Source: Actinomycetota bacterium (GTDB lineage: Bacteria > Actinomycetota > Actinomycetes > Nanopelagicales > Nanopelagicaceae). Taken from it: DNA of 64,000 nt. The notes beneath the pieces are model-generated. The model saw only the letters and a list, made by a program, of their open reading frames with translations, did not search any database and was not told where the DNA came from. Positions 1-64,000 of this stretch are shown in pieces. The translations under genes and the position numbers were made by a program. Location of the stretch: contig WLHB01000002.1 in assembly GCA_009702965.1 (NCBI GenBank), forward strand, positions 25,757-89,756, written 5' to 3'. Every line of letters begins with the position of its first letter. The first letter of the stretch is position 1.

Positions 1-225
1 GATCAAGGAGAGATCACTCAGCAATTACTTTTCATGGGCGCCTGTTTTGCAATCCTTGCCTTCTTTCTCGACTCAACATGGGGATTGTTGGCCGGTACTG
101 CACGGAGCTGGCTCAGTGGTGATGAACGACGGCTTATAACGCTTCGGGCTTTAGGAGGAATCGTCATCATGGTTTTAGGAATTTTGGTTATTGCAACGGC
201 CGCTCGTGATTTAATCGCCAAATGA
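1..225 (+). CDS. LysE/RhtB-family transporter, C-terminal fragment (5' end outside window)
   Basis: Frame is open to the window edge; hydrophobic C-terminus LDSTWGLLAGTARSWL...GGIVIMVLGILVIATAARDL resembles LysE-family C-termini. Confidence 0.6.
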   Translation, partial: DQGEITQQLLFMGACFAILAFFLDSTWGLLAGTARSWLSGDERRLITLRALGGIVIMVLGILVIATAARDLIAK

Positions 226-923
226 GTTCATCTGCCATTAAGCGCCCTGAAAAACCAGCTCGCGACACAATTGCGCCATCTGATCTCACCTTTGGACTTT
301 CCACTTGTAAGCGATGTATCTGGATCAAATACTGGTTCAAAGTCACAATGCCAGGACAATTTCCATTGGTAAAGCCATTGGCTGATGCGCAGGAAGAACA
401 TTTTCGCCGCGCTTCCATGCAAGATCTAGATCCCACATTAGCGCCAGGAGTTGTTAAGCAGTGGGGTCAGTGGGTGAAATCTTCTCCTTTAGTTATTGCG
501 GGTCGAACAACGACGTGGAAGATTCTTGGAATTTATGATCTGCTCGCCCATTATGAAGATGGATCTGTCGGAATTATTGATTGCAAAGTTTCTGATTCAG
601 ATCGTGATAACGGTCAATTCTATGCTCCGCAACTAGAGGCGTACGCACACGCGCTTGAAAACCCTGATCGCGGAAAGCCCTTTCCAGTCTCATCGATGGG
701 ACTCCTTGTATGGAAACTCAATGGAGTCACTCCTACCGCCGATGGAACACACGGGTTTGGGGTTACCCAGCATTATCTTCCGGTCGAACGAGATAGTAAA
801 AAATTTCACGCGCTGCTTGAAGAACTCGTGGATGTTATCGAAGGTGAATTTCCGGATGCTGGTCCTGAATGCCCAACCTGTAACTACCTCGTGCAGAGAG
901 CAGAGATTCAATCAATCGGATGA
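222..923 (+). CDS. PD-(D/E)XK (RecB/Cas4-like) nuclease superfamily protein
   Basis: ...GSVGIIDCKVSDSD... nuclease-like core, N-terminal CKRC and C-terminal CPTC cysteine pairs; ATGA overlap with upstream gene. Confidence 0.65.
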   Translation: MSSSAIKRPEKPARDTIAPSDLTFGLSTCKRCIWIKYWFKVTMPGQFPLVKPLADAQEEHFRRASMQDLDPTLAPGVVKQWGQWVKSSPLVIAGRTTTWKILGIYDLLAHYEDGSVGIIDCKVSDSDRDNGQFYAPQLEAYAHALENPDRGKPFPVSSMGLLVWKLNGVTPTADGTHGFGVTQHYLPVERDSKKFHALLEELVDVIEGEFPDAGPECPTCNYLVQRAEIQSIG

Positions 924-1625
924 ATCAGACTCCTGATCGCGTTTAGTTGATCCTGGTTTCTTAGCCTTCACTGCATACTCATCGACATACTCTTGCCCGG
1001 ATAGCTCCTGCAGGCGTGCCATGATTTTATCTGTTACTTCGCGAAGGTATGCCTGATCGGTTGAATCACCATCAAAGTACATGGCTTCACCAAATGTCAT
1101 TCCTACGCGCTTGATATTTGGAATCACTTGACCTGATGGTTGAATTTTTTCAGTGTTAAACATTGCTACAGGAATAACTGGGGCTCCTGATTCGATAGCC
1201 AGGCGAGCGATACCTGTGCGCCCTCGGTAGAGGCGGCCATCTGGAGAACGAGTACCTTCTGGGTAAATTCCAAGACATTTTCCTTCAGATAGAACCTGAA
1301 GTCCTGTGATGAGTGCGGCTTCGCTACGCCTTCCACCTGAACGATCAACTGGAACCTGGCCGAGGGCGATAAAGGTTAATTTCTTCAGCAGACCTTTAGG
1401 CCCAGGGGATGTGAAGTACTCACTCTTCGCGAGGAAGGTTACTTTGCGAGGAACGACCAACGGCATAAATATGGAGTCGCTAAATGAAAGGTGGTTTGAG
1501 GCAATAATCAGTGGACCAGAGCCAGGAACATTACGCAGACCCTTTACCTTCGGGCGAAAGAGAATCATGAGGAAGGGTGTGAGGAAAGCGCGCAAAGTGC
1601 CATAGGGCAGATTGTTCATGCTCAT
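912..1625 (-). CDS. 1-acyl-sn-glycerol-3-phosphate acyltransferase (PlsC family)
   Basis: SNHLSFSDS (HX4D) and YPEGTRSPDG motifs. Confidence 0.9.
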   Translation of the reverse strand: MSMNNLPYGTLRAFLTPFLMILFRPKVKGLRNVPGSGPLIIASNHLSFSDSIFMPLVVPRKVTFLAKSEYFTSPGPKGLLKKLTFIALGQVPVDRSGGRRSEAALITGLQVLSEGKCLGIYPEGTRSPDGRLYRGRTGIARLAIESGAPVIPVAMFNTEKIQPSGQVIPNIKRVGMTFGEAMYFDGDSTDQAYLREVTDKIMARLQELSGQEYVDEYAVKAKKPGSTKRDQESDSSD

Positions 1626-1674
1626 AATTTATCCCCTTTCTACTCAATCTGGTCAGTTTATGCGAATATAAAGC

Positions 1675-1971
1675 ATGGTACCAACCTCAGATGAGTCAAA
1701 ACCAGAGCAGAATCCTGGCCAAGATGACCAAGATCTCATAGATGACAAATTTAACGCTCTGGTCTCTGGACTCTCTCTGGATCAAAGCGCGCCGACTGAT
1801 TATCTTGACTCGATCGCAGATCAGCACGAGGTTGACGGCTTTACTCCCCCAGAACCGCAGCGAATTAATTTCTTCACTTCAATCAAAGATGGCATGAAAG
1901 CATTTAAGAAGTGGAAGGATAACCCTAGAAGAGATAACACAGACCTCGATGATGATGGAGCGCAGCTATGA
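1675..1971 (+). CDS. Hypothetical acidic protein
   Basis: 98-aa ORF with ATGA overlap to the downstream oxidoreductase. Confidence 0.6.
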   Translation: MVPTSDESKPEQNPGQDDQDLIDDKFNALVSGLSLDQSAPTDYLDSIADQHEVDGFTPPEPQRINFFTSIKDGMKAFKKWKDNPRRDNTDLDDDGAQL

Positions 1972-2954
1972 GTACAGAATTTAGATGGGGAATCCTTGCA
2001 AGTGGTGGAATTGCACAAGCATTTGCACGAGATCTTTCATACTTTAATCATCACATTGTCGCTGCCGTAGGTTCACGTTCTCAAGAAAGCGCGGATTCAT
2101 TCGCTGCAGAATTTCCTGGGTGCACAGCTTATTCAAGTTATGAAGCACTCGTCGCAGACCCAACGCTCGATGCCATCTATGTTGCATCACCACATCCATA
2201 TCACGTGAGCAATACCGTCCTTGCACTTAATGCCGGAAAGCCAGTCTTATGTGAAAAACCATTCACTATCAATGCAGCCGAAGCTCGCCAGATGAAAGCG
2301 GCAGCTGATGCAAACGGTGTGGCCCTCATGGAAGCAATGTGGGCACGCTTCTTGCCACACATGCATAAGGTCCGTGAAATTCTTGCATCCGGAATCCTTG
2401 GAGATATCTGGGCAGTTGAGGCAGATCACGGACAACGTCTTTCAGATTATGCCAACCCTCGACACTGGGAGCCATCACTTGGCGGCGGCGCACTTCTAGA
2501 TCTTGGGATTTATCCAATCTCTTTTGCTCATATGGTTCTGGGCGTTCCAGATAAAATCACATCCTCTGCAACCTTTACAGATAAAGGTGTAGATGCGAGT
2601 TCTACTGTAATTTTTGATTACAAGAGCGGTGCTCAAGCAATACTTACCTCAAATATGATGGTCTCAACTCCTTGTAGGGCAACGATCTGCGGCACTCTTG
2701 GAAAGATAGAGATTGATCGCACTTTCTACAATCCAGCTTCAATGCGCGTGATTATGCATGATGGAACAACCACGGAATATCCCAATGAGTATAAGGGTCA
2801 TGGACTCCGTGATCAGGCTCTTGAATTTGAGAGAGTTGTTCGTAGCGGTGCCAAGAGTTCAGCTATTTTGACGCCAGATGAATCAATTCTCATAATGGAA
2901 TCACTCGATGAAGTGCGAAAGCAGATTGGCCTTATTTACCCAAGCGAGAGATAG
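1968..2954 (+). CDS. Gfo/Idh/MocA family oxidoreductase
   Basis: Rossmann N-terminus GILASGGIAQAFARDL and CEKPF motif. Confidence 0.92.
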   Translation: MSTEFRWGILASGGIAQAFARDLSYFNHHIVAAVGSRSQESADSFAAEFPGCTAYSSYEALVADPTLDAIYVASPHPYHVSNTVLALNAGKPVLCEKPFTINAAEARQMKAAADANGVALMEAMWARFLPHMHKVREILASGILGDIWAVEADHGQRLSDYANPRHWEPSLGGGALLDLGIYPISFAHMVLGVPDKITSSATFTDKGVDASSTVIFDYKSGAQAILTSNMMVSTPCRATICGTLGKIEIDRTFYNPASMRVIMHDGTTTEYPNEYKGHGLRDQALEFERVVRSGAKSSAILTPDESILIMESLDEVRKQIGLIYPSER

Positions 2955-2973
2955 CGTGCAGAGCAGATTTCAC

Positions 2974-3918
2974 TTATAGTCGAGCGAGATCTGCAACTCC
3001 TACTAGCCCAGCTTCATTTCCCAACTGCGCGGGAACAATATCTGGGTATGGATGCTTACCTGCAAATGGCATATGACGAATCAAAGACTGACGGGTGGGC
3101 TCTAGAAGTATCTCCCCCGCATCAACAACTCCACCACCGATAACAATGCGAGTGGGGTCAAGGATCACACTCAATGAAGCGATCCCTGCCCCTAAGTAAT
3201 GTGCAGTTGTATTAAAAGCTGCCAGTGCCACCGCATCTCCTGCCTGCGCAGCTTCGGTGATGTGCTTTCCTGTGAGCCCATCGAGGGTTCCATTTCCAAG
3301 GGAAAGTAGATTGCGTGCAAGTTCTGGGGTCGCACTAATTGCTTCACGCGCATGACGCATCAGCGCGCTTCCACTTGCATACTGCTCGAAACAGCCGCGC
3401 GCTCCACATCCACAGAGATGTCCTTCAGGCACTACTCGCATATGGCCGATCTCAGCTGCTGTTCCAAAACCACCTCGATAGAGATTGCCATTCACAACTA
3501 TTCCGCCACCGATTCCAGTGCCAACAGTGACAATCAAAAGATGGTCATGTCCACGACCCGCACCGAAAGCCGCTTCGCCCCATGCGGCGGCATTGGCATC
3601 ATTTTCGATAACAACTGGAAGACCAATCAATGCAGTCAACTGTGCATCGAGGTCAACGCCATTCCAACCAGCGATGTTCGGCGTTGCCAACATAGTTTTT
3701 CTATCGGATGAGACAAAACCTGCAGCTGAAATACCTACGGACTCAACTGTGTAAGCAGCCATCAACTCTCGTGCAACATCTGCGATTGCTGCTGTGAGCG
3801 CTTGACCACCCTCACGTGGCGTATCACGCCGTGCATCGATAAGAATTTTTCCCGATGCATCTACTACCCCACCAAGAACTTTTGTCCCTCCGACATCAAT
3901 GCCGATTGTGTAGGTCAT
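2974..3918 (-). CDS. glk: ROK family glucokinase
   Basis: IGIDVGGTKVLGGVVD, ENDANAAAWGEAAFGAG, CGCGARGCFEQYASG zinc-binding ROK signature. Confidence 0.88.
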   Translation of the reverse strand: MTYTIGIDVGGTKVLGGVVDASGKILIDARRDTPREGGQALTAAIADVARELMAAYTVESVGISAAGFVSSDRKTMLATPNIAGWNGVDLDAQLTALIGLPVVIENDANAAAWGEAAFGAGRGHDHLLIVTVGTGIGGGIVVNGNLYRGGFGTAAEIGHMRVVPEGHLCGCGARGCFEQYASGSALMRHAREAISATPELARNLLSLGNGTLDGLTGKHITEAAQAGDAVALAAFNTTAHYLGAGIASLSVILDPTRIVIGGGVVDAGEILLEPTRQSLIRHMPFAGKHPYPDIVPAQLGNEAGLVGVADLARL

Positions 3919-3926
3919 AGATATCT

Positions 3927-4361
3927 TTAAGCTTCGCAGTGCTCTTTTAGCTGCGCAAGTGTTTGATCAATAGTCATTTTCTCTTGCTTGGTAACCATCA
4001 TTTGCGGAATCGGCATAGAGACTCCCACCGAAAGTTCGTATGTCACTTCTGTTTCATCTCCAAGATCCTTAACGGAGTAAGCACCATCCATCTTGGTGAG
4101 CATGTTGGCATCTTCGAGTTCGAATTCAACTCGCCCAGGTGCACCGTCCCAGTTATAGGTAAGAGAGACTTCATCTTTGAGAGCGCCAGCGCTAATAGTC
4201 ATGGTGACGCCAGTGACTCGACCGGCCTCATCCCTTTCGGTGATTTTGACTTTTGTTATGGAATCCGACCATTCGGGGTATTTCTCGAGGTCAAACAAGA
4301 CCTCGGTAACCTGGCTCATTGACGCTTCAATAACAACTGTTGATTTGCTCATATCGCTCAT
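3927..4361 (-). CDS. SRPBCC (START/polyketide cyclase-like) family protein
   Basis: 144 aa, VLFDLEKYPEWSDSITKVKI pattern typical of SRPBCC proteins. Confidence 0.8.
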   Translation of the reverse strand: MSDMSKSTVVIEASMSQVTEVLFDLEKYPEWSDSITKVKITERDEAGRVTGVTMTISAGALKDEVSLTYNWDGAPGRVEFELEDANMLTKMDGAYSVKDLGDETEVTYELSVGVSMPIPQMMVTKQEKMTIDQTLAQLKEHCEA

Positions 4362-4427
4362 GGCGCAAGGTTACCTTGAGAAATCTCTTTCTGGGCTCTC
4401 CCATTTTTGCCAATCGGGCGCTAGCGT

Positions 4428-6227
4428 TTGCCCATGACAACTTACTCCGTACCTCCACTGGTCCCTGCTGCCACTGAGGGAAACCTCACCGAATTGATCG
4501 CTCACCGCGCATGGTTTGAGCCAGAGCGCGTGGTGATGTCGCGTCCACTTGGAGATGGTTGGCAGCCAGTTTCAGCACGTGAAGTCGAAGCAGAGGTGCG
4601 TGCCACTGCAAAAGGTTTAGTCGCCGCTGGAATAAATGTTGGTGACAGAGTTGCGATTATGGCTCGTACTCGTTACGAGTGGACAATCCTAGATTTCGCG
4701 ATCTGGTTTGCAGGTGGATGTGTTGTCCCTATCTATGAGACATCATCTGCTGAACAAGTGGATTGGATCTTGAGTGACTCCGGTTCAGTCGGAGTAATTG
4801 TTGAAACCCCAACTCATCGCGAACTCGTGCAGACAGTCCTTCCTTCACACACAAAGCATGTGTGGACAATGACCGAAGACGTTCTCTCGGTTCTTGCCAA
4901 AGCCGGTGCACACATTAGCGATGATGAAATTGATCGTCGTCGAAATTCACTTACTCCAGAGACACTTGCCACCCTTATCTATACATCAGGAACCACGGGC
5001 CGACCAAAGGGCGTCAGTCTTACTCACGGAAACTTTCTCTCAGAGTGTGGAAACGTTGTACAAGGCGCTTCAGATTTATTCCTTAAGCCTGGCGGTTCAA
5101 CACTTCTCTTCTTGCCTGTCGCCCACGTCTTTGGTCGTATGGTTCAAATCGGAGCGATCACTGCTGGACTTCATTTAGCGCATTGCAGCGATCCAGTCGG
5201 TCGACTCTTGCCCGATCTTCAATCATTTAAACCAACCTTCGTGCTCGCAGTTCCTCGTATCTTTGAAAAGGTCTATAACGGAGCAGAAGCTAAGGCAGAG
5301 GCAGCAGGAAAAGGGAAAATCTTTAGAAAGGCAGCCGAGATCGCAATTGCCTATAGCGAGAATATCGATGCTAAGAAATTTAACCCGATGCTTTCATTTA
5401 AGCATGCCCTCTTCGACAAGTTAGTTTTCTCAAAGATTCGCACCACTCTTGGCGGCGCAGTTGAGGCCGCAATTTCAGGAGGCGCTCCTCTTGGTGCTCG
5501 CCTTGGTCACTTCTTCCGCGGTGCAGGTGTCACAATTTATGAGGGCTATGGATTAACCGAGACAACTGCTGGCGCGACTCTGAACATCACTGGTCACCTA
5601 AAGATCGGTACCGTTGGTCGTCCAATTCCAGGAACCTCGGTGAGAATCGCTGAAGATGGTGAAGTTCTCATCAAGGGACCGATCGTCATGAGAGGGTATT
5701 GGCAGAATGACGATGCTAATGCCGAAGTCTTTGATAACGATCGCTGGTTCAAATCTGGCGATCTAGGAAAACTTGATGAGGAAGGCTTCCTGTCCATTGT
5801 TGGACGAAAGAAAGAGCTGATCGTTACGGCAGGTGGAAAGAATGTTGCGCCTGCAGTCCTTGAAGATCGTCTTCGTGCGCATCCACTTGTAAGTCAGTGC
5901 ATGGTCGTAGGTGATAACAAACCATTTATTGCAGCGTTGATCACAATCGATGCTGAAATGTCCAAAGGATGGATTGCAGCACACAAGAAGGATGGCGCAA
6001 CAATTGAATCACTTCGCCATGACCCAGATTTAATTGCAGTAATTCAAACTGCAGTAGATGAGGCCAACAAAGCTGTCAGTAAGGCTGAGTCAATTCGTAA
6101 ATTCACAATTCTTGGTGAGGACTTCACTATCGCTGGTGGACACTTGACTGCAAAGCTTTCGGTCAAGCGCCATGTGGTTGCAGCCCAATTTGCCAAGGAA
6201 ATTGATGACCTTTACATCAAAGAGTAA
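4428..6227 (+). CDS. fadD: Long-chain acyl-CoA synthetase (AMP-dependent, FadD15-like)
   Basis: YTSGTTGRPKGVSLTHGN, YGLTET, GRKKELIVTAGGKNVAP motifs. Confidence 0.93.
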   Translation: MPMTTYSVPPLVPAATEGNLTELIAHRAWFEPERVVMSRPLGDGWQPVSAREVEAEVRATAKGLVAAGINVGDRVAIMARTRYEWTILDFAIWFAGGCVVPIYETSSAEQVDWILSDSGSVGVIVETPTHRELVQTVLPSHTKHVWTMTEDVLSVLAKAGAHISDDEIDRRRNSLTPETLATLIYTSGTTGRPKGVSLTHGNFLSECGNVVQGASDLFLKPGGSTLLFLPVAHVFGRMVQIGAITAGLHLAHCSDPVGRLLPDLQSFKPTFVLAVPRIFEKVYNGAEAKAEAAGKGKIFRKAAEIAIAYSENIDAKKFNPMLSFKHALFDKLVFSKIRTTLGGAVEAAISGGAPLGARLGHFFRGAGVTIYEGYGLTETTAGATLNITGHLKIGTVGRPIPGTSVRIAEDGEVLIKGPIVMRGYWQNDDANAEVFDNDRWFKSGDLGKLDEEGFLSIVGRKKELIVTAGGKNVAPAVLEDRLRAHPLVSQCMVVGDNKPFIAALITIDAEMSKGWIAAHKKDGATIESLRHDPDLIAVIQTAVDEANKAVSKAESIRKFTILGEDFTIAGGHLTAKLSVKRHVVAAQFAKEIDDLYIKE

Positions 6228-6242
6228 GAGGTAGGGCTCATC

Positions 6243-6800
6243 GTGGCGCAATCGGCAAGAATCGCGATTGCCCAGGATATTCACGATGGGATCGCACAAG
6301 ATCTCATCGCACTTGGCTATCACCTTGATTTAATCTTGGCCGAGCCTGCTACGCCGGCGTCGGTTCGCCATGAGGTGCGCACAGTGCGCCACGATCTCTC
6401 TGCCCTGATAGTTAAGGTGCGCAATGAAATCTTCGACCTGCGAAGCAGTGGAGATTTCTGGATTGAGATTGATCAGATTGCCGCATCTATCTCACCGATC
6501 ATCGTAACCGACCGCGGTGGCTGCAAACTTAATCCCGAAGCTTCTGCCCTTGTCTTGCAAGTGGCTCCTGAACTTCTGCGCAATGCTGCTCGCCACTCTG
6601 GGGCTAGCCAGATACACCTTTCATTTACTGCCCAGAATAATCAGACCGTGGTTACTATCCAAGATAACGGTTCTGGCGGTGCGACAGTCAGTCAAGGTCG
6701 TTACGGACTTCTTGGATGTATTGAACGCGTTGAAAGTTATGGCGGGTTCATGACAATTGAGAGCGGAGAAAAGGGAACCACAGTCGCGATCACTCTATGA
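6243..6800 (+). CDS. Sensor-less histidine kinase (HisKA_3 + HATPase)
   Basis: H-box AQDIHDGIAQDL, N-box ELLRNAARHSGAS, DNGSGG; GTG start; no TM or sensor domain. Confidence 0.85.
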   Translation: MAQSARIAIAQDIHDGIAQDLIALGYHLDLILAEPATPASVRHEVRTVRHDLSALIVKVRNEIFDLRSSGDFWIEIDQIAASISPIIVTDRGGCKLNPEASALVLQVAPELLRNAARHSGASQIHLSFTAQNNQTVVTIQDNGSGGATVSQGRYGLLGCIERVESYGGFMTIESGEKGTTVAITL

Positions 6801-7408
6801 GCGCGACAGTTCTAGTTGTCGATGATCATCCAGTAGTCAGAGTGGGAATCGTTAAGTCACTCACCGCCGCGGGCTTTAACTGCATCGGTCAAGCCAGTTC
6901 TGTGAAAGAAGCGATAGCGGCAATCGCACTTCACAATCCTCAGGTAATTTCAGTAGATCTCAATCTTCCTGATGGCAATGGGCTGGAAATAGTTCAGTGG
7001 GTGAAAAAGCACTCTGCAACAACTGTCGTAATCGTCCTAAGCCTCAATGATGAACTTGATCTCATCTCCGCAGCAGCAAGAGCAGGTGCGAATGGATTCA
7101 TCTCGAAATCATCGGGTATTGAACTTCTGGTTGCAGCGATTGAGAACGCACTACTCCAACCCACAACCTTTACAAGTAATCGCGCTTTAGAGTTGCTGAT
7201 GAGAGAGAAAACAGTTGATCTGCTTTCACCGCGTGAGATCACTGTGACCAGCTACTTGGCAGGAGAGAAGAACATCTCTGAAATAGCAACTGCGATGTTT
7301 ATCTCCCAAGCGACTGTAAAAACACATATTGCTTCAATCTATCGAAAACTTGATGCTCACTCTCGCCAGAGCGCGGTTGCTCGCGCGAAGGCTATTGGTT
7401 TGCTTTAA
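6797..7408 (+). CDS. NarL/LuxR-family response regulator
   Basis: VVDDHPVVRVG, VDLNLPDGNG phosphoacceptor, LuxR HTH ISEIATAMFISQATVKTHIASIYRKL. Confidence 0.93.
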   Translation: MSATVLVVDDHPVVRVGIVKSLTAAGFNCIGQASSVKEAIAAIALHNPQVISVDLNLPDGNGLEIVQWVKKHSATTVVIVLSLNDELDLISAAARAGANGFISKSSGIELLVAAIENALLQPTTFTSNRALELLMREKTVDLLSPREITVTSYLAGEKNISEIATAMFISQATVKTHIASIYRKLDAHSRQSAVARAKAIGLL

Positions 7409-7409
7409 A

Positions 7410-8552
7410 TCATGGGTTTGGTCTAAGAAGTCCTGAGAATCTTTCCGACCAAATCTGCCAACGCCATTGATCAATCACCCATTCGCGACCACGTAATCCC
7501 ATATCGCGCGCACGTTCATTATCGAGTAAGAGTTCCTCAATCGAGTGCGCTACCGCAGTTACATCTCTTCCATCAACTACAAGGCCTGTGATGCCATCTA
7601 AAACCGCATCTGGTGCTCCCCCAGAATTTCCTGCAATCACAGGGAGAGCACAGGCACTTGCTTCAAGATAAACGATGCCGAGACCTTCCACTTCTAAACC
7701 CGCAAAGCGTGAGCGAGAAGGCATTGCAAAAATTTCACCAACACATATGTATCGTGGGAGTTCTGCATATGCGATTCGCCCAATGAAGGTGATGTGTGAA
7801 TCTACCTGAAGCTTTTTCGCTCTTCCTTCGAGATATCCGCGATATGGCCCTTCGCCAATGAGTACAAGGTGAGCGTTTGGAATCTTTTGAAGCACCTGCG
7901 GCATCGCTTCGATGAGTGAATCTTGACCTTTGCGATGAACAAGTCGACCAACGCTGACTATCACGCGCTTATCGAGTAATCCCAAAGTCTTCTTCAGATC
8001 CGTAGAGTCCACAGGTGCAAAATGGTCGGTATCAATTCCTGGGGCGATTTTTACCATCGCGCTCTGCGCTGATGTATCTATCGCACGAGAAATCGCGTTG
8101 CGCGTAAATTCGCCTAGGTAGGTCAGGTGATCAACTCTTCGAGAAATCAACTTCATTGCGATGGTAAACGGCCAGAGACGAGACCACCACACTTCATGCC
8201 CGTGAGTGAGGGCAATTATTCGCGTGATGCCGGCGCGACGAATGGACCATGAGAGAAGACCAAGGGGCGCGGCAGCGCCAAAGAAAGCCGTTGTAATGCC
8301 CCTCTCTCGAATCAAAGAGGAGATGCAGAATGCAACGCCAGGAGTGGGTAGAAGTATCCGCGCTTTATCGCGAATAACTTCAACGCCGTAGTTTTCAAGC
8401 CATTGCTGGTCGTAGTCGTTGCTCTTATCTTGTGCGCTTGTGTACACAATGACAGTGTTTTGAGGTAGCCGTTCGATAAGTCCGATGATGAAGGTTTCTA
8501 TGCCGCCAGCTCTTGGGCCAAAGTCGTTAGTGATACAGAGAATTTTCTCCAC
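7410..8552 (-). CDS. pimB: Glycosyltransferase family 4 (PimB-like mannosyltransferase); start may be GTG at 8552 or further upstream at 8606
   Basis: CITNDFGPRAGGIETF, VGRLVHRKGQDSLIEAMP, EGLGIVYLEASACALPVIAG; adjacency to fadD15-like gene. Confidence 0.75.
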   Translation of the reverse strand: MEKILCITNDFGPRAGGIETFIIGLIERLPQNTVIVYTSAQDKSNDYDQQWLENYGVEVIRDKARILLPTPGVAFCISSLIRERGITTAFFGAAAPLGLLSWSIRRAGITRIIALTHGHEVWWSRLWPFTIAMKLISRRVDHLTYLGEFTRNAISRAIDTSAQSAMVKIAPGIDTDHFAPVDSTDLKKTLGLLDKRVIVSVGRLVHRKGQDSLIEAMPQVLQKIPNAHLVLIGEGPYRGYLEGRAKKLQVDSHITFIGRIAYAELPRYICVGEIFAMPSRSRFAGLEVEGLGIVYLEASACALPVIAGNSGGAPDAVLDGITGLVVDGRDVTAVAHSIEELLLDNERARDMGLRGREWVIDQWRWQIWSERFSGLLRPNP

Positions 8553-8677
8553 TAGAAATGGCGGGTTCTTCGGAGAGTTTGATTCCAAAGGGCCGTTTAC
8601 CTGCATTCGGTAAGGCTAACTTGCCTCACCAACTGTGCTCAAATTACAGAGGAGCAAAAGTCTGTGAAATTCCCTCT

Positions 8678-9262
8678 ATGAAGAGGCTGAGCGTGGCCGA
8701 TCATGCGATGTCCAAGAAAAATCTGCCCTGTACAGATATTCTCTGCGCCATGACCGATACCCAGCGAACTGGGGAGATCATCGCGACCCTAGTGGTGGGT
8801 AGTGATGGCAGTACCTCAAAGGACGGGACATCCCGTGGAGTCAGTTCAACTGTTGATCGTGCCCGTTTTCTAGCGCGCAGACGACAGGTTGATGCGATAT
8901 TGATCGGCGGAAACACCGCCCGTAGTGAGCCTTACCGCAAGACCCCCGTCCCAGTCGTGGTGATCTCAACGTCGATGATTAACTCATTGTCCGATAATCG
9001 CCAAGCGTATTGGTGGAACGCCTCCCCTAGTGACGCGATCGAGAGAGCCCAACGCCTCTTTGGTCCCACAATTTTAGTTGAGGCTGGAACTTCGATCATC
9101 ATTGAATTGCTCGAACTTGGATTGATCGATCGACTTGAACTAAGCGTGAGCTCTGTAACCGGTGGTGACGATCGTGTTGATTATAAAAAACTACTTTCGT
9201 ACTTTACTTCCGTGGAAAGTGAAATTGATGGAGAGACAACTTTCTACACAGCAACGCGGTAA
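8678..9262 (+). CDS. RibD C-terminal domain (reductase-like) protein
   Basis: DRARFLARRRQVDAILIGGNTARSEPY motif; likely ATG at 8678 rather than track start 8558. Confidence 0.75.
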   Translation: MKRLSVADHAMSKKNLPCTDILCAMTDTQRTGEIIATLVVGSDGSTSKDGTSRGVSSTVDRARFLARRRQVDAILIGGNTARSEPYRKTPVPVVVISTSMINSLSDNRQAYWWNASPSDAIERAQRLFGPTILVEAGTSIIIELLELGLIDRLELSVSSVTGGDDRVDYKKLLSYFTSVESEIDGETTFYTATR

Positions 9263-9269
9263 TTAGCCA

Positions 9270-10115
9270 CTACGCATAGGCTGCGATTACAGCAACTCCT
9301 ATGACAGCACTTGCAATACCTACATATTGAACACGGTGTAAACGCTCTTTTAGAAATATGTAGGCCAAAAGCGATGTCATGATCGGATACAGCGAACCTA
9401 GAACCATTGCGAGTGAAACAAGCCCTTGAGTAGTTGCAATTCCCAGAATGAGATTGGCGCTAAAGTCAGCAACTCCAATAAAAATCAATAGTCCTAACTG
9501 GGGTTTACCCATGCCTCCAGTACCCCGCAAGCGAAGCAAAATACTCACGCTGATAAAGAAAGTTGCTGCGCGCATCGAAACCATTGTCATGAGGGCGCTA
9601 GATTCTGAACCTTGTGCCATAAAAGTCAGCGCAGTTCCAAATCCAACTGCAGCGCCAATAGATAAGACAATTGGCTTCAATGGAAACCCTTGAGAGAGTT
9701 CAGGTCCGCTCGCTAAAAAAGCACCAAGGAGTGCAAAGACGACACCTATAGTGACGAGGCCGCTAAAGCGCTCCCCGAGAAAAATGAGAGCGTAGAGAAC
9801 AGGAACAATTCCACTCATTGCGCTAATTGGTGAGACAACACCCATTCGTCCAGTGGCAAGAGCGCGGTATAAACAAATCAAACCTACGTAACCGGCAAGA
9901 CCTGCAGCAATTCCCGGAATGAGATAACCGCCTTCGCCCAGCGCCTTTGCATCCCACGCGCCTGTTACCGTTGCAAGGAAGAGCCCAAAGATCAGACCAA
10001 TTATCTGTGTGACAGATAAAACTGCAGTGGGCGGAAATCTCTTGCTTAAATTTCCTGCCAGATAGTCAGCAGCGCCCCATAAACCACTTGAAATTAGTGC
10101 TAAGAGCGCAGCCAT
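9270..10115 (-). CDS. EamA/DMT family transporter
   Basis: Multiple TM segments, EamA-type duplication; MAALLALISSGLWGAADYLAG start. Confidence 0.85.
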   Translation of the reverse strand: MAALLALISSGLWGAADYLAGNLSKRFPPTAVLSVTQIIGLIFGLFLATVTGAWDAKALGEGGYLIPGIAAGLAGYVGLICLYRALATGRMGVVSPISAMSGIVPVLYALIFLGERFSGLVTIGVVFALLGAFLASGPELSQGFPLKPIVLSIGAAVGFGTALTFMAQGSESSALMTMVSMRAATFFISVSILLRLRGTGGMGKPQLGLLIFIGVADFSANLILGIATTQGLVSLAMVLGSLYPIMTSLLAYIFLKERLHRVQYVGIASAVIGVAVIAAYA

Positions 10116-10185
10116 GAAGCAGAAGATATCGCACTTTTGGGCAAGCCTCCCGCATGCTTGCATATACACAATTTAGAATGGATCA

Positions 10186-10773
10186 ATGGACACAGCCGCT
10201 TTTAATCGACTGCTTGATGTCCTCAGAACAGCAACTCCTCGTGATGAAATTATTCTTGAAGAGGTTCCTGCTCCTCAGAAGTTAGCAACATTCTCTTTTG
10301 CATTTACAGCAGATGTAACAAACGGTTTAGTGGGCGATGCTCAAGATGATATTGCGACCGGCAGATTTGTTCTCTTGCACGAACCTGGTGGTCAAGATAC
10401 GTGGGATGGTGAGTTTCGTTGCGTCACTTTTGTAAGTGCCGATGTTGATGCTGCAATGCAAGAAGATCCACTCTTGCCTGAAGTGGGTTGGAACTGGCTC
10501 CTTGCTTCACTAGAGAAGTCAGGTTGTGCTTACAACTCCCCTTCCGGCACCGTGACTCGAGTCTCCAGCGCTTCCTTTGGCAAGCTCTCCCCTCGCAACA
10601 ACGAATCCGAAATAGAAATTCGCGCTTCATGGACTCCTGTCATTTCATCAGGGGCCGACATCGGTCAGACGCTGCTCAGCCATGTAATGTCGTGGTGCAA
10701 TCTCATCGCCGAAATTTCATTCCTTCCTCCGGTAATTGATGGCGTCTCATCGATCAAAACTCCGCGTAGATAG
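10186..10773 (+). CDS. DUF3000 family protein
   Basis: Actinobacterial DUF3000-like sequence directly upstream of an RNase D/HRDC gene (conserved neighbourhood). Confidence 0.75.
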   Translation: MDTAAFNRLLDVLRTATPRDEIILEEVPAPQKLATFSFAFTADVTNGLVGDAQDDIATGRFVLLHEPGGQDTWDGEFRCVTFVSADVDAAMQEDPLLPEVGWNWLLASLEKSGCAYNSPSGTVTRVSSASFGKLSPRNNESEIEIRASWTPVISSGADIGQTLLSHVMSWCNLIAEISFLPPVIDGVSSIKTPRR

Positions 10774-10785
10774 CACACACTCTCT

Positions 10786-12081
10786 GTGACCACTGAAGAG
10801 CCGCGCATTGCTGTACCTCTCTTGGCGCCAGCGCAAGGATTACCGCCAGTTGTTGATACTGAGGATGCATTTGAAAGTGCGTTAAAGGATCTGGCCAACG
10901 GAAAAGGGCCCTTTGCACTCGATGCCGAGAGGGCAAGCGGATATAAATTTAGTGCTCGGGCGTATCTCATCCAGATTGCGCGTGATGGCGGAGGACTCCA
11001 TCTGATTGATCCGATTCCATTTGGCCCACAACATTCACTTTTTCTCCGACTTAACGAGCTCTTAGCAACTGATGAAGTGATTCTTCACGCCAGCACACAA
11101 GATCTCCCCTGTCTTCGCGAGCTGGGCATTAATCCTGTTCGACTCTTTGATACTGAGCTAGGCGGTCGACTCGCAGGATTACCTCGAGTTGGATTAGGCC
11201 CACTATTGGAATCCTTGCTCGGTGTACTCCTTGCTAAAGAACACTCAGCAGTCGATTGGTCTACTAGGCCGTTGCCTGCAGACTGGCTCAATTACGCTGC
11301 TCTTGATGTTGAGCTTTTAGTTGAACTCCGTGATGAAGTAGATTCACTTCTGGATGCGGCAGGAAAATCGCGATGGGCGGAGGAAGAATTCGCAGCAATT
11401 CTTAATGCGCCACCAAATCCCCCTCGAATAGATCCGTGGCGTCGCACGTCAGGAATGCACCACATTAAAAAACGTCGTCAATTAGCGGTAGTTAAAGAGT
11501 TGTGGGAGTCACGCGTTACCCTTGCCGAAGCACTTGATGTCTCACCTAGTCGACTTTTATCAGACGCGGCAATCTCAGCAATTGCGCTATCGATACAAGA
11601 GGATTCCAAGATTGAGCGAAAGAAAGATTTAGAGAAGATTCTTCGCCCTATTGGTTTACGAGCACGCTGGTTAGAGCACCATGAACGTTGGATCGCTTGC
11701 ATAGCATCTGCCCAAAATTTGTCAGAGGATCAACTCCCACCCGTCCGCGGCGAGAGCGATGCTCTTCCCCCTGTAAAAGTGTGGAAAGAGAAGTACCCAC
11801 TTCGCTATGCAGCCTTAACCCACGCAAAGCACACGCTGCTTCTGCGTGCCCAAGAGCTAGAAGTTCCACTCGAGAATCTCATCTCACCAGAATTTGTGCG
11901 TCGCATTTGTTGGAGCAATCCACGCGGCGGGGTTGAAGGCGCACTCTTAGAATTAGGTGCACGGAATTGGCAAGTAGAGATTGTCACACCAGTGCTGGAG
12001 GCGGCGTTACTGCAAGAAACTCCATTAGTTGTTGAGGAAGAAGCCCTTCCGCCAGCTACAGATGCTAGTAGTGAAGAATAA
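10786..12081 (+). CDS. rnd: Ribonuclease D family protein (3'-5' exonuclease + HRDC)
   Basis: FALDAERASGYKFSARAYLIQI, HASTQDLPCLRELGI, NYAALDVELL; GTG start. Confidence 0.9.
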   Translation: MTTEEPRIAVPLLAPAQGLPPVVDTEDAFESALKDLANGKGPFALDAERASGYKFSARAYLIQIARDGGGLHLIDPIPFGPQHSLFLRLNELLATDEVILHASTQDLPCLRELGINPVRLFDTELGGRLAGLPRVGLGPLLESLLGVLLAKEHSAVDWSTRPLPADWLNYAALDVELLVELRDEVDSLLDAAGKSRWAEEEFAAILNAPPNPPRIDPWRRTSGMHHIKKRRQLAVVKELWESRVTLAEALDVSPSRLLSDAAISAIALSIQEDSKIERKKDLEKILRPIGLRARWLEHHERWIACIASAQNLSEDQLPPVRGESDALPPVKVWKEKYPLRYAALTHAKHTLLLRAQELEVPLENLISPEFVRRICWSNPRGGVEGALLELGARNWQVEIVTPVLEAALLQETPLVVEEEALPPATDASSEE

Positions 12082-12086
12082 TCTCT

Positions 12087-13127
12087 CTACTCTTTAAAAA
12101 ATCTGACAGGTCCTTCATGCTTAATCGAAAGAGTATCTCCCACTGCATAGCCAGAGTGGCCCACAACTCGTACCTTTATCAACTCTGTGCTGTGAGCAAG
12201 TGAGAATGTCAGCATCGCATCGTGGCCGTAATAATCAACTGCGAGGAGTTGGGCCGACATTCCGCCAGCGAGATCACTTCCCACTACAACTTCTTCGGGA
12301 CGGATCACTACAAATCCATTATGAGCGACCTTAAAATCGGTCTCACGATTTTTTAGCGGGTAGGAAGTTATGCCTTGTGTATTTTGTTGAGCAGGTAAAA
12401 TCATCGCATCACCGGTACTCACTGCAATTTCAGGTGAGGTTGGATTCTCGTACACATCCTCTGGCGTACCAAACTGGGCTATAGCCCCATCACGCATCAG
12501 AATCACTTTATCCGAAGCAACCAGCGCCTCTTCACGATCGTGTGTAACCAAAATGGCCGTAGCGCCTTGACTGCGCAGCAGTGCAATGACATCTGCGCGC
12601 AATTCGTTTCGTAGATGCGCATCAAGGGCAGAAAATGGTTCATCAAGTAGGACCATCTTCGGTTTGATTACTAGCGCACGGGCAAGTGCCACACGTGTCT
12701 GCTGTCCACCAGATAACTCACTAGGCATCGCCTCTTCATATCCCGGCATGCCGATCAGATCGAGCATCTCAAAGGTGAGCGACTTTATCTCTGATGCGCT
12801 CTTTTTCTTACGATCGATTCCAAAGGCGATATTGCGAGCCACATTGAGATGAGGAAACAGAGCTCCTTGCTGTGGAACATATCCTGTTGATCTCTTATGT
12901 GGGGCGAGTGAGAGTGACGAGAGTCCAATTAATTGACTCCCCAAACGAATCGTTCCACCACTTGGCGTGAGTAACCCTGCAATGGCGCGAAGAAGAGTTG
13001 TTTTGCCACAGCCTGAAGGTCCAAGGAGAGATGCAATTTCGCCAGAATTAAGAGAGAAAGACAAGTCAGAGATTACTTTGCGCGCACCGAATTGCACATC
13101 TAGATGTGAGACCTCAAGAGTTGTCAT
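12087..13127 (-). CDS. fbpC: Iron(III)/spermidine-type ABC transporter ATP-binding protein
   Basis: Walker A GPSGCGKTT, signature LSGGQQTRVALARAL, Walker B, TOBE-like C-terminus. Confidence 0.87.
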   Translation of the reverse strand: MTTLEVSHLDVQFGARKVISDLSFSLNSGEIASLLGPSGCGKTTLLRAIAGLLTPSGGTIRLGSQLIGLSSLSLAPHKRSTGYVPQQGALFPHLNVARNIAFGIDRKKKSASEIKSLTFEMLDLIGMPGYEEAMPSELSGGQQTRVALARALVIKPKMVLLDEPFSALDAHLRNELRADVIALLRSQGATAILVTHDREEALVASDKVILMRDGAIAQFGTPEDVYENPTSPEIAVSTGDAMILPAQQNTQGITSYPLKNRETDFKVAHNGFVVIRPEEVVVGSDLAGGMSAQLLAVDYYGHDAMLTFSLAHSTELIKVRVVGHSGYAVGDTLSIKHEGPVRFFKE

Positions 13128-14698
13128 CTTGACTCTCCTAACTGTAAATCCCGAACACTGCTCTTTGTTCTATCCAGAGCTTCGCGTGGAAGACTCAATA
13201 GAAAAGTTGGCACTGCAGCAATAAGTATCAATAGTAATGCATACGGTGCAGCCTCATTAAACTTACTTACTGCCGCGTAACTCCACACCTGCGTCGCAAG
13301 TGTCTCCATACCGATAGGACGGAGCATAAGAGTTGCTGGTAACTCTTTCATCGCGGTGAGAAAGACCAAGAGTGTGCCAAGGGCAATACTAGGAAAGGCG
13401 ATAGGAAAAGTAACTGTCCGTGCAATCGCGGCTCTATCTTTTCCCAACGTTGCGGCCGCCTCTTTGACCGCCGGCGAGACTAGTTGGAGAGAGTTCGACA
13501 TCGCGGCGACAGCCTTTGCGAGAAATAGAATTGCATAGGCGAAGGCAAGTAGCGCGGTCGATTGATAGAGAGGACCTAACTTAGATCCAAGTGATACCAG
13601 CGCTAGTCCAACCACAACTCCCGGTAATGCGTGAGAGATGAGCACAGCTCTTTCGGCAAAAATGGAGAATCTATTGTTTCCTTGTGCAATGAGCGCGCCC
13701 AAAGGTAGAGAAAAGAGAAGCGCCAGTGCAGCCCCTGAAGCAGCGATAGTCACAGTCGAGATTGCAGCAGAGAGAAGTTCACCCCAATTAATGGGTACAG
13801 CATTTGAGAAAAATCGTGAGAGAAGTACGGAAACCGGAACGAAGACTGCAATGGCTGTATAGAGACCGACCAGGACTAGAAGTGTGATCTTTGCACTCGA
13901 ATTATTTATTCGAAGGTGCTTTGTTCCACTCCGTCTTGTGGCGCTCTCCGATTCTTGCTTACGCTTTAAACCGGATTCAAGGGTGATAAAAACCGTTGAT
14001 GCGAGAACAAGAATGAGGGCCATAATCGCTGCCCCACTTCGATCATATGTTGACTTGAAAAGATTCTGAATCGAAACCGTAAGAGTTGTGACGTTGAGCA
14101 GTGATACCGCACCGAAATCACTCAGTACATAGAGGCCCGATAAGAGCGAGCCAGCACTAATCGCACCACGAATTTGAGGAACGATGACTCTCAAGAGAAT
14201 GGATACTTTGGAAAGTCCTAGAGTTCGTGCCACTTCAATAAGGCCAGTATCAAGACGCCGTAGGGCAATCACTACTGAAAGCATCATGTAAGGCAAGGTG
14301 GTCAGAACGAGAATGAAGATGGCACCGAGAATTCCAGAAAGTCGTGGAATCAAGGCGAGCCAGGTGTATGTGAATACATATGAAGGAATCGCAAGCGGAA
14401 GAATCATAGGAATGATCAGCAGGTGCGCATATGGCAGGCGAACAAAATGGATACCAGTCGCGATGAGAGTTCCGATGAGAACGTTAATCAGTACAACAGC
14501 GATGAGAATGATTGCCGTCGTGGCGATGATTTCAAGAGTTCTCTGGCGAAAAAGTAGTTCAATTATCTGCTCGCCAGGCTTTTCAGCAGCGCGAATGACG
14601 AGATAAATCAGTGGGATAAAGGTAAGCGCGAGAACAATGGATGAGAGCCCAATCAGAGGTCGGCTAGTGGAATTCTCTCTCTGCAATGTTTCTCTCAT
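13124..14698 (-). CDS. fbpB: Iron ABC transporter permease (two fused permease modules)
   Basis: 524-aa multi-TM protein, two permease units, in operon with fbpA/fbpC-like genes. Confidence 0.87.
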   Translation of the reverse strand: MRETLQRENSTSRPLIGLSSIVLALTFIPLIYLVIRAAEKPGEQIIELLFRQRTLEIIATTAIILIAVVLINVLIGTLIATGIHFVRLPYAHLLIIPMILPLAIPSYVFTYTWLALIPRLSGILGAIFILVLTTLPYMMLSVVIALRRLDTGLIEVARTLGLSKVSILLRVIVPQIRGAISAGSLLSGLYVLSDFGAVSLLNVTTLTVSIQNLFKSTYDRSGAAIMALILVLASTVFITLESGLKRKQESESATRRSGTKHLRINNSSAKITLLVLVGLYTAIAVFVPVSVLLSRFFSNAVPINWGELLSAAISTVTIAASGAALALLFSLPLGALIAQGNNRFSIFAERAVLISHALPGVVVGLALVSLGSKLGPLYQSTALLAFAYAILFLAKAVAAMSNSLQLVSPAVKEAAATLGKDRAAIARTVTFPIAFPSIALGTLLVFLTAMKELPATLMLRPIGMETLATQVWSYAAVSKFNEAAPYALLLILIAAVPTFLLSLPREALDRTKSSVRDLQLGESR

Positions 14699-14703
14699 GG
14701 AAT

Positions 14704-15720
14704 TTAAAGGAGTCCGACCTTAATCAAAAGCTCCTGAGTTTTTTGGATATTGTTCAATGAATCAAGATCCACGGTGGGGGCACCGATTGCGCTAAGGGTT
14801 GGTAAATTCGCAGGAGATTTTTCGTTTGCAATGAGAGAGTACTCAAGGGTCTGTGTCACAAATTTTGCCTGAATCTCTTGAGAGGTAAGAAAGTTGATGA
14901 GGTTCTCTGCAGCTGCATATTTTGAACTCGATTTGAGAATTCCCGCGCCTGAAACATTGATCATATTTCCGAGATCACCACTTGCGAAGAAACCATTCTT
15001 TGCTTTGATCTCTCTACCTAGGCCTTGGCTTACTTCCCAGACGTAGTAGTGATTGACCAGGCCTATAGAGATAATTCCTGAATCGATCGCCTCGACTATG
15101 GCGCTATTTTTTGGAAAAATTTGAACATCGTTTTTGACAAGTGATTCAAGCCAGCGTTGTGTGAATTCCTCACCTTTTGAATTCATCATTGCTGTAACAA
15201 AAGCTTGGAAAGAAGCATTAGTTGGAGCAATTCCCAGTTGTGATGTGTAGACAGGTTTCGACAAATCAGTGATTGATTGTGGCAATGTTGTTAAAAGTTC
15301 GGGGTTATAGGCAAAGACGCGAGCGCGACCAGTGATACCGATCCAACTGCGATCTCCTGCGATATATGTCGAGGCAATCTTCACTCCAACGCTGGTAGGT
15401 AGCGCGGTAAAGAGCCCTTCCCTAGCCACTGCGCCCAGTGATCCTGCATCTTGGGCGAGAAATATGTCAGCCGGTGAATTCGAACCTTCTTCTCGAATCT
15501 GCGCGGCGAGTTCTGCTGAATCCGCATAGCGAATATTGAGCTTGACTCCGCTCTCCTGCTCCCACTGCGCAAGGAAGGGGGCGATGAACTCCTCTGAGCG
15601 ACCTGAGTAGATCGTTAGCTCTGTGGAGCTGCTCTCTTGGTCGCTCGGGCTAGAACATCCGACGAGGGTTAAAGCCGTGGCGAGTGCGAGTAAGAGAGAT
15701 AATCCGACTTTTTTGGCCAT
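14704..15720 (-). CDS. fbpA: Iron ABC transporter substrate-binding lipoprotein
   Basis: Lipobox LTLVGCSS; LTIYSGRSEEFIAPFLAQWEQESGVKLNIRYADSAELAAQI. Confidence 0.87.
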   Translation of the reverse strand: MAKKVGLSLLLALATALTLVGCSSPSDQESSSTELTIYSGRSEEFIAPFLAQWEQESGVKLNIRYADSAELAAQIREEGSNSPADIFLAQDAGSLGAVAREGLFTALPTSVGVKIASTYIAGDRSWIGITGRARVFAYNPELLTTLPQSITDLSKPVYTSQLGIAPTNASFQAFVTAMMNSKGEEFTQRWLESLVKNDVQIFPKNSAIVEAIDSGIISIGLVNHYYVWEVSQGLGREIKAKNGFFASGDLGNMINVSGAGILKSSSKYAAAENLINFLTSQEIQAKFVTQTLEYSLIANEKSPANLPTLSAIGAPTVDLDSLNNIQKTQELLIKVGLL

Positions 15721-15745
15721 GTCTTGACCTTAGGCTAGTGGGATG

Positions 15746-15773
15746 AATTACGCAACATAAGTGTTGCGTAATT
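15746..15773. promoter_or_regulatory. Perfect 12-bp inverted repeat AATTACGCAACA-TAAG-TGTTGCGTAATT (candidate operator)
   Basis: Arms read directly from sequence; located 26 bp upstream of the fbpA ATG in the divergent fbpA/fadA region. Confidence 0.7.
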
Positions 15774-15855
15774 GCCATCACACGCAGGAGGTTGATGCGC
15801 AATTGCCTACTGACGGGTAGCCTTGAAACCTCACCATTGAAAGAGGCTTGAAGCA

Positions 15856-17064
15856 ATGTCTACACATTCACGCGATCTACTCACCTCAGTCGTTCTCGTC
15901 GACGCTGTCCGTACTCCATTTGGAAAGGCTGGCTCTCTCTACGCGGGTACTCGCGCAGATGACCTCATGGTCCGAGCAATGCGCGGACTTCTTGAGCGCA
16001 ATCCACAATTGCCACTTGATCACATTGATGATGTCGCGATCGCTGCCGCCACACAAACTGGTGATCAAGGAATGAACCTTGGACGTAGCGCATCACTTCT
16101 TGCCGGTCTTCCCAACACAGTGCCTGGTTACTCAGTAGACCGATGGTGTGCTGGTGCGATGACTTCGGTAACCACTCTCGCTGCATCGATTGCAATGGGA
16201 GCAAATGAAATTGCAATTGCAGGCGGTGTTGAACATATGGGCAATCACCCAATCGGTGATGGTCTTGATCCCAATCCTCGCTTTCTAGCAGAACGTATTG
16301 TTGAACAAGACGCACTTGCCATGGGTGCAACGGCAGAGCGCCTACACGATCGCTTTCCACATTTAACAAAAGAACGCTCAGATGCATTCGCGCTCGCTTC
16401 ACAGATGAAGACTGCGCAGGCATATAAGGATGGAAAGATTCAACGCGATCTCATTCCAACGGCTGCACGTAGCGCTGAACTTGGTTGGGGTATTGCAACT
16501 GTCGATGAACCACCTCGCCCAACAACAACTCTTGAAGGGCTTGCAACGCTGAAGACACCTTTCCGCGCGGCAGGTCGTGTCACGGCCGGAAATTCATCAG
16601 GCCTGAACGATGGCGCAACAGCTGCACTATTGGCTAGCGAAGAGAAAGCGATCGCACTTGGTCTTCCCGTCAAGGCACGTCTAGTGACATTTGCATTCGC
16701 TGGCGTTGAACCAGAGGTCATGGGTTATGGGCCTGTACCAGCGACAATCAAAGCGTTGGCTAAAGCGGGCTTATCAATTGAAGATATCGGCGCTTTTGAA
16801 GTCAATGAAGCTTTTGCTATTCAAGTACTAGCCTTCTTAGATCACTTCGGAATTGCAGATGACGATCCTCGCGTGAATCCATTTGGTGGAGCGATTGCAG
16901 TCGGTCATCCTCTAGCCTCTTCAGGAATTCGCTTGATGCTCAACCTTGCTCGCACCTTTGAAGAGAAGCCAGATGTTCGTTATGGAATTACCACCATGTG
17001 TATCGGTCTTGGCATGGGCGGAACAGTTATCTGGGAGAACCCACACTTTGGAAAGAAGGCATAA
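15856..17064 (+). CDS. fadA: Acetyl-CoA C-acyltransferase (thiolase)
   Basis: VDRWCAGAMTSV active-site region, NPFGGAIAVGHPLASSG, CIGLGMG. Confidence 0.93.
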   Translation: MSTHSRDLLTSVVLVDAVRTPFGKAGSLYAGTRADDLMVRAMRGLLERNPQLPLDHIDDVAIAAATQTGDQGMNLGRSASLLAGLPNTVPGYSVDRWCAGAMTSVTTLAASIAMGANEIAIAGGVEHMGNHPIGDGLDPNPRFLAERIVEQDALAMGATAERLHDRFPHLTKERSDAFALASQMKTAQAYKDGKIQRDLIPTAARSAELGWGIATVDEPPRPTTTLEGLATLKTPFRAAGRVTAGNSSGLNDGATAALLASEEKAIALGLPVKARLVTFAFAGVEPEVMGYGPVPATIKALAKAGLSIEDIGAFEVNEAFAIQVLAFLDHFGIADDDPRVNPFGGAIAVGHPLASSGIRLMLNLARTFEEKPDVRYGITTMCIGLGMGGTVIWENPHFGKKA

Positions 17065-17067
17065 CTC

Positions 17068-19179
17068 ATGACAACAATTACTCTTCCAGAAGGCGCACCA
17101 GAAGAAGTTGTAACTCATGCCCTCGTCAGAGATGTCGATCTCGCTGCATTTGGCGCTTCTGGCGTTCTTGCTCTGATCACTCTCGATAACGGACACGACC
17201 ACACTCGCCCGAATACATTCGGGCCACAATCACTCATGGCTCTGGATGCTGCAATCACCGAAGCCATCTCGCGTAAGCCTGCCGCCATTGCGATTACAGG
17301 TAAGCCATTTATCTTTGCCGCTGGCGCTGACTTATCTGCTCTCTCATTTTTAAATGATCGTGCTCAGGCAGTAGCGATTGGAAAACTTGGTCACGATGTT
17401 TTCCGCCGTTTCGATGAATGCGGAATTCCAACCTTTGCATTTATCAACGGCTTGGCACTCGGTGGCGGACTAGAGGTCGGACTTCACTGCAAATACCGCA
17501 CCTTATCCGCTACCGCTTTCACAGGGTTACCAGAAGTTTTCTTAGGTCTAGTACCAGGGTGGGGTGGAGCAACAATCCTTCCGCAGCTCATCGGACCCGA
17601 AAAGGCTGTTCAAGTAATTATCGCTAACGCTCTCAATAACAACACGATGATGAAGGCGAAAGATGCACTCGCACTCGGAGTTGTTGATAGCGTCTTTGAG
17701 CCAGCAGATTTCTTAGAGAAGTCGATCTCATTTGCAGCCAGAGTCCTCTCAGGCAAGAAAATCATTGAGAGAAAAGATTTCTCTTCAGATCCCGCATGGG
17801 ATTCTGCTCTCGCCCAAGGTCGCGCCATTGCACTCAAGAAATTTGGTGGTGCAGAAATTGCTAGCCCAACGAAAGCACTTGAACTCATGTCCGCCTCGCG
17901 AACCTATTCACGCGGTGCAGGCTTTGACGCTGAAGATCAGACACTTGCCGATCTCACGATGTCAGATCCGCTTCGCGCATCACTCTATGCATTTAATCTC
18001 ATTCAGAAAAAGCGGAAGAAAGTCGAGGGTGCGCCAAAGGCCGCTCTCGCTCGAAAGGTATCCAAAGTTGGCGTCGTCGGCGCTGGCTTAATGGCCTCTC
18101 AACTAGCGCTCTTACTTGTTCGTAACCTTAAGTGTCCTGTTGTCATGACAGATATTGATCAAGAGCGCGCCGATAAGGGTGTTGCCTGGGTGAAAAATGA
18201 ACTGAATAAGTTAGTTGAGAAGAAGCGTATGTCTGCAGAATCGGCAGGACGTCTTGCTCTCCTAGTTTCAGGATCGTCAGATCAGAACGTTTTTGCAGGT
18301 TGTGACTTTATTATTGAAGCGATCTTCGAAGAGTTATCCCTCAAGCAGGATCTCTTTAAGAAGCTCGAGAAGATCGTCTCACCTGAATGCATTCTTGCTA
18401 CAAATACATCCTCTCTTTCAGTTGAGAAGATGGGAGAAGGACTCGTCAATCCAGAGAGAGTCGTTGGCTTCCACTTCTTTAATCCAGTTGCGATCATGCC
18501 TTTACTTGAGATCGCTCGCACTTCAAAGACCGATGATGCAACCACTGCTACAGCGGTAAATATTGGCAAGGAGCTCAAAAAGACCATGATCATCTGTAAA
18601 GATGCTCCTGGCTTCGTAGTCAATCGTCTTCTCACCCGCTTCATGGGCGAGATCACTGATGCAGTCGATGAAGGCACATCGCCTGAAGTTGCCGATAATG
18701 CAATGCGCTCTATCGGTTTTCCAATGTCACCATTTGAACTCCTCGGACTCGTTGGTCCTGGTGTAGGTCTACACGTTGCTAAAACCTTGCATGAAAACCT
18801 TGGACCACGGTACCGAATCTCTCCAACAATGGAGGCGATGGTCAAGGAAGGTATTAAAACTTTCTACATCAAGTCAGAGGATGGAACAGTTTCGCCCAAT
18901 CCAGCAGCGCTGGCACTTGTTCACAAGGGTGACTCCCCTTCAACGGCTGAGCAAGTTCGATCCCGTGCACTCAATGCTCTTGCAGAAGAAGCTCGCATGA
19001 TGCTTGATGAAGGTGTTGTCGCAACTGCTGCTGAGATTGATCTCTGCATGTTGATGGGCGCTGGATGGCCCATGCATCTCGGTGGAATTTTGCCGTTCTT
19101 AGATCGCGAAGGAATCAGCGAATCTATCTGCGGTTCACGTTTTCATCCTGCGGGAGTGGCATCTCTACCCCAACCGTAG
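17068..19179 (+). CDS. fadB: 3-hydroxyacyl-CoA dehydrogenase / enoyl-CoA hydratase fusion
   Basis: N-terminal crotonase INGLALGGGLEVGLHC, central VGVVGAGLMASQLA NAD-binding, FHFFNPVAIMPLLEI. Confidence 0.93.
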   Translation: MTTITLPEGAPEEVVTHALVRDVDLAAFGASGVLALITLDNGHDHTRPNTFGPQSLMALDAAITEAISRKPAAIAITGKPFIFAAGADLSALSFLNDRAQAVAIGKLGHDVFRRFDECGIPTFAFINGLALGGGLEVGLHCKYRTLSATAFTGLPEVFLGLVPGWGGATILPQLIGPEKAVQVIIANALNNNTMMKAKDALALGVVDSVFEPADFLEKSISFAARVLSGKKIIERKDFSSDPAWDSALAQGRAIALKKFGGAEIASPTKALELMSASRTYSRGAGFDAEDQTLADLTMSDPLRASLYAFNLIQKKRKKVEGAPKAALARKVSKVGVVGAGLMASQLALLLVRNLKCPVVMTDIDQERADKGVAWVKNELNKLVEKKRMSAESAGRLALLVSGSSDQNVFAGCDFIIEAIFEELSLKQDLFKKLEKIVSPECILATNTSSLSVEKMGEGLVNPERVVGFHFFNPVAIMPLLEIARTSKTDDATTATAVNIGKELKKTMIICKDAPGFVVNRLLTRFMGEITDAVDEGTSPEVADNAMRSIGFPMSPFELLGLVGPGVGLHVAKTLHENLGPRYRISPTMEAMVKEGIKTFYIKSEDGTVSPNPAALALVHKGDSPSTAEQVRSRALNALAEEARMMLDEGVVATAAEIDLCMLMGAGWPMHLGGILPFLDREGISESICGSRFHPAGVASLPQP

Positions 19180-21055
19180 AACTAGAACTAGGGCTAGCAC
19201 TTGACCACGCAACAATCTCACGCGCAATATTCTGTGCGGTGATTCCGAGATCACTCAAGATCTCAGCGCGTGAAGAGTGTTCAATGAAGGTGAGCGGTAC
19301 GCCGATCGAATGAATTGGAATATTGAGTCCAGCAGTTCTAAACATCTCAGATAGTGCGCTGGCAATTCCACCGTGTGCGATTCCATCTTCAACTACAACA
19401 ACGCTCTTGTAACGATCAGCCATGGTGATCAATGACGATGGCAATGGCTTTACCCAACGCGGATCAATCACGGTTACGCCAACACCTTCACGATATGCCT
19501 GCGAAGCAGCCTCTACCGACATAGTCGCCATCGCACCGACGCTAATGAGAAGAACATCCGCACTTTCACCACGGTAGAGAACATCAATTCCATCACGTCG
19601 TTCAAATGCAGGAATATCTGCTGACACTGCCCCTTTAGGAAAACGAATGACAGATGGGGCATCGCTTATCTCTACCGCTTCACGAAGTACCTCTTTCAGG
19701 CGTGCGCCATCTCGAGGTGCGGCAAGGCAGAGCGATGGAATGATTCCAGTAAGCGCCATATCCCAAATTCCGTGATGAGAAGGCCCATCATCTCCAGTGA
19801 TTCCAGCGCGATCGAGAACAAAGGTCACGCCCGCTTTATGGAGAGCAACATCTAAAAGTAATTGATCAAAAGCCCGGTTAAGAAATGTTGAGTAGATCGC
19901 AACGACAGGATGAAGTCCGGCAAATGCCATTCCCGCAGCACTTGTTACAGCATGTTGTTCTGCGATTCCCACGTCGATCGTGCGATCTGGATAAGCATCT
20001 GCAAATTTATCTAGGCCAGTTGGGCCCAACATAGCGGCGGTGATCGCCACTATATCTTTGCGATCTCGACCAATCTCAACTAACTCTTCTGAAAATACCT
20101 TTGTCCATGAGAGTGCGCTCTTTGAAAGCGGCTGTCCTGTCTGCGGATCAACAACTCCTACGGCGTGGAACTTCTCTGCCTCATCAGCGATCGCAGGTTT
20201 ATGACCGCGACCTTTCTCAGTAATCACATGCAGTAGAACAGGCTCGCCAAATCCCTTGGCTTGGACCAACGCTCTTTCTAGTGCAAGGAAATCATGGCCA
20301 TCAATGGGACCAAGATACTTAAGACCTAAATCTTCAAACATTCCTTGCGGAGCAATAATGTCTTTGATGCCTTTTTTTACTCCGTGGAGCGTGTCATAAA
20401 TCGGAGTTCCCACAACTGGAGTCTTATGAAGAACCTCTTTGCCCCAATCGAGGAAGCGTTCATATCCCTGGGTAAGGCGAAGAGTTGAAAGGTATGTCGC
20501 AACTCCACCAATTGTCGGCGAGTAAGAACGTTCATTATCGTTGACTACTAAAATGAGGTTTCTCTCTTTTTCTGCTGCAATGTTATTGAGCGCTTCCCAC
20601 GACATTCCTCCAGTGAGTGCACCATCTCCAACAACGACTACAACATTGCGATCTTTCTGACCCGTAAGCCAGAATCCACGCGAGATTCCATCGCCCCACG
20701 ATAAGGCCGTGGATGCGTGTGAATTCTCAATAACATCATGATCGCTCTCGCCGCGGTTTGGATATCCAGCGATTCCACCACGACGGCGAAGTGCATCAAA
20801 TTGATCAGCACGTCCGGTGAGAATTTTATGAACATAGGACTGATGCCCTGTATCAAAGAGAACTACATCGCGTGGAGAGTCAAAGGTACGATGAATTGCC
20901 ATAGTAAGTTCAACAACGCCGAGGTTTGGACCAAGATGGCCGCCTGACTTTGATACTTTTTCAATCAGGAAAGAGCGAATCTCAGCAGCAAGCTCAATGA
21001 GGGCCTGGTTACTGAGCCCCTTGATATCGGCAGGGCTTTTGATTGATTCGATCAC
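19124..21055 (-). CDS. dxs: 1-deoxy-D-xylulose-5-phosphate synthase
   Basis: VFDTGHQSYVHKILTGR-like, GDGALTGGMSWEALNN, DRAGITGDDGPSHHG. Confidence 0.96.
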   Translation of the reverse strand: MIESIKSPADIKGLSNQALIELAAEIRSFLIEKVSKSGGHLGPNLGVVELTMAIHRTFDSPRDVVLFDTGHQSYVHKILTGRADQFDALRRRGGIAGYPNRGESDHDVIENSHASTALSWGDGISRGFWLTGQKDRNVVVVVGDGALTGGMSWEALNNIAAEKERNLILVVNDNERSYSPTIGGVATYLSTLRLTQGYERFLDWGKEVLHKTPVVGTPIYDTLHGVKKGIKDIIAPQGMFEDLGLKYLGPIDGHDFLALERALVQAKGFGEPVLLHVITEKGRGHKPAIADEAEKFHAVGVVDPQTGQPLSKSALSWTKVFSEELVEIGRDRKDIVAITAAMLGPTGLDKFADAYPDRTIDVGIAEQHAVTSAAGMAFAGLHPVVAIYSTFLNRAFDQLLLDVALHKAGVTFVLDRAGITGDDGPSHHGIWDMALTGIIPSLCLAAPRDGARLKEVLREAVEISDAPSVIRFPKGAVSADIPAFERRDGIDVLYRGESADVLLISVGAMATMSVEAASQAYREGVGVTVIDPRWVKPLPSSLITMADRYKSVVVVEDGIAHGGIASALSEMFRTAGLNIPIHSIGVPLTFIEHSSRAEILSDLGITAQNIAREIVAWSSASPSSSSTVGVEMPLPQDENVNRR

Positions 21056-21069
21056 AGATGGATTCTAGA

Positions 21070-23727
21070 TCACGCAAGCAATTGGCGTAGGACGAACTGC
21101 ATGATTCCACCATGCCGGTAGTAATCAGCCTCGCCAGGTGTATCGATACGAACCTTCGCCTTGAAGGTAATCGCACCGGCAGTGACCGTAACCTCTTTTG
21201 GCACTCCCCCTGTATTCAAGGCGGTGATTCCAGAAATTGCGAAAACTTCATCGCCCTTGAGTCCCAAGGTCGTTGGATTTTGCCCATCGATAAATTGCAG
21301 AGGTAGAACTCCCATACCGATCAAGTTTGATCTATGGATACGTTCAAAACTTTCAGCAATCACTGCGCGAACTCCGAGGAGAGCGGTTCCCTTAGCTGCC
21401 CAATCTCGAGATGATCCTGATCCATATTCTTTGCCTGCCATGATGACAAGAGGAACTCCCGCTGATTGATATGCGATAGATGCATCATAAATTGTTTCTT
21501 GCGCGCCACCTGAAAGGAAATTGCGTGTGAATCCGCCCTCAACGCCATCAAGAAGGAGATTCTTTAGGCGAATATTTGCAAATGTTCCACGAATCATCAC
21601 TTCATGGTTTCCACGTCGTGAACCATAAGAGTTGAAGTCATTGCGTGCTACACCGTGGCTCTCAAGGTATTTACCGGCAGGTGAGTCCGCTTTAATATTT
21701 CCAGCAGGAGAGATGTGATCTGTTGTGACCGAATCTCCCAAAATTGCCAATACGCGCGCGCCACTGATATCAACAACGGGCGTTGGCTGTGCCGGCATGT
21801 TTTCAAAGTATGGAGGCTTTCGCACGTATGTTGACTGTGGATCCCATTCAAATGTATTGCCAGTTGGAGTATCGAGTGATTTCCATCGATGATCTCCATC
21901 AAAGACTGTTGCATAATCTTTTGTAAACATATCTGAAGAAATCGACTCGTCGATAACACTTTGAATTTCTTGAGCAGATGGCCAGATGTCCTTGAGGAGA
22001 ACTGGATTTCCATCTTTGTCATTACCGAGTGAATCATTCTCAAAATCATGATTCATCGTGCCCGCCAAAGCATAGGCAACAACCAAAGGAGGCGAAGCAA
22101 GGTAATTCATCTTCACATCTGGGCTAATTCGACCTTCAAAGTTACGGTTACCTGAGAGAACGGCAGAGACCGCTAGATCGTTTTCATTAATCGCCTTGCT
22201 GATTTCAACAGGAAGAGGTCCTGAATTACCGATACAGGTAACACAGCCATAGCCAACGAGGTGAAAACCTAGCTCCTGCATATAGTGGGTTAATCCCGCA
22301 CGATCGTAGTAATCGGTCACTACTTTAGATCCCGGAGCGAGAGTGGTCTTAACCCAAGGCTTAGAGGTAAGACCTTTCTCTACCGCCTTCTTAGCAAGGA
22401 GGGCTGCCCCAATCATTACTGAAGGATTAGAGGTGTTGGTACACGATGTGATTGATGCGATCACCACATCACCATTTTTGATTGTGGTGGCTTTATCTCC
22501 GACCTTTACTGGGAATGCAGATTTTCCAGTCTTCTCACTGAAATATGTTGGAAGAACTTTTTCAAATGCAGCCTTTGACTGCGATAGTGAAATTCGATCT
22601 TGTGGGCGCTTTGGACCAGCAATAGAAGGAACGATTGTGGAGAGATCAAGTTCGATATGTTCTGAAAAACGTGGCGATGCTGAAGGATCGTGCCACAGTC
22701 CTTGAACTTTTGCATAAGCCTCGACGAGTGCAATCTGATCTTCCTTGCGTCCGGTCAATCGCAGATAGCGAAGCGTTTCATCATCAATTGGGAAAATTGC
22801 ACACGTTGATCCGTATTCAGGGCTCATATTTCCAATCGTCACGCGATTGGCCATCGGCACACTCACAACACCTGGACCATAGAATTCAACAAATTTTCCG
22901 ACAACACCATGCTTACGGAGCATTTCGGTGATTGTCAGTGCCAAGTCAGTTGCTGTTGTTCCCACAGGGAGTTCTCCACTGAGCTTAAAGCCAACAACGC
23001 GTGGAATGAGCATTGATACTGGCTGACCAAGAAGGGCAGCCTCTGCTTCGATTCCGCCAACACCCCAGCCGAGAACGCCGAGACCGTTCACCATTGTCGT
23101 GTGTGAATCTGTACCTACGACGGTATCTGGATATGCGCGAAGAACTCCATTGACTGTTCGAGTCATGATTACTCGTGCCAAGTATTCAATATTTACTTGG
23201 TGGACGATTCCAGTTCCGGGCGGTACAACTTTAAATTCATCAAATGCGCCTTGTCCCCAACGCAAGAATCTATAACGCTCGCGATTTCGCTCGTATTCAA
23301 TATCTGTATTCTGTTCAAAAGAATTTCGAGTACCGAAAACATCGGCAATCACTGAGTGGTCAATTACCAACTCCGCTGGGGCGAGAGGGTTTACCTTTGA
23401 TGCATCTCCCCCAAGTTCAACGATCGCTTCACGCATGGTGGCAAGGTCTACGACGCAAGGAACTCCAGTGAAGTCCTGCATCACTACTCGTGCTGGAGTA
23501 AATTGAATTTCAGTATCTGGTTCGATAGCGGGATCCCACTGAGCCAGCGCTTTGATGTGGTCGACGGTGATATTGGCTCCGTCTTCGCAACGAAGAAGGT
23601 TCTCAAGAAGAATCTTTAGCGAGAAGGGGAGATCGCTCGCGCCCTCCACCTGGCTGATATCAAAGATTTCAAAGTCTTTGCCTGCAACTGTGAGATTTTG
23701 CTTTCTACCCAGTGAATTCTTGCTCAT
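21070..23727 (-). CDS. acnA: Aconitate hydratase
   Basis: [46 protein letters not shown]; likely start MSKNSLGRK at 23727. Confidence 0.96.
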
Positions 23728-23731
23728 AGGC

Positions 23732-24922
23732 TCAAGATACCTCAGTCGGAGTAAAGAGGGCAACGCACTCAATGTGATGTGTCATTGGGAAGAGGTCAAA
23801 TGCGCGCAGATCTGAAAGGGTGTAATTGGCATCACGCAATAGCGCGGAGTCTCTGGCTAGAGCTGCTGGATCGCAGGCAACATAAACAATTCTTCGAGGC
23901 GCACAGGCAACCATGCTCTCGATAACACTTTTCTTTGCTCCATCCCTTGGTGGATCCAGAATGATGACATCTGCAGAGGAAAATCGCGGAAGAATTTTCT
24001 CGACATCACCTGTGTAGATCTTCACATTATCAGCATCGCCGAAATTAACTGCAGCATCTGCCGTCGCACTCTTTCCTCCTTCGACTAAATCAATTCTCCC
24101 TGATGGTCCAACGAGATCTAGAAGAGCAAGTGCGAAGAGTCCAACCCCACCGTAGAGGTCAAGGAGATGATCACCTGGCTTGACTGCTGCAAATGTACTT
24201 ACTGCCTCAACTAAAATTTCTGGAGCAGCGATATTGCTCTGCCAGAAAGAATGAGGGCTTACTTGATAGCTTTTATCTTTGACTTCATAGAGCTGAATTC
24301 GATCACCTTCAACTTCATCGCCAATAAGAATTCTAGGAACACTTGTACTTGCTGCACTTACCTCGATTCGTGCACCTGGCTCCCACGTGCGCTTAGCCAA
24401 AGATTCATAATTGACTGACGGGTGTAGGACCAAACAATTGTTTATTGGAATGATGGTGTTTGTTCTTGAGCCATAAAACCCTGCTCGCCCATTTTTATCA
24501 GTGCCGATTGTTGTCTGTGTTCGCCACCCAAGAGAATCAGAGACCTCTTCGACTTCGACGTTGATATCCATTTTGGCAATCCGTGAAAACTGTTCTGTGA
24601 TCACCTGACTCTTGAGCCTTCGCTGGGCAGAAATCTCAACATGCTGAAAATCGCATCCGCCGCAACCGTTGCGGTTGGCATATGAACACGGCGCTTGCAC
24701 TCGATCAGCCGAAGCGTTGATTACTTCGACAACATCACCTCGGTTAAAAGAAGATCCGATACTTGTGATGGCGACATCAACAATTTCACCCGGCAGGCTA
24801 TGACGCACGAATATGACAGCGCCTTCATGACGGGCGATGAAGTGGCCACCATGAGCGACTTTTTCGATGGTGACCCGAATTATCTGCCCTACTCGGAGAA
24901 CGGCGCGTTCAGTAGATGTCAT
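23732..24922 (-). CDS. TrmA/RlmCD-type class I SAM-dependent RNA (uracil-5-)methyltransferase
   Basis: TRAM-like N-terminus, [11 protein letters not shown] Fe-S cysteines, [33 protein letters not shown]. Confidence 0.9.
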
Positions 24923-24954
24923 AAAGGTAAGCCTAAGGGGGTAAGTTATGACAT

Positions 24955-25620
24955 GTGCACGTAGTAATCATGGGTTGCGGTCGAGTCGGATCCTCTTTAG
25001 CGAGTGAACTTGAACTCCTTGGCCATTCAGTCTCCATCATCGACCAATCTCGCGAAGCATTCCGCCGCCTTGGTCCAGATTTCAAGGGTCGTACGATCAG
25101 TGGAATCGGTTTTGATCGTGACACTTTGTTAGAAGCAGGGATCGAAACCGCTGATGCGTTCGCCGCTGTCAGTAACGGCGATAACTCAAATATTTTGGCC
25201 GCACGCGTAGCTCGAGAAACCTACGGTGTCGCAAACGTTGTTGCTCGTATTTACGATCCAGGTCGAGCAGAGATTTATCAGCGTCTAGGAATTCCTACCG
25301 TTGCCACTGTTCTCTGGGCCACAGATCAGATTATGCGTCGCTTGGTTCCTGAAGGTTCACGCAGTGAATGGCGAGATGCAACAGGAACAATTGAACTCGC
25401 TGAAGTGCACCCACACAATCAATGGCTCGGCCTAGCAATCACCGCAGTTGAGAGCGCCACCACTGCTCGCGTTGCCTTTCTCACGCGACTTGCAGAAGGT
25501 TTAGTTCCTAATGAGCACACTGTTCTGCAAGAGGGCGATCTTCTACACATGATTATTGAAACTTCACGAGTGCGTGAAGTGGAAACCATCTTGGCTAATC
25601 CACCACAGGAGCGTTCATGA
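24955..25620 (+). CDS. TrkA-family potassium uptake regulatory protein (CeoB-like)
   Basis: GTG start; MGCGRVGSSLASELELLGHSV TrkA-N, TrkA-C. Confidence 0.9.
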   Translation: MHVVIMGCGRVGSSLASELELLGHSVSIIDQSREAFRRLGPDFKGRTISGIGFDRDTLLEAGIETADAFAAVSNGDNSNILAARVARETYGVANVVARIYDPGRAEIYQRLGIPTVATVLWATDQIMRRLVPEGSRSEWRDATGTIELAEVHPHNQWLGLAITAVESATTARVAFLTRLAEGLVPNEHTVLQEGDLLHMIIETSRVREVETILANPPQERS

Positions 25621-26276
25621 GAATTGCTATCGCAGGAGCGGGAAATGTTGGTCGCGCAATTGCGCGCGAACTTCTCGACAATGGCCATGAAGTGCTGTTG
25701 ATCGACCGTGACCCAAAGGCTTTGAAGTTAGATTCTGTCCCGGATGCACAGTGGTTGATGGCCGATGCATGCGAAATTACTTCACTCGATAAGGCTGCTC
25801 TTGGCACAGCACAGGTTTTAGTTGCCGCAACTGGCGATGACAAGGTAAATCTTGTTGCATCGCTGCTAGCAAAGACTGAATATGGTGTTCCCCGAGTGGT
25901 TGCGCGAATTAATCACCCAAAGAATGAGTGGATGTTTGATTCATCGTGGGGCGTTGATGTCGCTGTTTCAACTCCTCGGATTATCGCTGCCCTTGTTGAA
26001 GAGGCGGTAAGCGTTGGAGATGTTGTGCGACTCTTTAGCTTTAGAAAAGGTCAAGCAAATCTTGTTGAACTTACCTTGCCTGATACATCAAGCTGTATTG
26101 GAAAAACTGTCGGTGAGATTGAACTGCCAGATGATGCGTCATTGGCTGCAATCGTCCGCGATGGTCGAGTAATTGCTCCATCGCCAACAGATGTATTCAG
26201 TGCCGGCGATGAACTCCTCTTTGTTGCATCGGCTGTAGCTGAGGACTTGATTAAGGGCTGCTTTATAGAGGCTTAA
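25617..26276 (+). CDS. TrkA-family potassium uptake regulatory protein (CeoC-like)
   Basis: IAGAGNVGRAIARELLDNGHEVLLIDRD; ATGA overlap with upstream paralogue. Confidence 0.9.
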   Translation: MRIAIAGAGNVGRAIARELLDNGHEVLLIDRDPKALKLDSVPDAQWLMADACEITSLDKAALGTAQVLVAATGDDKVNLVASLLAKTEYGVPRVVARINHPKNEWMFDSSWGVDVAVSTPRIIAALVEEAVSVGDVVRLFSFRKGQANLVELTLPDTSSCIGKTVGEIELPDDASLAAIVRDGRVIAPSPTDVFSAGDELLFVASAVAEDLIKGCFIEA

Positions 26277-26902
26277 TCCGATTTTTCATCGGGTGGAACG
26301 GTTGTGGGCACTCCCCTAAGAACAACCCATGTTCCATATGCAGTTAAGAAAAATAGTGGATAACCCATCGCTAAATTAACTGCCCCAAGAAGATTGAGAT
26401 TGTCAGAGAAATAAATCGGTGTCTGCACTACAAGTCGACCGAAGAAGAGCCCTACCCAGATCCAACTTGCTCGAATATATGCCTTTTTGCGCGCAGGATC
26501 ATTACGCCATGCGAAATTCTCGCCAAGAATGGGACCCAACATCACTCCAAGAATCGGCCATCCCACAAGATTTGCAATCAAATACACGGTGCCATAGCCA
26601 AGATTGGTCAATAACTTTGGAACAAAAACATCACTGGGATTTCCTGTGCGATTGGCAAACCAGGCAGAGATCAACGTTCCAATAAAACCAGAGAGGGCGT
26701 GCTGAATCGTATCTTTCATCACAAGGCGAATGATCGTCAGGACGACAGAGATAGCAATCGATGCGATGAGTGAGTTCCAGAGATCTTTAGTGATATTAAA
26801 TGAGATGAGGAAGGCGATCGCAGGAAAACCCGCGTCGATTAGCCCTTTTTTTCCACCAAAGGCAGAAACTATCTTCTCTTTATCTTCTGCACTGCCACTC
26901 AT
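26273..26902 (-). CDS. DUF3159 family membrane protein
   Basis: Multi-TM; neighbourhood dut/TrkA and sequence pattern typical of DUF3159. Confidence 0.8.
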
Positions 26903-27345
26903 GCTTGCACTCCAGTAGAACCAAATCCACCTTTACCGCGCCCTGAGCCCGGAAGCTCACTCACTTCAACAAACTCAGCGCGCTCTACCTGTTGAATCAC
27001 AAGCTGTGCGATGCGATCACCACGCTTGAATGAGATCGACTCACTTCGATCATGATTGATAAGAATGATCTGTAACTCGCCTCGGTACCCGGCATCAACG
27101 GTGCCGGGTGAATTCACCATCGTGACACCATGTTTTATCGCTAGCCCTGAGCGAGGGTGAACCAGTGCGACGTAACCATCTGGAAGTGCAATTGCGATGC
27201 CGGTAGGAACCAATGCGCGCTCACCTGGAGCGAGAGTGATATCTACTCTTGAAACGATATCTGCACCAGCATCGCCCGGTTTTGCATATCGTGGCAGAGG
27301 CAGATCTGGATCCAGACGTGTGATTAATACTTGAACCTCACTCAT
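26899..27345 (-). CDS. dut: dUTP diphosphatase
   Basis: [50 protein letters not shown]. Confidence 0.97.
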
Positions 27346-27926
27346 GGGTTGATCTCAAACTCTGGATCGACAAATGCGAGTAGCTCTGGTGACTTCTTGA
27401 TGTATTCAAGGTAATCCGCTGGAGCGTTCGACATAAAGTGGCTCATAGGAACGATGATAAAGAGTGCGGCTGCGCGCACTGCAATCTCTCCTTCAGGACC
27501 ATTAATTCTTCCTACCGCTTCTGTATATACCTTGCGATTTACCTGTCCGGTAATCACTGCAGAGATGTGAAGAGTTGTCCCGATAGGAATTGGTTTAATG
27601 AAATCTGTCTCAAGACGTCCAGTTACAGCCGGTGAGCGAATGAGCCACATGAGTTTTCCAAGTGCTTCATCAAAGGCAAGTGATAACAATCCGCCATGTG
27701 CTAATCCAGGTGCTCCTTGATGATTTTCTGTCACTGTGAATTCGGCGGTGAGATCTAGTCCAGATCCAGCGTGTGCGATGAGATGTAATCCTGTGGGATG
27801 AAGTTGTCCGCAACCAAAACAATGACCGAAATGCGAAGGGATCTGTGTTCCGATCGCTGGAGCAAGAGGATGGCGCTCTGGAAGTTTGGCGCCTTCAGGG
27901 GGCGTGGTGCTTGCCACTCGACTCAT
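27342..27926 (-). CDS. PaaI-like hotdog-fold thioesterase
   Basis: [23 protein letters not shown] hotdog signature. Confidence 0.83.
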
Positions 27927-27967
27927 GGCTTCACTTTACTCTCTCGAAGATCCGATAGCGTACGGCT

Positions 27968-28414
27968 ATGAGTGAGAGATTGATCAAATTCCGCGAAGTT
28001 GTGAGGCCGCCTCTCTGGCTGATGGCTTTTATCTATTTTCTCGCCCTCTCACTCGTCATAGCAATCTGGGCGGCAATGACGACCACGATTGCAGCCATCA
28101 CTTTTATCACTCTCACTATTGCAACGATCGCAATCTATTTCAGTTCTGCCCTGCGTATTGAAGTTGATGAGAGTGAGTTACGGGTAGGGAAGGCACATAT
28201 ATCTCTAGAACATCTCGGTGATATCCAGGTGCTGACCGATAAGCAGATGTTGGCAAAACGCACCCGCGATGCTGATCCTGCCGCTTATCTTGCAATCAGA
28301 TTTTGGACGCCGCGTGGAGTTGTTATCAACATTGCAGATACCCGCGATGCGACACCGTATTGGTTAGTTACGAGCAAGAAGGGCGAAAAACTTGCCCATG
28401 CAATTAAAGAATAG
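27968..28414 (+). CDS. DUF3093 family protein
   Basis: Two N-terminal TM segments; located between dut block and DUF4193 as in other Actinobacteria. Confidence 0.72.
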   Translation: MSERLIKFREVVRPPLWLMAFIYFLALSLVIAIWAAMTTTIAAITFITLTIATIAIYFSSALRIEVDESELRVGKAHISLEHLGDIQVLTDKQMLAKRTRDADPAAYLAIRFWTPRGVVINIADTRDATPYWLVTSKKGEKLAHAIKE

Positions 28415-28423
28415 AAGTCAGAG

Positions 28424-28720
28424 TTAAGAGCATTCCTTACAGACTGCCTTAGCGCCTTCACCTTTTGCCAATTGAGTAATGTGGTGAATGAGAAAACAAC
28501 GAGAACAGGTAAATTCATCCTCTTGCTTTGGCACCACTCGCACTGAAAGTTCTTCACCTGATAAATCAGCGCCAGGTAACTCAAGATTTTCAGCCGCTTC
28601 AGCTTCATCGACATCAATCTGTCCAGATTGGGCATCTACTCGCTGAGCTTTGAGCTCTTCGAGGGATTCTTCGTGGAGCTCTTCATCGGTTTTTCTGGGT
28701 GTGTCGTAATCTGTTGCCAC
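28424..28720 (-). CDS. DUF4193 family zinc-ribbon-like protein
   Basis: MATDYDTPRK...EEFTCSRCFLIHHITQLA...VCKECS pattern. Confidence 0.85.
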   Translation of the reverse strand: MATDYDTPRKTDEELHEESLEELKAQRVDAQSGQIDVDEAEAAENLELPGADLSGEELSVRVVPKQEDEFTCSRCFLIHHITQLAKGEGAKAVCKECS

Positions 28721-28829
28721 AGCCGTCTCACCTCACTCTCCACGTATTCCGATAACCCGGGTTCGGGCTACGGGCGCATCATGGCCCATAAAGGGCGCAA
28801 TACACAATGTAACCGTGGGCGTGTCGGAT

Positions 28830-30314
28830 TTATTCCCCAGATAGCGAGGATTTAACTGCGTCATTGATTGCCTGTGCTAATCCAGCATCCACTCGGGCAT
28901 GAATGCGGGTGCCAGATTCCTCATAGGTCTCACTGATGATCTCACCATGCTCATGGATAGCACTGACGAGATCGCCACGATCATATGCAATGACTACATC
29001 TACTTCGACTTGTGGATGCGGTAAAGACTTTTCAATCGCATGAAGAAGGCCTTCGATTCCAAAACCAGTTCGCACTGAGAATGCATAGGCATTCTTCTCA
29101 GTGCGCAACAAATTCATCACAACTTCAGGATCTGCAATATCAACTTTGTTGATCGCGATTATTTCTGCGATCTCTCCCCCGCCAATTTCATTAATGACTT
29201 CTCTGACCGCGCGAATCTGCTCCATTGGGTCAGGGTGAGAGCCATCGACAACATGGACGATCAGATCAGCACCCGATACCTCTTCTAGGGTTGATCTAAA
29301 GGCGTCAACAAGTTGATGTGGCAAGTGACGAACGAAACCAACTGTGTCAGTAAGGGTATAGGTACGCCCTTCCGATGTCGCAGTCTTGCGTACCGTTGGA
29401 TCTAGCGTTGCAAAGAGTGCGTTTTCGACCAGAACGCCAGCATCGGTGAGCTTATTTAAAAGAGATGATTTTCCTGCATTGGTGTAGCCAGTGATTGCAA
29501 CCGATGGAATGTTGTGGCGCTTTCTCTCTTGCCTCTTTGTGTCACGCGCGACTTTCATCTCTGCAATCTCGCGACGTAATTTGGCCATCTTGTCTCGAAT
29601 ACGACGGCGGTCAGTTTCGATTTTGGTCTCACCCGGACCACGACCACCGATACCCGCACCACCTGCTGCGCGACCACCGACCTGACGTGAAAGTGAATCT
29701 CCCCAACCACGAAGGCGCGGGAGTAAGTATGCGATCTGTGCGAGTTCGACCTGCGCCTTACCTTCACGACTCTTAGCATGTTGTGCGAAAATATCAAGAA
29801 TGAGCGCAGTGCGATCCACAACTTTTACCTTTAACTTATCTTCAAGCTGTCGCAGTTGAGATGGAGAAAGCTCACCATCACAAATGACAGTATCGGCCCC
29901 TGTTGCTCGAACAACTTCTTTAAGTTCTTGCACCTTGCCCGAACCGATATATGTTGCAGGATCTGGCTTATCTCGTCTCTGGATGAGGCCATCGAGAACT
30001 TCTGATCCTGCTGTCTCTGCCAGTGCCCTAAGTTCGGTGAGCGAATTTTCTGCATTCGCAATAGTGCCCTCAGTCCATACGCCAACAAGTACAACTCGTT
30101 CTAACTGAAGTTCGCGATACTCAGCCTCTGAAATATCTTGCAGCTGTGTGGAGAATCCTTTAACACGACGAAGTGCTTGGCGCTCACTTAGTTCTTGCTC
30201 AGCACCATAATCCATCTCTTGATCTGCAGAATCATAATCTGCTGCCGCTCGCGCACTCTCGCGTAAGAGTTCCTCAAAGCGCTCTTCGCGCTGATCTGGA
30301 GTCTCGCTCATCAT
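28830..30314 (-). CDS. hflX: GTPase HflX
   Basis: GGRGPGETKIETDRRRIRDK, GYTNAGKSSLLN, DTVGFVRHLPHQLV. Confidence 0.96.
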   Translation of the reverse strand: MMSETPDQREERFEELLRESARAAADYDSADQEMDYGAEQELSERQALRRVKGFSTQLQDISEAEYRELQLERVVLVGVWTEGTIANAENSLTELRALAETAGSEVLDGLIQRRDKPDPATYIGSGKVQELKEVVRATGADTVICDGELSPSQLRQLEDKLKVKVVDRTALILDIFAQHAKSREGKAQVELAQIAYLLPRLRGWGDSLSRQVGGRAAGGAGIGGRGPGETKIETDRRRIRDKMAKLRREIAEMKVARDTKRQERKRHNIPSVAITGYTNAGKSSLLNKLTDAGVLVENALFATLDPTVRKTATSEGRTYTLTDTVGFVRHLPHQLVDAFRSTLEEVSGADLIVHVVDGSHPDPMEQIRAVREVINEIGGGEIAEIIAINKVDIADPEVVMNLLRTEKNAYAFSVRTGFGIEGLLHAIEKSLPHPQVEVDVVIAYDRGDLVSAIHEHGEIISETYEESGTRIHARVDAGLAQAINDAVKSSLSGE

Positions 30315-31120
30315 TTGTTGAAATAATCTGTAATGTCATAATCCTTAATGAGTACAGCAGGGCCTGTAAGTGTGGCATTTGAATGTGCATCGATATCTAC
30401 AATCAAAGTGCCCCCTGGCGGTTTAATCACCCAACGCGCTGGAAGTCTTCCCTTTGTATAAATTGTTGCAGCCAATGCAACAGCACATGTACCGGTTCCA
30501 CATGAACGAGTCTCTCCACTACCCCGTTCGTGAACGCGCATCAGCAGAGTGTCAGGTGAGGCGATTTCAACAAATTCAATATTGACACCCTCTGGAAAGA
30601 CATCGGCAGGAGAGACTTGCGGAGCTGATGATAAAGATCCCACCTGATCAAGATCATCAAGAAAGGCCACTGCGTGGGGATTTCCAACGCTGATATGGCG
30701 TGCAGAATAACTCTGAGAGTTTTGAAGTACCGTGACAATATCTCCTTCATCACTTACTTGCCCCATGTTGACTGAAATATCGCCCTCCATCGGAACGCGA
30801 AGATATTTCGCCCCATCACGAGTGTTGATCGGAAAGAGCCCCTCACCTTGATGGCCATTGACTACAAGATAGCGAGCCATCACGCGAATACCGTTGCCAC
30901 ACATCTCGGCCAAGGAGCCATCAGCGTTTCGGTAATCCATAAACCATTTGCCATCCGGTTGTGTAATCCTGATGACGCCGTCCGCGCCTATTCCAGAGTT
31001 TCGATTGCAGAGATTTTTGACGATCTCCTCAGTAAGTGAAATTTCCTGCGCAGGATCAAAGATGAGAAGAAAATCGTTCTCAGTACCGTGACCATAAGTG
31101 GCAGTAATTGGCATCGTCAT
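30311..31120 (-). CDS. dapF: Diaminopimelate epimerase
   Basis: EMCGNGIRVMARYL and RGSGETRSCGTGTCAVA catalytic cysteines. Confidence 0.95.
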   Translation of the reverse strand: MTMPITATYGHGTENDFLLIFDPAQEISLTEEIVKNLCNRNSGIGADGVIRITQPDGKWFMDYRNADGSLAEMCGNGIRVMARYLVVNGHQGEGLFPINTRDGAKYLRVPMEGDISVNMGQVSDEGDIVTVLQNSQSYSARHISVGNPHAVAFLDDLDQVGSLSSAPQVSPADVFPEGVNIEFVEIASPDTLLMRVHERGSGETRSCGTGTCAVALAATIYTKGRLPARWVIKPPGGTLIVDIDAHSNATLTGPAVLIKDYDITDYFNK

Positions 31121-31124
31121 AAGG

Positions 31125-32024
31125 TTATGAGTTTAGCCGTGCCAGAATTTTTTCGAGGCGATTTTCGTAATGCCCAAGCCAATGAAGCCGTCCATCTCGC
31201 GAAAACCACGTATCTTGGCGACGAATATATTGTCGCGTCACGCGCTTGGTCTCTTCCTTTGCCTGATCTGATGTCAACGCTCCATCTAACATCTGGAGCA
31301 CTTGGGCGTACCCGAGCGCTTTCTGCGCGGTTACTCCATCACGCAAACCTGCACCTACCAACTTTTCAACCTCGTCGACCAAACCCGCCTCCCACATTGC
31401 ATCTACACGATCACTGACGCGAATATCGAGACTTTCTCGATCTTGGCTGAGGCCAAAGTGAAATGCATCTGGATATCGCGAACTCTCTTTGCGCGGAAGA
31501 TTTGCGGTAAATGGCTTTCCTGTAATTTCAATAACTTCCAGAGCGCGAACGATTCGTCGTGTATTAGCTCTATCGATTGCCAGCGCCGCCGCCGGATCTA
31601 ACTTCTCAAGCCGGGCAAAGAGCGCTGCTGCCCCCTGCTCAATAGCTTCAAGTTCAAGGCGAGAACGAACAACAGGGTCTGTATCTGGAAAATTCAAATC
31701 GTCAACAATCGCCTTGATATATAGGCCTGTTCCACCCACGATAATCACATCGCGTCCACGACTATGAATTTCATCGATGGTTGCGCGGGCCAGCTCTTGA
31801 TACCAGGCAACGGTCGAGTCTTCGCGCACGGTGAGAACATCTAAAAGATGATGTGCGATACCCCCACGCTCTTTTATCGTGAGTTTGGCAGTACCAATAT
31901 CCATTCCTTGATATACCTGCATTGAATCTGCATTAACTATCTCTGCACCAATCTCAGCTGCTAGAGCGACCGCTAAATCACTTTTGCCGGTTGCAGTGGC
32001 CCCACAAATAATTATTGTGCGCAC
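31125..32024 (-). CDS. miaA: tRNA dimethylallyltransferase
   Basis: GATATGKSDLAVALA, NADSMQVYQGMDIGTAK, VGGTGLYIKA. Confidence 0.95.
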   Translation of the reverse strand: MRTIIICGATATGKSDLAVALAAEIGAEIVNADSMQVYQGMDIGTAKLTIKERGGIAHHLLDVLTVREDSTVAWYQELARATIDEIHSRGRDVIIVGGTGLYIKAIVDDLNFPDTDPVVRSRLELEAIEQGAAALFARLEKLDPAAALAIDRANTRRIVRALEVIEITGKPFTANLPRKESSRYPDAFHFGLSQDRESLDIRVSDRVDAMWEAGLVDEVEKLVGAGLRDGVTAQKALGYAQVLQMLDGALTSDQAKEETKRVTRQYIRRQDTWFSRDGRLHWLGHYENRLEKILARLNS

Positions 32025-33455
32025 TTAGTTATCAGTTTTTCGTGTCGGCATTCCTAGTGTTACACCAGTACTTTCTTCTTTTTCTTCATTCCTTCGCGCA
32101 TGTGCATCCCCACCCCGAGTTTGGGTGTGACTTAATTCGCGACCAATCAAATAGTGAGCAGAAGCATCTGTAATCTCTACATCGACGAAGTCTCCCGGTC
32201 TTGCCAGGCTTGTGTTATCAAAATGCACAAGGCGAAAATCTTGAGAGCGCCCTGTCAGACGAGATTGTGCGGCATCTCTGCGACCTTCAACTTCAGTCAC
32301 CATAATTTGATGTCTAGTGCCGATTGCTTCTTGATTGACTGAGAGCGAAATCTTCTGCTGGTGTTCATGTAGGCGTGTGTATCGCTCTCCAACTACAGCC
32401 TCTGCCACTTGGTTACTCATTTCACCCGCTGGGGTTCCTGGTCTAATCGAGTACTTGTAGGTGTAGGCCGCGGCAAAGCGAGATTGAGAGACCACATCAA
32501 GAGTCGCGGTGAAATCTTCTTCCGTCTCACCCGGAAAACCGACAATGATGTCGGTTGTGATCATGGCGTGTGGAATACCTTTTCGCACTCGATCAAGAAT
32601 TCCTAGATAGCGATCGCTTCGATAGGAGCGACGCATCGAGGCCAAGATTGCATCTGAGCCAGATTGAAGAGGCATATGTAGGTGTGGCATCACAACAGGA
32701 GTCGTTGCCATGACCTCAATAACGTCATCGGTGAAATCGCGCGGATGGGGCGACATAAACCGCAAGCGCTCAAGGCCATCAATTCCAGCAACTTCTTTGA
32801 GTAGACGTGCAAACGCTCCACGCTCACCTAACTCAACTCCGTAGGCATTCACATTCTGGCCAAGTAACGTTACTTCGATAACGCCTTGCTCAACTAAAGC
32901 GCGAACTTCTGCGAGAACATCACTCATTGAGCGATCTTTCTCAACCCCGCGCAGTGTAGGGACAATGCAGAATGTACAAGTGTTGTTGCAGCCGACCGAG
33001 ATAGAGACCCATGATGAAAAAGCTGAAAAGCGACGGGCGGGAAGAGTGGATGGGAAATGTTCGAGCGCTTCAAGGATTTCGATCTGCGACTCTTCTTCAA
33101 TGCGCGCTCGTTCAAGTAAGACAGGTAGTGAACCCACATTGTGCGTGCCAAAAACCACATCTACATACGGCGCCTTTTTAAGAATAATTGCCTGATCTTT
33201 TTGCGCTAAACATCCACCAACTGCAATTTGCATCGACGGGTTTGCTTTTTTAATCGGCGCAAGGAATGAGAGATTTCCATAGAGTTTGTTATCAGCGTTC
33301 TCACGTACTGCGCAGGTGTTAAAGACAACGATGTCGGCCTGAACCCCGGACTCTGCCGGCATGAAACCAGCTTCATCTAGAAGTCCAGCGATTCGCTCTG
33401 AATCATGAACATTCATCTGACAGCCGTATGTTTCGACTGTATACGTGCGAGTCAT
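32025..33455 (-). CDS. miaB: tRNA-2-methylthio-N6-dimethylallyladenosine synthase
   Basis: [13 protein letters not shown], radical [20 protein letters not shown] domain. Confidence 0.95.
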
Positions 33456-34195
33456 TAGATATCTAAAATTTTATAAGAAAGATCTGCTCGATTAACCACG
33501 AGCATCTTTCCATTTGTTAATGGTGTCCAATCATCGTGTCCCCATCCCGTGGAGGCTATCTTGATCGCGCCATCTTCCTTAGTGAAACGAAGCTCGTAGT
33601 GATGTGGAACAGTCCACTCACTCTGCTCTAACTCATTAAATTGACAGACTGCAATCAAGAAATCAGGGGTGAGGGTAATTGAATTGATAGCCGAATAATC
33701 ACAGGTTGAGGCAATCTTCTTCACAGTGGAGGCGATGGCGTTGATCAAACCCTCACTCTTTGCCGCCGTAAGAATTGCAAAAAAGTAACGCTCGCTATCT
33801 GTAGTTGATGCCAGCTCTGAGATGAGATCTGCATCTATAAGCGGTTCTACGCTAGCTGGAGGGCGAATCGTTCCATTATGCATAAATGAGATATCACCGT
33901 GAATAAATGGGTGATTATTTGAAATATCTACCGTTAAACCTTTTGAGGCTAGGCGAAGATGTAACAGTGCACCATCGCTAGATGTCTTTGATGCCACCTT
34001 TGAAAAAAGTTCGCTCTCAAATGCTGGCGCTAAATCTCGTTGGAGTTCTTGAGCTCCGCCCACAGAGTCACAAGTCGTTACTCCCCAACCATGCTTATGT
34101 TCTTGTGAAAGTTGAACAAAGTCGTCAAGGGTTGAACCAATTACGGATTCAAAGGTTGATGGTTCAGTCGAGGCGTAGGCCAATAATCTGCACAT
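33455..34195 (-). CDS. Class II glutamine amidotransferase family protein
   Basis: N-terminal MCRLLAYAS catalytic Cys, [24 protein letters not shown]. Confidence 0.87.
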
Positions 34196-34204
34196 AAGGC
34201 CAAT

Positions 34205-35173
34205 CTATCGTGGAATACGGATTGGTTCCTGCCCACGGGCGATGAGTCGCTCAAAGTGGATCTCCCGCTTATCGTTAAATCTCATCGCATCCTCTCCCGC
34301 TTTCTTAAGGAAAGCCGCGAGCTCCTCACGAGCGAGTAAACCATCCCCCGATAGATCGGTTCTTTCAAAGACGTTCCATGCCCGAAGGACTGGCGCGATG
34401 ACATCATCGAGATGTTGCTGAAGGTCATAAATCCCAGCCAGTGCTATCTGCACCGCCTTGCGACCAAAGCCAGGCATATTCGCACCTGGCATATCGAAAT
34501 TAGTGACAACATCTGCGATCGCACGCATCGCCGCATTCGGCTCTAACTCAAGTGCTTGGGCAAGTAAGTTGCGATAGAAAATCATATGTAAATTCTCATC
34601 GAGTGCGACTCGCTGCATCATATTTTCAGCGATCGGATCATTTGAAAGTTTGCCAGTATTGCGGTGAGAGATACGAGTGGCAAGTTCTTGGAATGAAACG
34701 TAGGCAATCGTATGCAACATATCGTTCTCATATGGTGTCTGGTAACCCAAGGACATATGTGCCATGCGAAGATCTTCAAGTTCGTAGGGATCAACACCTC
34801 GTGTTGCCATGAGGTAATCACGAATCACGATCGCGTGACGAGCCTCTTCTGCCGTCCATCGCTCAATCCAATTTCCCCATGCTCCATCGCGTCCCATAGA
34901 GATTGAAATTTCTGTGTGGTAACTCGGCAAGTTATCCTCAGTAAGAAGATTTAATACGAGCGAATCTTGGGCAACAGGTGTGAGGCGAGAATCTTTTGCC
35001 TCCCATGCATCACCATTAAGTGGCCCTGCATAGTCGCGACCCTCTGACCATGGGACATATTCATGTGGGTACCAATTTTTCTGTACACCTAAATGTCTAT
35101 TTAATTCGACTTCAACGACAGGTTCCAAATCACGGATAAGCCGGGATTGAATTGCATCTGAGTCATACGTCAT
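34205..35173 (-). CDS. Acyl-ACP desaturase (DesA family)
   Basis: EEARHAIVIRDYL and DENLHMIFYRNL di-iron ExxH motifs. Confidence 0.9.
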   Translation of the reverse strand: MTYDSDAIQSRLIRDLEPVVEVELNRHLGVQKNWYPHEYVPWSEGRDYAGPLNGDAWEAKDSRLTPVAQDSLVLNLLTEDNLPSYHTEISISMGRDGAWGNWIERWTAEEARHAIVIRDYLMATRGVDPYELEDLRMAHMSLGYQTPYENDMLHTIAYVSFQELATRISHRNTGKLSNDPIAENMMQRVALDENLHMIFYRNLLAQALELEPNAAMRAIADVVTNFDMPGANMPGFGRKAVQIALAGIYDLQQHLDDVIAPVLRAWNVFERTDLSGDGLLAREELAAFLKKAGEDAMRFNDKREIHFERLIARGQEPIRIPR

Positions 35174-35206
35174 GCGATAACGCTACGGCAGTAGTTGTGT
35201 TACTGA

Positions 35207-35893
35207 CTAGTTTGAATTCGCATCTTTACGCTGGCGAGCCTGTGATGAGCGCCATGTAGCAATCGCACCATGATTACCGCTGAGTAATACAGGTGGTACT
35301 TCTATTCCACGCCACTCTTGCGGGCGTGTGTAATTTGGATACTCGAGGTATCCCTCTTCATTATGTGACTCTTCAGCAAGTGAAAGCGGGTTTCCTAATA
35401 CTCCTGGAATCAATCGAGTGATCGCTTCAATCATTACCATCGAGGCCACCTCACCCCCTCCAAGAACATAATCACCGATCGACACTTCTCTCACCCTAAT
35501 GTTGCGGTCTGCATACTCCTGTTGGCTGTAATGCTCACGAACGCGATCATCGATTCCTTCATAGCGTCCACAGGCAAAGATTAAATGCGTTGCAACCGAT
35601 AACTCTTGCGCCATCTCTTGCGTGAAACGGCGACCTGCTGGTGTCAAAATAATCAGATCTGATCCATCTTCAATGACGCCATCTATGGCGTTTCCCCACA
35701 CATCTGCAAGCATGACCATCCCAGCGCCACCGCCATATGGCGCATCATCAACTGTGTGATGGATATCTTTCGTCTGGGCTCTTAAGTCGTGCACATTGAT
35801 CGATAACAAGCCGCCTTCTTGCGCTTTACCTAAGAGCGAGAGCTGTAACGGCGCAAAATACTCAGGGAATATTGTGATCGCATCGATCTTCAC
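35207..35893 (-). CDS. trmD: tRNA (guanine-N1)-methyltransferase
   Basis: [30 protein letters not shown]. Confidence 0.97.
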
Positions 35894-36393
35894 TGCACTC
35901 TCCCATCAATAATTGGCGGAATCACTACGAGTTTCTTATTTGTAATATCTACTTCAGGAACAAGGGCCCGGACAAAGGGAATCAGAATTTCAGAAGAGCC
36001 ACCCGCGATAACAAGGACATCCTGGCCCGGAAGATTGAGTACATCGGTGATATCCCCGACCAGAGAACCATCTTCTAAATAGGCCTTACATCCGACAAGT
36101 TGAAGCACGTGATAGTCATCGTCATCTTCGCCAGGAGCGTTGATATCAATATCGGCATAGAGCAACGCATCACGAAGTTTTTCGATCGCATTGCGATCAG
36201 AATAACCTTCAAATGAGAGAAGCAAGATGCCGTTATGGACCCGAACAGATTCGACAGTTAAATCTCCGTGGTCGTCTGTTTCTAGGCGAGCGCCTAAAGC
36301 AAAACGAGTTGCCGCATCATCGGTACGAACTTCGATTGTCGCCTCACCCAAGATTCCATGGGCACGACCAATGCGCCCAACATTTAGGCGCAT
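35890..36393 (-). CDS. rimM: Ribosome maturation factor RimM
   Basis: [17 protein letters not shown] start; PRC-barrel; position between KH gene and trmD. Confidence 0.93.
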
Positions 36394-36406
36394 GACATCA
36401 GTTTTC

Positions 36407-36646
36407 TTAACGAGCCTCGTCTGTATCGATGAGATCAACGCGAACACTACGTCCAGCAAGAGCGCTCACAACTGTGCGAAGCGCCTTTGCTGTACGTCCG
36501 TTACGTCCAATGACCTTACCGATATCTTCAGGATTAACGCGAACTTCTAGAGTTGTTCCTCTGCGGTGCGTCTTCTCCTTGACGATGACATCTTCAGGGT
36601 TATCTACGATTCCCTTTACGAGATGCTCGAGAGCTTCATCAATCAT
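36407..36646 (-). CDS. KH-domain RNA-binding protein
   Basis: 79 aa, VIGRNGRTAKALRTVV KH signature. Confidence 0.93.
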   Translation of the reverse strand: MIDEALEHLVKGIVDNPEDVIVKEKTHRRGTTLEVRVNPEDIGKVIGRNGRTAKALRTVVSALAGRSVRVDLIDTDEAR

Positions 36647-36648
36647 GG

Positions 36649-37212
36649 TTACTTAGCTTCTTCTTCGGCTGGAGTTTCAACAACTGCTTCTGTCTCTACA
36701 ACCTCAGCGACAACTTCTGGCTCGGCTGCTACAACCTCAGCGACAACTTCTGGCTCGGACGCTTCAACAGCTGCTTCAACAACAGGTTCCTCTGCAACTG
36801 GATTTGCCTTAGCGGCAAGTTTCTCCTGAGCCTTCTTCTTCAAAGTTGTTGCACCCTCTTTAGGCTCATCCATTGCAGATTTAACTGCCGCCTCGTATGC
36901 AACGCTCTTATGTGGCTTAGGTGTTGCAACGCGAAGTGTTCCTTCTGTTCCAGGCAATCCCTTGAACTTCTGCCAATCTCCGGTGACCTTAAGGAGTGCT
37001 GCTACAGCCTCTGAAGGTTGTGCACCAACTCCAAGCCAGTAGAGCGCACGCTCTGAGTTGACCTCAATAATTGATGGTTCTTGCCCTGGAACGTAGCGAC
37101 CAATTTCTTCAATTGAAAGTCCGTTACGAGCCTTACGTGAATCGGTAACAACGATGCGATAGAACGGTGTACGAATCTTGCCCATGCGCATTAAACGAAT
37201 TTTTGTAGCCAA
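36649..37212 (-). CDS. rpsP: 30S ribosomal protein S16 with Ala/Glu/Val-rich C-terminal extension
   Basis: [31 protein letters not shown]; ~100-aa low-complexity tail. Confidence 0.96.
36697..36758. repeat. 29-bp perfect direct repeat, period 33 bp, inside rpsP tail
   Basis: tacaacctcagcgacaacttctggctcgg at 36697-36725 and 36730-36758. Confidence 0.9.
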
Positions 37213-37361
37213 AGCAGTGGTGCTCCTAAAAATATATGTTCAATCTCGCGACCGTAGCGGGGTGCCCAGTAAAGAGATCCAACGATGGATTTGGATGTTT
37301 CGGGGGTAGAGGGCCCCGTCACAGGTAACCAATCTTGCCATGTGTGAGCGTCGATCCAAAA

Positions 37362-38807
37362 TCAGGAGTTCTCTTCAACCGCCCTCTTGGCCGGATTTCC
37401 TGAGCGAGACTTCTTCTTAGGCGGGGTGGATGGCCCTTTGCCCATTCTCGGAGCTGCTGGCATTCCAGGTGGCAGGGCCATTCCAGGTGGCATCCCCCCG
37501 CCATTTCGCATCTGCTTCATCATCTTCTGAGCAGCTGAGAACTTATCGACGAGAGCGTTGACCTCTTGCACCTTTCGCCCAGAACCGGCTGCAATACGTG
37601 CACGCCGTGAACCATTAAGAATCTTTGGTTCGATCCGTTCTTGCGGTGTCATTGATTGAACAATTGCCTTTGTTCGCACAATTTCACTCTCATCAAAATT
37701 ATCTATCTGTTTCTTCATTGCGCCAGAGCCCGGAAGCATGCTCAGCAACTTACCCATCGAGCCCATCTTCGACATCGCTTCTAGTTGTTCTAGGAAATCT
37801 TCAAGTGTGAAATCTTCACCTTTAACAAATTTCTCTTCAAGTCGTGCGCTGGACTCACCATCAAGAGCCTTCTTTGCCTGCTCGGCTAACGTTGCGACAT
37901 CACCCATTCCCAGAATTCGAGATGCCATACGATCAGGGTGGAATAGGTCAAAGTCACCGAGTTTCTCACCAGTGGATGCAAACATAATTGGTTTGCCGGT
38001 CAGAACTGCAATCGAAAGGGCCGCGCCGCCTCGAGCATCTCCATCAAGTTTTGTTAATACAACTCCATCAAAACCAACACCAACTTTAAATGCTTGCGCA
38101 GTCTTTACGGCATCTTGTCCGATCATCGCATCAACAACGAAGAGAATTTCATCAGGGTTAATGGCATCTCGTATATCTGATGCCTGCTTCATCATCTCGT
38201 CATCGACACCGAGCCGTCCAGCAGTGTCAACAATCACGATGTTATGTAACTTTGAGCGAGCAAAGGCTAACCCTCCCTTGGCAACCTCTACCGGATTTCC
38301 GACTCCATTTCCTGGCTCTGGAGCAAAGACGGGAACCGAAATACTTTCGCCGACAATCTGTAACTGATTGACTGCATTTGGTCGTTGTAAATCTGATGCA
38401 ACCAATAACGGAGTATCGCCAAGATCTTTAAAGTACTTGGCAAGTTTTCCAGCAAGTGTTGTCTTTCCAGCACCCTGCAAACCAGCCAACATGATCACTG
38501 TAGGTGGATTCTTCGCCAAGCGAACTCTTCGGGCTTCCCCGCCAAGAATTGCAATTAACTCTGCGTTGACAATGTCAAAGATTGCTTGCGCCTGGTTTGA
38601 ACCTGACTGCAAGGTAGGTAGCGCACTGAGGGATTTGCTCTTTACCTTTTCGATAAAGCTTTCAACGACTCCGAGCGCTACATCTGCTTCAAGAAGTCCC
38701 TGGTAAATCTCGTTACAGACCTGATCGATATCACTTGCTGTGATTTTTCCACGCGAGCGTAGTGATGAGAACGCCGATGAGAACTTACTACTCAGTGACT
38801 CAAACAT
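37362..38807 (-). CDS. ffh: Signal recognition particle protein
   Basis: GLQGAGKTTLAGKLA, DTAGRLGVDDEMM, M-domain. Confidence 0.97.
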   Translation of the reverse strand: MFESLSSKFSSAFSSLRSRGKITASDIDQVCNEIYQGLLEADVALGVVESFIEKVKSKSLSALPTLQSGSNQAQAIFDIVNAELIAILGGEARRVRLAKNPPTVIMLAGLQGAGKTTLAGKLAKYFKDLGDTPLLVASDLQRPNAVNQLQIVGESISVPVFAPEPGNGVGNPVEVAKGGLAFARSKLHNIVIVDTAGRLGVDDEMMKQASDIRDAINPDEILFVVDAMIGQDAVKTAQAFKVGVGFDGVVLTKLDGDARGGAALSIAVLTGKPIMFASTGEKLGDFDLFHPDRMASRILGMGDVATLAEQAKKALDGESSARLEEKFVKGEDFTLEDFLEQLEAMSKMGSMGKLLSMLPGSGAMKKQIDNFDESEIVRTKAIVQSMTPQERIEPKILNGSRRARIAAGSGRKVQEVNALVDKFSAAQKMMKQMRNGGGMPPGMALPPGMPAAPRMGKGPSTPPKKKSRSGNPAKRAVEENS

Positions 38808-38825
38808 AATGAGCGCACTCTACAA

Positions 38826-38849
38826 GAGGAGGTCGGCTTTGACCTCCTC
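38826..38849 (-). terminator. Hairpin downstream of glnB (GAGGAGGTC-6 nt-GACCTCCTC), weak T-tract
   Basis: 9-bp perfect stem, between glnB stop and ffh start. Confidence 0.5.
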
Positions 38850-38866
38850 GAGTAGGTGCGTCATGA

Positions 38867-40497
<1,631 letters not shown>

Positions 40498-40565
40498 AAA
40501 TAAACCACCTTCGTATCATCGAGAAATCCCTCGCCATTGAGATGGCCTAAAGATGCTCGTACACG

Positions 40566-40634
40566 GTTACAGGCGATCGGATTGCAGGTTAAGAAATGGT
40601 CACAATTCAGAGGCTTGTGTTACAGCCTGGTTAC
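40566..40634. promoter_or_regulatory. Cluster of GTTAC-like half-sites upstream of amt (candidate GlnR-type region)
   Basis: GTTAC 40566; GTTAA-n6-GTCAC 40588-40603; GTTAC-n6-GTTAC 40619-40634. Confidence 0.45.
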
Positions 40635-40656
40635 AAATTGTCTTATTGAAGAAGCC

Positions 40657-41493
40657 CTACTCGTCTAGAAGGCTGCTGAGGTACGCCGCTGAATCAAAGG
40701 GCTGGAAATCGCCAATAGCCTCACCGGTACCGATAAATTTGATCGGAATGCTCATGTGGTTCTCTACCGCTAAGGCAAACCCACCCTTGGCGCTGCCATC
40801 CATCTTGGTCAGGATCAGACCGGTTACTCCTACTGATTCAGAGAATACTTTGGCCTGCGTAAGGGCATTCTGACCAGTGGTTGCATCAAGTACCAAGAGA
40901 ACTTCAGTTACAGGTGCAATCTTTTCAATTACTCGTTTGATTTTTCCTAGTTCATTCATGAGATCACTCTTGTTATGTAAGCGACCTGCAGTATCCACAA
41001 TCAGAAGCTGCCTTTGGTTATCTCGCGCAAATTGCACTGCGTCAAAGGCAACTGATGCTGGCTCAGATTGTTCCTTGCCAGAAATTACATCGACACCGAT
41101 TCGACTTCCCCATGTCTGCAACTGCTCTACCGCGGCCGCTCTAAAAGTATCGCCAGCACCAAGTGCGACACTGACTCCGGTGGCCTTGAGGTGATGCGCA
41201 AGCTTTGCCGCAGATGTTGTCTTACCGGTGCCATTAATTCCGACGATAAGAAAAACAGAAAGTGGAGGTTGTAGATCGAGCCCTCGTGGCTTGCTTGAAA
41301 TCAACTCTGAGAGCGCTGAAAGTAATCCAGCGCGCGCATCGTCACCTTTAATCTTCTTAGCCGCTTCAATGACGTGATCTGTCAATGCTGGGCCGATATC
41401 AGAGGCCAGAAGTTCGCGCCTTGCTTGATCCCAATCTAGATCTGAGATTTTTGATCGAGATAGTTTGGCGACAAGAGCACCGAATAAACCCAT
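40657..41493 (-). CDS. ftsY: Signal recognition particle receptor FtsY
   Basis: GINGTGKTTSAAKLA, DTAGRLHNKSDLMNEL, short N-terminus. Confidence 0.95.
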   Translation of the reverse strand: MGLFGALVAKLSRSKISDLDWDQARRELLASDIGPALTDHVIEAAKKIKGDDARAGLLSALSELISSKPRGLDLQPPLSVFLIVGINGTGKTTSAAKLAHHLKATGVSVALGAGDTFRAAAVEQLQTWGSRIGVDVISGKEQSEPASVAFDAVQFARDNQRQLLIVDTAGRLHNKSDLMNELGKIKRVIEKIAPVTEVLLVLDATTGQNALTQAKVFSESVGVTGLILTKMDGSAKGGFALAVENHMSIPIKFIGTGEAIGDFQPFDSAAYLSSLLDE

Positions 41494-41506
41494 CAGAAAA
41501 TTCTAA

Positions 41507-44500
41507 CTATGCAGTTTCGGACTCGCGAAGACGTTGCGAGATCACTTCTGTGACTCCGTCTCCACGCATTGTTACGCCGTAGAGAGCATCCGCAATTTCC
41601 ATCGTGCGTTTTTGGTGAGTAATGATGATGAGTTGTGAGCTGGCACGAAGCTCTTCCAGAACCCCGAGTAGGCGACCCAAGTTCACATCATCAAGAGCGG
41701 CTTCAACTTCATCGAGCACATAGAACGGACTTGGTCGCGCCTTAAATATCGCAACCAGCATTGCTACTGCTGTTAATGATTTCTCACCACCTGATAGAAG
41801 CGAAAGACGCTTCACGCGCTTTCCTGGTGGGCGAGCTTCAACATCGACACCAGTATTGAGAAGATCATCTGGATTGGTGAGAATAAGGCGACCGTCACCG
41901 CCAGGGAAAAGACGCGGGAAGATCTCTGCGAAGTGTCGGGCAGTCTCTTCGTAGGCCTCCATAAATATCTGTTGAACTCGCTCGTCTACCTCTTTAATGA
42001 TGTCGAGGAGATCTTTCTTTGTATTCTTCAAATCTTCGAGCTGTTCGGCTAAGAACTTAAGGCGCTCTTCAAGTGCGCTGTACTCCTCGAGAGCGAGAGG
42101 ATTGATCTTTCCGAGTAAGGTCAAGGAACGCTCGGTCGCTGCAAGACGTTTCTCTTGCTGGTCGCGACGATATGGAACCATTTCAGTTGCAACAATTTCA
42201 CCAGACTCGGTCTCAATAAATGTTGGAACATCTTTATCTGGACCGTACTCGTTTACTAGCGTGGTGACATCGATACCTAGCTCTTCAACGGCCTTACTTT
42301 CAAGAACCTGAATGCGCATTCTCTGTTCTGCGCGTGCAATTTCATCACGGTGAACACTTGATGTGAGTTGGTCGAGTTCGAGTGTGAGTTCGCGGCTACG
42401 TGCACGAACAGTCAGAGTCTGGCCTTCGCGATCTGAGCGAGATGCTTCTAGTCGAGCACGCTCTGCCGACGCCTTAGCAATCGATCGTTCAATATGAATG
42501 AGGGCTTCATAAGCTGCTTCGGCGATTGCTTGAGAGATCAGCGCACCGCGTGCGCGAGCACCACGTCTTGATATAGCGCGTTCAGATGCTTCACGTTCAG
42601 CACGCGCTCCATCTTCTAGTGACTGTGCACGCGCTGCTAAAGAATCAACTCGCTCTTCACTCGTGCGAAGTGCAAGGCGCGCTTCAACCTCAGCAGTTCG
42701 TGCGGCAGAAACTTTCTGTCGAAGGGATTGAGCGAGCTGATGATCAGGCTCACCTATATCTCCGTGTTGTTGCAGTTGGTCAGAGGCAACCTGAAGTTCA
42801 TTCTCATCGCGAGATTTAGCGGCGGTGGCTTCATTAATTGCGCTATTGAGGCGCTCTACCTCTGCACTGGCAGATTTCATATTCTGACCAGAGACCGCCA
42901 ACGCTTCAGTGATTGCAGCGATACGAGCATCGGATTCATTGAGTTGTGAGAGTGCGAGATCAAAAGATGATTGCTTGCTTTCAAGATCGGCTGTGGCGGT
43001 GGAAATTTCAAAGGTAAGTCGATTGCATTCGTGGCTCAGGGTTTCAAGTTTTCCGGAAAGTTCTTCCATCAGAGCAGTAATCTCTATGAGCGATGATGAT
43101 GATTGAGATCCACCGCGCACACGCTTTGAGGTGAGCAAGTCGCCATCGCGAGTCACGACTGTGAGATGAGAATGGGCACGCAAAATTTCAGCAGCTGCGC
43201 GCGCATCTGCCGCTACGACAGTTGTTGAAAGCAGCGATGTAAGCAGATCTTCAATCTCACCTGTGTGCAGATACTGCAACAGTGGGGTGAGTCCATGTGG
43301 GATTGCAGGTGAGCTTGCGCTCTCACGATCGAGGATAAGGACATCGGCCTGACCTAGATTCTCGCTTCGTAGAGTTGTAAGCGCTGTAACCGCCGAGTTG
43401 AGATCACGCACAACGATTGCATCTGCCAGAGAGCCAAGAGCTGATGCCGTTGCTGCCTCCCAACCTGAATCGATGCGGATGAGTGAGGCGATTGAACCAA
43501 GAATTGATATTCCGCGAGAATTTTGAACAAGAGCTGCGCCACCATCTCGACTGCTTGATGTAAGACGCAAAGCTTCGAGTTTGGATTCAACGGCATTTTT
43601 TTCACGTTCAGTATTTCTCTCAAGATCAACAAGTTCGCTCAGCTTCTTCTTTGCTGATTCAAGATCACGTTTGGCGCTTTCAAAGAGCGAGTCAAGTCCT
43701 TGTTCGCCTGCATCAGCACCCGCGATATCCATTTCAAGTGTCGAGTATTCACGTGCGGCGCTATCGACGCGCTCTTGGGCCCCATCGCGTGCCTTGATGA
43801 GGCGGGAAATTTCCTCAGCGATTGCATCTAGTCGTGCTGCAAGAGATTTGATGTGCCCTTCTTGTCGTGCTGTGCCTTCGCGTTGATCTGCGATTGCTCG
43901 AAGTGTTGCTGCAATTTTATCTTCTTCACTCTTAAGCGCTATCTCATCTGCGCTGAGTTGTTGCGTTGATGCAGCAAGGAGAACACGAGCGGTCTCTACA
44001 CCCTTTCGTAACTCTTCTTCCTCTGCGCGCAATGTGAGCGCTTCGCGTTCCAACGCCTGCGGATCGCGACCAGCATCTCTAGCCTCTTGCGCCTCTTCGG
44101 CTAAGAATCGTGAGCGTTCTTGTGCCAACGACTGTGTGCCTCGGAATTTTTCGCGAAGTCCAGAGAGTGCGTAAAAATTCTCTTGCGCCTGGATCAGAAG
44201 CGGGCTTTCGATCGCCGACTGTTCATCAAGTAACTCTTCTTTACGTCGTACGGATTCAAGTTCACCTTCAACTTCAGAACGGCGAGCGCGCAAGGCTGTC
44301 TCGTCTGCAACTTCGGCATCAAGTGTTTTTGAGAGTGAGATGAAATCATCGGCAAGTAATCGCAGCTTCGCATCACGAAGGTCGGCTTGAATTGTGGCGG
44401 CCTTTTTTGCTACCTCTGCCTGTTTGCCAAGCGGCCTGAGTTGTCTACGTAGTTCTACTGTTAAATCTTGTACACGAGCCAAGTTTGCTTGCATTGAATC

Positions 44501-45043
44501 TAGTTTTCGAAGCGCCTTCTCTTTACGTTTGCGGTGCTTGAGAACTCCTGCTGCTTCTTCAATGAAACCGCGGCGATCTTCAGGGGTTGCCATCAAGATT
44601 GCATCGAGCTGGCCTTGGCCAACAATGACATGCATCTCTCGGCCGATACCTGAATCACTCAAAAGTTCTTGAATATCTAGGAGTCGGGATGCCTCACCAT
44701 TAATTTGGTATTCACTTTGCCCGTTACGAAAGAGGATGCGCGAAATTGTTACTTCACTGTATTCAATAGGTAGCGCGCCATCAGAGTTATCGATTGTCAG
44801 AGAAACTTCGGCGCGACCAAGAGGGGCACGCCCTGATGTGCCGGCGAAGATGACATCTTCCATCTTTCCGCCACGAAGTGATTTAGCGCCCTGCTCACCC
44901 ATTACCCATGTGAGTGCATCGACAACGTTTGATTTACCAGAACCGTTAGGACCCACCACGCAGGTAATGCCTGGCTCAAGACGAAGAGTCGTCGCCGAAG
45001 CGAAGGACTTAAAGCCCTTGAGGGTCATGCTCTTCAAATACAC
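41507..45043 (-). CDS. smc: Chromosome segregation protein SMC
   Basis: VGPNGSGKSNVVDALTWVMGEQGAKSLRGGKMEDVIFAG, coiled coils, LLSGGEKSLTAVAMLVAIF, DEVEAALDD. Confidence 0.97.
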   Translation of the reverse strand: MYLKSMTLKGFKSFASATTLRLEPGITCVVGPNGSGKSNVVDALTWVMGEQGAKSLRGGKMEDVIFAGTSGRAPLGRAEVSLTIDNSDGALPIEYSEVTISRILFRNGQSEYQINGEASRLLDIQELLSDSGIGREMHVIVGQGQLDAILMATPEDRRGFIEEAAGVLKHRKRKEKALRKLDSMQANLARVQDLTVELRRQLRPLGKQAEVAKKAATIQADLRDAKLRLLADDFISLSKTLDAEVADETALRARRSEVEGELESVRRKEELLDEQSAIESPLLIQAQENFYALSGLREKFRGTQSLAQERSRFLAEEAQEARDAGRDPQALEREALTLRAEEEELRKGVETARVLLAASTQQLSADEIALKSEEDKIAATLRAIADQREGTARQEGHIKSLAARLDAIAEEISRLIKARDGAQERVDSAAREYSTLEMDIAGADAGEQGLDSLFESAKRDLESAKKKLSELVDLERNTEREKNAVESKLEALRLTSSSRDGGAALVQNSRGISILGSIASLIRIDSGWEAATASALGSLADAIVVRDLNSAVTALTTLRSENLGQADVLILDRESASSPAIPHGLTPLLQYLHTGEIEDLLTSLLSTTVVAADARAAAEILRAHSHLTVVTRDGDLLTSKRVRGGSQSSSSLIEITALMEELSGKLETLSHECNRLTFEISTATADLESKQSSFDLALSQLNESDARIAAITEALAVSGQNMKSASAEVERLNSAINEATAAKSRDENELQVASDQLQQHGDIGEPDHQLAQSLRQKVSAARTAEVEARLALRTSEERVDSLAARAQSLEDGARAEREASERAISRRGARARGALISQAIAEAAYEALIHIERSIAKASAERARLEASRSDREGQTLTVRARSRELTLELDQLTSSVHRDEIARAEQRMRIQVLESKAVEELGIDVTTLVNEYGPDKDVPTFIETESGEIVATEMVPYRRDQQEKRLAATERSLTLLGKINPLALEEYSALEERLKFLAEQLEDLKNTKKDLLDIIKEVDERVQQIFMEAYEETARHFAEIFPRLFPGGDGRLILTNPDDLLNTGVDVEARPPGKRVKRLSLLSGGEKSLTAVAMLVAIFKARPSPFYVLDEVEAALDDVNLGRLLGVLEELRASSQLIIITHQKRTMEIADALYGVTMRGDGVTEVISQRLRESETA

Positions 45044-45061
45044 GGGGGTAAACCTATCTGT

Positions 45062-45733
45062 TTATATGCTCAGTTTTTCGTAGGCACTACGGGCGGCAGC
45101 CTGTTCAGCTTCTCGCTTGCTCTTTCCCTCGCCTTGAGCGATCTCTTCTCCCCCAACGATTGCTCTGGCGGTGAAGGATTTATCGTGATCTGGCCCGCTC
45201 TCAATGACGGCGTATTCAAGTGTGCCTTTACCAAGGGATGCGACAAGTTCTTGTAACGCCGTTTTGCCATCAAGGCCGGCACCCTTTGCCATCGCTTCTT
45301 CTAAAGTCTGCTTAATTAATCCCTGCACCACAGTCGCCGTGGTCGCAAAACCAGCGTCGAGATAGATGGCGCCAATGAGAGCTTCTAGGGCATCTGCCAA
45401 AAGTGAGTTCTTGTCGCGACCGTTGGTGACTTCTTCGCCCTTACCAAGACGAATGTACTTTCCTAGTTCAAGTGAGCGAGCGATATCTGCAAGTGCGCGC
45501 ATATTGACAATCCCTGAGCGCAAAGGAGAGAGACGACTCTCATCCAAATCGGGATAGCGAAGATAGAGCTCTTCAGTAACTATCAATCCAAGAATTGAAT
45601 CGCCAAGAAACTCCAGGCGCTCGTTGGTAAGAGTTGAACCGTTTTCATATGCAAAAGATCGATGGGTAAGAGCTAACTCAAGGAGTTGCGGATCAATCTC
45701 AACTCCCAGAGCTTTCTTAAGTTCAGGGAACAG
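45062..45733 (-). CDS. rnc: Ribonuclease III; probable non-canonical CTG start at 45733 (track start 45586 lacks the catalytic motif)
   Basis: Translation upstream of the track start gives FPELKKALGVEIDPQLLELALTHRSFAYENGSTLTNERLEFLGDSILGLIVTEEL, including the RNase III signature; no ATG/GTG/TTG available in frame after the TAG just upstream. Confidence 0.85.
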   Translation of the reverse strand: MFPELKKALGVEIDPQLLELALTHRSFAYENGSTLTNERLEFLGDSILGLIVTEELYLRYPDLDESRLSPLRSGIVNMRALADIARSLELGKYIRLGKGEEVTNGRDKNSLLADALEALIGAIYLDAGFATTATVVQGLIKQTLEEAMAKGAGLDGKTALQELVASLGKGTLEYAVIESGPDHDKSFTARAIVGGEEIAQGEGKSKREAEQAAARSAYEKLSI

Positions 45734-45746
45734 AAGAAACCTGCGA

Positions 45747-45920
45747 TCAGATATCTAGAACTTGGCGACGGTTATATGTTCCACAGGTTGGGCAAGCAAT
45801 GTGTTGCAGCTTTGGCTGTTGGCACTGTGAGCAAGGTGCAAGTGATGCGGCAGTTGTTTTCCACATGCTTCGACGTGAACGTGTCTTTGAACGAGACATC
45901 TTTCGCTTTGGTACTGGCAT
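45747..45920 (-). CDS. rpmF: 50S ribosomal protein L32 (missed by the ORF track)
   Basis: MPVPKRKMSRSKTRSRRSMWKTTAASLAPCSQCQQPKLQHIACPTCGTYNRRQVLDI*; zinc-ribbon cysteines. Confidence 0.96.
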   Translation of the reverse strand: MPVPKRKMSRSKTRSRRSMWKTTAASLAPCSQCQQPKLQHIACPTCGTYNRRQVLDI

Positions 45921-45994
45921 GATGTGGACCGCCCTTCCTGTTAAGTGAACCGAAGGCTCTTAAGAAGAGCTTCGAGGTATGGGAGAAGTATCCC

Positions 45995-46579
45995 CTAAGA
46001 GTCCAAATTCTTAAAATCCAGCCCAGCCAAACCAGTCCAACGAGCATCAATGACCTCATGGGCGTGATCTTGCGGGAGCAGGGCCCACTTCTGCCCGCAA
46101 TCAGGGCATAGACCCAGACAGTCGGGATCACATAAAGGATTGACGGGTAGATCTAGGACGATTGCATCCCGTATGGGTGGCTCAAGATCCATCATCACAC
46201 CATCGAGATAGAGGATGTCATCAACATCAAGATCATCATCGACCGGTGCAACTTTCTTGCTGCGCGTACCTTTTTTCGCCGTCTCTTCTTCGTAGAGATA
46301 TAGCTCCTGAATCTTGCGATCAATTTCAAGTTCGACTGGATCTAAACAACGAATGCATTCACCTTTTGCAATTGCAAAAATATCTGCGCTGAGCAAGATT
46401 CCCTCTGTAACGGATTCAAGGCGGGCATCTACTTCGATCACATCACCAACAGGAACAGCGATCAGAGGAACTCCAAGGCTCTCTGGAACGATGAGATCGA
46501 GTTGGTACTCCTTCATCTCACCCGCACGACGAGGAACTTCATGCGTATTAAGGTGATAAATGTGAGACGGGCGAACCAT
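45995..46579 (-). CDS. YceD/DUF177 family protein
   Basis: CIRCLDPVELEI...LPVNPLCDPDCLGLCPDCGQ; upstream of rpmF. Confidence 0.88.
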   Translation of the reverse strand: MVRPSHIYHLNTHEVPRRAGEMKEYQLDLIVPESLGVPLIAVPVGDVIEVDARLESVTEGILLSADIFAIAKGECIRCLDPVELEIDRKIQELYLYEEETAKKGTRSKKVAPVDDDLDVDDILYLDGVMMDLEPPIRDAIVLDLPVNPLCDPDCLGLCPDCGQKWALLPQDHAHEVIDARWTGLAGLDFKNLDS

Positions 46580-46587
46580 CTGAACTA

Positions 46588-47070
46588 CTACTTTTCTTCT
46601 GAGAGCTGGCCGAGAACATCCTTATCGCCAGCACCCTCAAGGCGCTCGCGTCCGCGCGCTACCGACTCCATTGTCTTATTCAAAATTACTTCAAGAGTGG
46701 CTAAACGACCATCAATATAGCTCTCGACTTCTGCTCGTTCTTCATCTGCTAACGATCTAGCATCATCCAAAATACGTTGAGCTTCATCGCGAGCGGCTTG
46801 AACGATTGCAGTTTGTTCAACCATGCGCGCTACATCCTCACGCGCTGTCGCAATCATCTGTTCAGCGCTGATTCGTGCTTCTTCAACGATCACATCACGG
46901 GAGGCAATAATTTGAATAGCCTGATCAAGATCAGTGGGAAGAGAAGCGCGTGCACCGTCAAGGATTTCAAGTATCTCGCCTCGGTGAACAACACAAGATG
47001 CCGATAGGGGAACTCCGCGCGCTTCTTCGATGAGCGTGACAGCTGCATTCAGTTTTTCAAGTGAATCCAT
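46588..47070 (-). CDS. DivIVA-like coiled-coil protein (SepIVA-like)
   Basis: Coiled-coil 160-aa protein between coaD and DUF177 as in mycobacterial sepIVA neighbourhood. Confidence 0.7.
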   Translation of the reverse strand: MDSLEKLNAAVTLIEEARGVPLSASCVVHRGEILEILDGARASLPTDLDQAIQIIASRDVIVEEARISAEQMIATAREDVARMVEQTAIVQAARDEAQRILDDARSLADEERAEVESYIDGRLATLEVILNKTMESVARGRERLEGAGDKDVLGQLSEEK

Positions 47071-47072
47071 GG

Positions 47073-47558
47073 TTACTTCCCACTTTCTTCTACGCGAGAC
47101 TTCAGTGCTCTGTTAACAATTTCTGGAACCATCGTGGAGACATCCCCGCCGTAATAGGCGAGCTCTTTGACCAGCGATGATGAAAGAAAAGAATGTGTTG
47201 GAGCAGTTGCCATAAACATTGTTTCAACGCCCGAACCCTGAAGATTCACCTGAGCCATCTGAAGTTCGTAATCAAAATCTGTGACCGCGCGCAAGCCTTT
47301 TACGATGCTTTGAATTTCGTTAGTTTTGCAATAATCAACCAGAAGCCCAGACCATGAATCCACTCGAATATTTGGCAAGTGGGATGTGGTTTTTACAATC
47401 ATCTCCATGCGCTCTGCGACTGTGAACATGCTCGACTTTGTGCGATTTACGAGGACAGCGACAACGACTTCCTCAAATTGCGCACTTGCGCGCTCGATAA
47501 TATCGAGATGACCAAAGGTCACCGGATCAAAGGATCCTGGGCAGACGGCGCGTTTCAT
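47073..47558 (-). CDS. coaD: Phosphopantetheine adenylyltransferase
   Basis: AVCPGSFDPVTFGHLDIIERA, SSSLVKE. Confidence 0.96.
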   Translation of the reverse strand: MKRAVCPGSFDPVTFGHLDIIERASAQFEEVVVAVLVNRTKSSMFTVAERMEMIVKTTSHLPNIRVDSWSGLLVDYCKTNEIQSIVKGLRAVTDFDYELQMAQVNLQGSGVETMFMATAPTHSFLSSSLVKELAYYGGDVSTMVPEIVNRALKSRVEESGK

Positions 47559-47579
47559 AGGTAAACGCTAGCAAGAAGA

Positions 47580-48164
47580 TCAGTCCAGATCCATTTCAAG
47601 CGTAGAAGCGCCGTAAAAAATCGTTGTCTGGCCGTAATTCTTCTGCCGAATCTCTTCGAGCCCAATAGGCCAACTCAATTCACGCACTCGACTATTTCGT
47701 TCAACAGCAATGAGTCCATCTGGATGAAGAAACTTCCCACTCACGATTGCAATGAGATTTTCAATCACATCAATATCTGAAAAATCATAAGGTGGATCGA
47801 CATAGATGAAGTGATACTGCAGTGGCGCAGTCCCTTCTAGGAAGCGCTCTACTGTCATCGAGTAAAGATGAAAATTGCCAGGAAATTGAGAGCTCCTGAT
47901 CCCTTCATAATTTGAAAGAATTGCTTGAGATGCACGTTCATTATTCTCGACGCAATGAACAGTCGATGCGCCACGCGAGAGCGCTTCAAGGCCAATTGCC
48001 CCAGTTCCTGAATAGAGATCAAGAACGTTTAGGCCATCAAATTCACCAAATTCAGATGCAAGGGAAGAGAAGAGCGCTTCTCGCGCGCGATCTGATGTGG
48101 GGCGAGTTGCATCAGCAACTGCTGAGATATTTCGCCCCTTGGCTAGGCCTGCAATTATTCTCAT
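47580..48164 (-). CDS. rsmD: 16S rRNA (guanine966-N2)-methyltransferase
   Basis: MRIIAGLAKGR, RPTSDRAREALFSSL, LDLYSGTGAIGLEALSRG, DPPYD. Confidence 0.94.
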   Translation of the reverse strand: MRIIAGLAKGRNISAVADATRPTSDRAREALFSSLASEFGEFDGLNVLDLYSGTGAIGLEALSRGASTVHCVENNERASQAILSNYEGIRSSQFPGNFHLYSMTVERFLEGTAPLQYHFIYVDPPYDFSDIDVIENLIAIVSGKFLHPDGLIAVERNSRVRELSWPIGLEEIRQKNYGQTTIFYGASTLEMDLD

Positions 48165-48168
48165 CTAC

Positions 48169-50361
48169 CTAACCTTTATCAATAAATTCAGAGCTTGCTT
48201 CGCTCTCCACTTTGGCTAACTCTATCGCCAGCTGTGGGTGCTGAATCAAAGTGGGATCACCTTCTAATACTTCTAGCGCATCAGTTCGTGCCTGGTCTAT
48301 GAGGTCTTCATCGCGAAGAACTCGAAGTAAACGAAGATGTGAATGTGCACCAGATTGATTAGCGCCAAGAACATCTCCTTCCCTGCGTTGTTCTAAATCG
48401 ATTCGTGAAAGTTCAAAACCGTCTGTGCTTGATGCAACCGCCTCAAGTCGCACCCGCGCCGGTGTCTCTGCAATCGCCTGAGTAATGAGTAAACAGAGCC
48501 CGGGCGATGTGCCTCTACCAATACGGCCGCGCAATTGATGTAACTGGGATACACCGAAACGATCAGCATCCATGATCACCATTACCGTTGCATTTGGGAC
48601 ATCGACTCCTACTTCAATAACAGTGGTTGAAACCAAAACATCTATCTCATGTGCTGCATACGCAGTCATCGTCGCATCTTTAAGTTCACTGGGCAGTCGA
48701 CCATGAAGAGGCGCGACGCGAACACCCTTAAGAGCGCCCATGGCTAACTCTGGAGCTAAGACTTCAACGCTGACGATATCCGGCGATGTGACCCCATTAA
48801 GGAAATCAATATCTGCATCTTCGCTCTCACCAGCGCTAATTCGTGAAGCGACAACGTATGCCTGGTGACCTTGAGCAACTTCTTCGCGAATGCGCTCCCA
48901 TGCTCTCTCAAGAAAAGCGGGTTTCTCCAACGTATTGACCACGTGCGTTGTGATGGGTGCACGGCCTAGAGGTAGCTCTCGAAGTGTCGAAACATCAAGA
49001 TCGCCAAACACTGTCATCGCTACAGTTCGCGGAATCGGTGTGGCCGTCATGACCAATAAATGTGGCGGAATCTTGGCCTTACCTTTCAGTGCATCACGTT
49101 GCTCGACACCAAATCGGTGTTGTTCGTCCACAACAATTAATCCAAGGTCTGCAAACTCAACCGTTGCGCTCAAGAGTGCGTGTGTTCCAATAACAATTCC
49201 TGCCTCACCACTTGCAGCAAGTGCTAACGCCTCTTTCCGCTCTGCCGCACTCTGTGATCCAGTAAGAAGAGTGACGCGGGTTGCATTCTCTGGGGAATCG
49301 ATCATTCCTCCTTGAGCAAGTGCTCCCATCATTTTCGTAATGCTGCGCAGGTGTTGTGCCGCCAACACTTCAGTAGGTGCTAATAGCGCAGCCTGTCCCC
49401 CGCTATCAACTACTGCGAGCATCGCCCGCAGTGCAATCACTGTTTTACCTGAGCCAACTTCGCCCTGCAAAAGACGATGCATAGGGTGCGACTGACTCAA
49501 ATCTTCTTCAATCTCCTGCGCAATTCGCTTCTGGCCAGCGGTTAACTCAAATGGCAATTGCTGATCAAAGGCAGAGAGAATTCCACCATCGCGTTTCGGG
49601 CGCGCTATTGCATCAAGTGATCGCATCTTCGCTTTACGACTCATAAGCAAAAGTTGGAGAAGGAACGCTTCATCAAAAGTTAAGCGCAGACGAGATTGCT
49701 CTGCAATTTCTAGATCAGCAGGCTGATGGATCTGTACAAGTGCCTGCTGCAAGGTGGGATAGCCATGTTTTTCTAGAATCTCCGCTGGAATCGGATCCGG
49801 AACTTCGTCAAGGGCACCAATACAGAGTTCAATGCATTGTGCAATTTTCCACGATGGTAATTTGCCAGAAGCCGGATACATCGGAAGGTACTTGCCTGCA
49901 AAACCCTGCACTGCAGCATCGACATCATCACCATCTGGAATCAATTCATAATCTGGGTGCGCAAGTTGTCGCTTACCGTTAAAGACGCCGACCTTGCCCG
50001 CGAATAGGCCCTGCTTGCCAACTTTGAGATCTCTTTCACGCCATGCTTGATTAAAGAAAGTTAAGGAAAGTTTTGATGTGCCGTCGGTGACGACAACTTC
50101 CAGCATATTTCCTTTCTTTGCCGCAAATCTGCGAGTAGAGGCGCTAAAGACTTCAGCAAGAATTGTTACCTCATCGCCTTCCTGCAAAGCTGCGATATCG
50201 CTGAGTTCGCCGCGGACTAAATACCGACGCGGGTAGTGATGGAGCAGATCTCCGACGGTGCGATAACCAAAAGTTGAGTCCAGCGCCTTTGCAGTCTTGT
50301 CTCCAAGCACGCTTGATAACTTGGAATCTAAGGTCGCCACCCCTCTATTCTCTCTCGCCAA
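48169..50361 (-). CDS. recG: ATP-dependent DNA helicase RecG
   Basis: LLQGEVGSGKTVIALRAML, DEQHRFG, MTATPIPRT, QLRGRIGRG. Confidence 0.95.
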   Translation of the reverse strand: MARENRGVATLDSKLSSVLGDKTAKALDSTFGYRTVGDLLHHYPRRYLVRGELSDIAALQEGDEVTILAEVFSASTRRFAAKKGNMLEVVVTDGTSKLSLTFFNQAWRERDLKVGKQGLFAGKVGVFNGKRQLAHPDYELIPDGDDVDAAVQGFAGKYLPMYPASGKLPSWKIAQCIELCIGALDEVPDPIPAEILEKHGYPTLQQALVQIHQPADLEIAEQSRLRLTFDEAFLLQLLLMSRKAKMRSLDAIARPKRDGGILSAFDQQLPFELTAGQKRIAQEIEEDLSQSHPMHRLLQGEVGSGKTVIALRAMLAVVDSGGQAALLAPTEVLAAQHLRSITKMMGALAQGGMIDSPENATRVTLLTGSQSAAERKEALALAASGEAGIVIGTHALLSATVEFADLGLIVVDEQHRFGVEQRDALKGKAKIPPHLLVMTATPIPRTVAMTVFGDLDVSTLRELPLGRAPITTHVVNTLEKPAFLERAWERIREEVAQGHQAYVVASRISAGESEDADIDFLNGVTSPDIVSVEVLAPELAMGALKGVRVAPLHGRLPSELKDATMTAYAAHEIDVLVSTTVIEVGVDVPNATVMVIMDADRFGVSQLHQLRGRIGRGTSPGLCLLITQAIAETPARVRLEAVASSTDGFELSRIDLEQRREGDVLGANQSGAHSHLRLLRVLRDEDLIDQARTDALEVLEGDPTLIQHPQLAIELAKVESEASSEFIDKG

Positions 50362-50512
50362 ACGGGCAAGGAGACGGGAAGACTCTCGATTTTCCAGAGG
50401 CGATTGGCAGTCCTCCCCCCTGTCTTGATACTCTTGCGCCCTGTCGATCCCTCGGGCTTCGACTGAAATCGATGATAAAAATTCATCATAAAGTTCTCAA
50501 AGGAGTACAGCG

Positions 50513-50698
50513 ATGGCATCAACATGCGATATCTGTGGCAAGGGTCCAAGCTTTGGTAATAACGTTTCACACTCACAGGTGAAGACACGTCGTCGCTGGA
50601 ATCCAAACATTCAGCGTGTGCGCACACTCGTGGGCGGATCAACCAAGCGTCAGAACGTCTGCACCTCATGCCTTAAGGCTGGAAAAGTCACTCGATAA
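50513..50698 (+). CDS. rpmB: 50S ribosomal protein L28
   Basis: MASTCDICGKGPSFGNNVSHS...VCTSCLKAGKVTR. Confidence 0.96.
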   Translation: MASTCDICGKGPSFGNNVSHSQVKTRRRWNPNIQRVRTLVGGSTKRQNVCTSCLKAGKVTR

Positions 50699-50705
50699 TC
50701 TTTCT

Positions 50706-51623
50706 CTACTGAAAATGGCGCCACATCTGTGGCGCTTTTTTCATTTCTATTCCAGTAACACCTTTTCCAGATTTCACAGAACCGATTCGAATGCCAGGTA
50801 GATCAATTCCCGTCGCAACAAAAACGTGATCTTCTCCGCCGCCAAGGATCCACTCAAATGCATCTAGACCCACCGATTGGGCCAATAAGGAGAGTTCCTT
50901 AAACTCATAGGCTGACTCAATCGCTGATACATCAATATTGAGTTCGACTTCAGAGGCTAGGGCGATTGCTTCCAGCGAGATCAGAAGAGAATCACTTGTA
51001 TCGCAGAGCGCTCCGGCGCGAGTGAAATCGCAAGCGTAATCCAGCGTTGGTGCACGAAACTCGTTGAGAGCCATCGCATGAACGGCATGGATCGGTTCAA
51101 TCTCGTGAGTAAGCAGATAGAGACCAGCTGCAGACCAGCCAGTCAATGATGAGATGTAAATGCCTTCCCCGGCGAGTGCGCCTGCGCGAGTGATTGCCCG
51201 ATCAACGCTGCCAATGGCTGTAATTGCAATTGAAAGAGCGCTCCCCCGAGAAATATCTCCACCCACGACGATTGCACCAGTTTTGTCAGCCTCGCTCTTT
51301 ATTCCACGTGCAAGTTCTTCGAGTCTTGCTAAACCTTCATCGCCGGTAAGTGTCAACGCAACAACTAAGTACTGTGGCTTTGCGCCCATGGCCAAGATGT
51401 CTGCAATATTTGCAGCAGTTGCCTTACGGCCGATATCAAAGGCGTTCGACCAGCGCTTACTAAAGTGAACATCCTCGACTGCGAGATCAGTTGTAATGAC
51501 CTGCTGGGCAGAACCTCGCACAACTGCGGCATCGTCACCGATACCGACAAGTACGTTGGGATCACCATGCGAGTCAAAGACGTGAGCCACGAGTGCAAGG
51601 AGCTCTTGCTCAGAAAAAGCCAT
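50706..51623 (-). CDS. thiL: Thiamine-monophosphate kinase
   Basis: GIGDDAAVV, TTDLAVEDVHF, AATNIADILAMGA-like (AANIADILAMGAKP). Confidence 0.94.
   Translation of the reverse strand: MAFSEQELLALVAHVFDSHGDPNVLVGIGDDAAVVRGSAQQVITTDLAVEDVHFSKRWSNAFDIGRKATAANIADILAMGAKPQYLVVALTLTGDEGLARLEELARGIKSEADKTGAIVVGGDISRGSALSIAITAIGSVDRAITRAGALAGEGIYISSLTGWSAAGLYLLTHEIEPIHAVHAMALNEFRAPTLDYACDFTRAGALCDTSDSLLISLEAIALASEVELNIDVSAIESAYEFKELSLLAQSVGLDAFEWILGGGEDHVFVATGIDLPGIRIGSVKSGKGVTGIEMKKAPQMWRHFQ
50718..50741 (+). terminator. rpmB intrinsic terminator, lying inside the 3' end of thiL
   Basis: GCGCCACA-TC-TGTGGCGC followed by TTTTTT. Confidence 0.88.
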
Positions 51624-51695
51624 AGCGCCAAGACTAGATGATGATGTACCTTTTGGTTATCGCACGAAGTGAATGCGCAACGAAAGGACCAATCG

Positions 51696-51932
51696 ATGTC
51701 AGTACAGGTTTATATCTTGATTCAAACCGAAGTAGGTAAGGCATCGTCGGTCGCCACTGCAATCAGTTCGATTCCAGGCGTGACCTCTTCTGAAGGCGTA
51801 ACTGGTCCTTACGATGTGATCATGCGCGCTGAATCTCCTTCGATGGAAGATCTAGGTCGAACGATTTTGGCTAAGGTGCAGGCAGTTCCAGGAATCACAC
51901 GGACACTTACCTGCCCGGTTACTCACTTTTAA
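51696..51932 (+). CDS. Stand-alone Lrp/AsnC ligand-binding (RAM) domain protein
   Basis: MSVQVYILIQTEVGKASSVATAISSIPGVTSSEGVTGPYDVIMRAE; no HTH; likely ATG at 51696. Confidence 0.88.
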   Translation: MSVQVYILIQTEVGKASSVATAISSIPGVTSSEGVTGPYDVIMRAESPSMEDLGRTILAKVQAVPGITRTLTCPVTHF

Positions 51933-52996
51933 TTTCCTAGGACACCATTATTTCGCCGCAAGGCGCTCTTAAGCAGATGTGAGATTACTTCTTGATAGCT
52001 CACTCCACTTGCTTCCCACATCTTTGGGAAAACTGAGGTCGCGGTAAATCCAGGCATTGTGTTGAGCTCAGTGATGATCACTTCACCCGCGGGAGTGAGA
52101 AAGAAATCAACGCGAGCCAGCCCGCTGCACCCGAGTGAGGTAAAGGCCTTTACTGCTTGCTCTTGAATCTCTCGTGCGATCTTTTCGGGAATTGGCGCAG
52201 GAAGAGTGATGCTTGTTGCACTATGTAAATACTTGGCTTGGAAATCATAGAACTCAAATTGCGGATCGATCTCAATCTGACCGACGACTGATGCTCGCGG
52301 CAAACCGTCAATTTCAAGGACTGCACATTCAATTTCGCGACCACGTACTTCATTTTCAACTAAAGCCTTGGGATCAAATGAATGTGCTTCAGCAATTGCC
52401 TTATGTAGTTGATCTGCTGATGAAACTTTTGTTGTGCCGCGACTTGAACCACCGCGGGCAGGCTTTACAAAGACTGGATAGCCAAGAGTTGCGATCTCGG
52501 CTGAAATCTTGACTTTCTCTTTCGCCCAATCACCTTCGCGAACTACAAAACCTTCGGCAACTGCGATACCAGCGGCTGCAAAGATCGGTTTGGCAAAAGA
52601 TTTATCCATCGCAACGGCTGAGGCAAGTACCCCCGAACCCACAAAAGGTATATCTGCAATTTCGAGTAACCCTTGGATAGTTCCATCTTCACCATATGGT
52701 CCGTGAAGAAGTGGAAAAACAATATCAATCGCGATTTTTTCACCGTTGATTGAGAATCCATCAGGGCCAATAGCAACGGGTACGCCATCTTCTGCAATTA
52801 CAGGAAGCACATCACCCCGTATCGAGAAGTCAAAATCATCAGGAATTAAGGTCCACTTACCAGATTTGGTTATCCCAATCATTACCGGTTCATACTGATT
52901 GCGATCTATCGCACGAAGGACCCCACCGGCAGATGTACAAGAAATTTCATGCTCGCTGCTACGGCCACCGCAGATAATTGCGACCCTGAGCGTCAT
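51929..52996 (-). CDS. ddl: D-alanine--D-alanine ligase
   Basis: ICGGRSSEHEISCTSAGGVLRAI, LHGPYGEDGTIQGLLE, ELNTMPGFT. Confidence 0.96.
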   Translation of the reverse strand: MTLRVAIICGGRSSEHEISCTSAGGVLRAIDRNQYEPVMIGITKSGKWTLIPDDFDFSIRGDVLPVIAEDGVPVAIGPDGFSINGEKIAIDIVFPLLHGPYGEDGTIQGLLEIADIPFVGSGVLASAVAMDKSFAKPIFAAAGIAVAEGFVVREGDWAKEKVKISAEIATLGYPVFVKPARGGSSRGTTKVSSADQLHKAIAEAHSFDPKALVENEVRGREIECAVLEIDGLPRASVVGQIEIDPQFEFYDFQAKYLHSATSITLPAPIPEKIAREIQEQAVKAFTSLGCSGLARVDFFLTPAGEVIITELNTMPGFTATSVFPKMWEASGVSYQEVISHLLKSALRRNNGVLGN

Positions 52997-53994
52997 CGAA
53001 TGAAATTCTCTGCTTGGGTTGTTATCTCCATTAATCGAGTGAGCGCCTGTTCTGGAGTAAGTGATCCGTTGACGATATCTGCAACGGCCTCAATTACAGG
53101 AACTTCAACTCCCACGCGATGAGCAATCTCAACAATGGCACCTGATGAGGCAACGCCTTCGACAGTTTTCGATCCTTGCGCAATCGCCATGTCCATTGAT
53201 CCTGTTTTACCGAGTAATTCTCCAAAGGTTCGATTTCGCGAAAGTGGCGAACCACACGTTGCGACAAGATCACCCATTCCTGCAAGACCTGCGGCGCTTA
53301 GAGGATCTGAACCATGTGCGGCACAGAGACGAGCGACTTCATTGAGTCCACGAGTAATGAGCATCGCCTGGGTATTTTCGCCGTAACCCATTCCGATAGA
53401 AATTCCTACAGCCAGTGCGATCACATTCTTAATGGCACCAGCTAATTCGCAGCCAAGAAGGTCAACCGATGTGTAGACGCGATAGTACGGAGTGCGGAAG
53501 AGTTCGCGCACATGGTCGGCAACGGCTTGTGAAGTCGAGGCGGCGACAGCTCCTGCTGGTTGGCGCAGGATAAGTTCATCTGCCAAGTTAGGACCCGTGA
53601 GAAGTGCAACTTTATGCTTTCCAAGAACTTCTTCAATAATCTCTGTCATTCGCAACATCGTTGAAACTTCGATGCCCTTGAGAGTACTTACGATTGTGCA
53701 ATCTGCTGAAAAGCGTGGCTTCCATTCATTAAGTGTTGCGCGCAATTGAGTTGAAGGAATTGCCAGTACGTAAATGTCACTGAAGGCAAAGGCTTCATCA
53801 AGATCTGTTGTGGCCTTTAACTGAGTGGGGAGAATTTGACCAGCAAGGTAACGCTCATTGGTATGTGATGTATTAATCTCAGCAACTGTCTCGCTGTTGC
53901 GACCCCACAAGAGGACATCGTTAGCGCCATCGCAGAGAACTTGCGCAAGGGTTGATCCCCATGCGCCTGCGCCAAAGACGGTGATCTTACTCAT
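52993..53994 (-). CDS. gpsA: Glycerol-3-phosphate dehydrogenase [NAD(P)+]
   Basis: VFGAGAWGSTLAQVL, GPNLADEL, GAIKNVIALAVGI, AGLAGMGDLVATC. Confidence 0.96.
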   Translation of the reverse strand: MSKITVFGAGAWGSTLAQVLCDGANDVLLWGRNSETVAEINTSHTNERYLAGQILPTQLKATTDLDEAFAFSDIYVLAIPSTQLRATLNEWKPRFSADCTIVSTLKGIEVSTMLRMTEIIEEVLGKHKVALLTGPNLADELILRQPAGAVAASTSQAVADHVRELFRTPYYRVYTSVDLLGCELAGAIKNVIALAVGISIGMGYGENTQAMLITRGLNEVARLCAAHGSDPLSAAGLAGMGDLVATCGSPLSRNRTFGELLGKTGSMDMAIAQGSKTVEGVASSGAIVEIAHRVGVEVPVIEAVADIVNGSLTPEQALTRLMEITTQAENFIR

Positions 53995-54800
53995 TGCTTC
54001 TTCTCACCTTTTCTGAAATTGCCTGTTCGAGGCAGCTCGGAGGTATGAGGGTCAAAGATAGCCTTAGGTCGCACCTCACCGCGAATCTCTTCGAGTAAAT
54101 CGGTTATTGCGCTCATGACCAGCGCTGTTGCCTCTGCCATTGCTGCGGGATCTTCTTCTTTCCCGTACCAAGGCGATAGGTCTACAGGTTCACCCACTCG
54201 ATAGCGAATTGTTCTACGCGGAAAAATTTTAAACTTTTTACTGTACGGAGGAATGACATCTTGCGTGCCCCACTGCGCAACTGGATAGACCGGTGCCTTT
54301 GAGACAACTGCTAGTCGAGCCGCCCCAGTCTTTGCAACCATGGGCCAGTAATTAGGATCGCGAGTAAGTGTTCCTTCTGGATAGATAGCAATCTGATGGC
54401 CCATCTCAAGAAGTGTGAGCGCATACGAGAGAGCAACTCGCGCCTCTTTACTTTCGCGATCGACCGGTATCTGTCCTGCTGCAAGAAGGATTCTGCCAAT
54501 AATCGGAATTCTAAATACTTGAATCTTTCCAATAAAGCGAGGGGCGCGACCGTTGGAATAGAGAAAGAGGGCCAGGGCGAAGGCATCCAGATACGAAAGG
54601 TGGTTTGAGGCCACAATGACGGGGCCGTTCTTTGGAATTTTATCGCCCGCACGTCCATCATAAGAAGTCATGAGTTTCATGATCGGAATAAGAATGGTGG
54701 CACAAATTTTAAATGTGCGATTTGCGCCAAGTGGATAACCATGTGGAGGATTAAGTCGAATCTTTAAAGGCTTCTTGCTCGAAGAGCTAGATTTCGACAT
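53991..54800 (-). CDS. 1-acyl-sn-glycerol-3-phosphate acyltransferase (PlsC family)
   Basis: SNHLSYLDAFA (HX4D), YPEGTLTRD. Confidence 0.9.
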   Translation of the reverse strand: MSKSSSSSKKPLKIRLNPPHGYPLGANRTFKICATILIPIMKLMTSYDGRAGDKIPKNGPVIVASNHLSYLDAFALALFLYSNGRAPRFIGKIQVFRIPIIGRILLAAGQIPVDRESKEARVALSYALTLLEMGHQIAIYPEGTLTRDPNYWPMVAKTGAARLAVVSKAPVYPVAQWGTQDVIPPYSKKFKIFPRRTIRYRVGEPVDLSPWYGKEEDPAAMAEATALVMSAITDLLEEIRGEVRPKAIFDPHTSELPRTGNFRKGEKKQ

Positions 54801-54860
54801 GTCACAATTCTAAGTCTGTTGAAGGTGTTATGGATGCTCCTTCAAGAAGAAAAGATAAAA

Positions 54861-54895
54861 AAATAAGGCCCACGCGTAATGCGTGGGCCTTATTT
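54861..54895 (-). terminator. Intrinsic terminator of the HU gene
   Basis: Perfect 15-bp stem AAATAAGGCCCACGC / GCGTGGGCCTTATTT with 5-nt loop; T-rich run on minus strand. Confidence 0.92.
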
Positions 54896-54905
54896 ATGAA
54901 GAGAA

Positions 54906-55391
54906 TTACTTCTTCTTACGAACTACCTTCTTCGCAGCCTTCTTAGGTGCTGCCTTCTTAGCAACCTTCTTTGTAGCTGACTTCTTCGCACCCTTCTTAG
55001 GTGCTGCCTTCTTAGCAACCTTCTTCTTAGCTGCCTTCTTAGGTGCTGCCTTCTTGGCTACAGGCTTAGCGACAACCTTTGGCTCTGGCTTTGGAGCTGG
55101 AGCAAGCTTGCGATCTCCAGCAACAACTTCCTTAAGAGCCTTTGCAGGCAAGAAGCGTGCCTTCTTTGAAGCCTTGATCTTGATTGTCTCGCCGGTGAAT
55201 GGGTTACGACCCATGCGTGCCTTGCGATCAACCTTCTTGAACTTACCGAAATCGTTAATCATGACATCTTCACCACGCGCCATTGTGCGAGTAATGGTGT
55301 CAAATACGATATCTACAGCGTGAGCTGCTTCCCTCTTGCTGTCGTTGAAGTGTGGGGCCAACGCGGCAATGAATTGGGCTTTATTCATCAA
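54906..55391 (-). CDS. hupB: HU-family DNA-binding protein with Lys/Ala-rich histone H1-like tail
   Basis: MNKAQFIAALAPHF...RMGRNPFTGETIKIKASKKARF; (K/A/P)-rich C-terminal repeats. Confidence 0.95.
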   Translation of the reverse strand: MMNKAQFIAALAPHFNDSKREAAHAVDIVFDTITRTMARGEDVMINDFGKFKKVDRKARMGRNPFTGETIKIKASKKARFLPAKALKEVVAGDRKLAPAPKPEPKVVAKPVAKKAAPKKAAKKKVAKKAAPKKGAKKSATKKVAKKAAPKKAAKKVVRKKK

Positions 55392-55401
55392 AATCCCCTT
55401 A

Positions 55402-55445
55402 GTTTTACGCTTAAAAATTAAGCATTTGCTTAACCTGTGTAAAAC
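55402..55445. promoter_or_regulatory. Nested/alternating inverted repeats in HU gene leader
   Basis: GTTTTAC(55402-55408)...GTAAAAC(55439-55445) enclosing GCTTAA(55409)-TTAAGC(55418)-GCTTAA(55428). Confidence 0.6.
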
Positions 55446-55530
55446 TTAAACTAGATACAGGGGTGATGCCGTTATTGGTGTGGGCGTGTCGCAATTTAAT
55501 ATTTCTAAGAAATCCCACTTTTTACGCGTA

Positions 55531-55561
55531 AAAAACTCTCATTCTTTGCTTGAGAGTTTTT
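55531..55561 (-). terminator. Intrinsic terminator of the leuCD operon
   Basis: AAAAACTCTCA-9 nt-TGAGAGTTTTT perfect 11-bp stem with T-tract on minus strand. Confidence 0.85.
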
Positions 55562-55618
55562 GCAATCACCATCACCCTGAGCGAAGAACCCTTATTTCAC
55601 GCTCGTTTTTCTTCACAT

Positions 55619-56215
55619 TTAGCGAATAGGAAGCGTTGCAGGCTTATGCGATGGGCGTTTTCCTTCGAAAGTATCGATGGAATCAGTCTGTTTCAGGGTT
55701 AATCCGATGTCATCAAGACCTTCCATCAAACGCCAACGTGTGTAGTCATCGATCGTAAATGAATGTGAGAGCTCGTTATAGGAGACCGTGCGAGTATCAA
55801 GGTCTACGGTGATCGATGTTGTTGGGTTAGCCTCAATTGCTTCCCACATGGCCTCCACATCGCTCTGTGGCAAAATCACTGTGAGAAGACCGCCCTTGAG
55901 CGAATTTCCTCGGAAAATATCGGCAAATCTCGATGAGATGACGACCTTAAATCCATAGTTCTGCAAGGCCCAGACTGCATGCTCTCGCGAAGACCCTGTT
56001 CCGAAGTCAGCGCCAGCGACAAGCACTGTGCCATCTTTAAACTCTTGCTTGTTGAGGACGAAATCTGGATCGTTACGCCATGCCGCAAAGAGGCCATCTT
56101 CGAATCCGCTGCGAGTTACTCGCTTGAGATATACGGCAGGAATAATCTGATCGGTATCGACATTGCTACGGCGCAGCGGAACTCCAGTGCCAGTGTGCTT
56201 AATGAATTTTTCCAT
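55619..56215 (-). CDS. leuD: 3-isopropylmalate dehydratase small subunit
   Basis: [35 protein letters not shown]. Confidence 0.96.
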
Positions 56216-56227
56216 GGGCGTATCTCC

Positions 56228-57619
56228 TTACAAATCCGCTGGTGATGAAAGTGTTCCGCGGAGTGCGGTCGCTGCTGCAACAAGTGGGCTAACTAAGTGG
56301 GTACGCCCACCCTTGCCTTGTCGTCCCTCAAAGTTTCGATTTGATGTAGAGGCAGATCGCTCGCCAACTGCTAACTGATCTGGGTTCATTCCAAGACACA
56401 TGGAACATCCGGCGTTACGCCATTCAGCTCCCGCATCGATAAAGACCTTATCTAAGCCTTCGGCCTCTGCCTCTAAACGCACTCGAGCAGATCCTGGAAC
56501 AACCAACATTCGTAGAGTGGATGCGATCTTCTTACCCTTCACGATTTCTGCTGCGCTACGAAGATCTTCGATGCGACCATTTGTACAAGAGCCCAAGAAA
56601 ACAGTGTCAATCACTATCTCTTTAAGGGGTGTACCAGCGGTTAATCCCATGTATTCAAGTGCGCGCTCAGCTGCTGTCCGTTCAGTTGTGTCAGCGTAAT
56701 CCGCAGGGTTTGGAACTTTTGCATTCAGTGGCAAGCCTTGACCCGGGTTTGTTCCCCATGTAACAAATGGCTCTAGCTCATCTGCGTTGAGGTCTACCTC
56801 GACATCAAATACGGCATCGCTATCTGTATAGAGACTCTTCCAATACGCGACCGCTTCATCCCAATTCTCTGGGGCATGCGGCTTTCCCTTAATGTATTCA
56901 AATGTAGTTTCATCCGGTGCGATCAAACCAGCACGAGCACCCGCTTCAATCGACATATTGCAGACAGTCATTCGGCTCTCCATAGAGAGTGCACGAATCG
57001 CACTGCCACGGTATTCGATGATGTAGCCCTGTCCCCCGCCGGTTCCAATCTTTGCAATGATTGCAAGGATAATGTCTTTTGATGTCACACCAGGCTTGAG
57101 AGTTCCTTCCACATTGATTGCCATGGTCTTTGGGCGACTTGATGGCAAAGTCTGAGTAGCAAGAACATGCTCAACTTCAGATGTTCCGATTCCAAAGGCG
57201 ATTGCCCCGAAGGCACCGTGTGTCGATGTATGTGAATCGCCGCAGACGATAGTCATACCTGGCTGAGTGATTCCAAGTTGTGGGCCAACGACGTGAACAA
57301 CGCCTTGTTCAATATCTCCAAGAGAGTGCAGGCGGATGCCAAATTCTTTGCAGTTGGCACGCAGGGTATCTACCTGCAATTTAGAGACAGGATCTGCGAT
57401 GGGTTTGAGAATATCGAGTGTTGGAACATTGTGATCTTCGGTTGCAATTGTTAAATCAGCGCGACGTACTCGGCGATTAGCAAGGCGCAGACCATCGAAG
57501 GCTTGAGGGCTAGTGACTTCATGGATTAAGTGGAGATCGATATAGAGAAGATCAGGCTCACCCTCGGCCTGGCGAACAATGTGTTCGGCCCAAATCTTTT
57601 CTGCAAGAGTTTTGCCCAT
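56228..57619 (-). CDS. leuC: 3-isopropylmalate dehydratase large subunit
   Basis: [15 protein letters not shown] start, [28 protein letters not shown]. Confidence 0.96.
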
Positions 57620-57681
57620 CGTTATCCCTCTACTCGCTCTTGATATGTACATCTCATCTGGTGGGATGCTAATATCACTAG

Positions 57682-58398
57682 GTGGATAGAAAGAATAGCG
57701 GAGTCGGCGTACTAGATAAAGCCGTAGCAATTTTGGGCACTCTTGAATCAGGCCCACACTCATTAGCCGAACTCGTTGCAGCCACGGGAATTGCGCGCCC
57801 GACCGCTCACCGCCTCGCGGTCGCACTCGAATTCCACCGTCTAGTCACGCGCGATCTGTCGGGACGATTTATCTTGGGGCAACGCTCTGGCGAACTCGCT
57901 GGCGCTGCCGGTGAAGATCGACTTCTGGCAGCTGCTGGTCCGGCATTGGCAGCACTTCGCGATGCCACTGGTGAATCTGCCCAGCTCTATCGACGTCAAG
58001 GAGATATTCGCATCTGTGTTGCTGTCGCTGAACGCTTATCTGGTCTCCGTGACTCTGTTCCAGTCGGTGCATCACTGACAATGACCGCCGGCTCTGCCGC
58101 ACAAATTCTTCTTGCGTGGGAAGATTCTGAGAAGATTCATCGCGGACTAAAGAATGCACGATTTACCGCCGCTCACTTAGCAGCAGATCGCCGTCGCGGA
58201 TGGGCACAATCTGTTGGAGAGCGCGAAGCAGGCGTTGCATCCGTCTCTGCCCCGGTACGTGGTCCAAATGGAAAGGTGATTGCCGCAGTATCAATTAGCG
58301 GTCCCATTGAAAGACTTGGCCGCCAACCAGGACGGCTTCATGCTGCTTCGGTTGTCGCTACAGCAACACGGCTTACAGAGTATCTAGCAAAGGCCTAA
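57682..58398 (+). CDS. IclR-family transcriptional regulator (NdgR/LeuR-like)
   Basis: [42 protein letters not shown]; divergent from leuC; GTG start. Confidence 0.9.
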
Positions 58399-58916
58399 CG
58401 ATCACTCAACTCTAATTCGCGAAGAACGCGGCCGATGATTGAAAAGCTAAATCCTTTACGTTGTAAGAGCGATTGAATCCTGCGAATCTGAACTTCAGGA
58501 GCAAGCCGTGACATGGTGTTGTACTTTTTAAATCCAAGATCAAAGGCTGCGCGATACTCTGATTCATCATCGATCTGATCAAGGGCCTCATCAATCTCTT
58601 CTTGAGTGACACCCTTCTGACGAAGTTCGGTTGCAATAATTCGTTTCGAGATCTTCTTATGGCCATGGCGCGAAGTTGCCCAGGCGATTGCGAATTCGCC
58701 ATCGTTGATTAGCCCAGCTTCGGTCAGGCGAAAAATCACCGCTGCAGCAACATCATCTTCAATCCCCCGATTTTTCAAGTGAGCGAGAAGCTCGCCCTTA
58801 CTTTTCGCCCGCGCCACAAGAGCATTAAGTGCAATTGTGTGAGCTACTTCGTAAGGGTCGAGCCCCTCACCACCTGATTTCGATTCTCGTGGAACCTTTG
58901 CGTAGTGGAGAGAAAT
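58395..58916 (-). CDS. recX: Recombination regulator RecX; probable ATT start at 58916 overlapping the recA stop (TAATT)
   Basis: Conserved RecX N-terminus DPYEVAHTIALNALVARAKSKGELLAHLKNRGI lies partly upstream of the first canonical start (GTG 58817); frame opens after TGA just upstream of ATT. Confidence 0.82.
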   Translation of the reverse strand: MSLHYAKVPRESKSGGEGLDPYEVAHTIALNALVARAKSKGELLAHLKNRGIEDDVAAAVIFRLTEAGLINDGEFAIAWATSRHGHKKISKRIIATELRQKGVTQEEIDEALDQIDDESEYRAAFDLGFKKYNTMSRLAPEVQIRRIQSLLQRKGFSFSIIGRVLRELELSDR

Positions 58917-60010
58917 TAGAACTCAACCTCTGCTGCTGCTTCATCAATTTCAGCGATCAGCTCTGCATCAACTTCTACAGGGACAAATGAGGCGCGGATG
59001 CGTGCCTCAATATCATTGGCTAGATCTGGGTTATCAACCAGGAATGCGCGAGCATTCTCTTTACCCTGACCGAGCTGATCGGTTTCATAGGTGTACCAGG
59101 CTCCAGATTTCTTAACGATACCGAGATCAACGCCCATATCGATAAGAGAACCTTCGCGTGAGATTCCAACGCCGTAGATGATGTCGAACTCTGCCTGCTT
59201 AAATGGTGGGGCCATCTTGTTCTTAACAACTTTGACGCGGGTACGGTTACCGACTGACTCTTGTCCATCCTTAAGAGTTTCGATACGGCGGATATCCAGG
59301 CGAACAGAGGCGTAGAACTTGAGCGCCTTTCCGCCTGTTGTTGTCTCTGGTGAACCGAAGAAGACACCGATCTTGTCACGCAACTGGTTGATAAAGATCG
59401 CTGTCGTCTTTGATTGGTGGAGCGCACCGGTAATTTTACGAAGCGCTTGTGACATCAGGCGAGCTTGAAGACCCATATGTGAATCGCCCATTTCGCCTTC
59501 AATTTCAGCGCGCGGAACGAGCGCTGCAACGGAGTCAACGACAACGAGATCGAGAGCACCTGAACGGACCAACATATCCATAATCTCAAGTGCTTGCTCG
59601 CCTGTATCTGGCTGAGAAACAAGAAGGGCATCGATATCAACGCCGAGCTTCTTCGCATACTCTGCATCGAAAGCATGCTCTGCGTCGATAAAGGCGCAGA
59701 TTCCGCCGAGCTTCTGTGCGCTTGCAATTGCATGCAAGGTAAGAGTTGTCTTACCTGAAGATTCTGGTCCGTAGATCTCTACGATACGTCCACGTGGAAG
59801 TCCGCCGATACCGAGTGCGATATCGAGTGCGACAGATCCGGTTGGAATTACTTCAATAACTTGTGCCTGCTTATCAGACATCTTGATGACCGAACCCTTA
59901 CCAAATTGACGTTCGATCTGGGCGAGGGCGCTATCGAGGGCTTTCTGACGATCAGATGTTGCGCGATCGGATGGTGCATCTGGCTTTGCTTCTTTTGCTG
60001 CCACTTTCAC
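58916..60010 (-). CDS. recA: Recombinase RecA
   Basis: [52 protein letters not shown]. Confidence 0.98.
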
Positions 60011-60150
60011 TCCTTAGGTAGAACGTCTGGCCTTTGCCATCCGTTGGGTACGGCCCAGAAGGTACGGAGACCCACCGACGGACCACAGCATCTGGGGAAG
60101 AGCTGTGGGCGGAAGATGGAACCGCTCTGGTTGAACAGGTGTAAGGGTAT

Positions 60151-60166
60151 CCGAACACCTGTTCGA
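60151..60166. promoter_or_regulatory. SOS/LexA box upstream of recA (CCGAACacctGTTCGA)
   Basis: One mismatch to the Gram-positive/mycobacterial-type TCGAAC-N4-GTTCGA consensus. Confidence 0.8.
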
Positions 60167-60249
60167 AAACTAGCACCGCCCACTGACATCACAGGCGGCG
60201 TGTCGCAGATTCCCCCCTTGCTCCGCCTCGAGCAGGCCAGAATGAGGCC

Positions 60250-60807
60250 ATGTTGATCCTGCTCCCGCCTTCTGAGGGGAAGAGAGAGACGCCCACGGGC
60301 CCGCTGCCAGCGATTGCGGTCTATAGCGGAGTTCTCTACAAAGCGTTGGATTACCCCAGCCTTTCAGCGAGCGCCAAGCTTCGCTGCGATAAATCAGTTG
60401 TCATTATCTCGGCGAAATATGGCGCACTCGCGCCCGGCGATCGCATCGAAAGCTATAAAGAGAAGATCAATAACAGCGCCATGCGCCCGATCGTTGAAAA
60501 AAAGTTAGCGCCGTATAAGAAAGATCTCATTATCGATTGCAGGTCATCGACCTATCAGGGTGTCTGGGCTGCTCCGCTCGAGACCACCGTTGCGATACGT
60601 GTCTCTACTGTCGTTGATGGAGTCCGCACCGTCATCACTCATATGTCGAAGAAAACACGGGGCGAGGTCGCCCGGATGCTCATAGTCAATCGCTCTGTAG
60701 CTAAATCACCCGAGGATGTCTATGCCATCGTCTCTGAGACCTATCCCTGCGCGCTTACTCCCCCGACGGATATTGATCCGTGGATCCTAGAAGTGATTGC
60801 AATCTAA
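60250..60807 (+). CDS. yaaA: YaaA (UPF0246) family peroxide stress protein
   Basis: MLILLPPSEGKRE, ISAKYGALAPGDRIESYKEKI. Confidence 0.87.
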   Translation: MLILLPPSEGKRETPTGPLPAIAVYSGVLYKALDYPSLSASAKLRCDKSVVIISAKYGALAPGDRIESYKEKINNSAMRPIVEKKLAPYKKDLIIDCRSSTYQGVWAAPLETTVAIRVSTVVDGVRTVITHMSKKTRGEVARMLIVNRSVAKSPEDVYAIVSETYPCALTPPTDIDPWILEVIAI

Positions 60808-61007
60808 TACTTAAATTTAGCTGTCTGCGTGGGATGTTCGGCGCAGACCGCTCTCCAGATTTCTTGCGCCTCATAACCCTTAGCTAGCGCCTCATTTACT
60901 GTCAGACTATCAAGAGCCGAGATTGCGATATCAGCGCTAAATGAGGATGCCCATTCTTGGCCGAATGAAAGAGAGAGTCGCTCTCGCAGATCAGAAATTC
61001 GCATCAT
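60804..61007 (-). CDS. DUF3046 family protein
   Basis: MRISDLRERLSLSFGQEWASSFSADIAISALDSLTVNEALAKG; near recA. Confidence 0.87.
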   Translation of the reverse strand: MMRISDLRERLSLSFGQEWASSFSADIAISALDSLTVNEALAKGYEAQEIWRAVCAEHPTQTAKFKY

Positions 61008-61015
61008 CTAAAAAA

Positions 61016-61543
61016 CTAGAAGAGAGTATTTTCAACGAGTAGTACTGCTTGATCTCGTGACTGCTCTGGTGTGACCGGTTGTAACACTTGCCCCAGCAAC
61101 CAGCGCATGGCAAGGCCTGTCGCACTCGGTGATTGCGTTAATGAAAAAATTGCACGTGCTAATTCAAGATAGAGCGGGTGCTCACTATGTATGAGCAGCT
61201 GAGCCAATAGAGCAGGGTCGTGGATGCGAAGTCCGGCCAAGGCTGGATCGCTAGAGATAGAGTGTGAGAGAAATTCGAGAGCATCAGCCGGCGTACCAAC
61301 CTTGCCCATCTCGTGAATTACTCTGCTGATTTCTGCCTGCAAGAGCGCTTCAATGACCGCAGACTTATCTCGGAAATGGTTGTACAACGTTGCACGCGCA
61401 ACCTGTGAGTGCGCGGAGATATCAATCATTGAAATTTTTGAAGCTCCTGAGGCTGCAATTAACTCTTTAGTTGCAGAGAGAATTGCCTCTTCAGTACGGC
61501 GGTGAGTTGCGCCTTGTGCGGCGTATTTAGGCTGCGTCGACAA
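61016..61543 (-). CDS. TetR-family transcriptional regulator (start uncertain: TTG 61543 or upstream 61591)
   Basis: [47 protein letters not shown] TetR HTH. Confidence 0.82.
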
Positions 61544-61799
61544 CGGTGAGCTTTGCGATCTCGCTCGATGCGATCTGTGAAGTGACATCACTCATGAGCG
61601 CTGAAAGTTGAAGGCCAAGGGCCTCGCAAATTGAATTAAGAAGCTCCGATGACGCTTCCTTCTGTCCGCGTTCGACCTCTGAAAGATATCCAAGTGAGAC
61701 ACGAGCCTCGCGTGCAACATCACGGAGAGTTCTTGATTGTTCTGTGCGCGCAGCACGAAGAGAGCTACCGACAGCTTCGCGTAAAAGTGCCATGGTCAA
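61527..61799 (-). CDS. clgR: XRE-family HTH regulator, ClgR-like
   Basis: [48 protein letters not shown]; follows cinA as in Actinobacteria. Confidence 0.83.
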
Positions 61800-62299
61800 C
61801 CCCCTTCACTTGTTCGTGTTCTAAGGATACGCGCAAATGAGCCGATTGCAGTGGCAACGGTGGCGTTTCGTACGCTTTCGCGCCCGCCCGAAAGGGAAAG
61901 TTCAAGATTATGGGTTACTGGGCCATCGATGGCCACCCAGACAGTTCCAGATGCAATCCCATCGGAGGGCCCTGGACCTGCAACTCCTGTTGTTGCAATC
62001 GACCAGGTAGAGCCAAACTTTTTACGCACTGTTTCCGCCATCTCAACTGCAATCACTTGACTATAGACAGTGTGCAGATCAATGAGTGCAGCATCTACTC
62101 CAAGAATCTCAGACTTGACTTTATTTTGGTAGGCCACGATTGCGCCAAGAAATATCTGGGATGATCCCTCAACGGATGTGATTGCCGAACTTAAACCACC
62201 TGCAGTAATTGACTCTGCCGTAACCAGCGTTTCATTGCGCGCTGCAAGGGTAGAAATTATCTCGCTCACCATCGCCGAAATTTCAGGAGCAAGTGACAT
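61796..62299 (-). CDS. cinA: CinA C-terminal family nicotinamide-nucleotide amidohydrolase
   Basis: [52 protein letters not shown]. Confidence 0.93.
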
Positions 62300-62335
62300 C
62301 TCTTATCCCCTCTACATTTACAGAACGTACGGAAA

Positions 62336-62869
62336 CTACTTCTTCAGAGCCAATCGTACATAGTTAAATCCCGTCACGACAGTTAAGATAATCGCAATCG
62401 CCATGAAGCCATCTCTAAACCAGAAAAGTTCTGAGGGCATCGGCAACATGTAGAAGCCAACGCCAAAGCTTTGGAAGGTACTCTTGATCTTTCCCCCACG
62501 ATTGGCAGGAATAACACCACGCTTAATGACAGCTAATCTAAAGATTGTTATCCCGATCTCACGCGCCAGAATCACAGCAGTAATCCACCAAGGAAAACGT
62601 CCAAGGATCGAAAGAGAGATCATCGCTGATCCGATCAGAGCTTTATCAGCAACTGGGTCAAGAAATTTTCCAAGCTCACTTACTTGATTAGTTGCCCGCG
62701 CGAGGTATCCATCGAGGAGATCCGAAAGACCAAGGAAGAAGTAGATGGTCCACGCAATAACCTGCCACGTGGAATCGTCTCCCCCATTTTTGAAAATTGC
62801 ATAGACGCCGAATGGGATCAGAAGAATTCGCGCCATAGTGATGGCGTTGGGAGAAAAATACTTTTTCAT
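62336..62869 (-). CDS. pgsA: CDP-diacylglycerol--glycerol-3-phosphate 3-phosphatidyltransferase
   Basis: [32 protein letters not shown]-alcohol phosphatidyltransferase motif. Confidence 0.94.
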
Positions 62870-64000
62870 GCGACTACTGCCACCAAATCAACGCCCAGTG
62901 ATTGGGTAACAACTCCATCAACATAGTCGCCAACCCTAAAGGATGTACCGACAAATGATGTTGTGCCATCAACTTCAGGACCCTGATGGGCGGCACGCCC
63001 CTCTTGATTTTCCGCATCTTCAATTAAAACGCGCACATGCTGGCCAATTCTCGATGCTGCTCGAAGTGAGACCATCTCATCGGCAAGGGATGACAGTGAC
63101 TCCACTCGCTCTGAGATGAGCTCGAGATCGACTTTATCTGAAAGGTCAAGCGCCTCGGTCTTATCCTCATCTGAGTAACCAAAAATTCCAATCGCATCCA
63201 ACTGTGCTTGGGTAATGAATTCAGCGAGTGCATCAAAATCTTCTTGGGTTTCACCAGGAAAGCCGACAATAAAATTAGATCGAATTCCTGCTTCTGGAGA
63301 GAGCGCTCTGATCTGAGTAATGAGATGGAGGAATTTCTCGCTATCGCCAAATCTGCGCATACGGCGCAATAGCGTGGGGCTGACATGCTGAAATGAGAGA
63401 TCGAAATAAGGCGCAACTTTGTCAGTCGAGATCATCGCTTGCAAAAGTGTAGGTCGCATCTCAGCTGGCTGAAGATATGAAAGGCGCACTCGTTCAACAC
63501 CTTCAATTTCTCCAAACTCGTGAAGAATTTTCTCCATGAGCATAAGATCGCCGAGGTCTTTTCCATATGAGGTCGTGTTCTCACTCACGAGAAAGAGTTC
63601 GCTTACCCCGTTCTGGGCGAGCCATTCGGCTTCTTTCAGGACTTCTGTTGGACGACGAGAAATAAATGAACCACGGAAATATGGGATCGCACAGAAAGAA
63701 CATCTACGATCGCAACCAGAGGCGATTTTCAAGGGAGCCCATGGAGCGCTGTCTAAACGTTTACGAAAAAGTCCACCGGCTGCACCGAGAGAAGATTTGT
63801 AATTCTCATCTCGTACCTTGCCACGTTCAACTGGGGCGATAGGTAGGAGCGAGCGTCGATCACGCGGTGTATGAGATGTGTGAGATTGACCAGAGATGAT
63901 CGATTGCAAGCGAGCTGAGATATCTTGATAATCATCAAAGCCTAAAATTGCATCTGCTTCGGGAAGTGCTTCGGCTAACTCTTTTCCATATCGCTCAGCC
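62866..64000 (-). CDS. rimO: Ribosomal protein S12 methylthiotransferase RimO, 5' end outside window
   Basis: [26 protein letters not shown] radical SAM motif; frame stays open to window edge ([28 protein letters not shown]...). Confidence 0.94.

Follow-up and report, generated by a model that had tools for sequence, protein, structure and literature searches.

The gene for RNase III (rnc) in the DNA analysed here, a 64,000-nucleotide stretch of a Nanopelagicaceae contig that we call the window, almost certainly begins with a CUG codon, judging from its conservation among relatives, and initiation there very likely depends on a Shine-Dalgarno (SD) sequence. The same reading extends to most of the family. 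Comparison among its members indicates the position of the start, to constraint on the codon itself, to its link with the SD and to a single origin of the arrangement. The gene lies on the minus strand in the order DUF177-like ORF, rpmF, rnc, smc, and the features of the locus are collected in Table 1. When the rnc frame of the window sequence was read from the TAG at 45757-45755 down to the TTG at 45586, no ATG, GTG or TTG was found. Opening the gene at this TTG, as a mechanical ORF list does, yields a product of 174 aa and removes 49 residues relative to the CTG product, with NERLEFLGDS among them. The first-pass annotation had described this truncation, as well as a frame that stays open without a canonical start up to a TAG overlapping the rpmF 3' end, and had proposed instead the CTG at 45733-45731, located 13 nt past the TGA of rpmF with GCAGG 6 nt upstream; each of these observations was confirmed in the sequence.

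Table 1. Features of the rnc start region, in window coordinates.
Feature	Coordinates	Strand	Evidence
rnc (RNase III), CTG-started, 223 aa + stop	45062..45733	-	Pfam, M. tuberculosis RNase III match
CTG initiation codon (inferred)	45731..45733	-	CTG at homologous codon in 96/114 family loci
Putative Shine-Dalgarno GCAGG, 6-nt spacer to CTG	45740..45744	-	sequence, alignment, 16S 3' end
12-nt insertion CGCAGGTTTCTT, supplies new SD	45734..45745	-	only in window and L003; absent from 13 other aligned rows
GATATC, decayed counterpart of relatives' SD GAGGTC	45750..45755	-	alignment
In-frame TAG, upstream bound of rnc frame, within rpmF 3' end	45755..45757	-	sequence
rpmF (ribosomal protein L32), 5' neighbour, TGA 45747-45749	45747..45920	-	Pfam Ribosomal_L32p 6.4e-23
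RNase III signature NERLEFLGDS, dropped with TTG start	45596..45625	-	sequence, 2A11 alignment
Internal TTG at which the mechanical ORF list opens the gene; rejected as start	45584..45586	-	ORF list; truncated PF14622

The product read from the CTG was analysed with Pfam, which returned Ribonucleas_3_3 (PF14622) at 7.7e-39 and PF00636, both over the cut-off, and a dsRNA-binding domain (dsrm, PF00035) at residues 157-221 (E 4.8e-17). The PF14622 match starts from position 1 with the CTG product, but spans only 36-124 of 128 with the product from TTG 45586. RNase III of M. tuberculosis (2A11) matched the CTG product with an E value of 7.4e-64 in an alignment that covers NERLEFLGD and begins with residue 5 of the CTG product opposite residue 10 of the 2A11 chain, a pairing that indicates a normal length for the CTG product. 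The usual actinobacterial RNase III length that had been ascribed to it earlier was thus borne out, at 223 aa. As judged from its domains (RIIID followed by dsRBD), the product is a bacterial RNase III of class I, and an RNase III domain complete with the catalytic acidic residues is obtained only from a start upstream of TTG 45586.

We read the rnc start region in 114 loci belonging to 17 genera within the family, a MAG-rich and non-random set whose rows were picked by similarity and genus. The window comes from a Candidatus Planktophila genome, a freshwater bacterium, whose closest named relative is Candidatus Planktophila sp. CPBay_Spr15L08_21, with an RNase III identity of 95%. The homologous codon, taken as the one 23 codons before the conserved HRS motif without gaps, was CTG in 93 of the 114 loci, and three more carried a CTG displaced by small indels, for a total of 96. 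AGG precedes the CTG in all 96, at a spacing of 6 nt in 91 and 7 nt in 5, an alignment of relatives that upholds the start proposed in the first-pass annotation. The commonest arrangement is GAGGTCTGATCTG, with the TGA of rpmF placed after the SD and before the CTG. Many genomes have an in-frame TAG or TAA shortly upstream of the rnc start, so that in these the start must fall between this stop and the catalytic region. No other near-cognate codon was conserved at the rnc start site in the family loci read.

The distribution of canonical codons was analysed in a crown set of 107 rows, with the early-branching genera g6, g9, g10, g13 and g15 left out. Each of the 12 crown genes that lack the CTG has an in-frame ATG, GTG or TTG at -33 to -9, while 58 of the 95 CTG-bearing crown genes have none in this interval (Fisher p 4e-5, with relatedness ignored) and 22 of the 95 have no canonical start anywhere before HRS. 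Among crown genes the CTG thus appears to have disappeared only from those with a canonical start to replace it. A subclade that includes L139, L143, L148, L151 and L152 carries, in addition to the CTG, an ATG, GTG or TTG 3 codons downstream that could be an alternative start in these genomes; elsewhere a TTG occurs at codon -27, or a TTG or GTG at -7, relative to HRS. More generally, the extra canonical codon found 3 downstream or 4 upstream of the CTG in some subclades could provide a second start. Retention of the codon, the placement of the SD and the lack of a canonical start upstream of essential sequence together argue for a conserved non-canonical start.

The lineage of the window provides a view of which parts of this region are constrained. 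Alignment with 13 relatives revealed that the window and L003 have 12 inserted nt separating the stop of rpmF from the CTG. This lineage reads GATATC in place of the ancestral SD GAGGTC, and the inserted nucleotides supply another AGG, with the 6-nt spacing to the same CTG preserved. What is conserved, as far as the alignment indicates, is the spacing and the codon, and not the surrounding block. That the block was rebuilt with AGG-N6-CTG kept argues against a motif unrelated to initiation, and the swapping of an SD around an unchanged CTG amounts to a clean natural experiment on start-site constraint.

The evolution of the codon was followed on a tree of RNase III that excludes the start region and in which many forks are weakly supported. 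CTG is kept in 95 of the 107 crown rows, and makes up 9.7% of the leucine codons in these rnc genes. By parsimony the start-codon column underwent 7 changes, as compared with 23-52 at 16 conserved internal leucine columns in the same crown rows and tree. For this comparison we relied on unrestricted rows, as the version limited to CTG-bearing rows is circular; in the same unrestricted test some non-leucine columns were as invariant as the start column (5-7 changes). Across the family loci, CTT, CTC, CTA and TTA never replace the start CTG. The replacements found at the column were TTG (2), ATG (1), GTG (1), GTT (5, one event), CAA, GAT and TCG. In L027, L141, L144, L147 and L178 the SD GAGG was altered as well, and in L047, L050, L055, L142 and L146 the CTG was destroyed by a small indel and an ATG is present three codons further on. 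This pattern is consistent with one gain of CTG after the early genera branched off and six subsequent losses. We also looked for relatives with ATG at this position together with a local sequence error in the window; some relatives do carry ATG, as derived or outgroup states, and no sequence error was found. With a clade-wide CTG, AGG 6-7 nt upstream, no synonymous drift and canonical starts where the CTG is lost, a CUG start at 45733 best explains the locus, as had been suggested at the outset.

Initiation at this codon would involve the ordinary fMet-tRNA, whose CAU anticodon would read CUG with a first-position mismatch. The AGG of the SD, 6-7 nt upstream, would guide initiation to the CUG, and the weak codon would probably also benefit from ribosomes that terminate on rpmF 1-13 nt before it. 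In E. coli, CUG gives about 0.86% of AUG expression, and it accounts for 0.024% of annotated bacterial starts (PMC11497404). The inefficient CUG may thereby keep RNase III scarce or make its level depend on conditions. Since one substitution (C to T or A) would give a canonical start, the likeliest reason for the long retention of CUG is that higher RNase III is unwelcome. The idea that its inefficiency is what preserves the codon, by limiting RNase III dosage, has in our judgement about an even chance of being correct. Slightly more tentative is the broader proposal that a selected CUG holds RNase III low and sensitive to initiation factors throughout the family, so that CUG would do across a clade what AUU does for infC and pcnB.

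Nearly as likely as a role in dosage is that CUG is indeed the start but is just sufficient, its low efficiency serving no purpose. It would have arisen by a chance change, the SD and coupling to rpmF would suffice for expression, and it would have been kept as RNase III is needed. This account, which falls somewhat short of probable, is favored by the conservation of the SD and of the stop-start closeness to rpmF together with the CTG, and by the six independent losses to canonical starts, which show that such starts are tolerated. However, a single substitution would turn the CTG into TTG or ATG and raise output, and the great majority of crown rows still keep CTG. Its persistence despite these one-step canonical options suggests that the codon is actively retained or that stronger starts do harm.

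It is improbable that rnc starts elsewhere, whether at TTG 45586, at a downstream near-cognate codon such as ATT or inside rpmF, and that the CTG belongs to some other motif, for which the high conservation of the GAGGTCTGATCTG block around the rpmF stop could be cited. A start at TTG 45586 would drop the catalytic signature, one inside rpmF is ruled out in many genomes by the nearby in-frame TAG or TAA, the site holds no other conserved near-cognate codon, and the window lineage retained AGG-N6-CTG through the rebuilding of the block. The rnc frame is out of frame with rpmF and begins a few nt from its stop, an arrangement that would also accommodate a programmed frameshift producing an L32-RNase III fusion; this was rejected as very improbable since the offset of the CTG varies by genus (offset 1 in TGA-TCTG, offset 2 in TAA-CCCTG), the rpmF stop varies between TGA and TAA, and there is no common slippery site. 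An assembly or base-calling error masking a normal ATG might be suspected in the window genome (G000), a fragmented MAG of 60 contigs and 76% completeness, but its probability is negligible because about 95 other genomes share the CTG, among them single-contig assemblies with 99% completeness, and the arrangement is shared by independent 95%-identical assemblies (L003, L032/L056).

Several features of the translation machinery were inspected in addition to the locus itself. In 36 of 41 genomes the anticodon stem-loop of the initiator tRNA had the standard sequence GGGCTCATAACCC. The pattern GGGCTCAKAACCC matched only with CAT in these 36, with no CAG-anticodon initiator tRNA among them, and an altered initiator tRNA that reads CUG as cognate was rejected on this basis. 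Each of the four relatives with this region in its stretch has the 16S 3' end GGATCACCTCCTTTCT, with the anti-SD CCTCC, and a divergent anti-SD was likewise rejected. RNA structure hiding the rnc start was rejected as well, as the local fold was unremarkable (z -0.32).

Other non-canonical starts were sought in the window and its relatives. For 58 window genes the comparison drew on as many as ten complete relatives, and all but rnc (CTG) and recX (ATT) had a conserved canonical codon at their beginning. A strict test, in which no canonical start may lie between the upstream stop and the conserved region and which was combined with reading by eye, returned the same two genes over a further ~400 kb of relatives' stretches and the window region (387 ORFs, some noise). 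An earlier automatic "best canonical column" filter had produced numerous spurious hits in unalignable leaders, rRNA and antisense ORFs. The strict test misses infC on account of spurious upstream canonical codons, so the survey cannot be taken as exhaustive. In 30 of 30 family loci read (L196-L225), infC starts with ATC after a GGAG-type SD, and canonical-start ORF calling would misplace its start in the family. The wider search for such genes that the first-pass annotation had envisaged, carried out here on stretches of relatives, yielded recX, with its similar ATT, and no further gene; the ATC of infC came from reading its loci directly. In the window, recX (58914-58916, minus strand) has an ATT start that overlaps the recA stop (AGAGG-N10-ATT, TAATT). 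The earlier suggestion that recX has a non-canonical start thus holds for the window and for several genera with ATT or ATC at the same place, but not throughout, as G148 has ATG and other arrangements occur elsewhere.

A close parallel is infC, which starts with AUU, AUC or AUA in many bacteria and, like rnc here, is an RNA/translation gene with a good SD and conservation over a large clade; its codons mismatch at the third position, whereas CUG mismatches at the first. Expression of infC is autoregulated by IF3, and the AUU start of the E. coli gene limits its output. The likeness of rnc to infC concerns the non-canonical start and the SD. An AUU start also limits poly(A) polymerase, the product of pcnB of E. 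coli, according to Binns and Masters 2002 as cited in PMC13009471. Like the proposal for rnc, this concerns an RNA-metabolism enzyme limited by an inefficient start, but the gene and codon are different, and the limitation is experimental for pcnB and inferred for rnc. Fixed non-canonical starts are found in core genes of Listeria (rnhC ATC, infC ATT; PMC13068326) and of staphylococci (AUU in cvfC1 and AUA in ccpN, with a strong conserved SD; PMC13009471), as for rnc here, but none of these is a CUG or involves rnc.

A search of a bounded literature collection found no CUG/CTG start for rnc or RNase III and no report on start codons in Planktophila. Within the literature searched, an rnc with a CUG start throughout a clade seems to be without precedent, while the kind of phenomenon is already known. 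A CUG start retained in most of a family by a core RNA-processing enzyme is unusual because CUG is rare and in E. coli yields <1% of what AUG does (PMC11497404). The family would offer a long-maintained natural test of why a weak start might be selected. Gene finders restricted to ATG, GTG and TTG would truncate RNase III in many of these genomes, with loss of the active site, and a selected CUG would mean that rnc is systematically mis-annotated in a freshwater actinobacterial family.

Outside the family, the rnc genes of other Actinomycetota (Kribbella, Cellulomonas, Streptomyces and others) encode RNase III of similar length, and in Kribbella an rpmF-like frame lies directly upstream of rnc, as in the window. 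Unlike the window family, most of those examined have a suitably placed ATG or GTG (or TTG). An order-level search for relatives returned loci of the same family only. In an Acidimicrobiaceae MAG (L102, NZNH01000038.1), rnc opens with TGA CCC CTG TTC and lacks a canonical start ahead of codon -11, which may represent a CTG start that arose independently in a different class. The rnc frame of a Microbacteriaceae MAG (L106, M67) is open for 209 codons and has no ATG, GTG or TTG in the 60 codons before HRS. In L167 (G170, genus g2) a deletion joins rpmF in frame to rnc, with GTG at the position of the CTG; the fusion may be genuine or may stem from faulty assembly. Finally, a record titled Bifidobacterium breve (L058, CAMDHH010000018.1) contains a Planktophila-type rnc, 77% identical to that of the window and with AGG-N6-CTG, and looks mislabelled.
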